Assembly (NCBI RefSeq): GCF_018918095.1
Contig: NZ_JAHLPV010000008.1
Span: 1 to 64,000 of the forward strand
Length of the DNA stretch: 64,000 nt
Direction of reading: 5' to 3'
Origin: Acetivibrio sp. MSJd-27
GTDB taxonomy: Bacteria > Bacillota > Clostridia > UMGS1840 > HGM11507
In this document: positions 1 through 64,000 of the stretch, piece after piece
Numbering within the stretch: the first letter of the stretch is position 1
Layout of the letters: every line of letters begins with the position of its first letter
Translations under genes and position numbers: made by a program
Notes under the pieces: model-generated
What the model saw: only the letters and a program-made list of their open reading frames with translations
Databases searched by the model: none
Told to the model about the DNA's origin: nothing

Positions 1-269
1 TATGCGATGTTCATGCCAATCTCCTGCATGGTACGGCGCAGCGAGGGGATGCCGTACAGGTGCTGGATGAACACAATTTTGAACAATACCACCGGGTCAA
101 TGCTGGGACGGCCGTTGTCACGGCTGTAAAGCGCATCCACCAAGTCGTACAGATGCGTAAAATCCACCGCGCTGTCAATCTGCCGCAGCAGATGCTCCGA
201 TGGAACCAGCTCCTCCAAACATAGGATTTCTACTACATTTCTGCGCAATTCCTGCTCTTTTGCTAGCAC
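1..269 (-). CDS. IS1182-type transposase, N-terminal part (cut by window edge)
   Basis: The reverse strand from a GTG at 269 reads about 89 codons into the left edge. A GGGAGG ribosome site lies just upstream (about 275-281). The visible residues contain VPSEHLLRQID near the start, then NGRPSIDPVVLFKIVF and YGIPSLRRTMQEI, which match the N-terminal DUF772-type region of IS1182/IS5-group transposases, including the G-R-P-S-hydrophobic-D-P block. The catalytic DDE part would lie outside the window, so I cannot tell whether the element is intact. The ribosome site at a non-ATG start supports this start. Its end of the element should lie in about 310-362. Confidence 0.85.
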   Translation of the reverse strand, partial: MLAKEQELRRNVVEILCLEELVPSEHLLRQIDSAVDFTHLYDLVDALYSRDNGRPSIDPVVLFKIVFIQHLYGIPSLRRTMQEIGMNIA

Positions 270-309
270 ACGCCGTCCCTCCCCAGTCTTTTCTTATCTT
301 TATTTTACC

Positions 310-362
310 ACACATACGCAAAAAAGCCCAGTGTATACTGGACTTTTTCGACAGGCTGAAGG
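310..362. mobile_element. Probable terminal region of the IS1182-type element
   Basis: Between the transposase start and the next gene lies an imperfect palindrome around CCAGTGTATACTGG (about 330-343), followed by TTTTTCGACAGGCTGAA. This arrangement and the 3' motif resemble ends of IS1182-family elements. The opposite end is outside the window, so neither the inverted repeat partner nor a target duplication can be verified. Confidence 0.45.
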
Positions 363-388
363 GGCGGAAAATTTTATTTTCCGCCCCT
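361..388. terminator. Strong hairpin downstream of the SLH/YcdB gene
   Basis: GGGGCGGAAAAT pairs with ATTTTCCGCCCC across a short A/T loop, giving a 12-bp stem 10 bases past the stop codon of the minus-strand gene at 398. There is no long T tail on either strand, so efficiency as an intrinsic terminator is uncertain. It may also be a protective 3' stem. Confidence 0.55.
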
Positions 389-397
389 TGTGACTGA

Positions 398-2464
398 TTA
401 AAAACGAAATTTGTTGTTTTTCAGTGTGTTGTACAGGATCACGGCTGTTTCCGCACGGGTGAGCTGCCCCTCCGCGTTGAAGCTGCCAGATGCGTCCCCC
501 TTCATAATGTCCAGAATATAGCAGATCATGATGTAGGGTTTGTTTGCCTCGTCGGCCTGGTCGGTGAAAAGGTATTGGAAAGCTTCCGGTTTGACTGCCA
601 ACTCATCATATCCGAGAAGCTTGACAATGTATTTTGCCGCTGTCTGGCGGTCTATGGGATTATCCCTGTTTCCGCCGGCCAGAATGTCCTCTTTCTTCCC
701 GTTTTCCAACAGGTTGCGGATCGGATATGGGATGCCTGCCGTGCTGCCGGCCAGAAAATCGATAAATTCGCTCTCCGTCACTTTTTCATCCGGCTGAAAC
801 AGATCTTCTTTTATCATATAGATGCCATTGTAAGCCAGCGTATCCACGATATCCTTTACCCAATGCCCTTCCAGATCGGTATAGCTTGGGATACTGTCCT
901 GCTGGATTGGTTCGCCTCTGTAATCGACAGGAACAAGCGTTTTTCCATCCAGTACCGGCATAGCGTTTGCCAAAAAATCGTATGCCAGCACAATGTTGGT
1001 TTTTCCTTCCCTCGTCACCGGAATATAGCAGACTCCAAAACCGGCATTTTTTTCAAAGGCATCAAAAACCGGAGCGGTGTTTGCATCAATCGGTCCATAG
1101 GCGTCCGTGTTCTCAAACAGTTCTGTAAATTTGGTATCCTTATAGTATACCAGATGGTAAGATTCCACTTTGCCGTCCTTTCCCACCGTCACACTCAGGC
1201 TTTGATCCTCGACCGGAATATTGTCATGGTACCGGTTTAACAGGATCACATAGCCGTTTTCCGTCTCGCGGGTGCGCTCGGAATTGAGCTGGTATTGACC
1301 GGAAATCTCCCCGGCATTGCTCTGAAAGATTGCGGCGGCTTTTTGCTGAGCCTGCTCCATAGAAATGGATGGGTTTTTCTTCTCCGCGTCATTGTAATTG
1401 GAGAAGGAGGAAACCAAGCCGTTTTTCGCGTCAATGGAGGCATAGGCATAGCCATTTTCGGAATCCTTCAGGTTCAGATGCCACACATAATCGGTTTCGC
1501 TGAGGTAGCTGCGGTTCAAATAAGCGGAATTCAGGGTGAACTGCTTGCCAAATAATTGCTGAACCGTATTGAAAGCCTGCTGCTGCGTCATCAGATCCTG
1601 CGTCTTTGCGATCTCGGCCAGCTCTGCTTCGCTCAGGGAAGCGGATTCCTGACTGCTGCCGCCGCCTTTGATGGCGTCATTCATGGAATGATGGGTATTC
1701 TCTGAAGTGATGTCAATGACTTTCCCCGTAACTGCGTTCAACGCATAAGCGCTCTGTTTCGGCGCGGTATAAACCGGATAGCCTTTGACGGTTTTCTTTT
1801 CATAGTCCACATAGGTGCGGTAGGTCAACCGGAAACCGATCTCCTTGCGGTAAGCCTCCTGCGCGGCTTCTTTGGAGATGACGTTTTCCGTGCTCTGGAA
1901 ATGGTCTTCCCGATAGCTTCTGCTGACATCCATCTGAGAAATTTGCCGGTCGGATTTGTTCACGATAACCGTGGCGTTGGAACCCTTCACCGGGATTTCA
2001 TTCACCTTTTCTTCAAAAGTTACCAGAAAGGCATCCATCTGGGAGAGGACAGAAACGGAAAAGAAGCGCTCTCTTGTGGTGGTGTTTGCACGGTAGAGAA
2101 ATTCCGCTGCAAGGGTTTCCGCCTCTTCCCGGGTAAAGTCCGCCGGAAGAAGCTGGGCGGAGCCTGCGGAGGTCTTTTGATAGCTGGTGATTTCACCCTT
2201 TTCGTCCGCCACAGCCGATATCGTCCTATCCGGCTGGTCTTTTTGGCTCCATCTGAGGCGCCAGCTGCGGCCTCCCAGTTCATCGGAATTGACCGAATAG
2301 ACAAATTCTGTGTAGGTATCCGGAATGTCAATTTTTGATTTTACGGCCAGAATAACCGCTTTGAGCTCTTCCCCCGTTCCATCGTCCGCCAGGACGGGAA
2401 TAACCGTTAAGCTCAACGCCGTGATCACGGCAAGAAGCATTGCCAAAGTTTTTTTACCACACAT
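398..2464 (-). CDS. Secreted YcdB/YcdC-domain protein with C-terminal SLH domains
   Basis: This 688-residue protein begins MCGKK and has a signal peptide (basic start, hydrophobic stretch to about residue 26, then VLADDG). Two repeats of the YcdB/YcdC type (formerly DUF4901; PepSY-like alpha/beta folds) appear to fill about residues 30-490, with motifs such as EEAETLAAEFL and DAKNGLVSSFSNYND. The C-terminus has SLH-type blocks (YTDLEGHWVKDIVDTLAYNGI, then AEGQLTRAETAVILYNTL), which normally bind pyruvylated secondary cell wall polymer. An upstream in-frame ATG at 2482 is less likely, because GGAAGGAG sits about 8 bases before the ATG at 2464. It is monocistronic and divergent from the hydrolase at 2669. 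It likely acts at the cell envelope; its ligand is unknown. Confidence 0.85.
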   Translation of the reverse strand: MCGKKTLAMLLAVITALSLTVIPVLADDGTGEELKAVILAVKSKIDIPDTYTEFVYSVNSDELGGRSWRLRWSQKDQPDRTISAVADEKGEITSYQKTSAGSAQLLPADFTREEAETLAAEFLYRANTTTRERFFSVSVLSQMDAFLVTFEEKVNEIPVKGSNATVIVNKSDRQISQMDVSRSYREDHFQSTENVISKEAAQEAYRKEIGFRLTYRTYVDYEKKTVKGYPVYTAPKQSAYALNAVTGKVIDITSENTHHSMNDAIKGGGSSQESASLSEAELAEIAKTQDLMTQQQAFNTVQQLFGKQFTLNSAYLNRSYLSETDYVWHLNLKDSENGYAYASIDAKNGLVSSFSNYNDAEKKNPSISMEQAQQKAAAIFQSNAGEISGQYQLNSERTRETENGYVILLNRYHDNIPVEDQSLSVTVGKDGKVESYHLVYYKDTKFTELFENTDAYGPIDANTAPVFDAFEKNAGFGVCYIPVTREGKTNIVLAYDFLANAMPVLDGKTLVPVDYRGEPIQQDSIPSYTDLEGHWVKDIVDTLAYNGIYMIKEDLFQPDEKVTESEFIDFLAGSTAGIPYPIRNLLENGKKEDILAGGNRDNPIDRQTAAKYIVKLLGYDELAVKPEAFQYLFTDQADEANKPYIMICYILDIMKGDASGSFNAEGQLTRAETAVILYNTLKNNKFRF

Positions 2465-2604
2465 AAAATAAGCTCCTTCCATTAAAATTTATATATTAGA
2501 CGTTTTCAGATAGGAAAAAGTTTCCTCCATTTAAAAAATTTTTCTTTTCTGTCTGCCAGATTGAAAGATGTCGATTTTGTCCTGTTATCTCCCGTTTTGT
2601 TCTA

Positions 2605-2633
2605 TTTACAAAATGCCGCCGGAGTGCTACAAT
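2605..2633 (+). promoter_or_regulatory. Sigma-A-type promoter for the alpha/beta hydrolase
   Basis: TTTACA at 2605-2610 and TACAAT at 2628-2633 are separated by 17 bases, about 35 bases before the hydrolase start codon. The spacing is ideal and both hexamers match five of six consensus positions. Confidence 0.65.
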
Positions 2634-2668
2634 ATTTTGTAATATACAGCAAAAAAGGAGAGGATATT

Positions 2669-3439
2669 ATGAAGGAATTGAACATTTTATCATCGGTTGA
2701 CCGGACGCAACAGCCTTCCCTGTTCTTTCAGGCGGACGGGCAGGAAGAACGTCCTTTACTGGTAGGTCTTCACACCTGGAGCTATGACCGGTTCAATCAA
2801 GTGGAAAATATGCTTCCCTATGCGCAGAAGCTCAACTGGAATCTGCTTTTGCCCGAATTCCGGGGCGCCAACATAGAAAACAATCCAAACTGCAGGGAAG
2901 CCTGCGGTTCCCGTGCCGCCCGGCAGGATATCCTGGATGCAATTGCCTATGTGACCGAGCATTATCCGATTGACACGGACAATATTTTTCTGCTGGGTTT
3001 GAGCGGAGGTGGCCATATGGCTCTGTTGACAGCCGCTCTTGCGCCAAAACTGTTCAAAGCGGCTGCTTCCTTTGTCCCCATCACCGATCTGGAGGCATGG
3101 TTTTATGAGAAGAAGGATACTGTCTATGCGCCGGCTATTGCGGCTTGCTGTGGAGGTCTGCCGGAAGGGCCGCATCTGGAGGAATACAGAGACCGCTCTC
3201 CCATCCATTATGTGGATGAGCTTTCCAAGGCAAATTTAAAGCTGTTCCACGGAAAGTTTGATGATGTCGTTCCGGTTGCCCACAGCATCCGGCTATATCT
3301 TGAAATCATCAACCAGTATCCGGATTCCCGTACTTTTCTGGATATTTTCGACGGTGGCCATCAGATTCATATGGAAAGTGCTGTCAACTGGTTTCTGTCC
3401 CAGATGGGCGAAAATCATCTGAACCGGATAACGGGATAA
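2669..3439 (+). CDS. Alpha/beta hydrolase, prolyl oligopeptidase-like (S9) family
   Basis: This 256-residue cytosolic protein has the nucleophile elbow LGLSGGGHMAL (G-x-S-x-G), a KFDDVVPV block carrying the expected catalytic Asp, and DGGHQIH near the end with the catalytic His. That completes a Ser-Asp-His triad typical of S9/esterase-like hydrolases. AAAAAAGGAGAGG lies 8 bases before the ATG at 2669, so an in-frame ATG 36 codons upstream is rejected. It converges on the AraC-type regulator, only 5 bases apart. Proximity to the mannoside locus suggests a deacylase of a carbohydrate ester or amide, but the substrate is not shown by the sequence. Confidence 0.85.
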   Translation: MKELNILSSVDRTQQPSLFFQADGQEERPLLVGLHTWSYDRFNQVENMLPYAQKLNWNLLLPEFRGANIENNPNCREACGSRAARQDILDAIAYVTEHYPIDTDNIFLLGLSGGGHMALLTAALAPKLFKAAASFVPITDLEAWFYEKKDTVYAPAIAACCGGLPEGPHLEEYRDRSPIHYVDELSKANLKLFHGKFDDVVPVAHSIRLYLEIINQYPDSRTFLDIFDGGHQIHMESAVNWFLSQMGENHLNRITG

Positions 3440-3444
3440 AAAGC

Positions 3445-4296
3445 TTAATTCTTTCCGTTTCCCTTTTGGAATCTTGCCCGGAATCCAGCGGGAGAGATAC
3501 CGTATTCCCTTTTGAACACGGTATAGAACCATCCCACGTTTTGAAAACCGCTGTCATAGCACAGATCCAAAATGGGAATGTCACTGTTCATCAGCATGTT
3601 TGCGATATAGTTGATCCGCAGTCCGTTGATAAATTGGGATAATGTAACATGATAGTACTTCTTGACACTTCTGGCTACGTGCTCTCTGGAGCGTCCGCTT
3701 AAGGCAATCATTTTGTCAATCCCCGCCGAAAACATTTTCGGGTGGTTCATCTCGGCACAGAGACTTTCCAGCCATGCCGGAATCGCGGACGGCTGCTGGG
3801 TCTGGCCGGAAAAATATTTTGCAAAGATATCCACCAGGAGGATCCGCATCCGCAGTTTTTGCTGTTCTTTGTTCTGCCATTGAAGGGTGTTGAGACTGTC
3901 AAGCTTTGACAGCAAAACATCCTTTTCTTTTTCCTGCAGCAGAACCGCCGGCGGCATAGGATTGTTTAATAGAACGCCGGAGGGAAAGCCCTCCGATAAA
4001 TAGGTAAAAAGAAGTTCGATTGTCTCCCGGGTAAAGGTCAGGTTGATGAAGGAGAAGTTTTTCTCCGAAAGGTAAGTGTGTGTATCCTCCGGCCGGACAA
4101 AGATCAGAGAATTTTTTTGCAGGCTTTGCCGTTTGCCATTCACCAAGTGCACCGCACTTCCGGAGATCATCAGAAAAATTTCGTAATAATCATGATAGTG
4201 TAATTGAAAGTCTTCGGTGCTGCTGTAATTGTAACGGCAGGTGTAACCGGAATCTTGATTTACATAAAGCGAGGCAGGATAGAAGTAGGTTTTCAT
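3445..4296 (-). CDS. AraC-family transcriptional regulator with cupin sensor domain
   Basis: The 283-residue protein has an N-terminal cupin-like arm (about 1-130; FQLHYHDYYEIFLMISG, EDTHTYLSEKN) and two C-terminal helix-turn-helix motifs (about 185-280; SGRSREHVARSVKKY, then YDSGFQNVGWFYTVFKREYGISPAGFR). This is the standard layout of sugar-responsive AraC regulators of catabolic operons. It is divergently transcribed from the amidohydrolase at 4410 across a 113-base gap, so it is the probable activator of the 4410-10628 operon, sensing a sugar or derivative. A TATAAT for its own promoter is visible on the minus strand at 4337-4332, without a good -35 box. Confidence 0.92.
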   Translation of the reverse strand: MKTYFYPASLYVNQDSGYTCRYNYSSTEDFQLHYHDYYEIFLMISGSAVHLVNGKRQSLQKNSLIFVRPEDTHTYLSEKNFSFINLTFTRETIELLFTYLSEGFPSGVLLNNPMPPAVLLQEKEKDVLLSKLDSLNTLQWQNKEQQKLRMRILLVDIFAKYFSGQTQQPSAIPAWLESLCAEMNHPKMFSAGIDKMIALSGRSREHVARSVKKYYHVTLSQFINGLRINYIANMLMNSDIPILDLCYDSGFQNVGWFYTVFKREYGISPAGFRARFQKGNGKN

Positions 4297-4409
4297 GGCG
4301 TTCCCCTCTTCATTGTCACAATAATGTAAATATTATATCATAGGAACGGAAGAAAATCCAGTCTGCTCTTTGATAAGATAAAAAGCAGAAAAGATATGGA
4401 GATGATACA

Positions 4410-5156
4410 ATGATAATAGACGTTCATGCGCATATAACTTCTTTAAGCGATAAAAAAGAAATGCTGAAAACCGTGCATCAATATAAGATAGACCGGGTGT
4501 ATCTCTCGGATGTCAGCGACGGCGGATATTACCCAACGGAAGGACAGATTGCTTTCTGTAATAAAGTCACTTCAGACTTTTGCAAAGAGCACAGTGATAT
4601 CTTTCGGTATATGTGTTATGTGAATCCCTGCCATCAAAACGCCGCAGAGGTAATACGGAGAGCTGTGGAGGACGATCATGCAAAAGGGATCAAGCTATGG
4701 GTGGCGACCAAATGCAATTCTCCTTTCGTGGACGCGGTCATGGAGGAAGCAATCCGTTACCGGATTCCGGTTTTGATTCATACATTCCACAAACACGACG
4801 GGACACAGCTTGCCGACGAATCCACGGGATACGATGTGGCGGCTTTGGCCGGACGGTACCCCGAGGTTTCCCTGATTATGGCGCATCTGGGAGGAGACGC
4901 TTACCACGGAGTCAAACCGATTCGGGATCTGAAAAATGTATGGACTGATATTTCTGGCACCATCTACCGTAACGGGGAGCTGGAGTATACGGTACAAATG
5001 CTGGGGGAGGACAGAGTGCTTTTCGGAACGGATGCACAGGGAGCACCCTATCCGCTTAATATTGGTATCGTGCAGGAGGCTGACATCACAGAGGAAACAA
5101 GGAAAAAAATATTTTATAAAAATGCGCTTGCGGTATTCGGAGGGGAAGAGAAATGA
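4410..5156 (+). CDS. Amidohydrolase family protein (Amidohydrolase_2 / TatD-like TIM barrel)
   Basis: This 248-residue protein has the metal-dependent TIM-barrel signatures: IIDVHAHIT at the N-terminus (HxH), GIKLWV and IPVLIHTFH in the middle, IMAHLGGDAYHG, and a late Asp in VLFGTDAQG. The family (PF04909) includes decarboxylases, lactonases and sugar lactone or amide hydrolases. GGAG lies 8 bases before the ATG. Its stop overlaps the next start by 4 bases (ATGA), so the two amidohydrolases are translationally coupled and may form a heteromer. The sugar operon context suggests a sugar-lactone or related substrate, but nothing in the sequence fixes it. Confidence 0.8.
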   Translation: MIIDVHAHITSLSDKKEMLKTVHQYKIDRVYLSDVSDGGYYPTEGQIAFCNKVTSDFCKEHSDIFRYMCYVNPCHQNAAEVIRRAVEDDHAKGIKLWVATKCNSPFVDAVMEEAIRYRIPVLIHTFHKHDGTQLADESTGYDVAALAGRYPEVSLIMAHLGGDAYHGVKPIRDLKNVWTDISGTIYRNGELEYTVQMLGEDRVLFGTDAQGAPYPLNIGIVQEADITEETRKKIFYKNALAVFGGEEK

Positions 5157-5914
5157 TTGTAGACGTCAATTGTTACTGCGGACATTGGCCTTTCCGCAGA
5201 ATAAAGAATGAAACGCTGGAGGGACTGCTGAAATCTTCAGAGAAAACCGGCATTGATAAGATGATTGTCTCTTCGCTGAACTCCATTTTTTATGAGGATT
5301 GTTATGAGGGGGATGCGCAGATATATGAAGCAGCCTCAGGAAAGGTTTTTCAAGCACTGACAGTCAATCCGGAATTTCCAACGTTTGCGGATGATATCAG
5401 GCGAGGAATAGAAGCGTTTTCAATCAAAGCGGTGAGAATTTTTCCCGGATATCACAACTATGAGCTCGACGATCCATGCGTCAAAGAATTGTTTGAGATT
5501 TTGGCAAAATATAAGCTTCCTCTGCTTTTAACCTATCAGATGGAGGATAGAAGGACAATACATATGTACATGCCGAAACAGTTGGAAAATGATAAGCTGC
5601 TCCATATGCTTCAGTTTAATGAAAAAATACCGGTTGTGATAACAAATATGCATGTCGGACAGTGGATTCCCTTTTCAAAATACTGTGAACAGTACGGCAA
5701 TGTGTATTTTGATACTTCCGGTATCCGATACGGGCAGACGGATATCATCACAAAAGCGCTGGAGATTATTCCGGATAACAACATCCTATATGGATCCAAT
5801 TTCCCGTTAAATTACCGTACCAGTACTCTAAACTATTTCAGAATGGATCCGATAGAATCTACAGCAAGGGAAAATATTTTGTATAAAAACGCCCAGCGGC
5901 TATTTGGAATATAG
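5153..5914 (+). CDS. Second amidohydrolase-like protein, N-terminal HxH motif lost
   Basis: This 253-residue paralogue-like protein is coupled to the previous gene by ATGA. The fold signals are present (MIVDVN at the start, TNMHVGQW, NNILYGSNFPLNYR, C-terminal NILYKNAQRLFG shared with its neighbour's FYKNALAVFGG). The usual N-terminal HxH metal ligands are replaced: the strand reads DVNCYCGHW. The late catalytic Asp region reads GSNFP rather than GTD or SDxP. It may bind metal differently or be a non-catalytic partner of the upstream amidohydrolase. Function is otherwise unknown. Confidence 0.75.
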   Translation: MIVDVNCYCGHWPFRRIKNETLEGLLKSSEKTGIDKMIVSSLNSIFYEDCYEGDAQIYEAASGKVFQALTVNPEFPTFADDIRRGIEAFSIKAVRIFPGYHNYELDDPCVKELFEILAKYKLPLLLTYQMEDRRTIHMYMPKQLENDKLLHMLQFNEKIPVVITNMHVGQWIPFSKYCEQYGNVYFDTSGIRYGQTDIITKALEIIPDNNILYGSNFPLNYRTSTLNYFRMDPIESTARENILYKNAQRLFGI

Positions 5915-5964
5915 TACTTCGACGGGTATCATTTCATAGGATAGAGAAAAAGGAGATGTTGATT

Positions 5965-6510
5965 ATGCTGACAAAAAAAGATTATGAAATTTACAGCAAA
6001 AAAGCAGTGGAATTTTTAGAGAAAGCACATATCGCCGTCACAGAGAAGGAAAAGGCAAGGATTGAGGTGGCGGAGTACGATCTGGGATGCATAGACAAGA
6101 TAGGCCTGGAGCTGGTGGTCTATGTGAACACTGAGCGCTGCTGTGCCAAGGAACTGGTGCTGCTGCCTTTCCAGACCTGTCCGGAGCACAGGCATCCGGA
6201 GGTGAACGGAGAGACCGGTAAGGAGGAAACCTTCCGCTGCCGTTACGGGACCGTTTATCTGTATGTGGAAGGAGAGAACAGCGGCAAACCGGCGGCACAA
6301 ATCCCGGCCGGTATGGAGGGTTATTTTACTTGTCGGAAAGAGATTGTCTTAAAACCAGGAGAACAGTATACGATTCAGCCGAATACCCTTCACTGGTTCC
6401 AGGCAGGGAAAGAAGGGGCGGTTGTCTCTGAATTTTCTACCAAGAGCAGAGATGAATACGATATCTATACGGATCCCCGCATCGATCCTGCGGGAAAAAG
6501 ACAGGTGTGA
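5965..6510 (+). CDS. D-lyxose ketol-isomerase-like cupin (possible mannose/lyxose isomerase)
   Basis: The 181-residue protein resembles the D-lyxose isomerase family (EC 5.3.1.15), cupin enzymes that also interconvert D-mannose and D-fructose. Metal-binding features are CPEHRHPEVNGETGKEETFR (His-x-His plus Glu) and the later NTLHWFQAG His. A start at 5956 would put AGGAG directly against the ATG; the ATG at 5965 has proper spacing and is preferred. It lies between the amidohydrolases and the alpha-mannosidase in the same orientation. Inference: it converts released mannose (or lyxose) to a ketose for the PfkB kinase downstream. Confidence 0.8.
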   Translation: MLTKKDYEIYSKKAVEFLEKAHIAVTEKEKARIEVAEYDLGCIDKIGLELVVYVNTERCCAKELVLLPFQTCPEHRHPEVNGETGKEETFRCRYGTVYLYVEGENSGKPAAQIPAGMEGYFTCRKEIVLKPGEQYTIQPNTLHWFQAGKEGAVVSEFSTKSRDEYDIYTDPRIDPAGKRQV

Positions 6511-6592
6511 CAAGGGAGAGGCTTACAATCGAAGGGTTCTCCCGGTTATATGACATAAAAAAGACGAAATTTGACAGAAAGCAGGGATGCTT

Positions 6593-9500
6593 ATGAATTT
6601 TATCACGGACAGGGCAAAAAGATATCTTGAAGTCATTCAGAGCACGATTCGCACGGAGGCATATTTTCCGGATCATATTATGTTCTCAGAGGGAAAAGAA
6701 AAACCTTTTGAATGGAGAAAATTTGAAGACGAGCAATGGGGCGGGTATGATAAATGGGCATGGTTTCGAACGAAATTTGAACTTCCGGAACATTATGAAG
6801 GAAAGACAGTGGTATTGCAGCTTGTCACAGGCGATGAAAATGCATGGAACGTGGATAACCCGCAGTTTACCGTATATATAAACGGAAGAGCGGTTCAGGC
6901 TTTCGACACCAATCATACGATCCTGTATCTCACCGATCGGGCGGAGAAAAAGCAGAAATTCGACATAGAATATTTCGGATATTCTTCCAGAACCGAGCAC
7001 AAAATGACTTTTAAGCCTGTGCTGTATGTCCATAACAGGGAAGCGCAAAGAATTTATTATAATCTTGAAACGGCGATGCTTGCAGCCGATATGTACGAGA
7101 AAAATATAGGTTATCGGGCGGAGATTGAAAATTATTTGACTGAGGCGATGAACCTGCTCGATCTTCGCTGTCCGATGAGTGAAGACTATTTTAAATCCAT
7201 TGAAGCGGCAAACAAATACCTGGAAGAGGAATTCTATGAAAAGTTCTGTGAAAACAAGGGACCCATCATCAATTGTATCGGTCATACCCATATTGATGTC
7301 GCATGGCTCTGGACGACGGAACAGACAAGGCAAAAGGCGGTAAGAAGCTTTGCAACCGCTCTGATGCTTATGGAAAGGTATCCCGAATTCCGGTTTTCCT
7401 CCAGTCAGCCTCAGCTGTACCAGTATGTGAAGGAGGAAGAGCCGGAACTTTATGAACGCATAAAGGAACGTGTCCGGGAAGGACGGTGGGAAGTGGAAGG
7501 CGCCATGTGGCTGGAAGCCGACTGTAACCTGATAAGCGGAGAGAGCTTTATCCGTCAATTGCTGCACGGAAAAAGATTCATAAAACAAGAATTTGGAAAG
7601 GACAGTAAGGTTCTCTTCCTGCCCGATGTGTTTGGCTATTCTTCCGCTCTTCCTCAGATTCTTCAGAAATCCGGCGTGGATGCGTTTGTAACCTCCAAAA
7701 TAAGCTGGAATGAATGCAATGCGATCCCATACCAGACCTTTCAGTGGCAGGGAATTGACGGGACCGAGATCTTCACTCAATTTATCTGGGGAGGAAGTGC
7801 AGGCGCAAAGCTTGGCGACAAGGATAGCTATCATTCCACTTACAACGGTCGCGTGCTTCCAAACGCATTTGCGTATTCCTGGGAGCATTATGATCAAAAG
7901 AATATCAACAACGAGATCATGACAACAATCGGCTACGGCGACGGAGGCGGTGGCGTTACCGAGGAGATGCTGGAAAGATACCGGAGACTTTGCAAAGGAA
8001 TTCCCGGAACGCCGACTGCAAGGATGTCCGGAATCGGAGAAACGATAAGCAGGATAAAGAAAAACGTGGAGGGCAAAAGGATCCCCAAATGGGTTGGAGA
8101 GCTGTATCTTGAGATGCACCGGGGAACCTATACAAGCATAGCGAAAAACAAAAAATACAACCGCATCTGTGAATTTTTGCTGCAGCATACGGAAACCGTG
8201 TCTCTGATGAATCATATTTTGCTGGGGGGATCTTACCCCAAGGAGGAACTGTATCATTCGTGGGAGACGGTTCTCCGAAATCAGTTTCATGATATTATTC
8301 CCGGCTCATCCATCAAAGAGGTTTACGATACCACTGATATAGAGTATGCGAAACTGGTCAGGGAAAACGAAACGCTTTCCGATCATGCGCTGAGGGAGAT
8401 TGCTTCGTCGGTCGGTCAAAAGGGAGTGCTTGTCTATAATCCGACCGGCATGGACCGTTCCGATATCGTGGAATACAATGGAAAACGTTACTTTGTAGAG
8501 AATGTTCCTGCTTACGGCTGGATCGTTTCAGACAAATTCGAGGAAGAAAAGCCGGAAAGTGACTTGATTGCCTCCGTCCATCATTTGGAAAATAAGTTTT
8601 TTGCGGTTGACATTGACTCGGAGGGCTGTCTCACAAGAATCTATGATAAAATAAACGAGCGTGAGGTCTTGAAGCCGGGAGAGCGCGGAAACGTTATCCA
8701 AGCTTACGACGATCATCCGCGAGTGTATGACAATTGGGAAATCAGCAACTATTACACCGAGAAAATGTGGGAGGTGAATGATGTTGTCTCTGTGGAGGTG
8801 GAAGAGGTCACATCCCTTCTTGCAAGCTTGCGAATTTCAAAGAAATTTTTAAATTCTACCATTGTCCAGAAGGTGATCATTTACAGAGATATTCCAAGGA
8901 TTGATTTTGATACCGAGATTCACTGGAAGGAACATCATATTCTATTGAAAGCTGCTTTTCCGGTTGATATTCTTTCGGATAAGGCGTCATATGAGATTCA
9001 GTACGGATCAATCGAACGTCCGACACATACAAATACATCATGGGATGAGGCAAAATTTGAGGTCTGTGCGCAGAAGTGGGCAGATTTATCCGAAGACGGA
9101 TACGGCGCAGCTGTTTTGAATGACTGTAAATACGGTTATGATATTCACGACGGTGTTATGAAGATAACCTTGCTTAAATCGGGTACTTATCCCAATCCGG
9201 AAGCGGATACGGGCAAGCACGTTTTCCGGTACAGCTTTATGCCGCACAGTGGAGGATGGCGTGAGGGCGGCGTTGTGAGGGAAGGATATGCCGTCAATTG
9301 TCCTCTGAAAACCTTTGAGGCGGCGGGCGGTGGTATTCTTCCGGAGAAATTCAGCCTGGTCACCTCCTCGGCGGAAAATGTGATCGTATCCGCAGTGAAG
9401 TATGCCTGTGACAGCGATGATATTATTTTGAGGGTGTATGAGGCGTATGGCAGAAGAACAAAGGTAAAACTTCAAATGGGAATCGATATCAAAGAAGTTT

Positions 9501-9616
9501 ATGATAGTAACTTTATCGAGACGGAAAACTATGATGAGATGGAAAAAAGAGAAAATTCATTTGAATTTATCATAAAACCGTATGAAATTAAAACATTCCG
9601 AATATCGAAAAAGTGA
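6593..9616 (+). CDS. Alpha-mannosidase, glycoside hydrolase family 38
   Basis: This 1007-residue enzyme has no signal peptide and is probably cytosolic. The GH38 motifs are clear: HTHIDVAWLW (H231, H233, D235 region, zinc ligands), EADCNL, and FLPDVFGYS whose Asp (about D345) matches the family nucleophile. NQFHDIIPGSS near residue 570 is another GH38 hallmark, and the C-terminal beta-sandwich contains SFMPHSGGWREGG. The N-terminal 200 residues form the usual beta-sandwich (WAWFRTKFELPE). AGGG lies 6 bases before the ATG at 6593; the in-frame ATG at 6587 has no space for it. It should release mannose from short alpha-mannosides or phosphorylated derivatives imported by transporters that are not encoded here. 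Confidence 0.95.
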   Translation: MNFITDRAKRYLEVIQSTIRTEAYFPDHIMFSEGKEKPFEWRKFEDEQWGGYDKWAWFRTKFELPEHYEGKTVVLQLVTGDENAWNVDNPQFTVYINGRAVQAFDTNHTILYLTDRAEKKQKFDIEYFGYSSRTEHKMTFKPVLYVHNREAQRIYYNLETAMLAADMYEKNIGYRAEIENYLTEAMNLLDLRCPMSEDYFKSIEAANKYLEEEFYEKFCENKGPIINCIGHTHIDVAWLWTTEQTRQKAVRSFATALMLMERYPEFRFSSSQPQLYQYVKEEEPELYERIKERVREGRWEVEGAMWLEADCNLISGESFIRQLLHGKRFIKQEFGKDSKVLFLPDVFGYSSALPQILQKSGVDAFVTSKISWNECNAIPYQTFQWQGIDGTEIFTQFIWGGSAGAKLGDKDSYHSTYNGRVLPNAFAYSWEHYDQKNINNEIMTTIGYGDGGGGVTEEMLERYRRLCKGIPGTPTARMSGIGETISRIKKNVEGKRIPKWVGELYLEMHRGTYTSIAKNKKYNRICEFLLQHTETVSLMNHILLGGSYPKEELYHSWETVLRNQFHDIIPGSSIKEVYDTTDIEYAKLVRENETLSDHALREIASSVGQKGVLVYNPTGMDRSDIVEYNGKRYFVENVPAYGWIVSDKFEEEKPESDLIASVHHLENKFFAVDIDSEGCLTRIYDKINEREVLKPGERGNVIQAYDDHPRVYDNWEISNYYTEKMWEVNDVVSVEVEEVTSLLASLRISKKFLNSTIVQKVIIYRDIPRIDFDTEIHWKEHHILLKAAFPVDILSDKASYEIQYGSIERPTHTNTSWDEAKFEVCAQKWADLSEDGYGAAVLNDCKYGYDIHDGVMKITLLKSGTYPNPEADTGKHVFRYSFMPHSGGWREGGVVREGYAVNCPLKTFEAAGGGILPEKFSLVTSSAENVIVSAVKYACDSDDIILRVYEAYGRRTKVKLQMGIDIKEVYDSNFIETENYDEMEKRENSFEFIIKPYEIKTFRISKK

Positions 9617-9659
9617 TTCTTTTCGTTACGGTTCAATAGAAGGGACAGGAGGAATTCCT

Positions 9660-10628
9660 TTGAAAAAATATGATGTAACCGCTTTGGGAGAAATTTTGAT
9701 TGATTTTACCGCTGCTGGAAAATCAGATGCCGGAATGCGGCTGTTTGAACAGAATCCGGGAGGAGCACCGGCCAATGTGCTGACTGCTGTCTCCAAGCTG
9801 GGCGGAGAGACCGCTTTTATCGGAAAAATCGGGCGGGATATGCACGGCGCTTTTTTAAGAGAAACGCTGAAAAAGCACCGCATTGACACCCGCGCGCTGA
9901 TTGAAACAGGGGACGCGTTCACCACGCTGGCCTTTGTGGAATTAGCGGAAAACGGGGAGAGAAGCTTTTCCTTTGCGAGAAAACCCGGAGCGGATACCAC
10001 GCTCACGGAAACCGAGGTGGACTTTGAATTGATCGGAGACAGCCGTATTTTTCACGTCGGTTCCTTGTCTCTGACAGATGAACCGGCCAGACAGGCTACC
10101 ATGTCTGCCCTGAAATATGCCTCCCGGCACGGTGTTATTGTCTCCTACGATCCCAACTACCGCGCTCCCCTTTGGAATAGCAGGGAAGAAGCGGTTCATG
10201 AAATGCGCTCGGTACTTCCCTATGCGGATGTGATCAAAATTTCAGAGGAAGAGATTTCCTTGCTGACTGAAAAAAAGACAGCGGAGGAAGCGGCGGAAGA
10301 ACTGCAAAGCGGCGGAATACCGTGTGTTATTGTTACACTTGGCAGCAAGGGTGCTCTGGTGGCAGTGAAAACAGGGCAGATCGATGCAGAGGCTTTTCCT
10401 GCAAAAACAGTGGATACAACTGGAGCCGGGGACGCTTTCATGGGCGGATTTCTGTATATGCTGGCGAAGAGCGGGAAAAAACCCGGAGATCTCAGTTCGG
10501 ATGACGCCAAAGCGTTTACTCGCTTTGCCAATGCGGCGGCCTCTCTGTGTGTGGAAAAGCGGGGCGCAATCAACGCTATGCCTGCTCTTTTGGAGGTGCA
10601 GGGGAGATTAGGAAAATCTTATTCATAA
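9660..10628 (+). CDS. PfkB-family carbohydrate kinase (fructokinase-like)
   Basis: The 322-residue kinase shows both ribokinase-family signatures: GGAPANVLTAVSKLGG near residue 35 and DTTGAGDAFMGGFLY near residue 255 with the catalytic Asp. I start it at TTG 9660 because AGGAGG (9648-9653) is perfectly placed and the homology begins at KKYDVTALGE. An ATG at 9582 would add 26 unmatched residues overlapping the mannosidase. As last gene of the operon it could phosphorylate the ketose made by the isomerase-like cupin, feeding fructose-6-phosphate into glycolysis. Its last 10 bases overlap the convergent histidine kinase gene. Confidence 0.9.
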   Translation: MKKYDVTALGEILIDFTAAGKSDAGMRLFEQNPGGAPANVLTAVSKLGGETAFIGKIGRDMHGAFLRETLKKHRIDTRALIETGDAFTTLAFVELAENGERSFSFARKPGADTTLTETEVDFELIGDSRIFHVGSLSLTDEPARQATMSALKYASRHGVIVSYDPNYRAPLWNSREEAVHEMRSVLPYADVIKISEEEISLLTEKKTAEEAAEELQSGGIPCVIVTLGSKGALVAVKTGQIDAEAFPAKTVDTTGAGDAFMGGFLYMLAKSGKKPGDLSSDDAKAFTRFANAAASLCVEKRGAINAMPALLEVQGRLGKSYS

Positions 10629-11944
10629 TAAATTGCTTTGACAGAAACGGTTGCAGTGAAATCCGTTTCTGTTTTTTCTATCAGCAGTTTACCGCTGTGC
10701 CGTTTCAGGATATCTTCGCAGGTTCGGATGCCGATGGAGAAGCTTTCTCGTTTCTTTTTTTCTTCTTTTATTTTATTGTGTTGGGTGATAACCAGTTTCC
10801 CTTTGTCCAGGCAAGCAGTGATATCTACATAATATTGGGGATCTGCATACTTCAATACGTTAGAACTGAGATTGTCAAAAATACGGTGAAAATGGGTGAC
10901 ATCTACGCTGAGAATATAGGGAATGGCAATGTCGTTGAAACAGCTGACTTTGAATCCTTTGTCCTCCAGAAGATATACCATTTCCGACAGCAGCTGGGAA
11001 ATCAGCTCATTCCCGCTTACTCTTTCATAATGAAAAGGAATGTTTTCGTTGGAGGCAATGGAGTGCTCAAACAGATTGTCTGTCAGGCTTTTGATCAGAT
11101 AGGCATTCTGCCGGGCATTTTTAATGTACTGTGTTCGCTCCTCCTCGTTTTTAAACTTTTTATCCTCCAGCAAATCCAGATAGCAGACAACAGAAGTCAG
11201 CGGCGTACGAATGTCGTGGGAGATGGCAGAAACGATATCATAATTTTGCTGCTTGACCTCTGCCTCCCATTTCAGACGTTCCCACATCGCCTGACTCATA
11301 TCGTTAATGCTGATTGCAAGGGATGAAAGCTCGTCGTCCCCTATGACCGGGATACGGTATTCCAGGCTGCCGCTTTCAATGATTTTGATGCCCTCTTCAA
11401 TCCGGCTGATATACCGGACTTTTTTCTTCATCATGTTGATAAACAGAAGCAAAAACAGCAGGAAAGCGAAAGAATAACAGCAGGTTTTAAACAAAGTGCG
11501 GTAATGAAGCCCTCCAAAATAAGCGGTGATAACTAAAACAGCAGGCTTGTCGGCAAAATTTATCTCATAGGAAAATTGATAGGACTCTAGCTTTTGTTCC
11601 GAGATATCATTGATAAACAGAGACTGTTTGGAAAAAAGACTGTCGTAGATTACCCTATTTTCATCGTAAATGCGAATGAAAGCATACCAGTTTTGCTTAT
11701 TCCATTCGTCCAACTGCCCCTGATCCTCTGAGGAAACGTTGTTTTCGCTGATAAAATATTGTAAGCTTTCCACCATGGAATTCAGTTCCCGATTAAAAAA
11801 ACGACTGCTGTGAGCGCTTTTGAAAACAATGAACTGTGCCCCGAAATAGAAGAATACGCTTGCTGCAACAGAAACTGCAAGGGATATAAAAATGTATTTG
11901 GTCATGCTTCGTTCCAACTTGGAGAAAAAAATTTTTTTAGTCAA
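10619..11944 (-). CDS. Membrane sensor histidine kinase (two-component system)
   Basis: This 441-residue kinase has two transmembrane segments (about 16-38 and 148-170) bounding a short extracytoplasmic sensor, then HAMP-like and HisKA regions with the phosphorylated His in SHDIRTPLTS (H243). A HATPase_c domain follows (FDNLSSNVLKYADPQ N-box, SIGIRTCEDILKRHSGKL G-box). The TTG start at 11944 has AAGGGG 7 bases upstream and overlaps the response regulator stop by 8 bases, giving translational coupling. The architecture resembles VanS/PhoR-like kinases that sense envelope stress. Divergence from the glycolipid operon at 12817 suggests that operon as its target. The terminator of the opposite operon is embedded in its 3' end. 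Confidence 0.93.
   Translation of the reverse strand: MTKKIFFSKLERSMTKYIFISLAVSVAASVFFYFGAQFIVFKSAHSSRFFNRELNSMVESLQYFISENNVSSEDQGQLDEWNKQNWYAFIRIYDENRVIYDSLFSKQSLFINDISEQKLESYQFSYEINFADKPAVLVITAYFGGLHYRTLFKTCCYSFAFLLFLLLFINMMKKKVRYISRIEEGIKIIESGSLEYRIPVIGDDELSSLAISINDMSQAMWERLKWEAEVKQQNYDIVSAISHDIRTPLTSVVCYLDLLEDKKFKNEEERTQYIKNARQNAYLIKSLTDNLFEHSIASNENIPFHYERVSGNELISQLLSEMVYLLEDKGFKVSCFNDIAIPYILSVDVTHFHRIFDNLSSNVLKYADPQYYVDITACLDKGKLVITQHNKIKEEKKKRESFSIGIRTCEDILKRHSGKLLIEKTETDFTATVSVKAIYYE
10641..10678 (+). terminator. Intrinsic terminator of the sugar operon, inside the histidine kinase gene
   Basis: ACAGAAACGG (10641-10650) pairs perfectly with CCGTTTCTGT (10663-10672) and is followed by a T-run to about 10677. 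It terminates the plus-strand operon 13 bases past its stop codon. The whole hairpin lies within the C-terminal codons of the minus-strand kinase. Confidence 0.8.
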
Positions 11945-12641
11945 TGAAATACCCCTTTCCCCAGGCAGTTTTGATATACTGCGGATTCTGCGGGTTCTTC
12001 TCCAGCTTTTTTCTCAGATTCCGAATATGAACCATGACGGTGTTATTAGCGGAGTAAAAGTAGGGTTCCTCCCAGATGCTTTCAAAAAGATTTTGGGCGG
12101 AAAACACTTTTTTTCGGTGGCTCAGCATCAGTGCCAGGATTTTATATTCGATGTCGGTGAGATTGATCTCTTTCTCCCCAATCTTGACAGACTGTTTATC
12201 TGTATCCACCCGAATATCGCCGCAGGTCAGTTCATTTTCCTGTTTCTCCGTTTTTCCTTTATAGACATAATAACGCCGCAAGAGTGATTTGACACGGGAG
12301 ATTAGCTCCGCATAGGAAAAGGGCTTGGAAAGATAGTCGTCGCCTCCGGCGGAAAAACCCATTGTCTTGTCGGAGTCCTGTGTTTTCGCCGTTAAAAAGA
12401 GAATAGGGGCAGTCGTCTTTTCCCGCAGTTCCAGACATGTGCGGAAGCCGGACTTCGCAGGCATCACTACATCCAGAATATATAGATCGATGCTGTCGTC
12501 TGCCAGTTCAACTGCCTTCTGTCCGTCCTCCGCCTTGATCACCTCAAACCCTTCGCTGGTCAAAAGGATTTCAACAATATCCCGGATCTCAGCATTGTCG
12601 TCTGCAATCAGAATTTTTTTCGGTTTGTCCATACTATCCAC
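11937..12641 (-). CDS. OmpR/PhoB-family response regulator
   Basis: The 234-residue protein has a receiver domain (acid pair in ILIADDN, phosphoacceptor Asp57 in LYILDVVMP, conserved Lys in DDYLSKPFS) and a C-terminal winged helix (about 130-234; LTDIEYKILALMLSHRKKVFSAQNL, YSANNTVMVHIRNLRKKLE). The likely start is GTG at 12641 with AAAGGA 5 bases upstream; an ATG at 12632 is the alternative. It is first gene of the regulator-kinase operon. Proteins of this family bind tandem half-sites spaced about 10-11 bases, and such a tandem repeat lies at 12729-12748 in front of the divergent operon. Confidence 0.95.
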   Translation of the reverse strand: MDSMDKPKKILIADDNAEIRDIVEILLTSEGFEVIKAEDGQKAVELADDSIDLYILDVVMPAKSGFRTCLELREKTTAPILFLTAKTQDSDKTMGFSAGGDDYLSKPFSYAELISRVKSLLRRYYVYKGKTEKQENELTCGDIRVDTDKQSVKIGEKEINLTDIEYKILALMLSHRKKVFSAQNLFESIWEEPYFYSANNTVMVHIRNLRKKLEKNPQNPQYIKTAWGKGYFID

Positions 12642-12667
12642 TCTTTTCCTTTTGTTTCGTATGTACT

Positions 12668-12696
12668 ATTATAACCTATTATACAAAATGTGTAAA
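12668..12696 (-). promoter_or_regulatory. Promoter of the two-component operon
   Basis: On the minus strand TTTACA (12696-12691) and TATAAT (12673-12668) are spaced by 17 bases, about 27 bases before the response regulator start. A second TATAAT lies at 12683-12678 without a good -35. Confidence 0.7.
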
Positions 12697-12728
12697 CCAT
12701 ATGGCATTCAATTTCCTGCTTCAGTATG

Positions 12729-12748
12729 CTTAAGAATTCTTAAGAATT
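12729..12748 (+). promoter_or_regulatory. Tandem 10-bp direct repeat, candidate response regulator operator
   Basis: CTTAAGAATT occurs twice with no gap (12729-12738, 12739-12748). It lies immediately upstream of the -35 position of the plus-strand promoter, whose TACAAT -10 box is at 12778-12783. The -35 region itself (about 12755-12760) matches consensus poorly, as expected for an activator-dependent promoter. The head-to-tail repeat with one-helical-turn spacing is the form recognised by OmpR-family regulators. Confidence 0.6.
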
Positions 12749-12816
12749 ATATCCACTTATTTTTCAGATTTTTCCGGTACAATAAAATCGGAAAACGAAA
12801 GATGAGGAGGAGTTTT

Positions 12817-13905
12817 ATGAATGTTTTGATATTGACCGGAAGATTTGGCATGGGGCATTATTCTGTGGCATCTAGCTTGGCAAATGATATCCAAAAGAGT
12901 TTTGACGGCGTTCATATCACTGTCCAGGACATCTTTGAATACAGTCTCCGGAATCATTGCAATACACTTTACGGCGCTTATTCTTTTATGATAAATAAGG
13001 GCAGCAGGCTTTATGGTATGATGTACAAATGCACGGAAAACAGCCGGATAAACACGAAGCTTCCGTTTCATAACTATTTTTTCAGCGCGTTCCGTCAACT
13101 AATAAGCGCGGTGAAACCGGATATTATCATTTCCACCCTGCCCTTCTGTTCCCATATGGTTTCCCAGTATAAGAAAAAATACGTTTGCTCGGTTCCGCTG
13201 ATCACCTGTATTACTGATGTCAGCAGTCACAGCGAGTGGATTCATCCCAATACGGACATCTATCTTGTCGCATCGTCGTCCATCCGGCTGGCCTTGATTC
13301 GCAAAGGGGTAAAGGAGAGCAGTATTTATGTGAATGGAATCCCTGTGAAAGAGCAGTTTAAACAGATCTGCCGGCCGCAGGAATCCAATGAGAAGAATTT
13401 ATTGATTATGGGCGGGGGATTCGGTCTTCTCCCGAAGAAAAAAAGTTTTTATGAGAAGATAAACCGGTTGGAAGGGGTAAAAACCACCGTCATCACCGGA
13501 AATAATAAAGAGCTGTTTCATAAGCTATACGCAAAATATGAGAATATCGAAGTGATCGGGTTTACCGATCAGGTGTACCGCTATATGCATAAGGCGGATC
13601 TCATTATATCGAAGCCGGGCGGTATTACCCTGTTTGAAACCATCTTTTCCGAACTGCCCATTCTTGCTTTTAAACCAGATTTGCCCCAGGAATTAAAAAA
13701 TGCAGTGTTCATCAAAAACAACCGGATTGGGGAAGTCCTTTCCCAAAATGAGAAGAATTATATTGATGAAATCGTGGACTTGCTCTATGATGACAAAAAG
13801 CTGTTTGAATTGAAAAAGAATATGCGTGCAATCAAAAACAGCATCGACACCAATGCGATTGAAAAGGCACTTTCTTCCATGCAGAGAAGGGGGGCATACG
13901 CATGA
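12817..13905 (+). CDS. MGDG synthase/UgtP-like glycosyltransferase (GT28)
   Basis: The 362-residue enzyme carries the MGDG_synth N-terminal domain (ILTGRFGMGHYSVASSL at residue 4 on; EYSLRNHCNTLYGAYSFMI) and a C-terminal GT28/GT-B sugar-nucleotide half ending in the diagnostic ISKPGGITLFE. Such enzymes transfer glucose, galactose or glucuronate from UDP-sugar to diacylglycerol at the inner face of the membrane. GAGGAGG lies 7 bases before ATG 12817, which decides the start. The next gene overlaps by 4 bases. Inference: first step of a glycolipid made under control of the divergent two-component system. Confidence 0.88.
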   Translation: MNVLILTGRFGMGHYSVASSLANDIQKSFDGVHITVQDIFEYSLRNHCNTLYGAYSFMINKGSRLYGMMYKCTENSRINTKLPFHNYFFSAFRQLISAVKPDIIISTLPFCSHMVSQYKKKYVCSVPLITCITDVSSHSEWIHPNTDIYLVASSSIRLALIRKGVKESSIYVNGIPVKEQFKQICRPQESNEKNLLIMGGGFGLLPKKKSFYEKINRLEGVKTTVITGNNKELFHKLYAKYENIEVIGFTDQVYRYMHKADLIISKPGGITLFETIFSELPILAFKPDLPQELKNAVFIKNNRIGEVLSQNEKNYIDEIVDLLYDDKKLFELKKNMRAIKNSIDTNAIEKALSSMQRRGAYA

Positions 13906-14615
13906 TTTTTGTCTGGAGCCTTTTGGCGGGGGTCATACTGTTTTCCGTCTATGCTGTCATACCAACCTATTATAATAAAAAAATAAATCCAAATATTATC
14001 CGGCATGCACAGGGAAAGGATACCATCATGCTCACTTTTGACGATGGGCCGGACGAGCGTTACACTGGAAAATTGCTGGATATTTTGAAAGAAAACGGCA
14101 TAAAGGCCACTTTCTTTGTGGTGGCGGACAATGTGAGGAAATATCCCCAGATGGTTGACCGCATGATGGCAGAGGGACATTGCATCGGTATTCACTCTTA
14201 TTGTCATAAAAATGCCTGGTTAAAAACACCCCGGGAGGAAAAACGGGATTTTGAGAATTCGATTGATCTTCTGGAAAGCTATAATTGGAAGACCCCTTTT
14301 TACCGTCCGCCTTGGGGACATACCAACCTGCTGAGCATGTATTACGCAAAGAAGCATGGTTTTCAGGTGATGCTTTGGAGTGTCATGGCACAGGACTGGA
14401 GCAGCAAAAGTTCGAAGGAAACCATCATAAAAAAGCTTTTGGAGAGAACCAGAGAACACTCTATCATATGCCTGCATGACGCAGGTGAGAATTCGGGAGG
14501 GGCGAAGGATGCGCCGCTCAATACCATTGAGGCGCTCAAAACAGTGATTCCTATTTTAAAGCAGAAAGGATACCGATTTGTCACACCGGAGGTAGCGCAG
14601 TATGAAGCAGTCTAA
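13902..14615 (+). CDS. Membrane-anchored polysaccharide deacetylase (NodB domain, CE4)
   Basis: The 237-residue protein starts with one membrane segment (about 1-22) followed by an extracytoplasmic NodB domain. Catalytic and metal residues are intact: LTFDDGPDE (Asp-Asp), GIHSYCHKN (His-x3-His), RPPWGH, and ICLHDAG late in the domain. It overlaps both neighbours (4 bases upstream, 14 bases downstream), so it is an integral operon member. Targets could be peptidoglycan N-acetyl sugars or the head group of the glycolipid made by the upstream transferase; de-N-acetylation would introduce positive charge. The latter is inference. Confidence 0.88.
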   Translation: MIFVWSLLAGVILFSVYAVIPTYYNKKINPNIIRHAQGKDTIMLTFDDGPDERYTGKLLDILKENGIKATFFVVADNVRKYPQMVDRMMAEGHCIGIHSYCHKNAWLKTPREEKRDFENSIDLLESYNWKTPFYRPPWGHTNLLSMYYAKKHGFQVMLWSVMAQDWSSKSSKETIIKKLLERTREHSIICLHDAGENSGGAKDAPLNTIEALKTVIPILKQKGYRFVTPEVAQYEAV

Positions 14616-15672
14616 AAAAAGTTATGTAATCGGTGCAGCATTTCTGTTGTTATTGATGGCGGGTACTTTTTATTTCATTTTAAAGGACTGCGATTTTGAT
14701 GCACTGATACAGGTTGTTAAAGATGTAAATCCAGTATTTTTGATCGGCGGATTGTTGTGTGTGCTTTTGTTTATCTCCTGTGAGGGGCTGAATATTTCTA
14801 TGCTGATGAAGTCTATGGGACAGAATATCAGCGTTGTCAACAGCATTAAGTTTGCCTTTGTGGGGTTTTATTTCAGTGCGATCACTCCTTCCGCCTCCGG
14901 AGGACAACCGATGCAGATCTATTTTATGCAGCGGGAAAAGCATCCGGTTTCTTTGACCACGTTATGCTTTCTACTGATCGGAGCGGTGTACCAGATTGTC
15001 ATGCTGTGCTTTGGAGGACTGATGTTTCTGCTGAAATCATCTTTTCTAAGTGCCAATATGCGAGGCATTCATATTCTGCTTTTTTATGGAATGGCAGTGA
15101 ATCTGATACTGATCTCCTTGATTTTTCTGGTGATTTTTTCACCGGGGATTATCCGCAGGACTGCGGGCTTTTTTGTCAGACTGCTGTCAAGAATGAAAAT
15201 GATCAAGGAAGAAGAACGTGCCTTACAGGCGGTCGAGCATTCGATTGAGGAATACAAGCAGGGAGCCCAGCATATCAAAAAAAATCCCAAAACCTTGGGA
15301 AAGGTGTTTTTGGTAACTGCTGTCCAGCTGACGGCTTTTTACAGTGTTCCGTTTTTTGTTTATCATGCAATGGGGCTGAGCGGGTACGGGTATCTTGAAA
15401 TGATTGCAACGGAATGTATTCTTATGATCTCTGTTTCGTCTCTGCCGCTTCCGGGAGCGGTTGGAGCAAGTGAAGCCAGTTTTCTCACCATTTTCTCCAT
15501 CTTTTTCGGAGGAAATGTTGTTCCGGCTATGCTGCTGAGCCGTGGGATTAGCTTTTATTCATATCTGGTAATCAGCGGTGTTGTGACAATCGTTTCCTAT
15601 GTGCGTGTATCACGGAAAAGACAGAGAAAGATGCCCATATCAGGCGGGGTGGCGCTCTCTTTTGAAAAATAG
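14602..15672 (+). CDS. Flippase-like LPG synthase transmembrane-domain protein (UPF0104/YbhN type)
   Basis: The 356-residue integral membrane protein has about eight hydrophobic segments and the motifs of the lysylphosphatidylglycerol synthase TM family: FVGFYFSAITPSASGGQPMQIYFM near residue 95 and SLPLPGAVGASEASFL near residue 290. It lacks the C-terminal aminoacyl-transferase domain of MprF, so it corresponds to the flippase half only. The start overlaps the deacetylase gene by 14 bases with GGAGG inside it. Inference: it translocates the product lipid to the outer leaflet. An intrinsic terminator follows at 15691. Confidence 0.88.
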   Translation: MKQSKKSYVIGAAFLLLLMAGTFYFILKDCDFDALIQVVKDVNPVFLIGGLLCVLLFISCEGLNISMLMKSMGQNISVVNSIKFAFVGFYFSAITPSASGGQPMQIYFMQREKHPVSLTTLCFLLIGAVYQIVMLCFGGLMFLLKSSFLSANMRGIHILLFYGMAVNLILISLIFLVIFSPGIIRRTAGFFVRLLSRMKMIKEEERALQAVEHSIEEYKQGAQHIKKNPKTLGKVFLVTAVQLTAFYSVPFFVYHAMGLSGYGYLEMIATECILMISVSSLPLPGAVGASEASFLTIFSIFFGGNVVPAMLLSRGISFYSYLVISGVVTIVSYVRVSRKRQRKMPISGGVALSFEK

Positions 15673-15690
15673 TGTTTGAATTGAACGAAA

Positions 15691-15733
15691 AGCAAGTGAT
15701 CTTGTAGTGAGAAGCAAGATCACTTGCTTTTTA
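15691..15733 (+). terminator. Intrinsic terminator of the glycolipid operon
   Basis: AGCAAGTGATCTTG (15691-15704) pairs perfectly with CAAGATCACTTGCT (15715-15728), followed by TTTTAATA. Confidence 0.9.
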
Positions 15734-15894
15734 ATAACATAGGAAATTGCGCGGAATCGTGCGCAATTGCATGTTTCAAAAAACAGCGTGCGAAGCGCAG
15801 CTGCGTTTTTCGGAAAGAAAAACTTTTTTATAGTAGTACAATCTTCTGCTGAATCGTCGTTGTTTCGCGCGACCATTTCCTTTATCGAAAAATG

Positions 15895-15923
15895 TTGAAT
15901 AATTTGAGATATTATTGTATAAT
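15895..15923 (+). promoter_or_regulatory. Promoter of the DUF805 gene
   Basis: TTGAAT (15895-15900) and TATAAT (15918-15923) are spaced by exactly 17 bases, 36 bases before the start codon. The preceding part of the gap (15734-15894) shows a GC-rich hairpin around 15785-15815 and nothing else I can name. Confidence 0.8.
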
Positions 15924-15958
15924 ATGTATGGAATTAAAAAATAAAAGGAGGGTTTTTT

Positions 15959-16321
15959 ATGCAATGGTATTTAAATTGCTGGAAGAAGTATGTTGATTTC
16001 AACGGGAGATCCAGGCGAAAGGAATATTGGATGTTTGTGCTGTTTAATATTCTGGCTTCTATCGTTGTATCTATCGTAGGAAGCCTTTTGCTTCGGAAAA
16101 ATGGCGTTATCCTTTCCGGTTTGTACAATCTGGCTGTCTTTCTTCCTTCTTTGGCAGTGTTGATTAGGAGACTGCATGATATTGGGAAGAAATGGTATTG
16201 GATTTTTATCAGCTTGATTCCCCTTGCCGGACCAATCTGGATGCTTGTCCTTCTTTGCACAGAGGGGGAAGGGGATAATGAATTTGGTCCCGATCCCAAA
16301 GCGGAAACAACAGAGGCATAA
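15959..16321 (+). CDS. DUF805 family inner-membrane protein
   Basis: The 120-residue protein begins with the family signature YVDFNGRSRRKEYWMFVLFN and has three to four hydrophobic segments, including the VLIRRLHDIGKKWYWIFI block characteristic of DUF805. The C-terminus (CTEGEGDNEFGPDP) also fits the family. The role of DUF805 proteins is not established. AAGGAGG lies upstream of the ATG at 15959. It is monocistronic with its own promoter and terminator. Confidence 0.9.
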   Translation: MQWYLNCWKKYVDFNGRSRRKEYWMFVLFNILASIVVSIVGSLLLRKNGVILSGLYNLAVFLPSLAVLIRRLHDIGKKWYWIFISLIPLAGPIWMLVLLCTEGEGDNEFGPDPKAETTEA

Positions 16322-16360
16322 AGATAGGTTAGCCCAGGACAGTACCGGACTCATTCAGCC

Positions 16361-16402
16361 AAAGAACCCCAGTTTTCTTTTTTGAAAACTGGGGTTCTTT
16401 TA
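16361..16402 (+). terminator. Intrinsic terminator of the DUF805 gene
   Basis: AAAGAACCCCAGTTTTC (16361-16377) pairs with GAAAACTGGGGTTCTTT (16384-16400), a 17-bp stem with a T-rich loop and tail. It sits between convergent genes and may act on both. Confidence 0.88.
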
Positions 16403-16428
16403 CAAAATGACATTGTTTTTGTCCGAAT

Positions 16429-16788
16429 CTATTCCATTTTTTCCCCGCAGGAGATGCAATAGTTCGCTTCCAGCGCGTTCTCTTTTCCGCATTTGGCACA
16501 TTTCTTCACGTTTTTCGTCTTGGCAATTTGATCGTTCAAAAGGGCAAGTGCAGCATTTTTATTGTCCATATCACGGCAGTAAATCAGATATTCTTCGTTG
16601 ACTTCAACACCGGCCTTGTAATCGCTATATAACTTTTCGCCCAGCTGTTTTGCCAGTTCATCTATCTGAGATTCCACCTCATTTACGGAAAAACGCAGTT
16701 TTGTTGCCTCTAACAGTTCATTGGATTTTGCCACAGCCTTTTCTGTGGTTTTCTTTACATTACCTTTGACACTTTCAAACCAATCCAT
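16429..16788 (-). CDS. Small zinc-ribbon protein with coiled-coil
   Basis: The 119-residue soluble protein has a charged helical region (about 1-85; NKNAALALLNDQIAKTK and VESQIDELAKQLGEKLYS look like coiled coil) and a C-terminal zinc ribbon with two CxxC pairs (KCAKCGKENALEANYCISCG). GGAGGAGGATCC precedes the ATG. Zinc-ribbon proteins of this form are common in Clostridia and are generally uncharacterised; the function here is unknown. Confidence 0.8.
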   Translation of the reverse strand: MDWFESVKGNVKKTTEKAVAKSNELLEATKLRFSVNEVESQIDELAKQLGEKLYSDYKAGVEVNEEYLIYCRDMDNKNAALALLNDQIAKTKNVKKCAKCGKENALEANYCISCGEKME

Positions 16789-16833
16789 AATGGATCCTCC
16801 TCCGTCATAAAAATATCTTTTCTATTTGATTTT

Positions 16834-16952
16834 ATGATACCATAAAAGCAACGCTTTTCGTGGTATCATTGTCCATAGGCTTCGGTTGTACGGACTTGTT
16901 CCGGACGAGAAGCCCGGACATCCCTGTATAATATGCCCTGTGCATATTATAC
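16834..16952. repeat. Two perfect intergenic hairpins
   Basis: ATGATACCA (16834-16842) pairs with TGGTATCAT (16861-16869), with an inner AAAAGC/GCTTTT stem. GTATAATATGC (16926-16936) pairs with GCATATTATAC (16942-16952). Neither has a T tail. They sit just before the tandem repeat units in a 411-base gap that has no gene. Confidence 0.7.
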
Positions 16953-16956
16953 CACA

Positions 16957-17051
16957 ACAACGAAGGCGGCGAAATGTCGCCACAGTATTGTGATTCAATC
17001 GTTCTCCAAACCTCTTAACATTTTCAATGTTCTAGAGGTTTGTGAGGTTAT
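16957..17051 (+). repeat. ~95-base structured repeat, copy 1
   Basis: The unit runs from ACAACGAAGG to GTGAGGTTAT. It folds into two hairpins: GGCGGC/GTCGCC with loop GAAAT, and CCTCTTAACATT TTC AATGTTCTAGAGG. Copy 2 starts 105 bases later. The orientation of transcription, if any, is unknown. Confidence 0.75.
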
Positions 17052-17061
17052 CTAAAATGCA

Positions 17062-17155
17062 ACAATGAAGATGGCAGTTTGTCATCGGAATATTGCATTT
17101 CAATGTTCTCCGAAGCTCTTGGCATTTTTAATGCCTTAGAGGTTCGTGAGGTTAT
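17062..17155 (+). repeat. ~95-base structured repeat, copy 2
   Basis: It aligns to copy 1 along its length at roughly 70-75 percent identity by eye. In the first hairpin GGCGGC/GTCGCC becomes GATGGC/GTCATC. In the second, AACATT/AATGTT becomes GGCATT/AATGCC. Both sets of changes preserve pairing. Both copies end in GTGAGGTTAT. Confidence 0.75.
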
Positions 17156-17199
17156 TATACCACACTAGGATTTTCTTTTCAATATACTGACATCTAAAT

Positions 17200-18102
17200 T
17201 CACATTACATCCAACTTAAGAAATTCATTTAAGATTGATGTTTTTGGAATCAGCTCAGTGGGGATTGGGTCAAACTGTTCCAGAATGTGAATCAGGCGGT
17301 TTGTTTTTCTGCTTTTGTCCTTCATGGAACAGAGCAGTTCCAAACCCTGTTCTCTTAAGACACAGGGCTCATAAAACAAAAAGGTGTCAATCAGAAAATC
17401 GGCTTTTCTGAGATAGGAGTATCGTTTTTCACCGGCGCGTACACTGGGCCACATCTGAAACGTGATCTCCGGCGGTGCGGAGCGGTAATAATTATCCCGG
17501 ATCATGCGCCTAAGAAAGCGGAAGTCATTTCGGTTGTATGGCTTACCGTTCGGGTTAAAAACCTGTCCGTAAGGTGAGACATAAACTTTTATAGAATCGT
17601 TCTTTGGTGTCAGACCGCAGATTTTATCATTCAACGCGTGAAGTCCTTCCACAATATAAATGGTGTTTTCTTTGGGTTTTACCGTGGTGTGGTTGTCTAC
17701 AACCTGCCGTTTTTCAAAGTCAAAATAGGGCAGGGACAGAGGCTCCTTTGCCTGAATTTGACGGATCGTTCTCTGATATTTGCTGATATCAATGGTCTTG
17801 ATGGTTTCAAAATCCTTTGTGCCGTCTTTTTTGGGCTTCATCGTATCCTGAGGATAGAAAAAATTATCAAGGGATATGGGAACCAGTTCTTTGTCCTGTA
17901 TATAGTGAAACAGAGTGTTGGCAAAGGTTGTTTTTCCGGAGGAAGTTGGCCCGCTGATATAGACAAAATGCAGATTTTTTTCACGGATGCGTTCCGACAG
18001 ACGGAAGACTTCTTTTCGAAAATCCTCTTCGCACTGGGCGATAAACCGTTCCGGTGCTTTTGCCATATCATTGATGGTTTCAATGCTCATACCTCTTGCC
18101 AT
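17200..18102 (-). CDS. Uridine kinase-like nucleoside kinase (P-loop NTPase)
   Basis: The 300-residue protein has a Walker A SGPTSSGKTTFANTL near residue 55 and the uridine kinase/phosphoribulokinase markers PISLDNFFYP and YIVEGLHALND. It lacks the N-terminal TGS/threonyl-tRNA synthetase-like part seen in some longer family members. It would phosphorylate a nucleoside or similar hydroxyl using ATP or GTP. AGAGGTGA lies 5 bases before the ATG. It is the third gene of a minus-strand block (MBL hydrolase, hemZ, kinase) and 20 bases downstream of hemZ. Confidence 0.87.
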   Translation of the reverse strand: MARGMSIETINDMAKAPERFIAQCEEDFRKEVFRLSERIREKNLHFVYISGPTSSGKTTFANTLFHYIQDKELVPISLDNFFYPQDTMKPKKDGTKDFETIKTIDISKYQRTIRQIQAKEPLSLPYFDFEKRQVVDNHTTVKPKENTIYIVEGLHALNDKICGLTPKNDSIKVYVSPYGQVFNPNGKPYNRNDFRFLRRMIRDNYYRSAPPEITFQMWPSVRAGEKRYSYLRKADFLIDTFLFYEPCVLREQGLELLCSMKDKSRKTNRLIHILEQFDPIPTELIPKTSILNEFLKLDVM

Positions 18103-18121
18103 GGGATCACCTCTCTAATGC

Positions 18122-19552
18122 TTAAATTTCCTTCTTTCTGTTTAGGATGATATTCTTTTGCCTTAAATATTCCTCCGCGAGCTTTGGATTTGGAATTCTG
18201 GTGATTTTTTTTGTTCGGGGATCCACTAATTTTGTGATTCCACCGCCGCCGGCCGCCAGAGTGGTCTGCAGTTCCTCCATCATATAGACGTTATAAATGC
18301 TTTCATATCCCGGCTTGCTGTATCCCACGTTTTCCAGATTATCTAAAATATTTTTCTGGCGGTATAGGTAATAGGGCTCATATCCATTTTCTTTCAGCTC
18401 GGAGGATGCCAGTGAAAGCATTTTGGAAACCAAGCTTTCTTCATTGGATACATCCGCATGCTCCTGATTCAGCCTGGAAGCCCTTTTTAATGCCAGTGTA
18501 TGAACCGTGATGTTCTCAGGTTCCAATTTTATGATTTGTTCCATTGTTGTTTTAAAATCTTCCAGATTTTCGCCGGGAAGACCGGCAATCAAATCTGTGT
18601 TTACCGCGTGAAATCCAACTTTGCGCGCTAGGCTGTAAGCGCTGAAGAACTGTTCCACCGAATGGGCACGTCCGATTTTTTTTAAAGTCTCACTGTTTAG
18701 TGTCTGCGGATTGATGCTGACGCGGTCTACGCCGTATTCTTTCAGCAGAAGGAGTTTCTCCTCCGTGATGGTGTCCGGCCGTCCGGCTTCCACGGTAAAT
18801 TCCCGCACTTTGGACAAATCCATATGAGTGCGCAGCGCTTCCAGAATACCTTGCAGCTGTCGGGCGGTTAGTGTGGTGGGCGTTCCGCCCCCGAAATAGA
18901 TGGAATCGATCACAAAACCATTTCGTTCGATTGCGCCGCCGGTTTCCGCAATTTCCTCCGCCAGCTGTTTCAGAAAGGAGGATAAAATTTTCTCATCCGT
19001 ATAGGTTTTTGAGATAAAGGAGCAGTAAGCGCACCGGGTAGGGCAGAAGGGAATGCCTATGTATAGAGAACAGCCGTTTGGAAGCTGATTTTTCTGAACG
19101 TTCAGCTCCTTTTCCGCGGCTTGGAGCATTAGGACTGTCTTTTCCGAACTGACCAGAAGTTCTTCCTGAAAAATTTTGCTTACCTGTCTGCCGGAAAGCC
19201 CTTCCCGCAGCATTCTGGCCGCAGTTTTGGCAGGTCGTACACCGGTTAAAATGCCCCAGGGGAGGCGGGGGGAATCGAACTGCTGTACCGCATTGAGAAA
19301 AGAGCGCGCGATTACATAGGGATCTTTGCGGAGAAAATAGGTGTCTTCCTGCATGGAGAATCTTCCAACCGCTTTCTGACCGTGCAGAAGGATCCAAGTT
19401 TCCGCTGTCTTTCCATCCCATTTGCTGATGATTTTGTCCTCTTTTTCCCCATCATGAAAAAATAACTGTGCTCCGAAAAACACAGCTTTTATAATATGTT
19501 CCAGATTATATTTGCGCTCATGCCCCTGCATGATAACCGAAAATTCCATCAT
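18122..19552 (-). CDS. hemZ: Coproporphyrinogen dehydrogenase HemZ-like radical SAM enzyme
   Basis: The 476-residue protein has a C-terminal-extended radical SAM core with CPTRCAYCSF (CxxxCxxC for the 4Fe-4S cluster) near residue 170, YFGGGTPTTL, and the HemN/HemZ features NTDLIAGLPGE and GYSKPGYESIYN. The N-terminal ~160 residues (PWGILTGVRPAKTA) are characteristic of HemZ rather than HemN. The expected reaction is oxygen-independent oxidative decarboxylation of coproporphyrinogen III, although some relatives are haem chaperones. It starts immediately after the MBL gene stop. Confidence 0.9.
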   Translation of the reverse strand: MMEFSVIMQGHERKYNLEHIIKAVFFGAQLFFHDGEKEDKIISKWDGKTAETWILLHGQKAVGRFSMQEDTYFLRKDPYVIARSFLNAVQQFDSPRLPWGILTGVRPAKTAARMLREGLSGRQVSKIFQEELLVSSEKTVLMLQAAEKELNVQKNQLPNGCSLYIGIPFCPTRCAYCSFISKTYTDEKILSSFLKQLAEEIAETGGAIERNGFVIDSIYFGGGTPTTLTARQLQGILEALRTHMDLSKVREFTVEAGRPDTITEEKLLLLKEYGVDRVSINPQTLNSETLKKIGRAHSVEQFFSAYSLARKVGFHAVNTDLIAGLPGENLEDFKTTMEQIIKLEPENITVHTLALKRASRLNQEHADVSNEESLVSKMLSLASSELKENGYEPYYLYRQKNILDNLENVGYSKPGYESIYNVYMMEELQTTLAAGGGGITKLVDPRTKKITRIPNPKLAEEYLRQKNIILNRKKEI

Positions 19553-20197
19553 CTAGCGCTCCGATCTGTCTATGTAATGATATACTTCATTGTTTTTCTT
19601 TTCAAATCCAATGGTTGTCTCCTGTCCATGCCCGGGATACACCATAATGTCATCGCTGAGAAGAAACAACTTATTGAGAATGGAATCCACCTCGCTGGCC
19701 AGATTGCCGGAGGGAAGATCGCACCGGCCGATGCCCAGATAAAACAGAGTATCGCCGGAAATCAATAAATTCTCACCTAGGAGGCAGATGCTTCCAATGG
19801 TATGGCCTGGTGTTTCAATCACTTTCAGGTTTGCCTGACCGACTGGGATCCAATCTCCATCTTTTAATAGAATGTCTGCCTGTACTGGCTTAATGGATTT
19901 GTTTCCATATGCTGTGAGGTTTTTGTACGGATCGTTGACAAGATCTTTTTCCAGATGACACAGACAAAGTTGTGCATCGGGGAAAGCAGCTTGTACGTCG
20001 TGAAGTGCCATGATGTGATCATAGTGACCGTGGGTTAGAACGATACGGGAAACAGAGAATCCCCGCTCTTTTACTACGCGGACGATCCGGTCTGCGTCCT
20101 CCCCGGGATCGATGATGATTCCGCACTTTTCGTTTTCGTCATAAAGAATATAACAATTTGTCTGTAAAGGACCGACGGGCAGTCTTTCTATTTTCAT
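19553..20197 (-). CDS. MBL-fold hydrolase (glyoxalase II-like)
   Basis: The 214-residue protein has the metallo-beta-lactamase motif THGHYDHI (HxHxDH) near residue 57, ETPGHTIGS, LISGDTLFYLGIGR and VYPGHGQETT, a complete set of binuclear metal ligands. Length and motifs match the small GloB/YqgX-like hydrolases acting on thioesters. The start at 20197 has GAGGAA upstream; an ATG seven codons earlier has none. It is the first gene of the block with hemZ and the nucleoside kinase, a frequent clostridial neighbourhood. Confidence 0.88.
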   Translation of the reverse strand: MKIERLPVGPLQTNCYILYDENEKCGIIIDPGEDADRIVRVVKERGFSVSRIVLTHGHYDHIMALHDVQAAFPDAQLCLCHLEKDLVNDPYKNLTAYGNKSIKPVQADILLKDGDWIPVGQANLKVIETPGHTIGSICLLGENLLISGDTLFYLGIGRCDLPSGNLASEVDSILNKLFLLSDDIMVYPGHGQETTIGFEKKNNEVYHYIDRSER

Positions 20198-20278
20198 ATG
20201 TTTTTCCTCGTTTGTCATTTCAGTTAAGCATAGAGCATCAAACGCAATATGGGTTCCATGTTCTAATCATTCTATATT

Positions 20279-20815
20279 CTATATATTCCGCATGATCTCC
20301 TCTGCAATTTTTTGATAGAGACCTTGGGGATTTTTTTCAAACATTTCTTTTGTCCGGATGGCAAGATCCCGGCTTCCTACATTTAGTCCGAGCTGAAACA
20401 GCGGAACACCTTTTTCCGTGATCTCCATACGGACGGCAAATTCCCCATTGTCCAAAACCGTGTAATCCGCTTTGACAATGCTGGTGGGTTCGGCTACCTT
20501 TTGGCTGGTATTCACGGCAAAGATAATCTTTTCTTTCAGCGAATACGGGATCTTATTTTCAAAAAAACCAATCACCTGGGCTCCTGCAGGAGTAATTTCA
20601 TAATACTCTTTTTTGGCTTCTTTGGTCAGTTTAATTTTCTTATCCTTTACCAGTTCATAAAGATTTTGCTGCAGGGCAAAATAATCGATGGAGAGTTCCT
20701 TTAAGATGATTTCGGTAAGGTCAGAATTGGTTGCGGGTTTATGATAGGTATCCAATGCAAATAGGATAATCAGTTTAATGTTTGCATCATCAGATAATAA
20801 TTTTTTATAGCCCAT
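20279..20815 (-). CDS. DUF4364 family protein (winged-helix-type regulator)
   Basis: The 178-residue protein begins MGYKKLLSDDANIKLIILFAL and continues with a helix-turn-helix-like region (about 15-85; TNSDLTEIILKELSIDYFALQQNLYELVKDKKI, YYEITPAGAQVIGFF), then an alpha/beta half. This is the DUF4364 layout common in spore-forming Clostridia, with presumed DNA-binding function. AAGGAGG lies 7 bases before ATG 20815, so an upstream in-frame ATG is rejected. Confidence 0.85.
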   Translation of the reverse strand: MGYKKLLSDDANIKLIILFALDTYHKPATNSDLTEIILKELSIDYFALQQNLYELVKDKKIKLTKEAKKEYYEITPAGAQVIGFFENKIPYSLKEKIIFAVNTSQKVAEPTSIVKADYTVLDNGEFAVRMEITEKGVPLFQLGLNVGSRDLAIRTKEMFEKNPQGLYQKIAEEIMRNI

Positions 20816-20978
20816 ATTCCGCCTCCTTCTGCCATTCATTTCCGTCAAAGATACACTTTTGTTTTTCTGTCTTTTTATCTTGTATGAAAAATGGTGCCGC
20901 ACTCTCTGCTAACAGTTTACCACAAAATATCATTCTTTTCAATTGTCCCGTCAAAAATTCATTCAAAAACATGGAAAA

Positions 20979-21515
20979 TCAGCCCATTCCAACAAACACA
21001 CGGGTCACGAAAACACTTGCCAGAATTCCGGCGGCATCCGCCAGCAGAGCCGCTTTCACAGCATAACGGGTATCGGTCACCTGCACCGCGCCGAAATAGA
21101 CGGCAATGGTATAAAAGGTTGTTTCGGTGGAGCCTGCCATAACGGAGGCCACATTGCCAATGAGGCTGTCCGGTCCGTAAGTTTTCAGAATATCCGCCAG
21201 CATGGCGATTCCGCCGCTTCCGGAAATAGGGCGGAGCAGTGCCAGGGGCATTGTCTCGGTTGGAATACCCAGAAAAGCTGTGACGGGAGAGATGAGATTG
21301 CAAAGGAAATCCAGAAGTCCGGAACCGCGAAGCATGGCGATGGCAATCATCAACCCTACCACCGGCGGCAGAATGTTGACAATGGTGGTCATGCTGTCCT
21401 TTGCCCCGTCCAGGAATGCTTGATAGGCGTCCGTCTTTTTGCAGAAAGCTCCCAGCAGGAAAAGCAGGATCAGGCAGGGAAGCAACCATTCGGATATCGT
21501 TTTTACTGTCTGCAT
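20979..21515 (-). CDS. spmB: Spore maturation protein B
   Basis: The 178-residue integral membrane protein carries the nucleoside-recognition/gate-type motif of SpmB: NILPPVVGLMIAIAMLRGSGLLDFL, LLRPISGSGGIAMLADILKTYGPDS and MAGSTETTFYTIAVYFGAV. Together with SpmA it is required for full spore core dehydration in Bacillus. Its start overlaps the spmA end by 13 bases. Confidence 0.95.
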   Translation of the reverse strand: MQTVKTISEWLLPCLILLFLLGAFCKKTDAYQAFLDGAKDSMTTIVNILPPVVGLMIAIAMLRGSGLLDFLCNLISPVTAFLGIPTETMPLALLRPISGSGGIAMLADILKTYGPDSLIGNVASVMAGSTETTFYTIAVYFGAVQVTDTRYAVKAALLADAAGILASVFVTRVFVGMG

Positions 21516-22102
21516 GTCAGAATTCGTTCCTCCCTTGCCCGAAAGAATTTTGCCGCCAGAATCCCCACCAAAAGACCAGTTAAGCTGCTAATCCACATGG
21601 GAAATACAATAAAAAAGGGGTTTCCGGATCCGTAATTCATCCGCAGGGACAGAATCGTGGAGGGGATCAGCTGAATCGATGAGGTGTTTAGGATTACGAA
21701 CAGGCACATTGCATGGCTGGCTGTATTCCGGTTATGATTTTGCTTTTTGAGTTTCTCCATGGCTGAAATGCCTAGAGGGGTGGCGGCATTTCCCATACCC
21801 AGCAGGTTGGCGGTTATATTTAATGTCATGGCACCGAATGCCTCCGAGTCAGGAGGAACATCCCGAAACAGCCTGCCTAGAACCGGCTGAAGTATCCTTG
21901 CGATGATTTTTGTTATTCCGGCTCGGTCGGCAATCTTTAAAATGCCGTTGAAAAAGCACATGATGCCAAGCAGGGTGATCAGTAGCTGGATAGTGTCGCT
22001 GCAGGAGGCAATGCCTGCGGCGACCGTTTCCGCATATGTGCCGTTAAAAAAACTGTATAGGATAGAGGCCGCCATCATGGTGAGCCATATTTTGTTCAGC
22101 AT
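21503..22102 (-). CDS. spmA: Spore maturation protein A
   Basis: The 199-residue membrane protein begins MLNKIW and contains IMCFFNGILKIADRAGITKII and ITANLLGMGNAATPLGISAM, which are hallmark SpmA sequences. AAAGGAGG lies 6 bases before ATG 22102. It forms an operon with spmB and lies 61 bases downstream of the SpoIVFB-like peptidase gene, all reading left, consistent with a sporulation cluster. Confidence 0.95.
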   Translation of the reverse strand: MLNKIWLTMMAASILYSFFNGTYAETVAAGIASCSDTIQLLITLLGIMCFFNGILKIADRAGITKIIARILQPVLGRLFRDVPPDSEAFGAMTLNITANLLGMGNAATPLGISAMEKLKKQNHNRNTASHAMCLFVILNTSSIQLIPSTILSLRMNYGSGNPFFIVFPMWISSLTGLLVGILAAKFFRAREERILTCRQ

Positions 22103-22163
22103 ATAGAGCCTCCTTTCAACCGTGAATTTACAGAGGAGAGTTTCCATGTCTTCCTCTGCGTGT

Positions 22164-23105
22164 TCATCCTTTCCTCTTTGAGAGGAAAATCTTATCGTGC
22201 TCGGCTATCGAATGCTGTGCTCTATGCTTCATCACAAGTTCTTTCATTTTTATGTTTGATCCCTTGCGGATGATGCCGTCAATCAGTTCTCCCTCCGTGA
22301 GGGTACCCATGATTTGGATTCCGTCCAAAACGGTAATCAGATAATACCGGTTATGGCAGAAATGATTCAGAATCTTGCGGGCGCTCAGCTCCTTATTTAC
22401 GGCAATGCTGGAAATCGGCATGCTTTCAATCACTTTCTGACGCTTTTTATAGTCCGCGATCTCCCGCATCAGATACAAGCGCAGATTGTTTTTTTCCATG
22501 AACAGGTTGCCGTATAAAAAGCATCCGATCAAACACATGGAAAAATTGAATCGAGTTGCAAAGAATAGCCAGATGCCGCAGACAATCAATAGAAGAGACA
22601 ATACCTTTGTCAATTTTTCGCAAAAATAATAAGCTTTGATATAGCCGATAAACTTGCTTAAAAAAGCCCGCAAAACCCGGCCGCCGTCCAATGGAACTGC
22701 GGGGAGCAGGTTTACAAGAGCGCAGCTTATATTCGCATAATACAAGAAGGATAACTCCTGGTTCCATATCCCGCTGACACTCCTGAAAAGCAAAAACGCC
22801 AGCGCCAGCCCCAGATTGCACAGAGGACCTGCCAGCGCCATAATGATCTCGTCATCCGGGTTTTGAATCAGTTCGTTTTGAAGTCGAATGTTAATACCAA
22901 AAGGTTCCACCGAAATCGAATGAATTTTGATTTCCCTTTTCCACAGCGCGACAAGATGGGCAAGTTCATGGCAGAGCATCAGAAAAAACATCATCAGATA
23001 CTGTCTGAAAAAGCCGCACCAGAGCGCAAAGAGAATCACCGGAAGAAGAAATGGGTTGATGTGGAACCGTCCCCGCTCCCACCGTTCATAAAACGGATTT
23101 TTCAT
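22164..23105 (-). CDS. spoIVFB: SpoIVFB-like M50 site-2 protease with extra C-terminal domain
   Basis: The 313-residue intramembrane metalloprotease has HELAH (HExxH) in the second hydrophobic segment near residue 45 and NLLPAVPLDGGRVLRAF supplying the third metal ligand. About 190-313 is a cytoplasmic domain resembling a CBS-type module (LSARKILNHFCHNRYYLITVLDG). In Bacillus SpoIVFB cleaves pro-sigma-K in the mother cell. The start codon overlaps the stop of the M23 gene (ATGA), matching the spoIVFA-spoIVFB operon. That sigma-K is its substrate here is inference. Confidence 0.9.
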   Translation of the reverse strand: MKNPFYERWERGRFHINPFLLPVILFALWCGFFRQYLMMFFLMLCHELAHLVALWKREIKIHSISVEPFGINIRLQNELIQNPDDEIIMALAGPLCNLGLALAFLLFRSVSGIWNQELSFLYYANISCALVNLLPAVPLDGGRVLRAFLSKFIGYIKAYYFCEKLTKVLSLLLIVCGIWLFFATRFNFSMCLIGCFLYGNLFMEKNNLRLYLMREIADYKKRQKVIESMPISSIAVNKELSARKILNHFCHNRYYLITVLDGIQIMGTLTEGELIDGIIRKGSNIKMKELVMKHRAQHSIAEHDKIFLSKRKG

Positions 23106-23740
23106 TTGATCAGGTAAGGCTGGGGATCTACCGGCGTACCATCCACTCTGATTTCAAAATGAAGATGAGGACCAGTACTTTTTCCGGTATTTCCGGACAG
23201 AGCAATCTCCTCGCCTTGCTGTATCTGTGCGTTTGCTTCCTTGAGCGTTTCGCTCAGATGTCCATAGAAAGTGGCGTATCCGTTTTCATGGGTGACAAGC
23301 ATGCATTTGCCGTAAGTCTCGTCTTCCTTAATTTCGGTCACCGTTCCGGCGAGCGGGGCGTGCACCTTGGTACCCTCCTTTGCGTCAATATCCATTCCGG
23401 TGTGCAGGGAATTCTCATTTGTGATGGGGTTCATCCGTTCCCCATACGGAGACATGACAGCGCCATCCAAGGGCATGTGAAAGACCGGAGCTCCCAGCGT
23501 ATAGGAGGCGATCACATGCTTCATATCCGCATAGAGCCCTTTGAAGTCCGTAGTGGTTCCGAGAACCGACTGAACGGTTGTCTGCACGCCGTTATCCGGC
23601 ATAAATTTTAGAACTGCCACACAGCCAACCAGCAGAACAGCCAGAATCAGTTTCAAGTTTATGTGAGGCAGTTCCTGCTCTCCGGAAGATTGGCGGTATC
23701 TTCTCTGAGCCCGTGCTCTGCTGAATCCCTCGTTTCTCAT
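23102..23740 (-). CDS. SpoIVFA-like M23/LytM-domain membrane protein
   Basis: The 212-residue protein has a cytoplasmic basic tail, a membrane segment (about 30-48; LKLILAVLLVGCVAVLKFM), and a C-terminal LytM domain with LHTGMDID (H and D ligands) and GPHLHFEIR (HxH), so the zinc site appears complete. Size, topology and coupling to the M50 protease gene match SpoIVFA, which anchors and regulates SpoIVFB. It could alternatively be an active endopeptidase. Confidence 0.82.
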   Translation of the reverse strand: MRNEGFSRARAQRRYRQSSGEQELPHINLKLILAVLLVGCVAVLKFMPDNGVQTTVQSVLGTTTDFKGLYADMKHVIASYTLGAPVFHMPLDGAVMSPYGERMNPITNENSLHTGMDIDAKEGTKVHAPLAGTVTEIKEDETYGKCMLVTHENGYATFYGHLSETLKEANAQIQQGEEIALSGNTGKSTGPHLHFEIRVDGTPVDPQPYLIK

Positions 23741-23857
23741 AATGTGTTTCTCCTTTTCTGTTTAAGCAGTCGGATAGACAGCCCTTCTCTATTTCATTTA
23801 TATGTCTTGTTTCCGGAATTATGTCTTGCTATTTTTCATGGAATTTAATATAATATA

Positions 23858-24131
23858 AGCATTAGAGAGTTGAGGCCAATATGCTTTGCACTTGTTAAAA
23901 TCCCGCCTTTTTGGATTGTCGGTCTTGCAAGGCGTCAGCCTTGCTGCACCCTTACGCACCAAAAAGACAAAATTTTTCCTGTGTGCAGAGTTGCTGAGTT
24001 TCCACAGAGCAAATTTTTTCGTAAGGCAAGGAAAAAGCGCGGGGAATACTAGCCGTATGCACAAGCATTTTGACGCAGAATTGCGGAAAATTTGCCTGTG
24101 TAAACCATATTGGGCTCAACTCTCTAATGCT
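23858..24131. mobile_element. MITE-like element upstream of smc
   Basis: A 26-base terminal sequence AGCATTAGAGAGTTGAG.. (23858-23883) has its inverted copy at 24106-24131 with a single mismatch, bounding a 274-base noncoding unit. The interior has A/T tracts and no supported gene. No convincing target duplication is visible. It ends 16 bases before the smc ribosome site, so any smc promoter must lie inside or to the left of it. Confidence 0.7.
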
Positions 24132-24159
24132 CGAGTTCGTATCCTCTGGAGGAAATGAA

Positions 24160-27100
24160 ATGCGTTTAAAATCAATCGAAATTACTGGGTTTAAATCTTT
24201 CCCGGACAAAATAGAATTGGAGTTTCCGAAAGGCATCACCTGTGTCGTGGGTCCAAATGGCAGCGGAAAGAGCAATATTTCAGACGCAATCCGCTGGGTT
24301 ATGGGGGAACAGAGCGTAAAAATGCTTCGCGGCGGCAAGATGGAGGATGTCATTTTTTCGGGTACCCAGAAGCGAAAACCGTTAGGGTTTTGTGAGGTTG
24401 GCATTCTGGTTGACAATGCGGATAAAACTCTCCCCATAGATTTTGACGAAATTCTGGTAACCCGCCGGCTGTTCCGTTCGGGGGAAAGTGAATACTATAT
24501 CAATAAATCCGGATGCCGTCTCAAGGATATCCAAGAGCTTTTCATGGATACCGGCTTGGGAAAGGATGGCTATTCGCTGGTAGGGCAGGGCAGAATCGAT
24601 GGGATCATAAACGGTAAGCCTTCCGAGCGCCGCACTTTCTTTGAGGAGGCCTGCGGCATCTCCAAATACCGACACAGGAAGGACGAGGCGGAGCGGAAGC
24701 TTGCGAATACCAACGATAATATTCTCCGTGTAGAGGATATCATCATTGAGCTGGAGAGCCAGCTAGGGCCTTTGAAACTGCAGAGTGAAAAGGCAAAGAA
24801 ATATCTGGTGTACCGGGATGAACTGAAGGTTCTGGAGGTCAATGTGTGGCTTGACACCATCGAGAAGCATCGCTCCTCTCTGCGGGAGCTGAATGAGAAT
24901 TTTCAGAACTGCAAAAAAGAGCTGGAGACCGCAAAGGCTGATCTGGAAAAGACGGACAGCCGCATCGAAACACTGCTGGCGGAATCCAAAAACCTGCAGG
25001 AGGATACCGACCAGTTAAGCCAGCAGTATCATACGGAAGAATACAATACAAAAACCTATGAAAACCAGATTGAAATTTTCAAGAACAATATCATGCACAA
25101 CAATGAGAATATCCGCCGGATGGAGCGGGAAAAGCATGAGATGGAGAAAAAAATCGGCAGTTTTCATACGTATATTGAAGAGATCAGCCGGAAGATTGAG
25201 GAGATCGAAAGAAACCGCGAGGAGAAGCAGAAGGCGATTGAAGGGCTTCAGGCGGAATTTTCCAAGCTGGCGGATTCCATCGCCACCCACAACAGCTTTA
25301 TCGATTCTTTGAAAGGTAAGCTAACCGAACAGAACAATACGGTTTCTACACTGAATGCAAAAAAAGCGGCCTGCGAATCCCTTATGGATAATCTAGAAAG
25401 CCGGAGAAGAGCGATCGAAGAGGAAATGAGGGAAAAGCAAGCTTCCGTCAAGGGGCTGGAAGCGGAGATTGCAAACTATCAGAAGGAATTGAATCAGCTG
25501 GAAGCGGAAGAAGCGAGAATGTCGGGAGAGATTGAACGGCTGCTTCGGAAGGAAAAGGAAGCGGAACAGCGGTTTGAAGAGAGCAGTGCTGCTTTTCAGA
25601 AAGCGAGAAGCGATTATATGGCAGATAAAAACCGCCTTGGCATGCTCCGGGACATGGAGAATGATTTTTCCGGCTATCCGCGTAGCGTCAAGGACGTTTT
25701 GACCGCTCACAAAAACGGAGAATTGTCCGGGCTTTCTGTTTTCGGCACAGTGGCCAGTGTCATTGAAACGAGAAAAGAATACGCTCTTGCCATTGACGCA
25801 GCGCTTGCCGCCGCCACCCAGTTTGTGATTGTGGGGGAGGAAAAGGACGCCAAATATGCAATTCAGTATCTGAAAAAAACAAAATCCGGCAAGGCGACCT
25901 TTTTACCGATTCGTACCGTGAAATCTCAGAAGCCGCTCAACGGCGATATCCGAAAGGAAAAGGGTTTTGTGGGAATTGCGTCCGAGCTGGTGGATTTTGA
26001 ACATCAGTTTGCCGGGATCATTGAAAATTTGCTGATTCGTGTCGCCGTGTTTGACAACATGGACAACGCCATAATGGCCGCCCGCCATTTTCAGCACAGC
26101 TTTAAGATTGTCACTCTGACAGGAGAAGTGCTGAATGCGGGAGGCTCAATTACTGGGGGAGGCTTTAAGAACAATACCGGGGCAATCTCCAGAAATGCGG
26201 AGTTAAATGAGCTCGCCGAAAAGATGAAGGCATGGCGGACTCGCCTTGACAAAGCGGAGAGAGAACTTTCCGAAAAGAAGAACGAGATTGCCTTCGCTCG
26301 GGAAGAGGCTGAGCAGGAAAAGCAGAAAAAACAGCAGGTGAATACACAGAAAATTGATATTCTCTCCAAAATCCGCCTGAACGGACAGTTGATTGAAACA
26401 CGGAAGAAGGACAGTTCGGTGCTGGAGGAGGAGCGCAGGGAACTTTCTGTCAAGCTGGGACAGAACGAGGGAAATCTGCAAAGCTTTGCGGACCAGATGG
26501 CTTCCCTGCAGCAGTCCATTTCCGAATTGGAGGAAAAAATTCTTCATAACAATCAGGACTATGAAAAGATTATTCGGGCAAAAGAGGAGTATAACGGGCG
26601 GATTGCGGATGAAAAGATGGCGCTGGGATATCTGGAAAAGGATCTGAGCACCGAGAAGGATAAGCTGATTTCCTTAAACAATGAAATAGGCGGCCAGAAT
26701 GACGCTTTGTCTGCCAAAGAGGCTGAGATTGAGGAGGCAAAGGCAAAAAATGAGGATCTGCAGGACGAGATCGACTTCAAGTATCAGCAGATCTCCCAGC
26801 TGAAGGACAACATCACCGAGTATCAAAAGAAGATGGAACAGAACAAACAGAGAAAGGCGGAATGCGAGGAAGCCCTGTTAAAGAGCCAGAACGGATCCAA
26901 AGAGCTGCGTGATAAACTCATTGCACTGCAGGAGGAATATTCCCGCCTGGAATCCAGAACAACCAAAGCGGAAACCGAGCTGGAATATATCATCAACAAT
27001 CTGTGGGATTCTTATGAGCTGACGGTGACTACTGCCACGGAGCTGAAAAAGGATATCGGTTCCATCTCGGCGGCGAATAAATCCATCAATGAGCTGAAAA

Positions 27101-27729
27101 ATAAAATCAAGGATTTGGGCAATATCAATATCGATGCCATTGAAGAGTATAAAAATGTCAGCGAGCGGTATGAGTTTCTAACGACTCAGAAAGATGATCT
27201 GCTGGAGGCAAAGAGCAACCTGGAACAGATCATCACAGAGATGCTCAAGCTGATGAAAACGATATTCGGAACGCAGTTTGAAAAGATCAGCATAGCTTTT
27301 AACGAGACATTCCAGGAGCTGTTCGGGGGAGGAAAAGCGGATCTTCGTTTATCGGATCCTGCTGATATTCTGGAGAGCGGCATTGAGATCGAGGTACAGC
27401 CTCCCGGGAAAAAGCTGACGAATATCAGCCTTTTCTCCGGTGGAGAAAAGGCTTTCACAGCCATTGCGCTGCTGTTTGCCATTTTGAAGGTAAAACCCAC
27501 TCCCTTCTGCCTGTTTGACGAGATTGAGGCGGCGCTGGACGATGTGAATGTATACCGCTATGCGGATTACCTGAAAAAATATAAAGAAGAAACGCAGTTT
27601 ATTGTCATCTCCCACAGGCGGGGTACCATGGAAGCGGCGGACACCTTATATGGTGTCACCATGCAGGAGAAAGGTGTCTCCAAGCTGCTGAGCCTGGACA
27701 TTGACGAAGTGGAAGAAATGACGAAATAA
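24160..27729 (+). CDS. smc: Chromosome segregation ATPase SMC
   Basis: The 1189-residue protein has the full SMC layout: N-terminal ATPase half with Walker A GPNGSGKSNISDAIRW (about 32-47), long coiled coil, hinge domain about 520-670 (VFGTVASVIETRKEYALAIDAAL, GGSITGGGFKNNTG), second coiled coil, and C-terminal half with signature FSGGEKAFTAIALLF and Walker B PFCLFDEIEAALDD. GGAGG lies 7 bases before ATG 24160; the frame open upstream into the MITE is not used. It acts with ScpA/ScpB in condensing and segregating the nucleoid. ftsY follows, the common Firmicute order, separated by a structured 225-base gap. Confidence 0.97.
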   Translation: MRLKSIEITGFKSFPDKIELEFPKGITCVVGPNGSGKSNISDAIRWVMGEQSVKMLRGGKMEDVIFSGTQKRKPLGFCEVGILVDNADKTLPIDFDEILVTRRLFRSGESEYYINKSGCRLKDIQELFMDTGLGKDGYSLVGQGRIDGIINGKPSERRTFFEEACGISKYRHRKDEAERKLANTNDNILRVEDIIIELESQLGPLKLQSEKAKKYLVYRDELKVLEVNVWLDTIEKHRSSLRELNENFQNCKKELETAKADLEKTDSRIETLLAESKNLQEDTDQLSQQYHTEEYNTKTYENQIEIFKNNIMHNNENIRRMEREKHEMEKKIGSFHTYIEEISRKIEEIERNREEKQKAIEGLQAEFSKLADSIATHNSFIDSLKGKLTEQNNTVSTLNAKKAACESLMDNLESRRRAIEEEMREKQASVKGLEAEIANYQKELNQLEAEEARMSGEIERLLRKEKEAEQRFEESSAAFQKARSDYMADKNRLGMLRDMENDFSGYPRSVKDVLTAHKNGELSGLSVFGTVASVIETRKEYALAIDAALAAATQFVIVGEEKDAKYAIQYLKKTKSGKATFLPIRTVKSQKPLNGDIRKEKGFVGIASELVDFEHQFAGIIENLLIRVAVFDNMDNAIMAARHFQHSFKIVTLTGEVLNAGGSITGGGFKNNTGAISRNAELNELAEKMKAWRTRLDKAERELSEKKNEIAFAREEAEQEKQKKQQVNTQKIDILSKIRLNGQLIETRKKDSSVLEEERRELSVKLGQNEGNLQSFADQMASLQQSISELEEKILHNNQDYEKIIRAKEEYNGRIADEKMALGYLEKDLSTEKDKLISLNNEIGGQNDALSAKEAEIEEAKAKNEDLQDEIDFKYQQISQLKDNITEYQKKMEQNKQRKAECEEALLKSQNGSKELRDKLIALQEEYSRLESRTTKAETELEYIINNLWDSYELTVTTATELKKDIGSISAANKSINELKNKIKDLGNINIDAIEEYKNVSERYEFLTTQKDDLLEAKSNLEQIITEMLKLMKTIFGTQFEKISIAFNETFQELFGGGKADLRLSDPADILESGIEIEVQPPGKKLTNISLFSGGEKAFTAIALLFAILKVKPTPFCLFDEIEAALDDVNVYRYADYLKKYKEETQFIVISHRRGTMEAADTLYGVTMQEKGVSKLLSLDIDEVEEMTK

Positions 27730-27770
27730 CCTCGCTTTGCAAAAGCTTTTCATAAAATCTTGTTATAACT

Positions 27771-27900
27771 GCGGGCAAGATGTGCCCCGCCTCTTAAGGC
27801 GGCGGGTTCCATATCCGCAATCAGCGAGAGTAAAATCTTCCGCTGATTGCGGCACTGCTATGCAGTGCCCTTGCCCTCGTTGAATGACGGGGCAAGCCCT
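27771..27900 (+). repeat. Multi-stem structured intergenic sequence between smc and ftsY
   Basis: GGGCAAG (27773-27779) can pair with CTTGCCC (27870-27876), enclosing hairpins CCGCC/GGCGG (27787-27802), the 12-bp CCGCAATCAGCG/CGCTGATTGCGG (27815-27852) and CACTGC/GCAGTG (27853-27867). The same CTTGCCC can instead pair with GGGCAAG at 27890-27896. There is no T tract after the last stem. It could be an RNA leader of ftsY, an end-processing site, or a dispersed DNA repeat. Confidence 0.55.
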
Positions 27901-27954
27901 TATTGAAAACAGAATGGATTTATTTAATCTATATGAGAGAAAGGATTCATATAC

Positions 27955-28863
27955 ATGGCTTTTTTTGATAAACTGAAACAGGGACTGCAGAAGACCCGTA
28001 ATGTAATTAAAGACAGAATCGACGATGTGTTCTCCGCTTTTCAGTCGGTGGATGAAGAGCTTTTTGAGGAGCTGGAGGAAGTTTTAATTTCTGCTGACGT
28101 CGGTGTGGAAGCCTCTCTTGAAATCATTGAACAGCTTCGTCAAAATATCAAAGAAAAGAAAATCAATGATGCGGAGGAGGCCAAACAGGAACTTTTCCGG
28201 GTGATCAAAGAAATTCTGGAAGAAAACGACACCGAACTGAAGCTTTCTACCTCACCCTCCATTATACTGGTGGTAGGGGTAAACGGCGTCGGGAAGACCA
28301 CTTCCATCGGGAAGTTGGCCAACCAGTTAAAGCAGGAGGGAAAATCCGTTATGATGGCGGCGGGGGACACCTTCCGCGCTGCTGCCAGCGAACAGCTTTC
28401 CATCTGGGCGGACCGCACCGGAGTTCCGCTTGTAAAGCATCAGGAGGGCGCGGATCCGGCCGCTGTGATTTATGACGCTATCACTTCCGCCAAAGCAAAG
28501 CACATCGATGTCCTGATCTGTGACACCGCAGGGCGTTTACACAACAAGAAAAACTTGATGGACGAACTGAATAAAATGTTCCGTGTCATTCAGAGGGAAC
28601 TGCCGGATGCGGACTTGGAGGTTCTTCTGGCACTGGATGCCACCACAGGACAAAATGCGGTCATCCAGGCGGAGGAATTTACCAAACAGACGAACGTGAC
28701 CGGCATTATTCTCACCAAGTTGGACGGCACGGCCAAGGGCGGTATTGTGATCGCCATCTGTAAAAAGAAATCCATCCCGGTCAAATTCATCGGTGTGGGG
28801 GAAGGACTGGATGATTTCAAAAAGTTTGACGCGGATGAATTTGCAACGGCATTGTTGTATTAA
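27955..28863 (+). CDS. ftsY: Signal recognition particle receptor FtsY
   Basis: The 302-residue SRP GTPase has the N domain (about 1-85) and G domain with G1 GVNGVGKTTSIGKLA (about 105-120), DTFRAAASEQL, G3 DTAGRLHNKKNLMDEL, and G4 TKLDGTAKGG. Like many Firmicute FtsY proteins it lacks the long acidic A domain. It docks ribosome-SRP complexes at the membrane, partnering Ffh and the SRP RNA encoded at 49.8 kb in this window. Confidence 0.97.
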   Translation: MAFFDKLKQGLQKTRNVIKDRIDDVFSAFQSVDEELFEELEEVLISADVGVEASLEIIEQLRQNIKEKKINDAEEAKQELFRVIKEILEENDTELKLSTSPSIILVVGVNGVGKTTSIGKLANQLKQEGKSVMMAAGDTFRAAASEQLSIWADRTGVPLVKHQEGADPAAVIYDAITSAKAKHIDVLICDTAGRLHNKKNLMDELNKMFRVIQRELPDADLEVLLALDATTGQNAVIQAEEFTKQTNVTGIILTKLDGTAKGGIVIAICKKKSIPVKFIGVGEGLDDFKKFDADEFATALLY

Positions 28864-28908
28864 AATCGTCTCACAGACATTTACTTTGTCTGAACAGGAG
28901 GTATCCGA

Positions 28909-31632
28909 ATGAGCAAAATTGCAAAAAGATTACTGATCATCTTTCTTGCGGCAATTATTCTGATTGGGCTGCTGGTAGCAGTCAATATCTATTTTACGTA
29001 CATCCAATACAAGGAGATCGGGGAAAACTATACGCAGGTATATCTCACGAATTTGCAGGCGAAATTGATCGCCCAGGCAGTGAGTTTCCTGTTTGTTTTT
29101 CTGATTTTTTTGGTCAGTCTGCTGTTTGTGCGGAAAAATTTGTTAAAGCTGGATGATACCTTTGGCTTCTTAAGAAGCAATCTGCTGATTTTTATTTTTA
29201 CCTTTTTGTTGTCACTGATTGCCAGCAGTATCATTCAGTCAACGGTATACGAGAGGCTTCTGCAGTTTTTGAATCCGACCATGATGTCGCAGGGCGATCC
29301 CATTTTCAACAAGGATATCGGTTATTACCTGTTTCAGAGGCCGTTTCTGATTTCCCTGTGTGACAGTTGCTTTGCCCTGATGATTTTTATCACAGTTGCG
29401 GTTCTCATCGCCTATATCATTCTCTATGCCAAGCTGGGACTTTTGAACATCTCGGAGATCTTTAAGGTGCGGGGAATTGTCATCCACAATGTGGTCAATA
29501 TTGCTGTTCTGATTCTGATCAAAGCGATCAGTTATACCTTCAAGGCGGAAAGCATTCTGTATTCCGAGAGCGGCGCGGTTTACGGCGCGGGATATACGGA
29601 CATCACGGTGTGGATGAATTATTACAGGATTATCCCTTTTCTGCTGCTGACTATCGTACTTTTGACCATGATATTCCTCTACCGGGGAAAATATAAGTGG
29701 AGCATTGGCACAATTCTCGTCTATCCTGTGACCTATCTTGCGTTTTTCGTATTTTCTTTGGGGCTGCAAACCTTCTATGTCAAGCCGGAGGAGGTTAACC
29801 GGGAAGCACCCTACATTGCAAACACCATCAACCTTACCCGGCAGGCATATGGCCTTGACAATATTGAACAGAAGGAATTTAACATACAGTATAACCTGAC
29901 GGCAAATGATCTGGAAGCCAATAAGACAACCCTGTCCAATATCCGTATCATTGACTATCCGTCCACCCTCAAAGCAGTGAATCAGCTTCAGGGAATCCGC
30001 AATTATTATTCTTTCAATGACATTGACATTGTAAAATATGATATTGAAGGAAAACCGGCGGCGATTGCACTTGCTCCCCGTGAATTTAATAAGGAAAAAC
30101 TGGATACAACAACGACGAACTTTATCAATGAGAGACTCCGGTTTACCCATGGTTTCGGCGCTGTGGGGATTCCGGTAAACCAGGTGACCAAAGAGGGACA
30201 GCCCGCTTTCTTTATCAAGGATATTCCGCCTCAGTCGACCCAGGGATTTCCGGAAATTACACAGCCCAGGGTTTATTTTGGGGAGAGCACCAACGACTAT
30301 GTTGTGGTAAATTCCGGCTATAAAGAGTTGGATTATTCCCAGGGGCAGGAGGATGCGGAGTTTTCATACGACGGCCAGGCCGGCATTTCGATGAATCTGT
30401 TCAACAAAGTACTGTTCTCCGTGTATAATACAGATTTTCAGATGCTGATTTCCAGTTTCATTGACGAGAACAGTAAAATTCTTATCAACCGCAATGTTTT
30501 GGAGAGGGTGAGCAAGGTTGCTCCCTTCCTTGAGGTAGACAACGATCCCTATATGGTGATCAATGAGGAAGGCAAACTGAAATGGGTGGTCAACTGCTAT
30601 ACCACCAGTTCCGAGTTTCCCTATTCTCAGCCAGTCAGCTTTAATGGGCGGCCGATCAATTATATCCGAGATTCCGTCAAGGCTGTCGTCGACGCTTATG
30701 ACGGCACGGTAGATTTCTATATCACAGATCCGAACGATCCCATTGTACAGACCTATAAAAAAATTTATCCCAGATTCTTCAATGAAAACCCGCTGCCGGC
30801 GGATATCGCATCTCATCTGCAGTATCCGGAAAAAATGTTTAAGGTGCAGTCCACTGTATTCAAAAAGTACCACACAACAAATACGGATACGTTCTATAAC
30901 AGAACAGATGTTTGGGAATATTGCAAGGAAAAAGTGCAGGGAGAGGCAAAGCCGGTGGAGCCCTATTACAGCTTAATGCCTCTGTTCGGAGAAAAGGAAG
31001 AATTGATTTTGATGATTCCCTATACACTGTCCAACAAGGACAATCTGGTGGCATGGCTGGCTGTCAGCTGTGACGCACAGAATTATGGAAAGATGGCACT
31101 GTACACCTTCCCGAAGGGGGAAAATGTATACGGCACCATGCAGATTGCCAACCGGATTGACAGCGATCCCAATATATCAAAGGAGATGACGCTGTGGAGC
31201 CAGGGAGGTTCCTCTGTGACCCGCGGCAATATGCTGGTGGTTCCGGTAAAGAATTCGCTTTTGTACGTTCAGCCGGTGTATATCTCCTCCAGCAATGATT
31301 CCTCTATCCCCGAGCTGAAACGAGTGATTGTGGCCTACGGGGACAAGATTGTCATGGAAGCTACGCTGGAAGACTGCCTAATGAAGCTGTTTAACTATAA
31401 GCTGGAATCCGACCTCCAGGGCGAAGCCAGCACAGCACCAAGCGTTGTGGAACCTCCGGAATCCGGGCAGGAGAATCCGACAGTCACTCCCGCGGTGGTG
31501 CCGAATGAATCGGAACAGAAGGTTGTGGAACTTTATGACAGAATGAAGGCTGCTCTGAGTAAATCTGACTGGACGGAATTCGGGCGTTCTATGGAAGAAC
31601 TGGAAAAAGAGATCAATAAGCTGAGAAAATAA
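28909..31632 (+). CDS. UPF0182 family large membrane protein
   Basis: The 907-residue protein has about seven N-terminal membrane segments in residues 1-290 and a large extracytoplasmic region with the UPF0182 hallmarks PIFNKDIGYYLFQRPF, NIQYNLTANDL, FTHGFGAVGIPVNQV and YFGESTNDYVVVNSGYKELDY. The last ~80 residues include a Pro/Glu-rich linker and a helical tail (MEELEKEINKL). The family is widespread in Gram-positives and has no settled function. AGGAGG precedes the ATG; it lies 45 bases downstream of ftsY. Confidence 0.92.
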   Translation: MSKIAKRLLIIFLAAIILIGLLVAVNIYFTYIQYKEIGENYTQVYLTNLQAKLIAQAVSFLFVFLIFLVSLLFVRKNLLKLDDTFGFLRSNLLIFIFTFLLSLIASSIIQSTVYERLLQFLNPTMMSQGDPIFNKDIGYYLFQRPFLISLCDSCFALMIFITVAVLIAYIILYAKLGLLNISEIFKVRGIVIHNVVNIAVLILIKAISYTFKAESILYSESGAVYGAGYTDITVWMNYYRIIPFLLLTIVLLTMIFLYRGKYKWSIGTILVYPVTYLAFFVFSLGLQTFYVKPEEVNREAPYIANTINLTRQAYGLDNIEQKEFNIQYNLTANDLEANKTTLSNIRIIDYPSTLKAVNQLQGIRNYYSFNDIDIVKYDIEGKPAAIALAPREFNKEKLDTTTTNFINERLRFTHGFGAVGIPVNQVTKEGQPAFFIKDIPPQSTQGFPEITQPRVYFGESTNDYVVVNSGYKELDYSQGQEDAEFSYDGQAGISMNLFNKVLFSVYNTDFQMLISSFIDENSKILINRNVLERVSKVAPFLEVDNDPYMVINEEGKLKWVVNCYTTSSEFPYSQPVSFNGRPINYIRDSVKAVVDAYDGTVDFYITDPNDPIVQTYKKIYPRFFNENPLPADIASHLQYPEKMFKVQSTVFKKYHTTNTDTFYNRTDVWEYCKEKVQGEAKPVEPYYSLMPLFGEKEELILMIPYTLSNKDNLVAWLAVSCDAQNYGKMALYTFPKGENVYGTMQIANRIDSDPNISKEMTLWSQGGSSVTRGNMLVVPVKNSLLYVQPVYISSSNDSSIPELKRVIVAYGDKIVMEATLEDCLMKLFNYKLESDLQGEASTAPSVVEPPESGQENPTVTPAVVPNESEQKVVELYDRMKAALSKSDWTEFGRSMEELEKEINKLRK

Positions 31633-31673
31633 CCTTGCAGCAATTTTCCTTATGAACGAATACCGTTACTGAA

Positions 31674-31710
31674 AACAACGGGCGTCCGCAGAAGGGCGCC
31701 TGTTGTTATA
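31674..31710 (+). terminator. Hairpin after the UPF0182 gene
   Basis: AACAACGGGCG pairs with CGCCTGTTGTT (one G.T pair), but the tail is TATAATCC rather than T-rich. It is the only terminator-like signal in the 31633-31854 gap. Confidence 0.5.
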
Positions 31711-31854
31711 ATCCGGAGAATTACGGCGAAATGAGTTGAAATTACTTTGAGAAAAATAATACACGGAATGAAGTCGTGATTTCACAGATTTAAAAAAATA
31801 GTGTGCGTGATTGGCTTTTTTCAGAATGAAAAATTTTTAAAGGGAGAGGATTGC

Positions 31855-32505
31855 ATGAAAGTGATACCGCCCCGTATCCAGGAGGCCTCCTGCGAAACGG
31901 TTTCTCTAAGCAAGGCTGTTCTGGACGCGGTTTGCCAGGGAAGGGACATTGAGAATTCCCGTTTTTCTCAACAGAAACTGGAAGAGATAGAAGCTCCGGC
32001 AGCCGATTGGAAGGGCTGTATTTTTGAGAATATCGTGCTTCGAGGCTGTCATTTTTCCAGCGGAAGTTTTCAGGACTGTATCTTTGCGCACTGTGATCTC
32101 TCCAATGTCAATCTGAGTGACGGCTCCTTACAGCGCGTGATGTTTGAAAACTGTAAACTGACCGGCTTGAATCTGTTTGAAAGCCATCTGATTGACGTAA
32201 CCGTGTGCCATAGCAACGGAAAGTATGTGAATTTTTCCGGAGGAAAGCTGAAAAACGTTTGGTTTGACGACTGCGATTTGTCTGGCGCGGTGTTTGATTC
32301 CTGTGAATTAAAAAAGGCGGAATTTACTGATACACGGCTGATTGGCGCGGATTTTTTACATACAAAGTTAAACGGCGTTGATTTAACGACCTGTGAGATT
32401 GATGGGATCTCCCTCTCCGGCAGCTATGAGCTCAAAGGGGCAGTCGTCACACCTTATCAGGCCTGTGAACTGGCAAGGTTTTTGGGAGTGAATATTAAGG
32501 GATAA
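31855..32505 (+). CDS. Pentapeptide-repeat protein
   Basis: The 216-residue protein consists mainly of A(D/N)LxX-type pentapeptide repeats (about 50-205), e.g. CIFENIVLRGCHFSSGSF, CDLSNVNLSDGSLQRVMF, CDLSGAVFDSCELKKAEF, which fold as a right-handed beta helix. GGGAGAGG lies before ATG 31855, so an upstream ATG at 31801 is rejected. It precedes the MBOAT gene by 39 bases and may belong to that operon. The role of such repeats ranges from gyrase protection to scaffolding; nothing here selects one. Confidence 0.88.
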   Translation: MKVIPPRIQEASCETVSLSKAVLDAVCQGRDIENSRFSQQKLEEIEAPAADWKGCIFENIVLRGCHFSSGSFQDCIFAHCDLSNVNLSDGSLQRVMFENCKLTGLNLFESHLIDVTVCHSNGKYVNFSGGKLKNVWFDDCDLSGAVFDSCELKKAEFTDTRLIGADFLHTKLNGVDLTTCEIDGISLSGSYELKGAVVTPYQACELARFLGVNIKG

Positions 32506-32544
32506 AGAGAAGTACATGTATGATTGAAGGGGTTATGGGATATT

Positions 32545-33933
32545 ATGGTTTTCAGTTCGCCGATTTTTCTATTCTTTTTTCTGCCCATTTGTTTGTGGGT
32601 CTATTTTTTGACGCCAAAGCGGCTAAAGAATCTGGTATTGTTAATTGCCAGTTTGTTTTTCTATGCCTGGGGCGAGCCGTTTTTTATTTTGCTGATGCTG
32701 GCGTCGATCCTGCTGAATTATATGTTTGCTTTTCTGATTGACCGGCATTCCGGCAAACTATGGCTGGCGATTGGCGTCAGCTGTAATCTTTTGTTTCTGA
32801 TTTTCTTTAAATATTTTAATATGCTGGTGCAGACCGCCAATCATTTCTTTGCAGTCGAAAGTGTTCTGCCGGAAGGGCTGAAAAATATTGCTTTGCCCAT
32901 CGGAATCTCTTTTTATACCTTCCAGATCATGTCCTATATTATTGACGTGTATCGAAAAAATGTGCCGGTTCAGAAAAATATCCTGAAGCTGGCATTGTAT
33001 ATCTCCCTGTTTCCACAGCTGATCGCCGGCCCCATCGTGCGTTATACGGATGTTGTGGAGCAGATTGACAGCCGTAAAACGGATGCCGGCAAAATCTGTG
33101 AGGGGATTTCCCGTTTTATTGTGGGACTGTCCAAAAAAGTTTTGATTTCCAACACCGTTGCCCAGACAGCGGATTTGATGTTTCACACGGATTCCGCCGC
33201 TTTGGAATTTTGGGGCGCATGGCTTGGAATTATCTGCTATACCCTCCAAATCTATTTTGATTTTTCCGGTTATTCCGATATGGCGATTGGCCTGGGAAAG
33301 ATGTTCGGGTTTGATTTTTTGGAAAACTTCAATTATCCCTATATCTCCAAATCCATTCAGGAATTCTGGCGCAGATGGCATATCAGTCTTTCCTCCTGGT
33401 TCCGGGATTATCTGTATATCCCCCTTGGAGGAAACCGAAAGGGCAAAACACGGACTTATCTGAACAACGGCATTGTATTTCTGCTGTGCGGGCTTTGGCA
33501 CGGCGCAAGCTGGACCTTTGCCTTCTGGGGACTGTATCACGGCTTTTTTCTGATTCTGGAAAAAATGTTTCTGGGCAGATACCTGGAAAAAGTATGGACG
33601 CCCTTTCAGCACCTGTATGCCCTGCTGGTGGTTATGGCAGGCTGGGTATTCTTTCGGGCGGATACCTTTTGCGGCGCTGTGCAGTATCTCAAAGCGATGG
33701 CGGGGATGAATGGATTTGGCAGCGTTGATCCGCTGCATCTGAGTTTTTATCTGTTCGCTGTTCTTTTGATTGCGGCGGTGGCCTCCGCTCCGGTGCTGCC
33801 GAAAATCAAGGAGCGTTTTCATGGCTGGAAAAGAGGAACAGCTGAATTTTTGACGCTTAGCGTGCTCTTTCTGCTGTGTTCGGCCTTTCTGGCAGGTAAT
33901 GAGTACAACCCGTTTATCTATTTCCGTTTTTAG
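32545..33933 (+). CDS. MBOAT-family O-acetyltransferase (AlgI/DltB-like)
   Basis: The 462-residue polytopic membrane enzyme starts MVFSSPIFLFFFLPICLWVYFL, the family's typical N-terminus. It contains the conserved FWRRWHISLSSWFRDYLYIPLGGNR-type region and the active His in LLCGLWHGASWTFAFWG. These proteins pass acetyl groups across the membrane for O-acetylation of secreted polysaccharide. The true start is taken as ATG 32545 (GGGA upstream); a TTG seven codons earlier has little ribosome-site support. The next gene encodes an AlgX/AlgJ-like partner, as in alginate and other exopolysaccharide acetylation systems. Confidence 0.92.
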   Translation: MVFSSPIFLFFFLPICLWVYFLTPKRLKNLVLLIASLFFYAWGEPFFILLMLASILLNYMFAFLIDRHSGKLWLAIGVSCNLLFLIFFKYFNMLVQTANHFFAVESVLPEGLKNIALPIGISFYTFQIMSYIIDVYRKNVPVQKNILKLALYISLFPQLIAGPIVRYTDVVEQIDSRKTDAGKICEGISRFIVGLSKKVLISNTVAQTADLMFHTDSAALEFWGAWLGIICYTLQIYFDFSGYSDMAIGLGKMFGFDFLENFNYPYISKSIQEFWRRWHISLSSWFRDYLYIPLGGNRKGKTRTYLNNGIVFLLCGLWHGASWTFAFWGLYHGFFLILEKMFLGRYLEKVWTPFQHLYALLVVMAGWVFFRADTFCGAVQYLKAMAGMNGFGSVDPLHLSFYLFAVLLIAAVASAPVLPKIKERFHGWKRGTAEFLTLSVLFLLCSAFLAGNEYNPFIYFRF

Positions 33934-33944
33934 GGGGTGAGGGT

Positions 33945-35015
33945 ATGAAAAAAATTCAAATAGCCATTATAGCGCTGTTTCTTTTGGTAATCTCTGTCCC
34001 TCTTCTTGGAATGGAGACCGGTCTATATACCGCGAAAAATGAGGAAAACCGTACGCTGGCGCCAAAGGCGCCGGTTACGGATGCCAAGGGCTACGAGGCG
34101 TATTTCAATGATCATTTCGGTTTCCGGCAGGAACTGGTCTCCCTTTGCAGTCTGTGGAAGAGCATGACTGGAAATCATCTGATTTCCAAAGAAGTTCTGA
34201 AGGGGAGAGAGGGGTGGCTGTTCTACACCACCGATAATGCGGATTTCGATCCGATTGCGACCTATCAGGGAAAAAATTTATATGATGAGACAAGATTGCA
34301 AACCATCTGTGAAAATCTGCAAAAAATCACGGATGGTTTGAAAGAGAGAAACATCCGGTTTTTGGTTGTAATCCCTCCCAACAAATGCACCGTCTATCCG
34401 GAATATCTCCCGGAGGCGGCGAATAAACCAGGGGAGCAAACCAGATTGGATCAGATAAAAAATTATCTGAAGAACAACAGCACCGTCGATTTGTTAGATC
34501 TTCGTCCGCTGTTTGCGCAAAAGAAACAGGATGCTACCCTTTACTATAAAACAGACACGCATTGGAATGAATACGGCGCCTTTTTTGCTGCGCAGGAAAT
34601 TCTCTCCCATTTGGGATTGACAGGGGACAGCTTGGAGGATTATACTGTGGAAAAGAGCCGGATTGACGGAAAGGATTTGGCAAGGATGTCCGCCCTAAGC
34701 CATGTGATGAAGGATGATATGGTTTCCGTTCGTCCATCCGGCGGATTTCAGGCATATGAGACAGCGGGAGAGCTGGATACCGATAAGATTGGCGTCTATG
34801 AGCGGGAGATCCAGGCTCCTTCCATGATGATATATCGGGATTCCTTTACCGTGGCAATGTTTCCTTTTCTGGCGGAGCATTTTCAAAAGAGCGTCAGCAA
34901 CTGGACCTTCCATATCAAAAAATCGGATCTTGAGGAATACCAGCCTGACATTGTCATTCTGGAAATTTTGGAGAGGAATATACCTTTTCTGGAAACAATG
35001 ACGCTGGAAGAGTAA
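33945..35015 (+). CDS. AlgX/AlgJ-like SGNH acetyltransferase partner (DHHW-type)
   Basis: The 356-residue protein has an N-terminal membrane anchor (about 5-23) and an extracytoplasmic SGNH-like domain. Visible family marks are EENRTLAPKAP, FNDHFGFRQEL, GREGWLFYTTDN, FLVVIPPNKCTVYPEYL, YYKTDTHWNEYG (the D-x-H catalytic pair) and MIYRDSFTVAMFPFL (Ser region). It should receive acetyl groups from the MBOAT protein and place them on an extracellular glycan. The gap from the MBOAT gene is 11 bases. Confidence 0.88.
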   Translation: MKKIQIAIIALFLLVISVPLLGMETGLYTAKNEENRTLAPKAPVTDAKGYEAYFNDHFGFRQELVSLCSLWKSMTGNHLISKEVLKGREGWLFYTTDNADFDPIATYQGKNLYDETRLQTICENLQKITDGLKERNIRFLVVIPPNKCTVYPEYLPEAANKPGEQTRLDQIKNYLKNNSTVDLLDLRPLFAQKKQDATLYYKTDTHWNEYGAFFAAQEILSHLGLTGDSLEDYTVEKSRIDGKDLARMSALSHVMKDDMVSVRPSGGFQAYETAGELDTDKIGVYEREIQAPSMMIYRDSFTVAMFPFLAEHFQKSVSNWTFHIKKSDLEEYQPDIVILEILERNIPFLETMTLEE

Positions 35016-35028
35016 AAAGGGGGATAAC

Positions 35029-36252
35029 ATGAAACGAATGATTCGGAAAATCATCAGCGCGGCTTTGGTCTGCACTCTTATGGGGGTGCAGGCTTATGCC
35101 TATACCAACGATGAGTGGATGCATGTGGAAAACTACGAAGGGCGTCAAAATTGGCAGATTGACCGCGGGGAGTTCTGTGAATATCTGGTCAAGCTCTATG
35201 ATTATGTGACCTGGGGCAAACCGGAACCGATTGAAAATCCCTTCTGGGATTTGGAGGAGGCGCAGCACCCATATGCCCTGGGAGCTTACTCTCTTGGCTT
35301 TGTAAAAGGCACGGATTCCACCACCTTCAGTCCCAAAAACCTGGTGAACCGCGCGGAGGCCTCGGTTATGCTTCTGCGTGTGATAAAAAAGATGTATCCG
35401 CAGCTGGACACTTCCGGCGGCGAGGGCATCGTTTTTCCGGACGGCGCTCCGGATTGGGCGCTGGAAGCGCTGCAGTTTATGTTTTCCCGCGGTTTTACCG
35501 GCGGGCATAACGGAGAATACGAGAAAATTGGCGCGTATGATCCGTTAACGCTGAGAGAAGCAGTTGCCATGGTGGATAAAGTGATGCGTACTTCTCAGTA
35601 TCCGGTTGTTCATCCAACCTTTGACGGAGTGAAAAAAGTTTATCTTACATTTGACGACGCTCCCTCTCAAAATACGGTTTCGATTCTGAACACCTTGCGG
35701 GACTATGAAGCGCCAGCCACCTTCTTTGTTACCGGAAAGGCAGATGCCTCCATTCTGCTGCGCATGCGGGATGAGGGTCATGCCATCGGCAACCATACGC
35801 TGAGCCATGACTACGCCAGAATCTATAAAAGTTCCCAGGCTTTCTGGAATGATTTTGATGCGGAAGGCCGGTATCTTCAGGGTGTTCTGGGGTATCTGCC
35901 CACGCTGATTCGCTTTCCGGGCGGCTCCAACAATACGGTCAGTTACAACTACGGTGGAAGAAGCGTGATGAAAACGATCTGTTATCAGGCGAAACAATAC
36001 GGATACCTTTATTTTGACTGGAATGTATCCTCTGGGGATGCGGATAAGACAACCGTTCCCAAGGATACCATTGTGCGCAATGTGCTGAACGGCTGTAAAA
36101 ACAAGACGGATGCGGTGGTGCTGATGCACCAGTCCTCCTATAAAACCACGACAGCACAGGCTTTGCCTGAGATTATCCGGGGACTTAAGGATATGGGCTT
36201 TGTATTTGTAAGGCTGAACGAAGATTCAGTGCGTCCTCAGTTTTTGAGATAG
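35029..36252 (+). CDS. Secreted polysaccharide deacetylase with N-terminal SLH domains
   Basis: The 407-residue protein has a signal peptide (to about residue 24, VQAYAYT), two to three SLH-like repeats (about 35-190; YALGAYSLGFVKGTDSTTFSPKNLVNRAEASVMLLRV), then a NodB domain (about 200-400). Its first motif reads LTFDDAPSQ instead of the usual TFDDGP; the metal His pair is present in GNHTLSHDY, and RFPGGSNN and VVLMHQS complete the site. SLH anchoring plus operon position after the acetylation pair suggest that it de-N-acetylates a cell-surface glycan. The bidirectional terminator at 36322 ends the operon. Confidence 0.9.
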   Translation: MKRMIRKIISAALVCTLMGVQAYAYTNDEWMHVENYEGRQNWQIDRGEFCEYLVKLYDYVTWGKPEPIENPFWDLEEAQHPYALGAYSLGFVKGTDSTTFSPKNLVNRAEASVMLLRVIKKMYPQLDTSGGEGIVFPDGAPDWALEALQFMFSRGFTGGHNGEYEKIGAYDPLTLREAVAMVDKVMRTSQYPVVHPTFDGVKKVYLTFDDAPSQNTVSILNTLRDYEAPATFFVTGKADASILLRMRDEGHAIGNHTLSHDYARIYKSSQAFWNDFDAEGRYLQGVLGYLPTLIRFPGGSNNTVSYNYGGRSVMKTICYQAKQYGYLYFDWNVSSGDADKTTVPKDTIVRNVLNGCKNKTDAVVLMHQSSYKTTTAQALPEIIRGLKDMGFVFVRLNEDSVRPQFLR

Positions 36253-36321
36253 AGCAAAACGAAGCGCAGGAAACAAAAATTTTGTGTGTTTGTAAACCTC
36301 AAAAAAGGGAAAGATTCCAAT

Positions 36322-36356
36322 AAAAAAGACATTTGCTTATAACAAATGTCTTTTTT
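36322..36356. terminator. Bidirectional terminator between deacetylase and tRNA-Thr
   Basis: AAAAAAGACATTTG (36322-36335) pairs with CAAATGTCTTTTTT (36343-36356). Because A and T tracts flank the stem on both strands, it can end the plus-strand operon and the minus-strand tRNA transcript. Confidence 0.92.
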
Positions 36357-36358
36357 AT

Positions 36359-36434
36359 TGGAGCTACCGATCCGATTCGAACGGACGACCTGCTCATTAC
36401 GAGTGAGCTGCTCTACCTGCTGAGCCACGGTAGC
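36359..36434 (-). tRNA. tRNA-Thr (anticodon CGU)
   Basis: Read on the minus strand, the acceptor stem GCTACCG/CGGTAGC closes a standard cloverleaf: D arm GCTCAGCAGGTAGAGC, anticodon stem GCTCA/TGAGC with loop CTCGTAA (anticodon CGT), and T arm with GTTCGAAT. The 3' CCA is encoded; total 76 bases. Confidence 0.95.
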
Positions 36435-36640
36435 AGATATAAATCGTGTATAACCTCACCAAAAATGTCTTTCGCTTCTATAAGCGATCCATTTTCTGGC
36501 TTGCCTTGTCCAACAAAGGAGATTGCCCTGTCATGAAATCATTCAGCGGAGAGTTGTACTTTCCCGAAAGAGGAAGTGTTCTCCAACCGCCTGCAGAGGC
36601 GTGTAACTTCTTGTTTTTCAATGTAATTAATACGCCATTG
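36435..36640 (-). other. Long structured leader upstream of tRNA-Thr
   Basis: About 205 bases separate the putative promoter from the tRNA. Hairpins include CGCCTCTGCAGGCG-type (near 36590-36603), ACTTCCTCTTTCGGGAAAGT-type (near 36556-36576) and CGCTTATAGAAGCG-type (36473-36486). The minus-strand 10-mer GTGAGGTTAT near 36450-36459 matches the 3' end of the 17-kb repeat units. No gene is supported. Confidence 0.4.
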
Positions 36641-36645
36641 CTTAT

Positions 36646-36674
36646 ATTATACTACAATCCTTGTGAAAAGTAAA
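36646..36674 (-). promoter_or_regulatory. Candidate promoter of tRNA-Thr
   Basis: On the minus strand TTTACT (36674-36669) and TATAAT (36651-36646) are 17 bases apart. The -35 matches four of six positions. Confidence 0.45.
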
Positions 36675-36779
36675 TATAAAAATGAATATTTTTTCGTTAC
36701 AAAATGCAAAGATTTTCACGAGAGAGATATTTAAGAGACTCGCGGTATTTACAAATGTGTTACCGGAAGCGGAGATTGC

Positions 36780-36816
36780 AAAAAGACCGCTGTATATTGA
36801 TACAGCGGCCTTTTTG
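36780..36816. terminator. Bidirectional terminator downstream of the tail-anchored protein gene
   Basis: A/T-flanked stem GACCGCTGTAT/ATACAGCGGC with loop ATTG, about 80 bases beyond the stop at 36896. T runs are present in both orientations. Confidence 0.8.
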
Positions 36817-36895
36817 CTGAAAAATTTAAAAAATGAAGGAATACAGTATGAAAGGAAATGGATGAGGCTGAATGGCGGTAGGAAAGGGCAGTATG

Positions 36896-37165
36896 CTAAA
36901 GCAGTTTTACAAGAAGCAGGGCGATGGAGGCTAGCATGCCAAGACTGATAAATAGGGGAATCCAGTTTAGCTTCTTTTTTTGGCGGTGATAAGTGGATTT
37001 TTGGATTCCGTCAAACCGCTTACCGTACTCATAGACAATTTTTTCAGCCTCTTTCAGAGCCTTCCCCCGCTCTTTGGCGCTGCCATCCTTTAGAATGAGA
37101 ATGGCCTCTTCAATATAGTCAGATTTCACATTTTTCAGAATGACGACTTCTCTGTTACGATTCAT
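36896..37165 (-). CDS. Small tail-anchored membrane protein, unknown function
   Basis: The 89-residue protein has a charged, helical N-terminal part (about 1-65; EEAILILKDGSAKERGKALKEAEKIVYEYGKRF) and a single hydrophobic segment at the extreme C-terminus (about 69-88; WIPLFISLGMLASIALLLVKLL). GGAGGT lies 7 bases before the ATG, and a terminator follows. It lies next to spoIIE in the same orientation with a repeat-bearing gap between them. I do not recognise the family. Tail-anchored proteins of this size often act as assembly or stability factors, but no function is shown. Confidence 0.75.
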   Translation of the reverse strand: MNRNREVVILKNVKSDYIEEAILILKDGSAKERGKALKEAEKIVYEYGKRFDGIQKSTYHRQKKKLNWIPLFISLGMLASIALLLVKLL

Positions 37166-37260
37166 TTTTCTACCTCCGTATCATCTCTATTACTAGGATG
37201 GACAGAGGCTGGAATTTTATACATCAATTACGTAAAATATCCTGAAAAATTTTAAAGCAT

Positions 37261-37300
37261 ATAGCGCAGTATACGAACCCGTTTTTTGAATGCTTTTCCG
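37261..37300 (-). repeat. 40-base repeat, left copy flanking spoIIE
   Basis: The reverse complement CGGAAAAGCATTCAAAAAAC.. matches 39958-39997 at about 35 of 40 positions. The two copies are in inverted orientation on either side of spoIIE. Confidence 0.75.
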
Positions 37301-37349
37301 TTTGATATCGCCAAACACCTCGTATTTGAGTGACAATCCGTCAGGATTT

Positions 37350-37386
37350 CCTGTGTAAACCATATGGAGTTCGACTCTTGAATGCT
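37350..37386 (+). repeat. Sequence related to the right end of the smc MITE
   Basis: CCTGTGTAAACCATAT is identical to 24095-24110, and the next 21 bases match the MITE terminus at about 15 positions, ending in AATGCT. The final T is the first base of the spoIIE stop codon complement. A further partial match, TGTGTAAACCATATGG, lies at 12689-12704. Confidence 0.6.
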
Positions 37387-39719
37387 TATGCATTCATCAT
37401 CACTTCAGAAACCATGACGGTCATATCATCTTTGGCGTTTTTGGAACTTTGAGCGATCTTCAATATAATTTCCGAAATATCTTCGGGTGTGGAGAGATTT
37501 ACCGCGTTTAGTGCGTCAATCACCCAGTGTTCCTTGTTTACTGCGTCACAGATCCCGTCGCTGACCATGATAATCATGTCACCCTCCCGCAGTTTCAGCT
37601 GCTTTGCCTGTTCGCTGCCGCTGTTTATGATTCCGGCAGGGAGGTTGTCCACTGAAATGACCTCGCAGCTTCCATCCCTACGACGGATATAAGTGGGAGC
37701 GGCGCCTTTTTTCATGAATTCCGCCGTGCCGTTTTTCAGGTCAATTAGACCGAAATCAATCGTGGAGAAATAATCCGTTTCGGTTTTGATCAGCATGGAG
37801 GTATTTATCAGCTTCAAGGTTGCATCTTTGGAAAATCCGGTTTTTAAAAACTGCTCCAAAAGCTTGACTGTGGCGGAGGAGTAAGCGTTTGCTTTGTCCC
37901 CGCTTCCGCTTCCGTCGCAGAGCGCTAAAAAGAAATTCCCGTTGTCAAGATTTTTGCAGCAATAGCTGTCGCCGCTCTTCTCATTTCCATCCTTGTTCGA
38001 TTGGCGCACGTGGGTGCTCAGATGAAATATTTCGCATTCCTTAAACAGCAAAACGCATTCCTTGTGCGAGCATTTTCCTTTATCCTTGTAAAATGGAATG
38101 TGAAACATATCTTTGAGTACCTTTGAGATGAGCTCAAAGCAGGGCGTTTCCTCCTGGCAGGGATAGAGACGTATTTCCACCTCATACTGGTTGTTAAAAT
38201 TTTTGATCACATTGACCTTTTTGACATCAATGCTGTTTCGCTCCAGTTCAGAGGAGAGCTCCAGAGTCAGCTGGGCATCGAAATAGGGATTGGAGAGAAT
38301 CTCCTCTTTTAAGTTTCCTACGATGTTTGAAATTTCAATAAATTGATCCCGGTAAATAGAGGTGTTTTCCATCATTTTATTTTGCCAGATGGTGTTCACC
38401 CGGTAAATTTCATACAGGTTGGTCAGGGAGTGGAGCACCTCGTCCGCTTTCACACATTTTTTGGAGAAATAAGGCGGGAAATCCTCGATTCCAGCGCTTC
38501 CGGTTTCCTCAATCTTTTTGGCCGCCTTGAACATGGCGTCCATGGTTTCGGTGTAATCCTTCTGCCAGCAGTAACTGCGCAGTGCACATTTCTTGCAGAC
38601 CTTGTCTGCAACCGCGTCGAACAGAGCGCCCATATCGTTTAAGTTGGCGGGCTTTGTCTTGTTCATGGCGGACAGAATGGTATCAGAAAGCTTGCGGAAG
38701 GCCAGTCCAAGCCTGTCCAGCTTGACTGTGGCAATGTCTTTTATGATGGCGGCCTTGTCATATTCCGGAGAGGCGTTCTGAACATTCTTGAACATGCGAT
38801 CAAAGAACTTGTCCGGAATCAGTACAAACAAAACCGAGGCGATGGCGATTTCGGGAAAGCCGATTACCATCAGACGTTCTTCCACCAGAAAGATAGAGGT
38901 GATGATATTGCCGATGGTAAAGCCCAAAATGCAGGTTAGTTTACCGTATTTGGAAAAGATGGAACAGCAAAGTCCGTTTAGCACATAGGTTGCTAGAAAA
39001 ATTCCCATATTATTGCTGGATATGCCGGTCGCCAGTCCCATCAGAACAGCTGCCTGGGACGCCATTCCGAAATTTCCGAACATGGAGAACAGCAAGACCG
39101 CCAGCACGCCTATCACATTTTTTATGTAGATGGAGAATGGAAAAGCCAGATTTCCGATACCTGCGATGGCACAGGTTACCATGATAGCCGCCGCCGCCGT
39201 GTCCTCAGAGGTGAAAAAGCGTTTTTTGGACAGGGTAGTGAATACTGGCATTCCTTTTTTATAGATCAGATAGAAAACCGCAGAAATAAACGCTTCAAAA
39301 ACGGTCAGCAGGATATCATACGGGGTAAAGTTGGTAAACATGATGAAGATCCAGCTGAACAGGAAGGAAACCGCAAAAATCAGATACGGCCTGTATTTAC
39401 GCTTTTCCAGTTTCGGAAAGGTCATGGAGATGAACTTGTCCACCAGCACGGCACAGAAAATCATCAGAGCATATTTAAAGCAATTAATCTCCGGTGTTAA
39501 TAAAAGTCCGGTAATGGCTCCTGCAAAGATAAATAAATTGGACTGACAGGCCAGCACAAAGGGGAGAATCAGCGGCGATAGGCCGCCAAGACAGTTGAAA
39601 CGCGCAATAAGGACCGATAGGCCGGCTAATAGGATGATGTTTTGATACTTCCTGATCCCGGCAGTCAGTTTCAGCTTTGGGGCTTCGCCCGCAGTCAGAA
39701 CATTTTCCATTAATTCCAT
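37386..39719 (-). CDS. spoIIE: Stage II sporulation protein E (PP2C phosphatase)
   Basis: The 777-residue protein has an N-terminal membrane domain with about ten hydrophobic segments (residues 30-320), a central regulatory region with a Cys cluster (KVCKKCALRSYCWQ, about 375-390), and a C-terminal PP2C-like phosphatase (about 560-775; SGDSYCCKNLDNGNFFLALCDGSGSGDKAN, MVSDGICD, KDDMTVMV). SpoIIE dephosphorylates SpoIIAA to activate sigma-F in the forespore and helps asymmetric division. I take ATG 39719, which has GGTGA 7 bases upstream; an in-frame ATG at 39734 is directly abutted by its GAGAGG. The last codons touch a repeat end. Confidence 0.95.
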   Translation of the reverse strand: MELMENVLTAGEAPKLKLTAGIRKYQNIILLAGLSVLIARFNCLGGLSPLILPFVLACQSNLFIFAGAITGLLLTPEINCFKYALMIFCAVLVDKFISMTFPKLEKRKYRPYLIFAVSFLFSWIFIMFTNFTPYDILLTVFEAFISAVFYLIYKKGMPVFTTLSKKRFFTSEDTAAAAIMVTCAIAGIGNLAFPFSIYIKNVIGVLAVLLFSMFGNFGMASQAAVLMGLATGISSNNMGIFLATYVLNGLCCSIFSKYGKLTCILGFTIGNIITSIFLVEERLMVIGFPEIAIASVLFVLIPDKFFDRMFKNVQNASPEYDKAAIIKDIATVKLDRLGLAFRKLSDTILSAMNKTKPANLNDMGALFDAVADKVCKKCALRSYCWQKDYTETMDAMFKAAKKIEETGSAGIEDFPPYFSKKCVKADEVLHSLTNLYEIYRVNTIWQNKMMENTSIYRDQFIEISNIVGNLKEEILSNPYFDAQLTLELSSELERNSIDVKKVNVIKNFNNQYEVEIRLYPCQEETPCFELISKVLKDMFHIPFYKDKGKCSHKECVLLFKECEIFHLSTHVRQSNKDGNEKSGDSYCCKNLDNGNFFLALCDGSGSGDKANAYSSATVKLLEQFLKTGFSKDATLKLINTSMLIKTETDYFSTIDFGLIDLKNGTAEFMKKGAAPTYIRRRDGSCEVISVDNLPAGIINSGSEQAKQLKLREGDMIIMVSDGICDAVNKEHWVIDALNAVNLSTPEDISEIILKIAQSSKNAKDDMTVMVSEVMMNA

Positions 39720-39957
39720 GGTGATTTCACCCATCCTCTCGTTTTAATGTTACTTTCCTATTATAATCATTTCTTGAAGATATTTTTGTCATAATATGGT
39801 GATGAAATGAAAAATATTCAGCCCTTTTTCAACAAAAAAGAAGAAGAAAGCAGACAAAAGTACAGAATGGAAAAGATATTGCGATACAAAGAATATTTCT
39901 GTTTGTTTTTGTATAGCGATTCACTTCTTCTGAAAAAAGATGCAAACGCTGTCATGG

Positions 39958-39997
39958 CCGAAAAGCGTTCAAAAAACGGGTTCGCATACTGTGCTCT
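39958..39997 (+). repeat. 40-base repeat, right copy flanking spoIIE
   Basis: CCGAAAAGCGTTCAAAAAAC.. is the inverted partner of 37261-37300. It lies in the 363-base gap 39720-40082 that contains no supported gene. Confidence 0.75.
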
Positions 39998-40020
39998 AAA
40001 AATGCCAATAGGTTTCATTA

Positions 40021-40054
40021 CAACACTGCGGCGATATTCCGCAGCCTTCGTTGT
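40021..40054 (-). repeat. Copy of the first hairpin module of the 17-kb tandem repeat
   Basis: On the minus strand ACAACGAAGGC.. matches 16957 onward. The hairpin stem here is CTGCGG/CCGCAG, again different in sequence from the two 17-kb copies yet fully paired, and the outer ACAAC/GTTGT arms pair. Confidence 0.65.
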
Positions 40055-40082
40055 TTTGGCAAAATAAAATCAGAAAAAGCTA

Positions 40083-40110
40083 TTGACAAATCAAAAAAAT
40101 ATGTTAAAAT
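40083..40110 (+). promoter_or_regulatory. Promoter of the T-box transcript
   Basis: A perfect TTGACA (40083-40088) is followed after 16 bases by TAAAAT (40105-40110). Confidence 0.75.
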
Positions 40111-40111
40111 A

Positions 40112-40381
40112 ATGAGCAAATGCATTGAAGATATTAAACGTCAGCATTTCGTTTTTTCAGAGAGCCGCTGGATGGTGTGAAGCGGCAGGCGAAGTTTTCG
40201 TTGTCTCGTATCAGAGCAGGATTTCTGAACGCTCAGTAAGAAATCCCGGGAGATCCCGTAACAGATCAAGGGCTTGATGGAGTCCAATGAGTGGTTTCCC
40301 AATGGGAAACAATGCCGGGTGGTACCGTGGTCGATTTGATCATCCCGCAGAGATTTTGTAAATCTCTGCGGGATTTTTTTC
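40112..40381 (+). promoter_or_regulatory. T-box leader (tRNA-sensing transcription attenuator)
   Basis: The diagnostic T-box sequence GCCGGGTGGTACCGTGG is at 40314-40330. It is followed by a perfect 15-bp terminator stem ATCCCGCAGAGATTT/AAATCTCTGCGGGAT (40342-40356 with 40360-40374) and a T run. Stem I is bounded by GAGC (40114-40117) and GCTC (40231-40234) with an AGAG motif and a distal hairpin GCCGCT/AGCGGC. I could not fix the specifier codon: CTC (Leu) at 40205-40207 and ATT/TTC triplets near 40220-40224 are both possible. Uncharged cognate tRNA should favour read-through into the gene at 40413. Confidence 0.95.
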
Positions 40382-40412
40382 TAAGAGTTCAAAAAACAGA
40401 AAGGATCTTGTC

Positions 40413-41795
40413 ATGAAAAAAATAATTGTTTCAGATGTTTCGCTGAGAGTATTTACCGAGCAAAAAAAATCGCTTTCCTTTCGGGAGAAACTAAACGCGG
40501 CTCAATGGCTAGATGGAGCGGGTATTGACACGATAGAACTGCCTGCGGTTGTGAATGAAAAAGAGGACACGGTGATTTTTCGCACCATTGCCGGAGCACT
40601 GAAAAAGGCACGGATTTGCATTTTTGCCGGAGACAGTCTGGAAAGCCTTGAAGCGGCCTGGCGGTGTATAAAGGAAGCTGCAGATCCATGCATTCAGATT
40701 GTTCTTCCCACCTCCACTGTGCAGATGGAGTATCTTTATCACCTGAAAGCGCCGAAGATGCTGGAAAAGCTGGCGCTTCTCTGCAAACACGCTTCCGCGC
40801 TTTGCCCGTGCGTGGAGTTTGTGGCGCAGGACGCCTCCAGAGCGGAGGAGAACTTTGTTGCAGAGTGCTGTAAAACCGCTCAGGAAAACGGCGCTTCTGC
40901 TGTTACCGTCTGTGATGACAGTGGTATTTGTTTTCCGGAGGATTTTGCCGCTATGGTAAAAGAAATCAAAGCTGTCTGCAGCTTAAAGGTATTCGTGCAG
41001 CCTTCCGACGCGCTGAAGCTGGCAGCCGCCTGTGCCGTGGAAGCGGTTAAGGCGGGCGCTGATGGAATTAAGACAGCAGCTTATGGGGATTACCTCAGGG
41101 CGGATGTTCTTGCAGATATTTTCCGGGCGAAGGGGAACAGTCTTTCTGTGACATCAGGATTGGATATCACCGGTATTCACAATATCATTGCAAAGATTGA
41201 CGGCACGGAAACCAATGCACCGACAGCGGAGTCCACTGAGATTCGGGAAGCGGATTCCATCCAGCTGGATGGCAGCTGTACCGTTGCCGATGTATCTGCT
41301 GTGGTTCGGGAACTGGGCTATGAGCTTTCCGACGAGGACAATGGCAAGGTTTTTGAGGAATTTAAAAGGGTGATTGCAAAGAAAGAGATGATCGGCGCAC
41401 GGGAGCTGGAAGCTATCGTTGCCAGCGCCGCCATGCAGGTGCCTTCCACCTTCCATGTGGTGAGCTATGTGGTCAACAGCGGCAACATCATCGAGGCAAC
41501 CGCCAATGTCACTTTGGAAAAGAACGGCGAAAAGCTGAGTGGTGTGAGCACCGGGGATGGCCCCATTGATGCTGCGTTCCATGCGATCGAGCAGATTGTC
41601 GGTTATCACTATGAATTGGATGATTTCCAGGTGCAGGCGGTAACCAAGGGAAGGGAAGCCGTGGGATCCTCTCTGATCCGCCTGCGTGCGGATGGCAAAC
41701 TTTTTTCCGGAAACGGTGTCTCCACTGATGTCGTTGGTGCATGCATCCGGGCTTACATCAACGCACTCAACAAGATTGTATATGAGGAGAACTGA
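40413..41795 (+). CDS. 2-isopropylmalate synthase-like protein lacking the metal ligands
   Basis: The 460-residue protein has a HMGL-like/DRE-TIM barrel (about 1-260) and a C-terminal LeuA allosteric dimerisation domain (about 320-458; VPSTFHVVSYVVNSGN, GDGPIDAAFHAIEQIVG, EAVGSSLIRLRADG, FSGNGVSTDVVGACIRAYINALN). The barrel has lost key residues: the DTTLRDGEQ motif reads DVSLRVFTEQ (Asp replaced), and the HxHND metal motif reads VQPSDALKLA (both His missing). It therefore either uses a different chemistry or is a non-catalytic regulatory protein. It is under T-box control and followed one base later by the ligase fusion gene. AAGGA precedes the ATG. Confidence 0.85.
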   Translation: MKKIIVSDVSLRVFTEQKKSLSFREKLNAAQWLDGAGIDTIELPAVVNEKEDTVIFRTIAGALKKARICIFAGDSLESLEAAWRCIKEAADPCIQIVLPTSTVQMEYLYHLKAPKMLEKLALLCKHASALCPCVEFVAQDASRAEENFVAECCKTAQENGASAVTVCDDSGICFPEDFAAMVKEIKAVCSLKVFVQPSDALKLAAACAVEAVKAGADGIKTAAYGDYLRADVLADIFRAKGNSLSVTSGLDITGIHNIIAKIDGTETNAPTAESTEIREADSIQLDGSCTVADVSAVVRELGYELSDEDNGKVFEEFKRVIAKKEMIGARELEAIVASAAMQVPSTFHVVSYVVNSGNIIEATANVTLEKNGEKLSGVSTGDGPIDAAFHAIEQIVGYHYELDDFQVQAVTKGREAVGSSLIRLRADGKLFSGNGVSTDVVGACIRAYINALNKIVYEEN

Positions 41796-41796
41796 T

Positions 41797-44247
41797 ATGA
41801 AATTTGCTTTTTCCACAAAAAATGTACCGGCCGAATCTTATATTCAGCTCTGCAATCTGACGGCGGAATACGGCTTCGACGGATTTGAATTATACGATCC
41901 GGTGGAGGAGAAGGATGCCCATGAAGACAGCATTCTTCGTTCTGCAATGAATGCATCCGCAAAGCGCAAGCTGGTGAATCGGCATATCGAGGTAGCCTTC
42001 CTAACCTGTGCGGAGGAGATTTCGGAAGCGGCGGATCCGGAATTGATAAAGAAATGTGTTGAATTGGCCGTGCGGGCTTCCGCCGGCGGTATTATCCTGT
42101 GTTTCCGGTCAATCCCTGCGGAAAATACGCTGAAGCAGATTCTGGCGCCCGCTGTTGCGGCGGCGGAGGAAAACGGTGTTTTCATTCTTCTGGAAACCTC
42201 GGGAGTGCTGGCTGATACCAAAAAGGTTCTGGAGGTCGTCAGCATTTTTGAATCCGCCAGCATCCATGTCTGCTGGAATATTCGGGAGACTTTCTTCACC
42301 GCGGGAGAAGAAGCGGATACCACCATTCAGAATCTGGGCGCCTATATCAGTTATGTTCGCGTCGGAGACCGTCTGGAGGGGAAAGACGTCCTGCTTGGAG
42401 ATGGGGAGCTTCCGGTTGCCGATTTTATGAATGCGCTGAAATCTCTGAATTACGAGGGGTATCTGTGTGTGGATTGGAACGAGGAAATCACTTCTCCGGA
42501 TATCGTGCTGACACATTTTATAAGTTATCTGTCGGGCAAGCTTCCGGCGGCTGAAAAACCGCGGGAAATTTATTATAACCGTTCCCATACCGGCACGTTT
42601 CCATGGAAACGATATGACGTGGTGGATCTCACCTTCTCCCAGGTTCTGGATGAGATGGTGAGCCGGTATCCAGATCAGTACGCATTTAAATACACAACTT
42701 TGGATTATACCAGAACCTATGCACAATTCCGAGAGGATGTGGATCAGGCGGCCGCGGCCCTCATTTCTTTGGGCGTGAAGCCGGGGCATCATGTGGCTAT
42801 CTGGGCCACAAATATTCCCCAATGGTTTATCACTTTCTGGGCCACTGTCAAGATAGGGGCTGTTCTGGTCACGGTCAACACGGCCTATAAAATTCATGAG
42901 GCCGAATATCTGCTCCGTCAGTCGGACACGCATACTCTGGTCATGATTGAAAACTGTCGGGATTCCGATTACAAGGCGATTGTGGAAGAGCTTTGCCCGG
43001 AACTGAAAAACATCAATCCCGGCGAGCCGCTTTATGCCAAAAATCTTCCCTTTTTACGCAATGTGATCACCGTTGGGTTTCATATGGACGGCTGTCTGGA
43101 ATGGAATGAATTTGCGGAAAGAGAAAATTTGATTCCGCGGGAGGAAGTGCGCCGCAGGGCTGCCTGCGTTCGTCCTGGTGATGTCTGCAACATGCAGTAT
43201 ACCTCCGGAACGACCGGATTTCCCAAGGGAGTGATGCTGACTCACAGCAATATTATTAATAACGGCAAGATCATCGGGGACCGCATGGATATCTCCACAG
43301 CGGACCGGATGATGATTCAGGTGCCTATGTTCCACTGTTTTGGAATGGTGCTCTCCATGACGAATTGCATGACACACGGCGCGACGGTGAGCCCAATGCC
43401 GTATTTTTCACCGAAATCTTCCCTTGCCTGTATCAACGATGAACGGATCACCTGCTTCAACGGTGTTCCGACCATGTTCATCGCAATGTTCAACCATGAG
43501 AATTTCGCCAAGACGGACTTCTCCTATATGCGCACCGGCATTATGGCAGGCGCCAACTGTCCTCCGGATTTGATGCGCCGTGCCGCCGCCGAGATGAATA
43601 TGACGGAGATTCTCAGCGTATACGGTCAGACCGAGGCTTCCCCGGGCTGTACGATGGGGGAAGTGAACGAGAGTCTGGATCTCCGTGTGGAAACCGTTGG
43701 AAGTGCGTTCCCCGGTGTAGAATGTAAAATCATTGATCCGGAAACCGGAGAGGACTTGCCGGACGGAGAGAACGGAGAGTTTGTCGCCCGCGGTTTTAAT
43801 ATTATGAAAGGGTATTATAAAATGCCCAGGGCGACCGAGGAAGCCATTGACGCCGACGGATGGCTGCACAGCGGAGATATCTGCTGCCGTACACCGGAGG
43901 GATACTATAAGGTGACCGGACGTCTGAAGGATATGATCATACGGGGCGGTGAGAATCTCTATCCCCGTGAGATTGAGGAGTTCTATCTCACCCATCCCAA
44001 AATCCGGGATGTACAAGTGGTCGGCGTTCCGGACAGCCGCTATGGAGAGGAGGCCTGCGCCTGGATTATTCTCCATGCCGGGGAAAGTTCCGATGAAAAC
44101 GAAATGCGGGAATACGGAGCCTCCCATATGGCGATGCATAAGGTTCCGCGCTATTTCCTCTTTACCAAGGAGTTCCCTATGAACGCCGCCGGAAAAATTC
44201 TGAAGTACAAAATGAAGGAAGAATCGGTGGGAAAATTGGGTCTTTGA
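41797..44247 (+). CDS. Fusion: sugar-phosphate isomerase-like TIM barrel + AMP-forming acyl-CoA ligase
   Basis: The 816-residue protein begins MKFAFSTKNVPAES, with GAGGAG just upstream of ATG 41797; an in-frame ATG at 41686 inside the previous gene is rejected. Residues 1-260 resemble xylose-isomerase-like/AP endonuclease-2 barrels (GFDGFELYDPVEE, GGIILCFRSI, HVCWNIRETF, YEGYLCVDWNEE). About 275-816 is a complete ANL-family ligase: YTSGTTGFPKG (from residue 468), GQTEAS, DGWLHSGD, GRLKDMIIRGGENLYPREIE, and C-terminal AAGKILKYK with the catalytic Lys (about 802). The ligase sequence resembles medium-chain/fatty acyl-CoA synthetases. The pairing suggests that one enzyme makes or modifies a carboxylic acid and activates it. 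A terminator follows. Confidence 0.88.
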   Translation: MKFAFSTKNVPAESYIQLCNLTAEYGFDGFELYDPVEEKDAHEDSILRSAMNASAKRKLVNRHIEVAFLTCAEEISEAADPELIKKCVELAVRASAGGIILCFRSIPAENTLKQILAPAVAAAEENGVFILLETSGVLADTKKVLEVVSIFESASIHVCWNIRETFFTAGEEADTTIQNLGAYISYVRVGDRLEGKDVLLGDGELPVADFMNALKSLNYEGYLCVDWNEEITSPDIVLTHFISYLSGKLPAAEKPREIYYNRSHTGTFPWKRYDVVDLTFSQVLDEMVSRYPDQYAFKYTTLDYTRTYAQFREDVDQAAAALISLGVKPGHHVAIWATNIPQWFITFWATVKIGAVLVTVNTAYKIHEAEYLLRQSDTHTLVMIENCRDSDYKAIVEELCPELKNINPGEPLYAKNLPFLRNVITVGFHMDGCLEWNEFAERENLIPREEVRRRAACVRPGDVCNMQYTSGTTGFPKGVMLTHSNIINNGKIIGDRMDISTADRMMIQVPMFHCFGMVLSMTNCMTHGATVSPMPYFSPKSSLACINDERITCFNGVPTMFIAMFNHENFAKTDFSYMRTGIMAGANCPPDLMRRAAAEMNMTEILSVYGQTEASPGCTMGEVNESLDLRVETVGSAFPGVECKIIDPETGEDLPDGENGEFVARGFNIMKGYYKMPRATEEAIDADGWLHSGDICCRTPEGYYKVTGRLKDMIIRGGENLYPREIEEFYLTHPKIRDVQVVGVPDSRYGEEACAWIILHAGESSDENEMREYGASHMAMHKVPRYFLFTKEFPMNAAGKILKYKMKEESVGKLGL

Positions 44248-44250
44248 CGA

Positions 44251-44290
44251 ATAAGCCTGCAGCTCTGAAAGGAGTCTGCAGGCTTTTTAT
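44251..44290 (+). terminator. Intrinsic terminator of the T-box operon
   Basis: AAGCCTGCAGCTC pairs with GAGTCTGCAGGCTT around loop TGAAAG, followed by TTTTTAT. Confidence 0.88.
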
Positions 44291-44323
44291 GTATTGGGAA
44301 AATATCGTATCCAAAAAAGAAAG

Positions 44324-44352
44324 TTGAAATTCATCCGGTGAAATGTTAGAAT
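44324..44352 (+). promoter_or_regulatory. Promoter of the HAD-hflX-yigZ operon
   Basis: TTGAAA (44324-44329) and TAGAAT (44347-44352) are spaced 17 bases, 41 bases before the HAD gene start. Confidence 0.7.
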
Positions 44353-44392
44353 AAATCTTGAATGCAATGAAAGAAAGTGATGAGACAAACGG

Positions 44393-45208
44393 ATGAATCA
44401 ATTCAAAGGAATTACCATTATCAGCGATATGGACGGCACATTGTTAAACGATAAAAAGAAAATCGGTGCCGAAAACCGGGAGGCGATCTCCTATTTTATC
44501 GAAAACGGCGGAAATTTTTCCATCGCGTCAGGACGGATTTTTTCCCGACTTCAGATGTATCATAAGGTGATACAGGTGACATTGCCCGTCATTACCATGA
44601 ACGGGATGATGATTCAGGATTTTTCTACCGGCAGTGTTTTGTACAGCGAACAGCTGGATCCGAGTGCGAAGGAATACACGAGGGCTATTTTTGAGAAATA
44701 TCCTCATTTGGGACTGGAGATTTACACGGACGATACCGTTCATTTCATCCATCGGAACCGCCATATTGACAAGCATATCTCAGACGAGGGATTCCATCTG
44801 GATATTTGTACTCTGGATGAAGTGAACGGCGAGTGGAGAAAGGTGTTGTTCGGCTGTGACGAGAACCTTCTTGAGACGATTGAACGAGAGTTTGCCTATA
44901 TGAAAGAAAAGGTTCACTTCACGAAAAGCGACGCGCATTTTTATGAGATTCTTGCCAAGGGTGCCAATAAGGGAAGCGCCCTTTGGAATCTGATCGAGCA
45001 GACGGGAATCGATCCGTCTCGGGTGATTGCAGTGGGGGACAATATCAATGACCTGGAGTTTATCGAGGCGGCTGGCGCCGGGATTGCGGTGGGCAATGCC
45101 TGTGAGGAAGTGAAAGCACACAGCCGGTTTGTACTCAGCCAAAACAATAATCAGGCGCCGATGAGAGAGCTTATCGGCAAGCTGGAAAACGGAGAAATTG
45201 TGATATGA
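44393..45208 (+). CDS. Cof-type HAD-superfamily phosphatase
   Basis: The 271-residue protein has HAD motif I ISDMDGTLLND, motif II SIASGR, a C2B-type cap domain (about 80-190), motif III Lys in AKGANKGSALWNL, and motif IV VGDNINDLEFIEAAGAG. Cof-type enzymes dephosphorylate sugar phosphates, flavin or pyridoxal phosphates; substrate not determined. It overlaps hflX by 4 bases (ATGA). Confidence 0.92.
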   Translation: MNQFKGITIISDMDGTLLNDKKKIGAENREAISYFIENGGNFSIASGRIFSRLQMYHKVIQVTLPVITMNGMMIQDFSTGSVLYSEQLDPSAKEYTRAIFEKYPHLGLEIYTDDTVHFIHRNRHIDKHISDEGFHLDICTLDEVNGEWRKVLFGCDENLLETIEREFAYMKEKVHFTKSDAHFYEILAKGANKGSALWNLIEQTGIDPSRVIAVGDNINDLEFIEAAGAGIAVGNACEEVKAHSRFVLSQNNNQAPMRELIGKLENGEIVI

Positions 45209-46470
45209 CAGAAGGAATCAACGAGAAGATCAAAGAAGTTGCGGTCATTGCCGGTGCGTCCCTGGGAAAGGGGACGCTGGATGACACGGATGAATATTCC
45301 TTAAAGGAACTGTGCGAGCTTGCCAAGACAGCGGGCGCTGAGGTGGCGGGTGTGATGATGCAGAATGTGAAGGCCTATGATCCGCGCACCTACATCGGCA
45401 GCGGAAAAGTGCAGGAACTCAGAGAATTTATAGAGAACAACGGCGTGACGGTTGCCGTCTTTGACGATGAGCTGTCCGGCTCTGTCACCAGAAATCTGGA
45501 GAGCGAGCTGGGGGTCAAGGTCATTGACCGCAGCCGCTTGATTTTAGACATTTTTGCGGGGCGCGCCACTTCCCGGGAGGGGAAATGCCAGGTGGAGCTG
45601 GCTCAGCTTCGTTATCTGCTGCCCCGGCTGTCCGGCATCGGATCCGATCTGTCCCGTCTGGGCGGCGGAATCGGCACAAGAGGCCCCGGGGAGACCAAAC
45701 TGGAAAGCGACCGCCGTCATGTGCGCCGCCGGATTGAGCACTTGCAGACGGAACTTAAGGAGATTGAAAAACACCGGAAAAATATCCGCAAAAAGCGGAG
45801 GAAGGAAGAGATCCCGGTGGTTGCGCTGGTAGGCTATACCAACGCGGGAAAATCCTCTCTGATGAACGCTCTTACGGAGGCGGACACCTATGTGGAAAAC
45901 CAGCTGTTTGCCACACTGGATCCCCTGATGCGCAGAATGCAGGTCAGCGACACGCTGGAGATTGTGCTGAGCGATACGGTTGGTTTTATCCGCAAGCTTC
46001 CCCATCATCTGGTGGAGGCTTTCAAGTCCACCTTGGAGGAAACGCTGTATGCAGACCTGATCCTGCATGTGGTGGATGGGGCCGGCACGGAAATCGAAAG
46101 CCAGATGAAGGTTGTAAACCAGATCTTAAACGATCTGGGGGCACAGGATAAACCGATGATCACCGTATTTAACAAATGTGATATTGCTTCGGCACCGCTT
46201 GTCCGCTGTGAGGGAGATACGATCAGTGTCAGTGCCAAGACGGGAGAGAATCTCCCTCTTCTTCTGGATAAAATCGATCAGAAACTGAGCGGGAGCAAAG
46301 TTCTGGTATCCCTCCTGATTCCATACAGTGAAGGGAAGCTTCTAGGCTTTTTGTATCAGAACGGTACCGTGATGAGCGAGGAAAATGTTGCCGAGGGAAC
46401 AAAAATCCGTGTTGTGCTGGAGGAGGAACACCTTCACCGGGTACGGGAATTTATGGAGCAGGCGCTATGA
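45205..46470 (+). CDS. hflX: GTPase HflX
   Basis: The 421-residue protein has the HflX N-terminal domain (EVAGVMMQNVKAYDPRTYIGSGKVQEL), the glycine-rich GGGIGTRGPGETKLESDRRHVRRRI linker region, and a GTPase domain with G1 GYTNAGKSSLMNAL (about 210), G3 SDTVGFI, and G4 FNKCD. It binds ribosomes and can split stalled 70S particles. It sits in a three-gene operon with ATGA overlaps on both sides. Confidence 0.96.
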   Translation: MTEGINEKIKEVAVIAGASLGKGTLDDTDEYSLKELCELAKTAGAEVAGVMMQNVKAYDPRTYIGSGKVQELREFIENNGVTVAVFDDELSGSVTRNLESELGVKVIDRSRLILDIFAGRATSREGKCQVELAQLRYLLPRLSGIGSDLSRLGGGIGTRGPGETKLESDRRHVRRRIEHLQTELKEIEKHRKNIRKKRRKEEIPVVALVGYTNAGKSSLMNALTEADTYVENQLFATLDPLMRRMQVSDTLEIVLSDTVGFIRKLPHHLVEAFKSTLEETLYADLILHVVDGAGTEIESQMKVVNQILNDLGAQDKPMITVFNKCDIASAPLVRCEGDTISVSAKTGENLPLLLDKIDQKLSGSKVLVSLLIPYSEGKLLGFLYQNGTVMSEENVAEGTKIRVVLEEEHLHRVREFMEQAL

Positions 46471-47090
46471 ATGGATATTATACAGCCGCAAAGCAGGCGG
46501 AAGCCGAGATTGTGGAGAAAAAATCCCGCTTCATCGGTTATATCAAGCCGGTGAGTACGGAAGCGGAAGCATTGGAATTTTTGAATCAGATTCGGAAAAA
46601 GCATTGGGACGCCACCCACAATGTCTATGCCTATGTCATACGGGAGAACAGCGTCAGCCGTTTTTCCGATGACGGGGAACCTGCCAAAACCGCGGGGGCC
46701 CCTGTTCTGGATGTCATTCAGAAGGAAGGGCTGACCGATGTCATCGTCGTGGTCACCCGATATTTCGGGGGTACCCTTCTAGGGACAGGCGGACTTGTCA
46801 AGGCATACTCCAAGTCTGCCAAAGCCGCCATGGACGCGGCGGGAAAGGCGAAACGGATCCTATGTACGGCATTTTTTTTGGGTATGTCCTATCCGATGTG
46901 GAATAAGCTTGAAAAGGAGCTTGATGGCTGTGTTGTGCGGGATATTCAGTATTCCGACGAGGTGAACGTAAGCCTTCTCACGCCGTCGGAGGAATATGAA
47001 GCTCTCTGCCGGCGGCTGACAGATCTGTCTGCCGGAGAGGTGGAGCCGGTGACTGCCGGGGAAGAATTTGCTGCTTTTCCGGAGAGATAG
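46467..47090 (+). CDS. yigZ: YigZ/IMPACT family protein
   Basis: The 207-residue protein has the UPF0029 N-terminal domain (EKKSRFIGYIKPV, HWDATHNVYAYVI, RFSDDGEPAKTAGAPVLD, VVVTRYFGGTLLGTGGLVKAYSKSA) and a smaller C-terminal DUF1949-type domain (about 135-200). Relatives are linked to translation regulation and RNA binding, fitting the position after hflX. Coupled to hflX by a 4-base overlap; terminator at 47132. Confidence 0.95.
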   Translation: MNGYYTAAKQAEAEIVEKKSRFIGYIKPVSTEAEALEFLNQIRKKHWDATHNVYAYVIRENSVSRFSDDGEPAKTAGAPVLDVIQKEGLTDVIVVVTRYFGGTLLGTGGLVKAYSKSAKAAMDAAGKAKRILCTAFFLGMSYPMWNKLEKELDGCVVRDIQYSDEVNVSLLTPSEEYEALCRRLTDLSAGEVEPVTAGEEFAAFPER

Positions 47091-47131
47091 GCTTTTGAAT
47101 GCATGAAACAAAAATATAAATTGAAATAATA

Positions 47132-47170
47132 AAGCAACGTCAAAGATTTCTTTGGCGTTGCTTGTTTTTT
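47132..47170 (+). terminator. Intrinsic terminator of the hflX operon
   Basis: AAGCAACGTCAAAG (47132-47145) pairs with CTTTGGCGTTGCTT (47150-47163), followed by GTTTTTT. Confidence 0.9.
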
Positions 47171-47370
47171 CAACCGGAGAGATTCGAAAAGGCTGAAATT
47201 ATCTTGCAGGTGAAATTCCTTTGAAAAATTCAGAGTAATCAACTCCGAAAACTTTTTGCAGACCGACTAAATTATTTGCAAAAAGATTACCTATCAGTGA
47301 GTAGAAATATTAAAATATTTTTAAAATTTAGATTTTGCTTATAGGTGTAAGCCAAATAATTTTGAATTTA

Positions 47371-47379
47371 TGGTATAAT
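47371..47379 (+). promoter_or_regulatory. Orphan extended -10 promoter in a 760-base gap
   Basis: TGGTATAAT is an extended -10 with perfect TATAAT at 47374-47379. No consensus -35 is present; the nearest candidate is TTGCTT at 47335-47340. No start codon with a ribosome site follows closely, so it may drive a noncoding RNA. Confidence 0.45.
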
Positions 47380-47385
47380 GATAAT

Positions 47386-47849
47386 GCATAAGTAGGGGGT
47401 GTATATCTAAATTAGCTGTTCAATTAAGCAGTAATTCAATGAGGTCTGAATGTCCAAAGGAGTTAAGCGTTTTTAGTTAACTGTTATAAGATTTTTTCGC
47501 CGAGATATCCTCCACAGACAATGGATTTGTAGGGAAGGGGCTTGCCCCTTCCGAAAGCAATCTGAAGGTTTCCTATATGCAGTTAACAGTCATGAATGTT
47601 ACTTGAAGAGAAAATTTTGCACTTTGTACAGTGCACTATACTCTAATGATGCCAGACGGGGAATCAGCCGATTGGAATCCGACCTCAAATAAAAACAGGA
47701 GAAGCAACGCCCCGACAAGCCGTTTGCTCCTCCCTCCATCGCAACCAACTGTCTTATAGACAAGGCTGCACAAATATTATACACTGTGTATCCTTTTCTT
47801 TCAAGCGGTTGGTACAAATTTATGCGTATCACGCGGAAAGGAACCAAAA
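47386..47849 (+). other. Gene-free stretch with hairpins after the orphan promoter
   Basis: It contains a perfect hairpin GGAAGGGGC/GCCCCTTCC (about 47537-47556), GCACTTTGTACAGTGC (about 47618-47633) and a longer stem AGGAGAAGCAACG/CGTTTGCTCCT (about 47698-47734). No convincing coding sequence is found; a 248-base open frame on the minus strand (47599-47847) has no ribosome site. Possibly noncoding RNA or a degraded element. Confidence 0.35.
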
Positions 47850-48116
47850 ATGGATATCAAACAAGCATTGTATGAATGGATTGACGAGCTCTTTGAGCAG
47901 GCGAGAAGCAGCTTTGGACAGACAGAGCTGCACGCCGCGGTCAGAATGCCTTTGGATGAACTAGTGCTTCCCATACTCGGAGAGGTGGAACAGGCTGTCA
48001 TACAAAAGTATCTGGCCGCCTGGCAGAGTTATTATTTTGCGGAAGAAAAATTTCTGTTTCAGCAGGGAGTGAAGCACGGGATCACGTTGATAAAAGGGCT
48101 GGAATCTATTTCTTAA
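47850..48116 (+). CDS. Small helical protein, possibly DUF6809-like
   Basis: The 88-residue acidic, mostly alpha-helical protein reads MDIKQALYEWIDELFEQARS... and ends with FLFQQGVKHGITLIKGLES, reminiscent of short DUF6809-type proteins, though I am not sure of the assignment. GGAAAGGAACC lies before the ATG. It is monocistronic and converges on the deacetylase gene across a strong hairpin. No function can be assigned. Confidence 0.65.
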   Translation: MDIKQALYEWIDELFEQARSSFGQTELHAAVRMPLDELVLPILGEVEQAVIQKYLAAWQSYYFAEEKFLFQQGVKHGITLIKGLESIS

Positions 48117-48144
48117 AGACCGCTGCCGTAAAATAGAGTGAAAA

Positions 48145-48182
48145 GGGTGTGCCGCAATGTTATTTTTTATTGCGGCACACCC
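48145..48182. terminator. Hairpin between convergent genes
   Basis: GGGTGTGCCGCAAT (48145-48158) pairs perfectly with ATTGCGGCACACCC (48169-48182) across a T-rich loop. The tails are not T-rich, but the position between two convergent stop codons supports a terminator role. Confidence 0.7.
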
Positions 48183-48220
48183 ATGTTGAAAGCTTCTTTC
48201 GGAGAGCATTTTTGAGAATA

Positions 48221-49594
48221 TTAAGGAATATTTTTCAGAAACCCTGAAACCGGCACCAATTCCTCGATCATCCGGATTTCATATCCCTGATTCATCAGAT
48301 GCTGCATGACTTTTGGCAGATATTCTACAGTCAGTTTTTTATCGTGCATCAGAATCAAGGCGGTATTATGGCGGTTGATCTGCGGTATGATAGAATTTAA
48401 TACTTGGGCGGCGGTTGTCCCCGCTTTCAGCGAATCCTGGGAATCAATATTCCAGTCATATATTTTATATCCCGCATGAAACAGCTTTTGATACTGCGGC
48501 ATTGTCAAAGTACCTGCGCTTCCATAGGGAGTACGGATGATGGAGGTGCGCTGTCCGGTGATTTTTTCTAATACCGCGTTGGCCTGTTCCATCTCATTCA
48601 GAGGTCCGCTGTCCCCGCCGTAAAATTTCTTGTACTCGTGGGTGTAGCCGTGGAGGGCAGGGGTGTGTCCCCGCGCAACCAGTTCTTTTACAAGCTCAGG
48701 ATTCCTGTCCATATTGGGTCCGAGCATGAAGAAGGTTCCGCGGGCGCCGTAGCTTTCCAGAATATCCATAATTTTTTTTGTGTAGATGGAAGGACCGTCG
48801 TCAAAGGTTAAATAAGCAATTTTTTTTCCTCCTGTCTCCGGGAGATTACGGACAACAATATCCGCTGTTTGTGTCAGTGTGCTGTATCCGTTCTCTATTT
48901 TAGCGGTTACCGAATAGGCTCCTTCCGGAAATGCCCAGGCAGGAACGCCGTCGCGAAGGGGAAGAATCTCATAATAAGGGCTGCCATCTTTGGACCAGGT
49001 AACCTTTAAATCTTCGTTGACCGGGTATTCCAGCTTTAGCTTGTCGGAGAGTTTTTCTCCCTCTTTCAGATAGAGCTTTGTTTTATCAAATTTGAACGCA
49101 ATCTCTTTTTCCGATTCAGCTATCTTCCAAGACGCAGGATTTGCAAAGTTAATATGAAAAGAATTGCTCTTTTTATCATAAGAATAATTCACGCCAAAAT
49201 AGTCCAGAATAGGATTGAGCGGGAAAACAACCGGGTTCTGCAGATTCAAATTTTCCGTTTTATCCCCATAGTGGATGGTATTATTGCGGAAATCAATTTT
49301 GACAGACTGTGTCTGCGTCGACAGAGCGAGAATATCCTCTTCATGCCGAATCCGCATATCGCCGTCAAAGGAAAAAAGTTCGGCCAGCTGTTCTTCCGAC
49401 ATGGACAATATTTTTTTCTGAAGCGCGGGCGCCTGCTGGCTGTATTCTTTTAATACGCCGTTTATGTAGATGTCCGGATAGGAATGATTATCCGGTGCGG
49501 CGATTGTAAGCGGGATGATATAGGCGAGGGAAAACAGAAGCAGAAAAACACCGATCACCTCAAGCCTTTTTTTCCAATTTCCATTGCGTTTCAT
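48221..49594 (-). CDS. Membrane-anchored polysaccharide deacetylase with N-terminal accessory domain
   Basis: The 457-residue protein has an N-terminal membrane anchor or signal (about 12-33; VIGVFLLLFSLAYIIPLTIA). Next comes a stalk with a copper-amine-oxidase-N-like segment (about 45-155; PDIYINGVLKEY, VFPLNPILDYFGVNYSYDK), a beta-rich module (about 180-250), and a C-terminal NodB domain (about 260-450) with LTFDDGPS, LHGYTHEY, RTPYGSAG and ILMHDKK, all catalytic positions intact. It acts outside the membrane, probably on peptidoglycan. AGGAGG is upstream; ATG 49594 and TTG 49600 are both possible starts. Confidence 0.88.
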   Translation of the reverse strand: MKRNGNWKKRLEVIGVFLLLFSLAYIIPLTIAAPDNHSYPDIYINGVLKEYSQQAPALQKKILSMSEEQLAELFSFDGDMRIRHEEDILALSTQTQSVKIDFRNNTIHYGDKTENLNLQNPVVFPLNPILDYFGVNYSYDKKSNSFHINFANPASWKIAESEKEIAFKFDKTKLYLKEGEKLSDKLKLEYPVNEDLKVTWSKDGSPYYEILPLRDGVPAWAFPEGAYSVTAKIENGYSTLTQTADIVVRNLPETGGKKIAYLTFDDGPSIYTKKIMDILESYGARGTFFMLGPNMDRNPELVKELVARGHTPALHGYTHEYKKFYGGDSGPLNEMEQANAVLEKITGQRTSIIRTPYGSAGTLTMPQYQKLFHAGYKIYDWNIDSQDSLKAGTTAAQVLNSIIPQINRHNTALILMHDKKLTVEYLPKVMQHLMNQGYEIRMIEELVPVSGFLKNIP

Positions 49595-49766
49595 GTTCAA
49601 CAACTCCTCCTTAAACCATTATAATATAAATGCGTAAAAAATGCATTAATTATAGCAAAAAAAATATTTCCAAAAGAACATTGTCTCAGTTTGTTGTTAT
49701 TTCATAATGTTTTTTCATACTGTAAAAATTTTCTTTCAAATCTTAGGATTTTTTTTTGCAAATCAG

Positions 49767-49795
49767 TTGAATTAAAGTGGAAAATGTATTATAAT
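49767..49795 (+). promoter_or_regulatory. Promoter of the SRP RNA
   Basis: TTGAAT (49767-49772) and TATAAT (49790-49795) are exactly 17 bases apart. The rest of the 49595-49766 gap is A/T-rich and shows nothing else. Confidence 0.8.
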
Positions 49796-49801
49796 TAAAA
49801 T

Positions 49802-49847
49802 CCAATGCAATAAATTTGATATCGATCCGCGAAAGCGGTTGATATAC
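49802..49847 (+). other. 5' hairpin leader of the SRP RNA precursor
   Basis: Between the predicted transcription start and the mature RNA, ATATCGATCCGC pairs with GCGGTTGATAT around a GAAA tetraloop. Firmicute SRP RNA is known to be trimmed from a longer precursor, and this stem is a plausible processing site. Confidence 0.5.
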
Positions 49848-50122
49848 CATCCGCACTAACCGGGGAGTTAGCGGTGCCCTGTACCTGCAATCCGCTATAG
49901 CAGGGGTGAATGCTTCCGCGCGGCTGTCGTTCTGTATAGCTGGTGTTTGTAAGTGGTGATGAGATTTTGGTCCTGTGCAACGTTTGGCTGTGAACCTCGT
50001 CAGGTCGGGAACGAAGCAGCGATAAGCAGTTTTTTGCGTGTGCCGCGGGGTTGCTGAAGTTGAGCTAACTGCAAAAGTGCCGTGTATAGACGGCTGTCAA
50101 TCGGAAGCTGTGCGGTTTTTTT
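49848..50122 (+). ncRNA. ffs: SRP RNA, large Bacillus/Clostridium type
   Basis: The conserved SRP domain core GTCAGGTCGGGAACGAAGCA lies near 50000-50020. The Alu domain signature GGGGAGTTAGCGGTGCCCTG with CTGCAATCCGCTATAGCAGG is near 49861-49900, and GTGCCGCGGGGTTGCTGAAG near 50038-50058. The ends pair: CCGCAC (49851-49856) with GTGCGG (50110-50115), followed by a T run. About 270 bases is the normal size of the large Firmicute form. Its place upstream of dnaX is the classical location. It works with Ffh and the FtsY encoded at 27955. Confidence 0.96.
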
Positions 50123-50378
50123 ATAATCTAGGAATTTACGGCAAAATAGGTTAAAATTTATTTTGGGCAAAACAACATAACAGGAAGCCGTAATTTATTA
50201 GATTTCAAAAAGTTTAGGAATGGTTTTATAGATAGTTTGTCCGCAAATGGACCAATTTTTATTGGTCTTTTTTCACTTAAATTCCTAATTATTAGATGTG
50301 TTGGAGAAAGAAAAAGTTATCCGATTTGTATAGAAAATGAAAGATAAATTTGAAATTTTGAAAAGATGGTGATGGAAC

Positions 50379-52442
50379 ATGTATCAGGCATTGTACCGCA
50401 AATGGCGTCCGCAGACCTTTTCGGATGTGATTGGCCAGGAGCATATCGTTGATACACTCAAAAATCAAATTATACATAACCGAATCTCACATGCATATCT
50501 GTTCTGCGGTTCCAGGGGAACAGGCAAGACGACGACGGCAAAGATTTTTTCACGGGCCGTCAATTGCCTTCATCCAGTAGACGGCAATCCTTGCAACGAG
50601 TGTGATGCCTGTCTTGGAATCTTGAACGGAAGCAATATTGACGTGGTGGAGATTGACGCCGCTTCCAACAATAAAGTGGACAATATTCGGGAGATTCGTG
50701 ATGAAGTCATCTATCCTCCGGCGGATGTAAAATATAAAGTCTATATCATAGACGAGGCGCATATGCTGACCACCAGCGCCTTCAATGCCTTGCTCAAAAC
50801 ATTGGAGGAACCTCCGGCGTATGTGATTTTTATTTTGGCAACAACAGAGTTTCATAAGATACCGGCTACGATTCTGTCCCGATGCCAGAAATTTGATTTT
50901 AAACGGATTACATATAGAGACACGGCCAAGCGGGTACAGCAGGTTGTGGAGAAGGATGGGCTGAAGGTTTCTTCAGAGGGGATCAAATTATTGGCCAAGG
51001 CTGCGGACGGTTCGATCCGCGACGCTCTGAGCATTCTTGACCAGTGTGTCAGCGCGGGAAAAGATGAGATCGGTTTTGAGGATATTGCCAACATATTGGG
51101 CGCTTCCGATCCCGTTTTTGTTTCAAAGCTGGGGAATGCCGTGATAGAGGAGAATATCTCTTCCGCATTGCTGATGGTAAATGAGGCGGTTTATAACGGA
51201 ACGGATATCCTGAAACTGAGTGATGATTTAATCGAATATTTCCGTAATTTGATGATTGTGAAAACCACGAAAAAGCCCTTGGATGTATTAGATGTGTCGG
51301 AGGAAACGGTTGCGGAGTTGGAACAGATTGCAAAACGAATTCCTTTAAACCGGATTTTGCATATTATTGAAGTTCTTTTTGACACGATGAGCTATGCAAA
51401 ATTTATCACCAATCCGAAAATTGCACTGGAAACCGCAATGCTGAAAATTGCGGCGAAAGAAACCGATCGGGATATGGATGCGATATTGAATCGAATCGAA
51501 CTTTTGGAGCAGAAAGCCATGCAGGTTCCTGTCATGGAGGCTGTCAACCTATCTCAGCAATTTCCGGACACAGCGGAACGAATGGAAAATAGCTCTCAGA
51601 CATTTGTGGAAGAACCGATGTTTGCCGCTGAAGACAGCGAAGAAAATGTTTTACAGGAACAAGTTGAGGTTTCGCCGAAAGAAAATCAGAAAATGGACGA
51701 ACCGGAATCTATCCTATTTGACGAAGGAATTCCGGTCGAAGAACTGTTGGAACAGGCAGATGAGCTTGCGCAGGAGGCCAATGAACCGGATCCGGGAGAG
51801 GAACCGAAAGAAATTCCTGCTCCAGACACATATGCTATTTCGGAAGAAGAGCAGGATATTTCCGCTAAACCAGCGGATTTGCTGTCAGATGATGTCGGAA
51901 TGATGGAAGAAGCTTTTGACGGTTTTGTTCCAATGGAGGAGGAAGATTTGGCGGAAGCTTTTGACGGTTTTGTTCCAATGGAGGAGGAAGATTTGGCGGA
52001 AGCTTTCCAAAGTTTTGCGGAGGAGGCCGCTTCGGCAGAGAAAGAGGAGCCTGTTTCGGAGGAATCGGAAGATAGGAAAGTTTCTTCTCAGGATGTGGAC
52101 CGAATCGTTGAGGGCTTTGCGGAGATTATCAATGACGCTGCGGCAGATGCGGATTTTGCATTTCGAGGGATTATGGAGCGGGCAGAGATTCAAAAATCTT
52201 CCGAAACTGGGAATAAGATTTCGATCCTTTTCCGGCAAAATTCTCTTTACCATATTGCAAAAATGAGCAAATATGATAAAATAATTGTACAATCCGTAAA
52301 ACGGCTTTTTGGCTTGGATATTTCTGTGGAACTGGAAGAGAAGCAGCAGAAAAAAGAGGAACCTGCCAACAAAGGGAACCCGCTGGATGATGTGATTCAA
52401 AAAATTCAGGAAGATGATGAGATAAGATTTCATTTGGAGTAG
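50379..52442 (+). CDS. dnaX: DNA polymerase III subunit gamma/tau
   Basis: The 687-residue protein has an AAA+ domain: WRPQTFSDVIGQEHIV, Walker A GSRGTGKTTTAKIFSRAVNC (about 45-64), the four-Cys zinc finger around NPCNECDACLGI, Walker B IIDEAHML, the SRC motif LSRCQKFDF, and domain III to about residue 360. A long acidic, low-complexity linker (about 385-580) contains a perfect 15-residue duplication (EAFDGFVPMEEEDLA twice). The C-terminal tau-like domain ends with KRLFGLDISVELEE. It loads the sliding clamp. No A-AAA-AAG frameshift heptamer in the right frame was seen. Confidence 0.97.
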   Translation: MYQALYRKWRPQTFSDVIGQEHIVDTLKNQIIHNRISHAYLFCGSRGTGKTTTAKIFSRAVNCLHPVDGNPCNECDACLGILNGSNIDVVEIDAASNNKVDNIREIRDEVIYPPADVKYKVYIIDEAHMLTTSAFNALLKTLEEPPAYVIFILATTEFHKIPATILSRCQKFDFKRITYRDTAKRVQQVVEKDGLKVSSEGIKLLAKAADGSIRDALSILDQCVSAGKDEIGFEDIANILGASDPVFVSKLGNAVIEENISSALLMVNEAVYNGTDILKLSDDLIEYFRNLMIVKTTKKPLDVLDVSEETVAELEQIAKRIPLNRILHIIEVLFDTMSYAKFITNPKIALETAMLKIAAKETDRDMDAILNRIELLEQKAMQVPVMEAVNLSQQFPDTAERMENSSQTFVEEPMFAAEDSEENVLQEQVEVSPKENQKMDEPESILFDEGIPVEELLEQADELAQEANEPDPGEEPKEIPAPDTYAISEEEQDISAKPADLLSDDVGMMEEAFDGFVPMEEEDLAEAFDGFVPMEEEDLAEAFQSFAEEAASAEKEEPVSEESEDRKVSSQDVDRIVEGFAEIINDAAADADFAFRGIMERAEIQKSSETGNKISILFRQNSLYHIAKMSKYDKIIVQSVKRLFGLDISVELEEKQQKKEEPANKGNPLDDVIQKIQEDDEIRFHLE
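51909..51998 (+). repeat. Perfect 45-bp tandem duplication within dnaX
   Basis: Units 51909-51953 and 51954-51998 are base-identical and in frame, encoding EAFDGFVPMEEEDLA twice. A third partial unit begins GAAGCTTT at 51999. The lack of synonymous differences points to recent duplication. Confidence 0.95.
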
Positions 52443-52458
52443 AAAGGAATGTGAAGAG

Positions 52459-52809
52459 ATGGCAAGACAGAAATTTCCCATGGGCGGCATGGGCGGAATG
52501 AATATGAACAATATGATCAAACAGGCGCAGAAAATGCAGGAGGATTTATTGAAGGCACAGGAATCCTTTGATGCGGAAGTGATGGATGTTACCAGTGGAG
52601 GCGGTGCCGTGAAGCTGAAAATCAGCGGAAAAAATGAGATACAGGAGCTGAAACTCGATCCGGAGGTTGTCGATCCGGAAGATGTTGAAATGTTGGAGGA
52701 CTTGATTGTGGCTGCCGTCAATGAGGGCATTAAGACGGTGGAGAAAGCAAAACAGGAAAAGATGGGAAAGGTTACCGGCAATTTGGGCGGTATGCCCGGC
52801 CTGTTTTAA
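52459..52809 (+). CDS. ybaB: YbaB/EbfC nucleoid-associated protein
   Basis: The 116-residue protein has the Met/Gly-rich start (KFPMGGMGGMNMNNMIKQAQKMQ) and the conserved SGGGAVKLKISGKNEIQELKLDPEVVDPEDVEMLEDLIVAA core, and ends GNLGGMPGLF. It forms a DNA-binding dimer. It lies between dnaX and recR, the conserved dnaX-ybaB-recR arrangement. Confidence 0.96.
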   Translation: MARQKFPMGGMGGMNMNNMIKQAQKMQEDLLKAQESFDAEVMDVTSGGGAVKLKISGKNEIQELKLDPEVVDPEDVEMLEDLIVAAVNEGIKTVEKAKQEKMGKVTGNLGGMPGLF

Positions 52810-52821
52810 GGAAAAAAGCGT

Positions 52822-53421
52822 ATGAGTTATTTTGTCGCACCGCTGGCAAGCTTGATTGAAGAATTTAATAAACTGCCGGGGATTGGCAAGAAAACAGCGC
52901 AGAGACTGGCGTTTTATGTGATATCCAGGGATAAAGGATATGCGGAGGATTTTGCCAAGGCGCTTATGGATGCAAAAGAAAAGATAAAATACTGCACCCA
53001 ATGTTTCCACATCACCGATAAAGAACGTTGCGATATCTGCGGGAATCCTAACAGGGACCCGTCAGTTATCTGTGTAGTCGAGAGTCCGAAGGATGTTCTG
53101 GCAATGGAAAACACCAAAGAATACCATGGCGTTTACCATGTGCTGCACGGAGCAATATCGCCGTTAAATGAAATCGGACCGGATGATATCCGAATAAAAG
53201 AGCTGATAGAACGGGTTGCAAAGGGCGGAATCAAAGAAGTCATTCTCGCCACCAATGCCAATGTGGAAGGGGAAACAACAGCTCTTTATATTGCGAAAAT
53301 GCTCAAGCCCTTTTGTGAGAAAATTACCCGCCTGGCGAACGGCCTTCCGGTGGGTGCGGATATTGAGTATGCAGATGAAGTGACGCTGGTGCGGGCTTTG
53401 GAAGGCAGATATGGGATATAG
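52822..53421 (+). CDS. recR: Recombination mediator RecR
   Basis: The 199-residue protein has an N-terminal helix-hairpin-helix ([19 protein letters not shown]), a zinc finger [18 protein letters not shown], a Toprim domain with [14 protein letters not shown] and [19 protein letters not shown], and the C-terminal [18 protein letters not shown]-like end. With RecO it loads RecA at gaps. Confidence 0.97.
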
Positions 53422-53432
53422 GAGTGTTGAAC

Positions 53433-54416
53433 ATGACGGACGGGACGCGGGTCATAAAAAAGCGGACCAGAAAATATATAAAGATACCATACGACTTTTT
53501 CGAAAGGCATTTGCCTCTGGCAAATGCCAATTATTTAAAAATTTATTTATATGCTTACTATGCGGCAACCAATGACGAGTCTGAACTGAACAGTGAGATT
53601 ATTATGGAAAAACTGGGTGTCAGCAGAGAGGAAATCGAGGCAGCCTGGCAGTATTTCAGCAAGGCGGGATTGATCAGCATTGAAGAGAATTCCATTGAAT
53701 TTTTGGATCTGGAAACCGTTTATAAAAATGGGAGAAATGCTTCGCCGCATCCAGCTTCCGCCGTACCGAAAAAGAAGGCGGACGCGGTACGTTTTCTTGC
53801 GGGAAATACAGAATTCAAGAAACAGATATCCTATATTGAAATGCAGATAGGCAGCGAGATATCCCACAAAGATCTGGAGGAACTGTATGATCTGTTTGTG
53901 GAAAACCGGGTACCCTTTGATGTTGTGGCAGCTGCCGCCGGCCATTGCGTATCCAGAGGAATTAAAAATATTTCCTATATTTCAAAGGTAGCTTTTGAAT
54001 GGTTTTCTCAAGGGTTGACTGATTATGAAAAAATTGAGGAATATCTCTGGAACAAGGAACAGCATATACCGCAGATGGCTGAGACGGATAAATACACAGA
54101 ACTTAGGGAACTGTTTCTGTTAAACAGAGATTTCTATGACATAGAGAAGAAGTATATTGATTCCTGGATCGGTGAATATGGTGCCACAAAAGAGAAAATC
54201 AAGGATGCGATTGACAAGACGATCCTTAATACGGGAAAAATCAACTTTCCTTATATTGATAAGGTAATCAAGACAAACGCAGCCGGGACTTATCAAAAAC
54301 CCCTCTCCACGGTTTCTTATGGAAAGAAAACAGCGTTTCATAATTACAACCAGTCTGGCTTTGACTACGATAAAATCAGTGAGGCATTGCGGGCAAAACA
54401 GACCCGTGAAAAATAG
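53433..54416 (+). CDS. DnaD-like replication initiation/helicase loading protein
   Basis: The 327-residue protein has an N-terminal winged-helix-like region (about 15-95; YKIPYDFFERHLPLANANYLKIYLYAYY, KLGVSREEIEAAWQYFSKAGLI) and two DnaD/DnaB_2-like helical domains (about 125-215 and 220-300; ISHKDLEELYDLFVENRVPFDVVAAAAGHCVSRG, DSWIGEYGATKEKIKDAIDKTI). GGAG lies 8 bases before ATG 53433; an in-frame GTG at 53424 is less likely. Pairing with the DnaC/DnaI-like ATPase 11 bases downstream supports a helicase-loading role. Confidence 0.88.
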   Translation: MTDGTRVIKKRTRKYIKIPYDFFERHLPLANANYLKIYLYAYYAATNDESELNSEIIMEKLGVSREEIEAAWQYFSKAGLISIEENSIEFLDLETVYKNGRNASPHPASAVPKKKADAVRFLAGNTEFKKQISYIEMQIGSEISHKDLEELYDLFVENRVPFDVVAAAAGHCVSRGIKNISYISKVAFEWFSQGLTDYEKIEEYLWNKEQHIPQMAETDKYTELRELFLLNRDFYDIEKKYIDSWIGEYGATKEKIKDAIDKTILNTGKINFPYIDKVIKTNAAGTYQKPLSTVSYGKKTAFHNYNQSGFDYDKISEALRAKQTREK

Positions 54417-54427
54417 GGGAGGCAGAG

Positions 54428-55417
54428 ATGGGATACAGTAAGGATATTTACCGCCTGGCCTATGAGCAGCTGGAACAGAAAAGAGAGCGCAACAAACAGG
54501 AACTGGAGCGGCGGAAACAAGAGATAGAACAAAAGATTCCCGAGTACAGGACGGCAAGACTTCAGCTTTTTTCTCTGATTGAAGAAGGGGTGAGAATGGT
54601 ATCGGAAAAGAGAGGACACCTCACCGGAACAGAAATCAAAGAGATGGCGAATAGCCTTGAATGCAAAAAAAGAGACTTGCTTGTCCAAAATGGATATCCA
54701 GCTAACTATCTGGATGATATTTATGATTGCAGTGTGTGCCGTGATACCGGCTTTGTCATGGATAGAATGTGTACCTGTCTAGATAAAATTTTGCGGGATA
54801 CCGCCTACAATCAAAGCAGTATTAAGTATATTCTGGATGTGCAGGACATATCGGATTTCCGTCTGGACTATTATGACAGCTATGAAAAGAACGGCTATCC
54901 AAGTTCCCGCAGCAACATGGAGCGCATCTTGGCGGTCTCCAAACAATTTATTGAATGTTTTGATCAGCCTGCGGAAAAGAGTTTGCTTTTTTCTGGAAGC
55001 ACAGGGCTTGGCAAGACGTTTCTCTCCAGCTGTGTTGCACGGGAGATTCTGGGACGGGAGCACAGTGTGTTCTATCAGACGGCTGCAAAAATTATTGATA
55101 TCATAGAGGATTATAAATTTTACCGTAAGGAAGCCAAATACGATATTGAAAACGCTATGGAGAACATCTATCAGTCCGATTTACTGATTATCGATGATTT
55201 GGGCACAGAAGCCAGAACAACATACAGTATCTCTGCTATTTTTGAAATTGTGAATACCCGGCTTTTGAACCATAAAAAGATGATTATCAATTCCAATTTA
55301 GGGCTCAGAGACATGGAACAGATTTATACGACCCGCCTTACTTCCAGATTTATCGGCTCTTTTCATCTCTGTGAATTCTATGGCGAGGATATCCGCTTGT
55401 TAAAAGCGCTGAAATAA
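54428..55417 (+). CDS. DnaC/DnaI-like helicase loader ATPase
   Basis: The 329-residue protein has an N-terminal helical region (about 1-95), a CSVCRDTGFVMDRMCTC zinc-binding motif (about 100-117) as in DnaI, and an AAA+ domain with Walker A FSGSTGLGKTFLSSCVA (about 190), Walker B LLIIDDLGTE, sensor 1 IINSNLGL and the Arg finger region TTRLTSRFIGSF. It should load the replicative helicase DnaB/DnaC. It follows the DnaD-like gene in the same operon as dnaX-ybaB-recR. Confidence 0.92.
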   Translation: MGYSKDIYRLAYEQLEQKRERNKQELERRKQEIEQKIPEYRTARLQLFSLIEEGVRMVSEKRGHLTGTEIKEMANSLECKKRDLLVQNGYPANYLDDIYDCSVCRDTGFVMDRMCTCLDKILRDTAYNQSSIKYILDVQDISDFRLDYYDSYEKNGYPSSRSNMERILAVSKQFIECFDQPAEKSLLFSGSTGLGKTFLSSCVAREILGREHSVFYQTAAKIIDIIEDYKFYRKEAKYDIENAMENIYQSDLLIIDDLGTEARTTYSISAIFEIVNTRLLNHKKMIINSNLGLRDMEQIYTTRLTSRFIGSFHLCEFYGEDIRLLKALK

Positions 55418-55450
55418 AGAGGGAATTTCTAGTAAAAACTGTTTGGACTA

Positions 55451-55479
55451 TTGATTTTATAAGCGTTGTGTGTTAAGAT
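55451..55479 (+). promoter_or_regulatory. Promoter of the large SLH protein gene
   Basis: TTGATT (55451-55456) and TAAGAT (55474-55479) are spaced 17 bases, 38 bases before the start codon. AAAGGAGG serves as a strong ribosome site. Confidence 0.6.
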
Positions 55480-55517
55480 AACTATGTGGTTGTGTAAAAA
55501 CAAAGGAGGAAAAATAC

Positions 55518-58412
55518 ATGAAAATTTTCAAAAAGCTTACAGTACTTACACTGGCAATTGCAATGCTGTTTTCCATGAACGTGTTTGCGCTGCAATTCCC
55601 TGATGTGGCAGCTGATGATAAGAATCAGGAATCCATTGATGTGTTATCATCCCTGGGAATTATCAAAGGCTATGACGACGGTCAGTTTAAGCCGGACAAG
55701 ACGGTAACCAGAGCGGAAATCACTTCCCTGATTGTCAGAATGTTGGGGTTAAGCTCTATCAATAGCTCTGTTGTGGACTCGCCTTATATCGATGTCCCGG
55801 GAGATCACTGGGCTATCTCCGATATTAAAACCGCTACAAATCTGGGGATTATCAAAGGGCACGGAGACGGCAATTTCGGACCTGAAGATGATGTTACTTA
55901 TGAACAGGCTGTAAAAATGGCCGTTGCAATGCTGGGGTATGAACCTTTGGCAGTCAGCAAAGGCGGATGGCCGAATGGTTACATGCAGCAGGCAAGAGAT
56001 CTGAACATGCTGAAAAACAGTGAGATGGCGCAGGAATCTCCGGCACCTAGAAAAATCATTGCTCAGATTCTCTACAATTCTCTGGAGATCGATCTGATGG
56101 AAAAGACCACGGTTTCCGGATCGGATGAACCTCTCTATGAGATCAAAAAAGGAAAAAACGTTTTAAATTATTATCTGAAAATGACCAAACATGAAGGCGT
56201 TGTCATTGCAAACAGCATCAGCCGCTTGGATGGAACCGAGAGCGCCCTTTTGGACGATGAGATTGAAATTTCCACAAAATCTTCCGGAAATGTGAAGATT
56301 CAGGTTGACAAGCTGACTGGCATTAAGGATATGCTGGGTATCAACGTCTATGCATATACCAAACAGGATGATACAAAGACACATAATGTGCTTTGCCATT
56401 ATATGACAAAGTCCAAAATTAAGACAACTGAAATTTCCACTTCCGATGTGACCATCACTGGTTTCACATCTTCTGCAATCACCTATGAAAAGGAAAATGA
56501 TTCCAAAGAGTATAAAATCACGCTTGCTTCCAATCCGATTATGATTTATAACGGCAAGTATATCAATTTCAACTATGCACTTAACAATGATCTTGCAATT
56601 CCGACCATCGGTAAAATAACAGTAACGGATTCCGGTGATGGAAACAGCCTGATCAATGTGCAGAGTTACCAGAACTATGTCGTAAAGAATACCGACTCCA
56701 GCACCAATGAGATTTTTACTCAGCTTCCGGTTGGACCAGATAAGGTCAGCACTCTGAAAGTTCCGCTAGATGAGGAATTTGATTGGGATGTTAAAATTCT
56801 GAAGGACAATGCAAACGCGTCTTTCAGCGCAATCAAGGCAAACAGTGTCCTGACGGTTCTGCAGAGCGATGAATCACAGGTGGGCAAAAAGATCATGACA
56901 ATCTACTTGACCGATACCAAAAAGACAGGAAAGATTTCTCAGGAAGACGGCGATAATCTGTATATTGACGGAAAAGCATATAAAGTCTCTCCCTCCCTGA
57001 AAGGTACCGATATTGCGGATAAAATCAAATATGACGCTTCCGGTACGTTCTATCTGGACTATTTTGGAAATATCGCATACGCAGACTTTAACGCGGCTAC
57101 CGCTTCCGACCGTTACGGGTATATCACCAGCTGCGGTGTGATCAATGACACTGCCGGTGAGATTGAAGCGGGTGCAAAAATTTATGACTACACGACCAAG
57201 ACACATAAAAAGCTGACCTTTAACACCCGTGTAAAAGTTGACGGAAAATCTTATTCCGATCACAATGAGATTCTTACCTATCTGGAAGATGTTGCTTCCA
57301 CTTTGGTCAACAAGGATGAAAGCGATAATTCCACTTATTCACAGCCTGTTAAATTTGTTCTGAACGCCAATAACAAAGTTACGGAAATTGATACTGTCAA
57401 AAAAGGTGAGAATGAGACGAGTAACTTTGTTCCGGATCCGAGCTATAGTTTTGGCAGTGCCACATACAATTCTACCAATAAATACTTTAAACAGGGTACG
57501 AAAACCGTTGCGAAAATAGACAGCAAGACCATTGTGTTCTCTGTACCTACTGACAGAACACAGGAAAGTGAATACGGAATCAAGACATACAGCTATTTCA
57601 AAAACAATACTCCTTATAACTTTGAAGTGTTCGAGGTAGATGAAAACGGTATCGCAAAGGTATTGGTGCTATATGCATCTAACTTTGACGCGAAGGTTCA
57701 TTACGATTCTTCTGCAATTGTTGTCACAGAAGTTGGCAAGACAGTTACCGATCCGATAAGCGGCGAGCCAAAGAGCCAGATTACTGGTTTTGATATCCGT
57801 CACGGCGGAACCGTTACAAAACTGGTTGACAGTGCTGATTATATCAGCGGAATTGCAGTCGGTGACGTTATCAGCTTTGGTGTAGACAATCAGGGGCTGA
57901 TCAACGATCAGGTATTTAAGTATGTAGACATCGACGATGCAGTGGCAAACACCTATCCGGAGGACATGACCGGTACTAGTGCACAGGCAGACAAAGATAA
58001 CTATCCGTTAAGAAAAGTGCTGATGGGTGAAGATTTGACTTCTCCTTATCTAAACAATACAAGTATTGTTAGTTTGGGTGGTTCGAAACATTCTTATATT
58101 TTCGGTACACCTGTAAGTAAAGTGGTCAGCGATGATGGAGATATGAGCCTAACTATGACCTACAAAAAACCGGGCGAAGATGGCTTTGATGCGGAAGAAA
58201 ATCAGAAAACTTTCTCTATCAAGAGTAACACCAGAGTTGCAGTTTATGATTCATCCTTGAGTGGTGATAATAAATTGACTATTGTAAACAGTTCAGATAT
58301 CGCTTCTAAGATGTCCGGTTTGCAGACATATTCCGATAATCCTACAGGATATAATAAGATTTTCGTGTATGTCTATGACGATGCAATTCGTGCACTGTAT
58401 ATTATAAAATAA
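55518..58412 (+). CDS. SLH-domain surface protein, S-layer-like
   Basis: The 964-residue protein has a signal peptide (MKIFKKLTVLTLAIAMLFSMNVFA), then two clear SLH domains and part of a third (about 28-185; DVLSSLGIIKGYDDGQFKPDKTVTRAEITSLIVRM, HWAISDIKTATNLGIIKGHGDGNFGPEDDVTYEQAVKMAVAML). About 200-964 is a Lys/Asp/Ser/Thr-rich beta-type region without recognised enzyme motifs. Low Cys content, a strong ribosome site, its own promoter and terminator, and SLH anchoring fit an abundant surface-layer or envelope protein. The long C-terminal region could not be assigned. Confidence 0.9.
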   Translation: MKIFKKLTVLTLAIAMLFSMNVFALQFPDVAADDKNQESIDVLSSLGIIKGYDDGQFKPDKTVTRAEITSLIVRMLGLSSINSSVVDSPYIDVPGDHWAISDIKTATNLGIIKGHGDGNFGPEDDVTYEQAVKMAVAMLGYEPLAVSKGGWPNGYMQQARDLNMLKNSEMAQESPAPRKIIAQILYNSLEIDLMEKTTVSGSDEPLYEIKKGKNVLNYYLKMTKHEGVVIANSISRLDGTESALLDDEIEISTKSSGNVKIQVDKLTGIKDMLGINVYAYTKQDDTKTHNVLCHYMTKSKIKTTEISTSDVTITGFTSSAITYEKENDSKEYKITLASNPIMIYNGKYINFNYALNNDLAIPTIGKITVTDSGDGNSLINVQSYQNYVVKNTDSSTNEIFTQLPVGPDKVSTLKVPLDEEFDWDVKILKDNANASFSAIKANSVLTVLQSDESQVGKKIMTIYLTDTKKTGKISQEDGDNLYIDGKAYKVSPSLKGTDIADKIKYDASGTFYLDYFGNIAYADFNAATASDRYGYITSCGVINDTAGEIEAGAKIYDYTTKTHKKLTFNTRVKVDGKSYSDHNEILTYLEDVASTLVNKDESDNSTYSQPVKFVLNANNKVTEIDTVKKGENETSNFVPDPSYSFGSATYNSTNKYFKQGTKTVAKIDSKTIVFSVPTDRTQESEYGIKTYSYFKNNTPYNFEVFEVDENGIAKVLVLYASNFDAKVHYDSSAIVVTEVGKTVTDPISGEPKSQITGFDIRHGGTVTKLVDSADYISGIAVGDVISFGVDNQGLINDQVFKYVDIDDAVANTYPEDMTGTSAQADKDNYPLRKVLMGEDLTSPYLNNTSIVSLGGSKHSYIFGTPVSKVVSDDGDMSLTMTYKKPGEDGFDAEENQKTFSIKSNTRVAVYDSSLSGDNKLTIVNSSDIASKMSGLQTYSDNPTGYNKIFVYVYDDAIRALYIIK

Positions 58413-58428
58413 TTTTAATACGATTTTG

Positions 58429-58466
58429 GAGGCAGGGTGCTGAAAGGTGCCTTGTCTCTTTTTTTA
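58429..58466 (+). terminator. Intrinsic terminator of the SLH protein gene
   Basis: GAGGCAGGGTGC (58429-58440) pairs with GTGCCTTGTCTC (58447-58458) using G.T pairs, followed by seven T. Confidence 0.88.
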
Positions 58467-58580
58467 TGTTGCACAATAAACATTGCAAATAGTGAGGGAA
58501 ACTGATATAATAAATAAGATGGAAATCAGGTGGCAAAGAGACTGGAAATCGGTAGGAGCTCTTCCCGGAGGTAGCACAGT

Positions 58581-59207
58581 ATGAGGATTACAGATATTCA
58601 GCTGCAGAAAAATCAAAAGAATAGAGTAAACGTATGGATTGATGGTTCTTTTGCTTTTGGCATGTTTGAAAAGGATGCAGCTGCGCTGAAACTACAGGTA
58701 GATCAAGAATTAAGTGAAGCCCAGCTGAGTGAGATCAAACAGAATATTGTGCTGAGAAATGCGAAAGAGACGGCGCTTCAGTTACTGTCACGGCGGGATT
58801 TTACCAAGCAAATGATGCTGGAAAAGCTAAAACAGAAACAGATCCCGGAAGATATAGCCGAACAGGTGATTATCTTTTTAAAAGAATACCATTATTTAGA
58901 TGATGAGGTTTATGCAAAGAGATATGTAAAATATTATAGCGAAACAAGAGGAAAGCACCGATTGAGGCAGGAGCTTCTGCAGAAAGGTATTGACAGTGAA
59001 ATAATTGACAGAGCTTTGAAAGAAGTGAGTCAGGAGGAAGCTTTATACCGTATAGCGGAAAAAAAGATAATGACACTTCCGCCAAATTACGGGAAAAAGG
59101 ATCTCCAACGTCTGAAAAATTATTTTCTGCGGCGCGGCTTTTCCTATGATGAGATAAATGCCTGTTTCAGCAGGCTGACAGACGAGAAAGAATGGAGTAA
59201 CGATTGA
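58581..59207 (+). CDS. recX: Regulatory protein RecX
   Basis: The 208-residue protein consists of an N-terminal segment and three-helix repeats typical of RecX (AKETALQLLSRRDFTKQMMLEKLKQK, YLDDEVYAKRYVKYYSETRGKHRLRQELLQKGID, YFLRRGFSYDEINACF). It modulates RecA filaments. GGAGG lies upstream of the ATG. The last base of its TGA is the first base of the rimO ATG. Confidence 0.95.
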   Translation: MRITDIQLQKNQKNRVNVWIDGSFAFGMFEKDAAALKLQVDQELSEAQLSEIKQNIVLRNAKETALQLLSRRDFTKQMMLEKLKQKQIPEDIAEQVIIFLKEYHYLDDEVYAKRYVKYYSETRGKHRLRQELLQKGIDSEIIDRALKEVSQEEALYRIAEKKIMTLPPNYGKKDLQRLKNYFLRRGFSYDEINACFSRLTDEKEWSND

Positions 59208-60547
59208 TGATAAAAGTTTTTGTAGTATCTTTGGGTTGCTCAAAGAACCACTGTGATCTGGAAAACATGATGGCAATCTTGAAAGAAAACGGATACGAGA
59301 TCACCCTGAATGATAGAGAAGCGGATATTGCCATTGTCAATACTTGCGGCTTTATACAATCCGCAAAGGAAGAAGCGATTGAGAATATTTTGAACTGTGC
59401 GGAGCTGAAAGAAACAGGAAGCCTGAAAGCTTTAATCGTCAGCGGATGTCTGGCGCAGCGTTATAAGGAAGAACTGCTGAGAGAATTCCCGGAGATCGAT
59501 GCTGTGGTGGGTGTTTTTGATTTTGATGAAATCCATTCTATCGTAAAAGAATCATTGGAAGGAAAAAGGAGAACTTATGTACAAAAGAGTTCTTTGCATT
59601 CTTTTGATCGGATGGAGCGAATTCAGACAACTCCCTTTTATACTGCCTACCTAAAAATAGCGGAGGGTTGCGATAACTGCTGCGCTTACTGTGCCATTCC
59701 GAAGATTCGCGGCAGATTCCGGAGCCGTTCTATGGAATCATTGACGAGGGAAGCACAAAAGCTGGTAGACAGCGGTGTCCGTGAACTGATACTGGTGGCT
59801 CAGGATACAACTCGGTACGGGATGGATCTCTATGGAAGCCCCAAACTGAAAGAGCTTCTTGAAACGCTCAGCCAAATTGAGGATTTGGACTGGATACGTA
59901 TTCACTACATGTATCCGGAGATGATAACGGAGGATCTTCTTTCCTATATCAAAGAGAATCCAAAGGTTTTAAATTATTTTGATATTCCGATTCAGCATAT
60001 CAATGACAGAATTTTAAAGCGGATGAACCGCCGCAGCAATCGGGGACAGATAGAAAGTCTCATGCTCCGGATCCGACAAACCATACCAGACGCATGCATT
60101 CGAACGACGGTTATCGTCGGCTTTCCCACCGAGACGCAGCAGGAGGCGGACGAACTGGAGCAATTTATCCGCCAAATAAAATTTGACCGATTAGGCTGTT
60201 TTCCTTTTTCCCGTGAAGAGGATACCAAAGCCTATGATATGGAAGGACAGCTTCCGGAAAAAGTGAAACAGGCACGCTATAAGCAGATTATGGCGGCACA
60301 GCAGGATGTGATGTTTGAAAACAACAGCAGGGAGCCTGGGAAAATTTACGATGTGCTGGTGGAAGGGTATGACAGCAATCAGAATGTCTATTTCGGAAGA
60401 AGCTACAAGGACAGTGTGGATATTGACGGTTATGTGATTTTTCCATCTGAGAGAGAGATTGAATTCGGCGATATCGTCAGAGTTCGTATTTCGGAGGCGC
60501 AGGATTATGATTTGATAGGAGTGTTAACAGATGAATTTACCGAATAA
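59207..60547 (+). CDS. rimO: Ribosomal protein S12 methylthiotransferase RimO
   Basis: The 446-residue protein has an N-terminal UPF0004 domain (VSLGCSKNHCDLENM, NTCGFIQSAKEEAIE, VSGCLAQRY; three Cys of the auxiliary cluster), radical SAM core CDNCCAYCAIPKIRG, VAQDTTRYG, YFDIPIQHINDRILKRMNR, and a TRAM domain (about 378-440; VLVEGYDSNQNVYFGRSY). It adds a methylthio group to the conserved Asp of S12. Start ATG 59207 overlaps the recX stop by one base; an in-frame TTG one codon earlier is not needed. Confidence 0.95.
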   Translation: MIKVFVVSLGCSKNHCDLENMMAILKENGYEITLNDREADIAIVNTCGFIQSAKEEAIENILNCAELKETGSLKALIVSGCLAQRYKEELLREFPEIDAVVGVFDFDEIHSIVKESLEGKRRTYVQKSSLHSFDRMERIQTTPFYTAYLKIAEGCDNCCAYCAIPKIRGRFRSRSMESLTREAQKLVDSGVRELILVAQDTTRYGMDLYGSPKLKELLETLSQIEDLDWIRIHYMYPEMITEDLLSYIKENPKVLNYFDIPIQHINDRILKRMNRRSNRGQIESLMLRIRQTIPDACIRTTVIVGFPTETQQEADELEQFIRQIKFDRLGCFPFSREEDTKAYDMEGQLPEKVKQARYKQIMAAQQDVMFENNSREPGKIYDVLVEGYDSNQNVYFGRSYKDSVDIDGYVIFPSEREIEFGDIVRVRISEAQDYDLIGVLTDEFTE

Positions 60548-61079
60548 AATTACCGTTCTGCGGATTTTACTGGTACCTGTTGTTTTATTTTTTGTGTATC
60601 ATATCGAGAGCAGTTTGGGGTTTAATATCACTGCAATTGTCCTGTTTCTGGCAGTGTCACTGACAGATACGCTGGATGGTCACATTGCACGCTCCCGGAA
60701 TCTTGTCACTGATTTTGGAAAGTTTTTGGATCCCCTTGCGGATAAGATTTTGGTGATCTCCACAATGGTTGTGCTGATCGATTTGGGTTATCTGAGTTCG
60801 ATAGCGGTTATCATTGTGATTATCCGTGAGTTTGTGGTTACTTCCCTTCGGCTGGTTGCCTCTTCAAGCAATCTGGTGATTGCCGCTTCTATGTGGGGAA
60901 AGGCGAAAACGGTGACACAGATGGTGGTCATCATCCTATTAATGCTGACACCCATGCTCCAGAATATATCCTGTTCTGGGGTTATAGCACAAATCTGTAC
61001 TTGGTGTATGGTTCTTATCACGCTCTATTCCGGCATTGATTATTTGGTAAAAAATAAGCATGTGCTGAAAGAAAAATAA
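60531..61079 (+). CDS. pgsA: CDP-diacylglycerol-glycerol-3-phosphate 3-phosphatidyltransferase
   Basis: The 182-residue membrane enzyme carries the complete CDP-alcohol phosphotransferase motif DTLDGHIARSRNLVTDFGKF followed by LDPLAD (D-x2-DG-x2-AR-x8-G-x3-D-x3-D) near residues 45-70, with about five membrane segments. It makes phosphatidylglycerophosphate. It overlaps the rimO end by 17 bases, the common rimO-pgsA order. Confidence 0.95.
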   Translation: MNLPNKITVLRILLVPVVLFFVYHIESSLGFNITAIVLFLAVSLTDTLDGHIARSRNLVTDFGKFLDPLADKILVISTMVVLIDLGYLSSIAVIIVIIREFVVTSLRLVASSSNLVIAASMWGKAKTVTQMVVIILLMLTPMLQNISCSGVIAQICTWCMVLITLYSGIDYLVKNKHVLKEK

Positions 61080-61181
61080 CGATAGGAAAGGGAGAACAGC
61101 ATTCAAGCGGCAGGCGCAATTTTGTACTGAAAATGTTTTTTGTTTGCGCGGTGTTTTTTGAAAGAGAGGAAATTTTAAAAA

Positions 61182-61874
61182 ATGGAAAACCGGCATCTTC
61201 TGCATGAGAGGATGGAAATTGGTATTTTGCTGGCTTTGGCTGGCGGATTTTTAGATGCCTATACCTACATTACCTGTGGGGGTGTTTTTGCAAATGCCCA
61301 GACAGGTAATATTGTGTTGATGGGGATTAGCGCGGCAAAGGGAGATTTTGCGAAAGCGGCATATTATTTTATACCGGTGGCCGCATTCTTTTTTGGTGTT
61401 TTGCTTACAGAGTACTTCCGTGAACGGTTTGACACAAAGCTTCACAGGGAGCAAAGAATGGTTCTCCTGATTGAAATGCTTCTTTTATTTGCCATTGCAT
61501 GGCTGCCCGGTTGGATTCCTGTTCTTCCGATTAATGTGACCATATCCTTTATTTGCTCCCTTCAAGTAAACAGTTTTCGCAAAGTGGCTGGGGTACCTTA
61601 TGCATCTACCATGTGTACTGGAAATCTCCGTTATATTGCAGAACATTTTTATCGGTATGCGGTTGGAAAAGACCAAAGTGCAGGAAAAAAGAGTCTACGG
61701 TATTTTCTGATTGTGTTCTCATTTTGTGCCGGGGCGGGAGGAGGCACATTTTTGATTTCCCTTTGGGGGCGGAAAGCGGGTTTTGTCTGCTGCGGTATCT
61801 TTTTAGCTGTGTTGGCGCGAATGTATTTTGGCCTTGCAGTCGAAAGAAAAGACATAAAATCCAATACAAAATAG
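61182..61874 (+). CDS. DUF1275 (YoaK) family membrane protein
   Basis: The 230-residue protein has about six membrane segments and the family marks LALAGGFLDAYTYITCGGVFANAQTGNIVLMG near the N-terminus and SLQVNSFRKVAGVPYASTMCTGNLRYIAE in the middle. DUF1275 proteins are of unknown function. AGAGAGGAAA lies upstream of the ATG. It is separated from pgsA by 102 bases. Confidence 0.92.
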   Translation: MENRHLLHERMEIGILLALAGGFLDAYTYITCGGVFANAQTGNIVLMGISAAKGDFAKAAYYFIPVAAFFFGVLLTEYFRERFDTKLHREQRMVLLIEMLLLFAIAWLPGWIPVLPINVTISFICSLQVNSFRKVAGVPYASTMCTGNLRYIAEHFYRYAVGKDQSAGKKSLRYFLIVFSFCAGAGGGTFLISLWGRKAGFVCCGIFLAVLARMYFGLAVERKDIKSNTK

Positions 61875-61875
61875 C

Positions 61876-61903
61876 TTGACAATTATTTAAAAACATGTAT
61901 AAT
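61876..61903 (+). promoter_or_regulatory. Promoter of tRNA-Leu
   Basis: A perfect TTGACA (61876-61881) and a perfect TATAAT (61898-61903) are spaced 16 bases. Confidence 0.85.
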
Positions 61904-61909
61904 GGTTTT

Positions 61910-62050
61910 ATAACAAGATTGAAAGATTTTTACGCAGCAAAAATCTTACAAGTGTTTCAAACGCGCAATGCGGCAAATGTATTTTCGTGGAATGATTGAA
62001 TGATACGTTCAAACCATTTATGGAACGATGTTGCTGTTTTTAGTGTTCAT
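61910..62050 (+). other. 140-base leader between promoter and tRNA-Leu
   Basis: It contains the hairpin AAGATTTTT/AAAAATCTT (about 61923-61947) and TTGAA..TTCAA near 61997-62015. No coding sequence is supported. The leader must be removed to give the mature tRNA 5' end. Confidence 0.4.
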
Positions 62051-62136
62051 GCGGATGTGGCGGAATTGGCAGACGCGCCAGATTTAGGTTCTGGTGGGCG
62101 ATCCCCGTGCAGGTTCAAGTCCTGTCATCCGCACCA
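62051..62136 (+). tRNA. tRNA-Leu (anticodon UAG)
   Basis: Acceptor GCGGATG pairs with CATCCGC, with encoded CCA. The anticodon stem CCAGA/TCTGG carries loop TTTAGGT (anticodon TAG). The long variable arm expected for class II tRNA-Leu and a GGTTCAAGTCC T arm are present. 86 bases in all. Confidence 0.97.
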
Positions 62137-62143
62137 AACCAAT

Positions 62144-62197
62144 ATAATCCGAACCAAATCTTCTTAATCGGAGATGGGTTCGGATTATTTGTTTTCT
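62144..62197 (+). terminator. Terminator after tRNA-Leu
   Basis: ATAATCCGAACC (62144-62155) pairs perfectly with GGTTCGGATTAT (62177-62188) and is followed by a T-rich tail. Confidence 0.8.
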
Positions 62198-62305
62198 TCG
62201 AGAAATTCGAGGATACGCATTTCAGAAACGGCGTGGTAAAGCGTCCCGAATCCAAGCCCAGAGGGCCGAGAAAACCAAAACTGGCAAAGGATAAGGAGGA
62301 CAATT

Positions 62306-62554
62306 ATGAAAACCATCAAAAGCTGTGAATTCAACATGGACACTGGCTGTGTAGAACTGCGGTTTCAGGACGGCAGCATGATCTCCATCGACTGCACTGC
62401 CGTGGAAAACGAAGTGGCGGATAATCCTTATGAGCGGTCGGAGCTGGACTACCTCATCTACAACGACCCGCTGGCTTATGCAGACCTCATTCTGAACGGC
62501 GACGTCGAGGCGTATCTGAACGCCGTCACGGAGTATAAGCCCTACGAAAACTGA
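62306..62554 (+). CDS. DUF6061-like small accessory protein
   Basis: The 82-residue protein reads MKTIKSCEFNMDTGCVELRF, then SIDCTAVENEVADN and ERSELDYLIYNDPLAYADLILNG. I recognise this as the DUF6061 type, a short conserved protein carried mainly by conjugative and integrative elements of gut Firmicutes. The function is unknown. AAGGAGG lies 8 bases upstream of the ATG, and a strong hairpin follows the stop. Its place just after a tRNA gene fits the start of an integrated element. Confidence 0.75.
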   Translation: MKTIKSCEFNMDTGCVELRFQDGSMISIDCTAVENEVADNPYERSELDYLIYNDPLAYADLILNGDVEAYLNAVTEYKPYEN

Positions 62555-62563
62555 ACAAATGCA

Positions 62564-62600
62564 CAAAAGGGGATGGCGGTCTTCCATCCCCTTTTGCCAT
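62564..62600. terminator. Hairpin after the DUF6061-like gene
   Basis: CAAAAGGGGATGG (62564-62576) pairs perfectly with CCATCCCCTTTTG (62584-62596). Confidence 0.8.
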
Positions 62601-62712
62601 GCTGTTTTAGGAGTATATATCCCTTGGATTTGTCTTATATCTATCCATTATAACACACGTTTTAAATCCTGGCGAGTATGTCCTGTTCTTTTTTCCTGTC
62701 TTTCCCATAAAA

Positions 62713-62752
62713 ATATGCACCTCCAAAAGTGTCTAACTTTTGGGGTGCATAT
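62713..62752. terminator. Long hairpin downstream of the minus-strand accessory gene
   Basis: ATATGCACC pairs with GGTGCATAT, and inside it CCAAAAGT pairs with ACTTTTGG, with one bulged T. It lies about 60 bases past the stop at 62810. Confidence 0.7.
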
Positions 62753-62809
62753 CAATTTATGTTTTGCTACGCTGTCCCGAATTTTTCGTATAGAAAAAAA
62801 TTGCGATGC

Positions 62810-63082
62810 TCAAATGATTTTCAGATATTGCAGAAGCTGGATGCTGTCCGTTATTCCCTTTTCATACAGCCAGCGCTGGAACCGGTTTTCTGCGAGCCGG
62901 CGTTCTTCCATCCAATCCTGAACGTCCTGCCATTGCTCTTCCAGCAGGCTGTCCCGCAGAAAAATGTCGGTCTCCTCAAAATACCGCCGCTCGTTTTCTG
63001 CCGCCGGACTGCTTTGATACTCCTCGCAGGCTTTCTGCATCATGTTTTCTACAAATTCGTTTAATTCTTCTTTTACGTACAT
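62810..63082 (-). CDS. Small acidic helical accessory protein, unknown
   Basis: The 90-residue protein (MYVKEELNEFVENMMQKACEEYQ ... QWQDVQDWMEERRLAENRFQRWLYEKGITDSIQLLQYLKII) is Glu/Gln/Trp-rich and predicted all-helical. AAAGGAG lies 7 bases before the ATG. I do not recognise the family. Its neighbours (ribbon-helix-helix protein, DUF6061-like protein) suggest that it belongs to the cargo or regulatory part of an integrative element. Confidence 0.65.
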   Translation of the reverse strand: MYVKEELNEFVENMMQKACEEYQSSPAAENERRYFEETDIFLRDSLLEEQWQDVQDWMEERRLAENRFQRWLYEKGITDSIQLLQYLKII

Positions 63083-63229
63083 TTTGATACTCCTTTTCTT
63101 TGATTTATGGGTTTTCGCACAAACTGCTTGAAAGAAGGGAGTACATATGGTAAAATATTTATGTATCTCTGCTTCGGCAGCAGGTGCGTGGGGGAGGAGC
63201 AGAATACTTTGTGATGGTTACTGCTTCTC

Positions 63230-63406
63230 CTATTTTTTGTCCTTCAGCCCTTTGATTGCGGTGCGCACACCGTCGGCACGGCTGACATCAGCACGTATGC
63301 AATAGTCGTCCAGTATGGATGCCTCCTCCGCGTCAATACGAACGGTCAGCTTCACCGACTTCGGGTTTTCTGAAAAAGGGCGGCCGGGTTTTCTTTTGTC
63401 CGACAA
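63230..63406 (-). CDS. CopG-like ribbon-helix-helix regulator, TTG start
   Basis: The 58-residue protein begins (M)SDKRKPGRPFSENPKSVKLTVRIDAEEASIL, followed by DDYCIRADVSRADGVRTAIKGL. This is the standard beta-strand plus two helices of ribbon-helix-helix repressors with a basic KRKPGRP leader, as found on conjugative elements. The start is TTG 63406 because AAAGGAGGTG is 7 bases upstream; the frame extends further but through the ribosome site. Its consensus promoter overlaps TTGTCGACAA boxes, which suggests autoregulation. Confidence 0.82.
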   Translation of the reverse strand: MSDKRKPGRPFSENPKSVKLTVRIDAEEASILDDYCIRADVSRADGVRTAIKGLKDKK

Positions 63407-63457
63407 GACAACACCTCCTTTTGTTGTCGACAATAATATTATAGTTTATGCCGACAA
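63396..63457 (-). promoter_or_regulatory. Putative autoregulatory operator boxes of the ribbon-helix-helix gene
   Basis: The palindromes TTGTCCGACAA (63396-63406, covering the start codon) and TTGTCGACAA (63424-63433, near the transcription start), plus a half-site CGACAA (63452-63457, between -10 and -35), share one core. Evenly placed short palindromes over a promoter are typical of ribbon-helix-helix repressor sites. Confidence 0.55.
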
Positions 63458-63466
63458 GAATGTCAA
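63438..63466 (-). promoter_or_regulatory. Consensus promoter of the ribbon-helix-helix gene
   Basis: On the minus strand perfect TTGACA (63466-63461) and perfect TATAAT (63443-63438) are spaced 17 bases. Such a strong promoter would be expected to need repression. Confidence 0.85.
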
Positions 63467-63530
63467 TAAAAACGGAAAAAGAATTTTGAAAAATTTTTTA
63501 AACTTTTAAAGTAAAAAATATATGAAAAAC

Positions 63531-63561
63531 AAGCGCTTATTTTCAAAAGATAAGCGCTTGT
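63531..63561. terminator. Hairpin between accessory genes
   Basis: CAAGCGCTTAT pairs perfectly with ATAAGCGCTTG around a 9-base loop, A/T-flanked, downstream of the minus-strand gene at 63691. Confidence 0.75.
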
Positions 63562-63690
63562 TTGAATGAGAAAGCGATTCTTTTCTGTCCTCGCCTCCCA
63601 GGCGGCAGTTTCCACTTCCTTTTTTCGGTGGCGGTACAATTCGTCACCGAAACACTTTGCTCCTTAGGAAAGGTAAAGCTGTAAAGAACG

Positions 63691-63876
63691 TCATGAACGG
63701 TTTTTTCGTTTTTTTGCTTTTTTATCCACTTCAATCGGGGAACGCCACGCCTGATAATCATTCTCATTGTTCTGCTCTGTGGACAAGGTGTCCAATATCT
63801 GTTTTCCATCTGATGCAAAGGTGTCCGCTATATTGGTTTCACAGTTTAAAAAGTGCTGTTTTCTGAATTCTTTCAT
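63691..63876 (-). CDS. Small charged accessory protein, unknown
   Basis: The 61-residue protein starts MKEFRKQHFLNCETNIADTF, contains LDTLSTEQNNENDYQAWRSPIEVD, and ends in a Lys/Arg-rich tail (KKAKKRKNRS). GGGAG lies about 9 bases before ATG 63876. An open frame continuing 26 codons upstream is unsupported. I do not recognise a domain. The context is the same accessory block, reading with the ribbon-helix-helix gene. Confidence 0.5.
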   Translation of the reverse strand: MKEFRKQHFLNCETNIADTFASDGKQILDTLSTEQNNENDYQAWRSPIEVDKKAKKRKNRS

Positions 63877-64000
63877 TTTTTTCGCTCCCTTCCGTTTCTT
63901 ATTCTGGCAGGATCCTGTTTTCCTATTCCTGTTTTCTCTGTATAAGTTGCACAAAAAGAAAAAAGGGGATTGAATTTTTATACATATTGATTTATAATTA

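Follow-up and report, generated by a model that had tools for sequence, protein, structure and literature searches.

The window analyzed here is a stretch of 64,000 nucleotides of Acetivibrio sp. MSJd-27, and at 16952-17159 it holds two tandem units of a repeat made of hairpins. An earlier note on this DNA had described a tandem repeat of about 95 bases; we confirmed the tandem arrangement, but the start-to-start spacing is 104 bp. The right halves of the two units (51 nt) align without gaps at 82% identity, and each unit carries GTGAGGTTAT at its right end (17042-17051 and 17146-17155), the shared ending that had been reported. A different hairpin module lies directly left of the pair and follows the same junction rule as the repeat. 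The features are as follows.

16952-17051, plus strand: unit 1 of the putative mobile repeat, with hairpin 1, the linker word TTGTGATTCAATCG, hairpin 2, and the right end GGTTAT
17052-17159, plus strand: unit 2 of the putative mobile repeat, which closes with the element right end GGTTATTATA (17150-17159)
About 16953-16992, plus strand: hairpin 1 of unit 1, with a GGCG/CGCC stem and a basal stem CACAA/TTGTG
17004-17046, plus strand: hairpin 2 of unit 1, with the base CTC...GAG and the top AACATT/AATGTT
About 17055-17100, plus strand: hairpin 1 of unit 2, with a GATG/CATC stem
17108-17150, plus strand: hairpin 2 of unit 2, with the top GGCATT/AATGCC
16944-16951, plus strand: left junction word ATATTATA of unit 1, which reads TATAATAT on the minus strand with TG-G from the element before it, resembling an extended -10
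16840-16951, plus strand: third, different hairpin module, with the left word TTATGATA at 16832-16839 and ATATTATA as its own end
16429-16788, minus strand: zinc-ribbon gene downstream of the promoter that appears to hold the insertion
17182-17154, minus strand: predicted promoter TTGAAA-17-TATAAT with TG (11 of 12 matches in a standard promoter scan), whose -10 is the right word of the element

The predicted promoter at 17182-17154 lies upstream of the zinc-ribbon gene (16788-16429), for which the nearest -10-like word is TATCAT (16834-16839), 46 nt before the start codon. Shuffled sequence gave 1.6 promoter-like sites per region, so the site at 17182-17154 counts only together with the pattern seen across the family. 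The module at 16840-16951 contains a TGTCC...GGACA hairpin and has a palindromic TATAATATGC/GCATATTATA end, and similar modules lie beside other copies of the repeat (L014, L015, and L018). Elsewhere in the window, Rfam identified a T-box leader (40116-40350) and a bacterial large SRP RNA (49851-50115), both ordinary.

We found that a 231-nt stretch folds far better than its dinucleotide shuffles, with z = -5.8 as RNA and z = -7.1 as DNA. The paired substitutions that had been said to keep both stems are indeed present, and many species show such changes too. In an alignment of 47 diverse copies, hairpin 2 follows a common plan, (TGATnCAAT)G-TTCTC-C-GAAAC...variable stem...GTTTC-G-TGAGG-TTATTATACCA, and 13 of its 19 stem pairs show two-sided changes. 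The alignment has 134 two-sided cells against 42.5 +/- 4.7 after shuffling, a covariation score of 0.434 against 0.173 for shuffled and at most 0.114 for slid alignments, and 92% paired cells against 77% for shuffled and at most 50% for slid alignments. The fold is under constraint, and free change is seen in hairpin 1 and in the top of hairpin 2. On the plus strand of the element, the inner pairs include 13 G-T wobbles versus 4 A-C mismatches, which are small numbers from a partly biased collection; the excess of wobbles hints, weakly, that selection may act on the fold of the strand complementary to the downstream mRNA.

Copies of the repeat are dispersed through the genome and through the class. 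BLAST found 42 matches to the repeat in the own genome, and a covariance model, as the earlier note had proposed for the genome and its relatives, found 46 copies of hairpin 2 there and strong matches in 33 of the 391 genomes of the class (E up to 1e-6, these E values being rough). G167 and G281, two congeneric species, carry 49 and 64 copies. BLAST across 40 relatives detected the repeat in the own genome only, which reflects the limit of its sensitivity, since the covariance model did find the relatives' copies. In a genome-contig collection, 75 stretches contain the conserved end TTYGTGAGGTTATTATAYCA, where by our own estimate about two would be expected. Most of these stretches are from Oscillospiraceae, Ruminococcaceae, and other Clostridia, and a minority (e.g., L075, L094, and L097) are without hairpins and look like chance matches. 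There were no true copies among 49 pattern matches in viral contigs, plasmids gave no match to the region, and the element had no match above gathering score in Rfam 15. In G167 and G281, hairpin 2 has another top (CAGCCGTC...GACGGCG-like) and the end words are unchanged. Another class of hairpin, CTCAGCCGTC...CACGGCGTG, shares these end words; it was seen at L022, L038, L040, and L043 in the own genome and at L074 and L177, and it is the usual form in both G281 and G167. We also observed a repeat of about 300 bp at L183, L184, L185, and L190 (G002 and G003), apparently bounded by GTGTCAAGTC/GACTTGACAC inverted repeats, in which copies of hairpin 2 are nested.

Each unit consists of a left word TTATTATA, CCA, the variable hairpin 1, TGATaCAATG, hairpin 2, and GGTTATTATA, followed by the flank, and the two hairpins together give it a length of about 75 to 130 bp. 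In chains, the two ends of each spacer pair with one another and differ between spacers, and what we call hairpin 1 is such a spacer. Over 51 spacers, the best 10 positions hold a mean of 7.6 pairs with the spacer's own ends versus 6.4 with foreign ends, a figure that also takes in plain hairpin pairing. The right word is always preceded by GG. Because three copies in G000 (L019, L022, and L023) have TTATGATA as the left word but TTATTATA as the right word, the right word appears to be borne by the element; in most copies, duplication of up to 8 bp of target would look the same as an element-borne right word.

We compared 30 loci at orthologous positions in G281 and G167, which are about 90% identical, and found five clean differences between empty and filled sites, in both directions. 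These were L308 (one unit) versus L315, L294 (six matching hairpins in series) versus L317, and L297 (four in series) versus L329 and, in the other direction, L336 versus L347 and L339 versus L350. The empty site has TTATTATA once in all five cases. The filled site has TTATTATA or a near copy on both sides, with the old flank after the right word and element sequence after the left word. L340/L351 fits this pattern less exactly, and four further places (L298/L328, L303/L330, L334/L345, and L338/L349) were too rearranged for a clean empty site. This presence and absence is the sequence pattern expected of mobile element insertion, and at a single site precise deletion between the flanking words could leave the same pattern. 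Together with the many dispersed structured copies and those in relatives, the empty sites support the idea of a hairpin-recognized mobile repeat, one of those raised in the earlier note. As for the refuting outcome named in that note, the searches of the genome and relatives did not yield it.

If the element were a classical MITE, mobilized by a DDE transposase and with TTATTATA as a target duplication of 6 to 8 bp, this word would likewise flank filled sites on either side and be present once at empty ones. However, the outer ends of the element are not inverted repeats, the left end being CCA and the variable hairpin 1 and the right end GGTTATTATA. GG stands before every right word, and the three G000 copies have different words on their two sides. 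These observations make a DDE-type MITE rather unlikely.

The target word TTATTATA is the reverse complement of the promoter -10 box TATAATAA, and in most cases it occupies the position of a promoter -10 box on the opposite strand. Among 91 arrays with both neighbors nearby, as drawn by a simple open reading frame caller, the left gene points away from the element in 81 (P = 6e-15), and the count is similar by group (32/35 in G000, 16/19 in G281, and 33/37 in the others). Right-hand genes are unbiased (53/91). At exactly 17 nt from the -10, 44 of 115 right flanks agree with TTGACA in at least 4 of 6 positions, and the mean -35 match at this distance is 2.92 against 1.67 +/- 0.10 in shuffled flanks (12 standard deviations), an enrichment that was seen separately in each of three groups. 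No -35 was found behind the left word, inside the element. NCA follows the left word in 47 of 61 cases, a few of which come from truncated loci and represent the right word instead, compared with 318 of 1,668 control words. This left end of the element is TGn on the transcribed strand and fits an extended -10. The next start codon lies a median of 42 nt from the left word. About a tenth of the copies are not upstream of the left gene. Insertions in terminator T tracts instead of promoters were observed at L339 (versus L350), L176, L178, L181, and L188; several such copies are in G002 and G003. Free intergenic TTATTATA words have the same orientation bias (17/21). Therefore, choice of the target by its word suffices, and a preference for open transcription bubbles is not needed.

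Covarying hairpins at the predicted 5' end of a transcript, in one orientation to the next gene in 89% of cases, would also be expected of a riboswitch- or attenuator-like RNA leader that acts in cis, is kept at promoters for its function, and is not mobile. However, the neighboring genes are unrelated and share no common function, sister species differ in its presence at the same genes, and hairpin 1 and the top of hairpin 2 vary freely. Rfam holds no match, the wobble counts lean (weakly) to the strand opposite to the mRNA, and the orientation bias is equal for free target words. We consider a regulatory leader improbable. A free-standing structured small RNA, another suggestion of the earlier note, was not indicated by these data, in which the copies are linked to the promoters of genes unrelated to one another.

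No Y1_Tnp match was present in G167 or G281 despite their 49 and 64 copies, hairpin 2 was found at none of 15 Y1_Tnp loci, TnpB was absent from 8 genomes, and no neighbor gene recurred as a candidate mobilizer. The IS200-like elements of the own genome carry another hairpin. Their Y1 transposase genes occur in at least five copies at contig ends (C16, C30, C66, C7, and C42; L135-L139), where they break the assembly, and in the four read in sense, a hairpin CCACCAGC.../GCTGGTGG lies behind T tracts, unlike that of the repeat. A REP/BIME-type repeat mobilized by a domesticated Y1 transposase (TnpA_REP, or RAYT), the partner that the earlier note had suggested looking for, would account for a short intergenic hairpin with a conserved mid-stem irregularity, many copies, and tandem arrays, all of which the element has. 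However, REP sequences recognized by RAYT have GTAG/GTGG at the 5' foot of the hairpin, whereas the foot of the element is CAATGTTCTC, or ATAACCTC on the other strand. Its chains run in the same direction and are not REP/inverted-REP pairs, it is widely conserved between species, and it has no associated RAYT. Given also that no copy lay beside any Y1 gene examined, this explanation is largely refuted and very improbable. Local tandem duplication and drift with hairpins retained by chance, which the pair taken alone would suggest, is refuted by the 46 copies in the genome, the many species, and the covariation.

We conclude that the pair is probably two copies of a small nonautonomous mobile element of Clostridia that inserts at TTATTATA, usually a promoter -10 box. 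The element would join the 3' side of TTATTATA and bring its own end, GGTTATTATA, so that two -10 boxes would be present after insertion. The right -10 would keep the native -35, and transcripts from it would start on hairpin 2 (in the window, that of unit 2), giving a predicted cotranscribed leader with a 5'-terminal hairpin. The left -10 would receive TGn from the element and become an extended -10, by which, judging from the sequence, the target gene could remain active. The end of the element is itself a target word, so new copies would adjoin old ones and chains would grow; near-identical chains seem to point to tandem duplication too.

Single-strand transposition of the IS200/IS605 type involves hairpins, a target word equal to the end word, and an internal complement (PMC6006769). 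Like derivatives of these Y1 HUH elements, the repeat has subterminal imperfect hairpins, appears to join 3' of a short target word that equals its right end word, and seems to have an internal word complementary to the target. Its target word, however, is longer than the usual tetranucleotide and equals the promoter -10 box, and no resident insertion sequence or transposase with its ends was found among the genomes searched. Because the tests of membership that depend on the enzyme came out negative, we write that the element may work like IS200/IS605, not that it is such an element. We propose only tentatively, as the least certain step, that a single-strand HUH-type transposase acts on the hairpins and mobilizes the element in trans, guided by pairing of the word that precedes hairpin 2 with the target and end words. 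More speculative still is a promoter-targeting mobile element whose internal guide pairs with the -10 box, whose mover is not a recognized Y1 transposase, and which would give the host gene an extended -10 and an upstream promoter with transcripts starting on a stabilizing 5' hairpin.

Other small repeats share parts of this architecture. BOX, RUP, and SPRITE are folded repeats of intergenic regions that combine modules in varying number and are probably parasitic (PMC3049150). By their described architecture the pneumococcal repeats resemble the element in these respects; they are nearly confined to Streptococcus pneumoniae and its close kin, whereas the element is found in many Clostridia, at promoter -10 boxes. 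The neisserial Correia elements are small repeats able to bring promoter parts to host genes (PMC3049150); as described there they are bounded by 26-bp inverted repeats, whereas the element is two hairpins without terminal inverted repeats. The conserved strings of the element gave no match in the openly accessible literature, and nothing close was found there on promoter-targeting or Clostridial MITEs. Subscription papers may hold an earlier description. As judged from sequence, its breadth across Clostridia and its promoter -10 target would set the element apart among small nonautonomous structured repeats.

These data caution against taking such covarying hairpins upstream of genes for riboswitch candidates. 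The element family is in no RNA library that we searched, and it raises the question of its mobilizing enzyme. Sister species in which a given gene has or lacks the insert offer natural experiments on how a promoter can withstand an insertion in its -10 box. If our reading is correct, many genes of Clostridia bear a recurrent, datable change of promoter and leader that stems from one element family.
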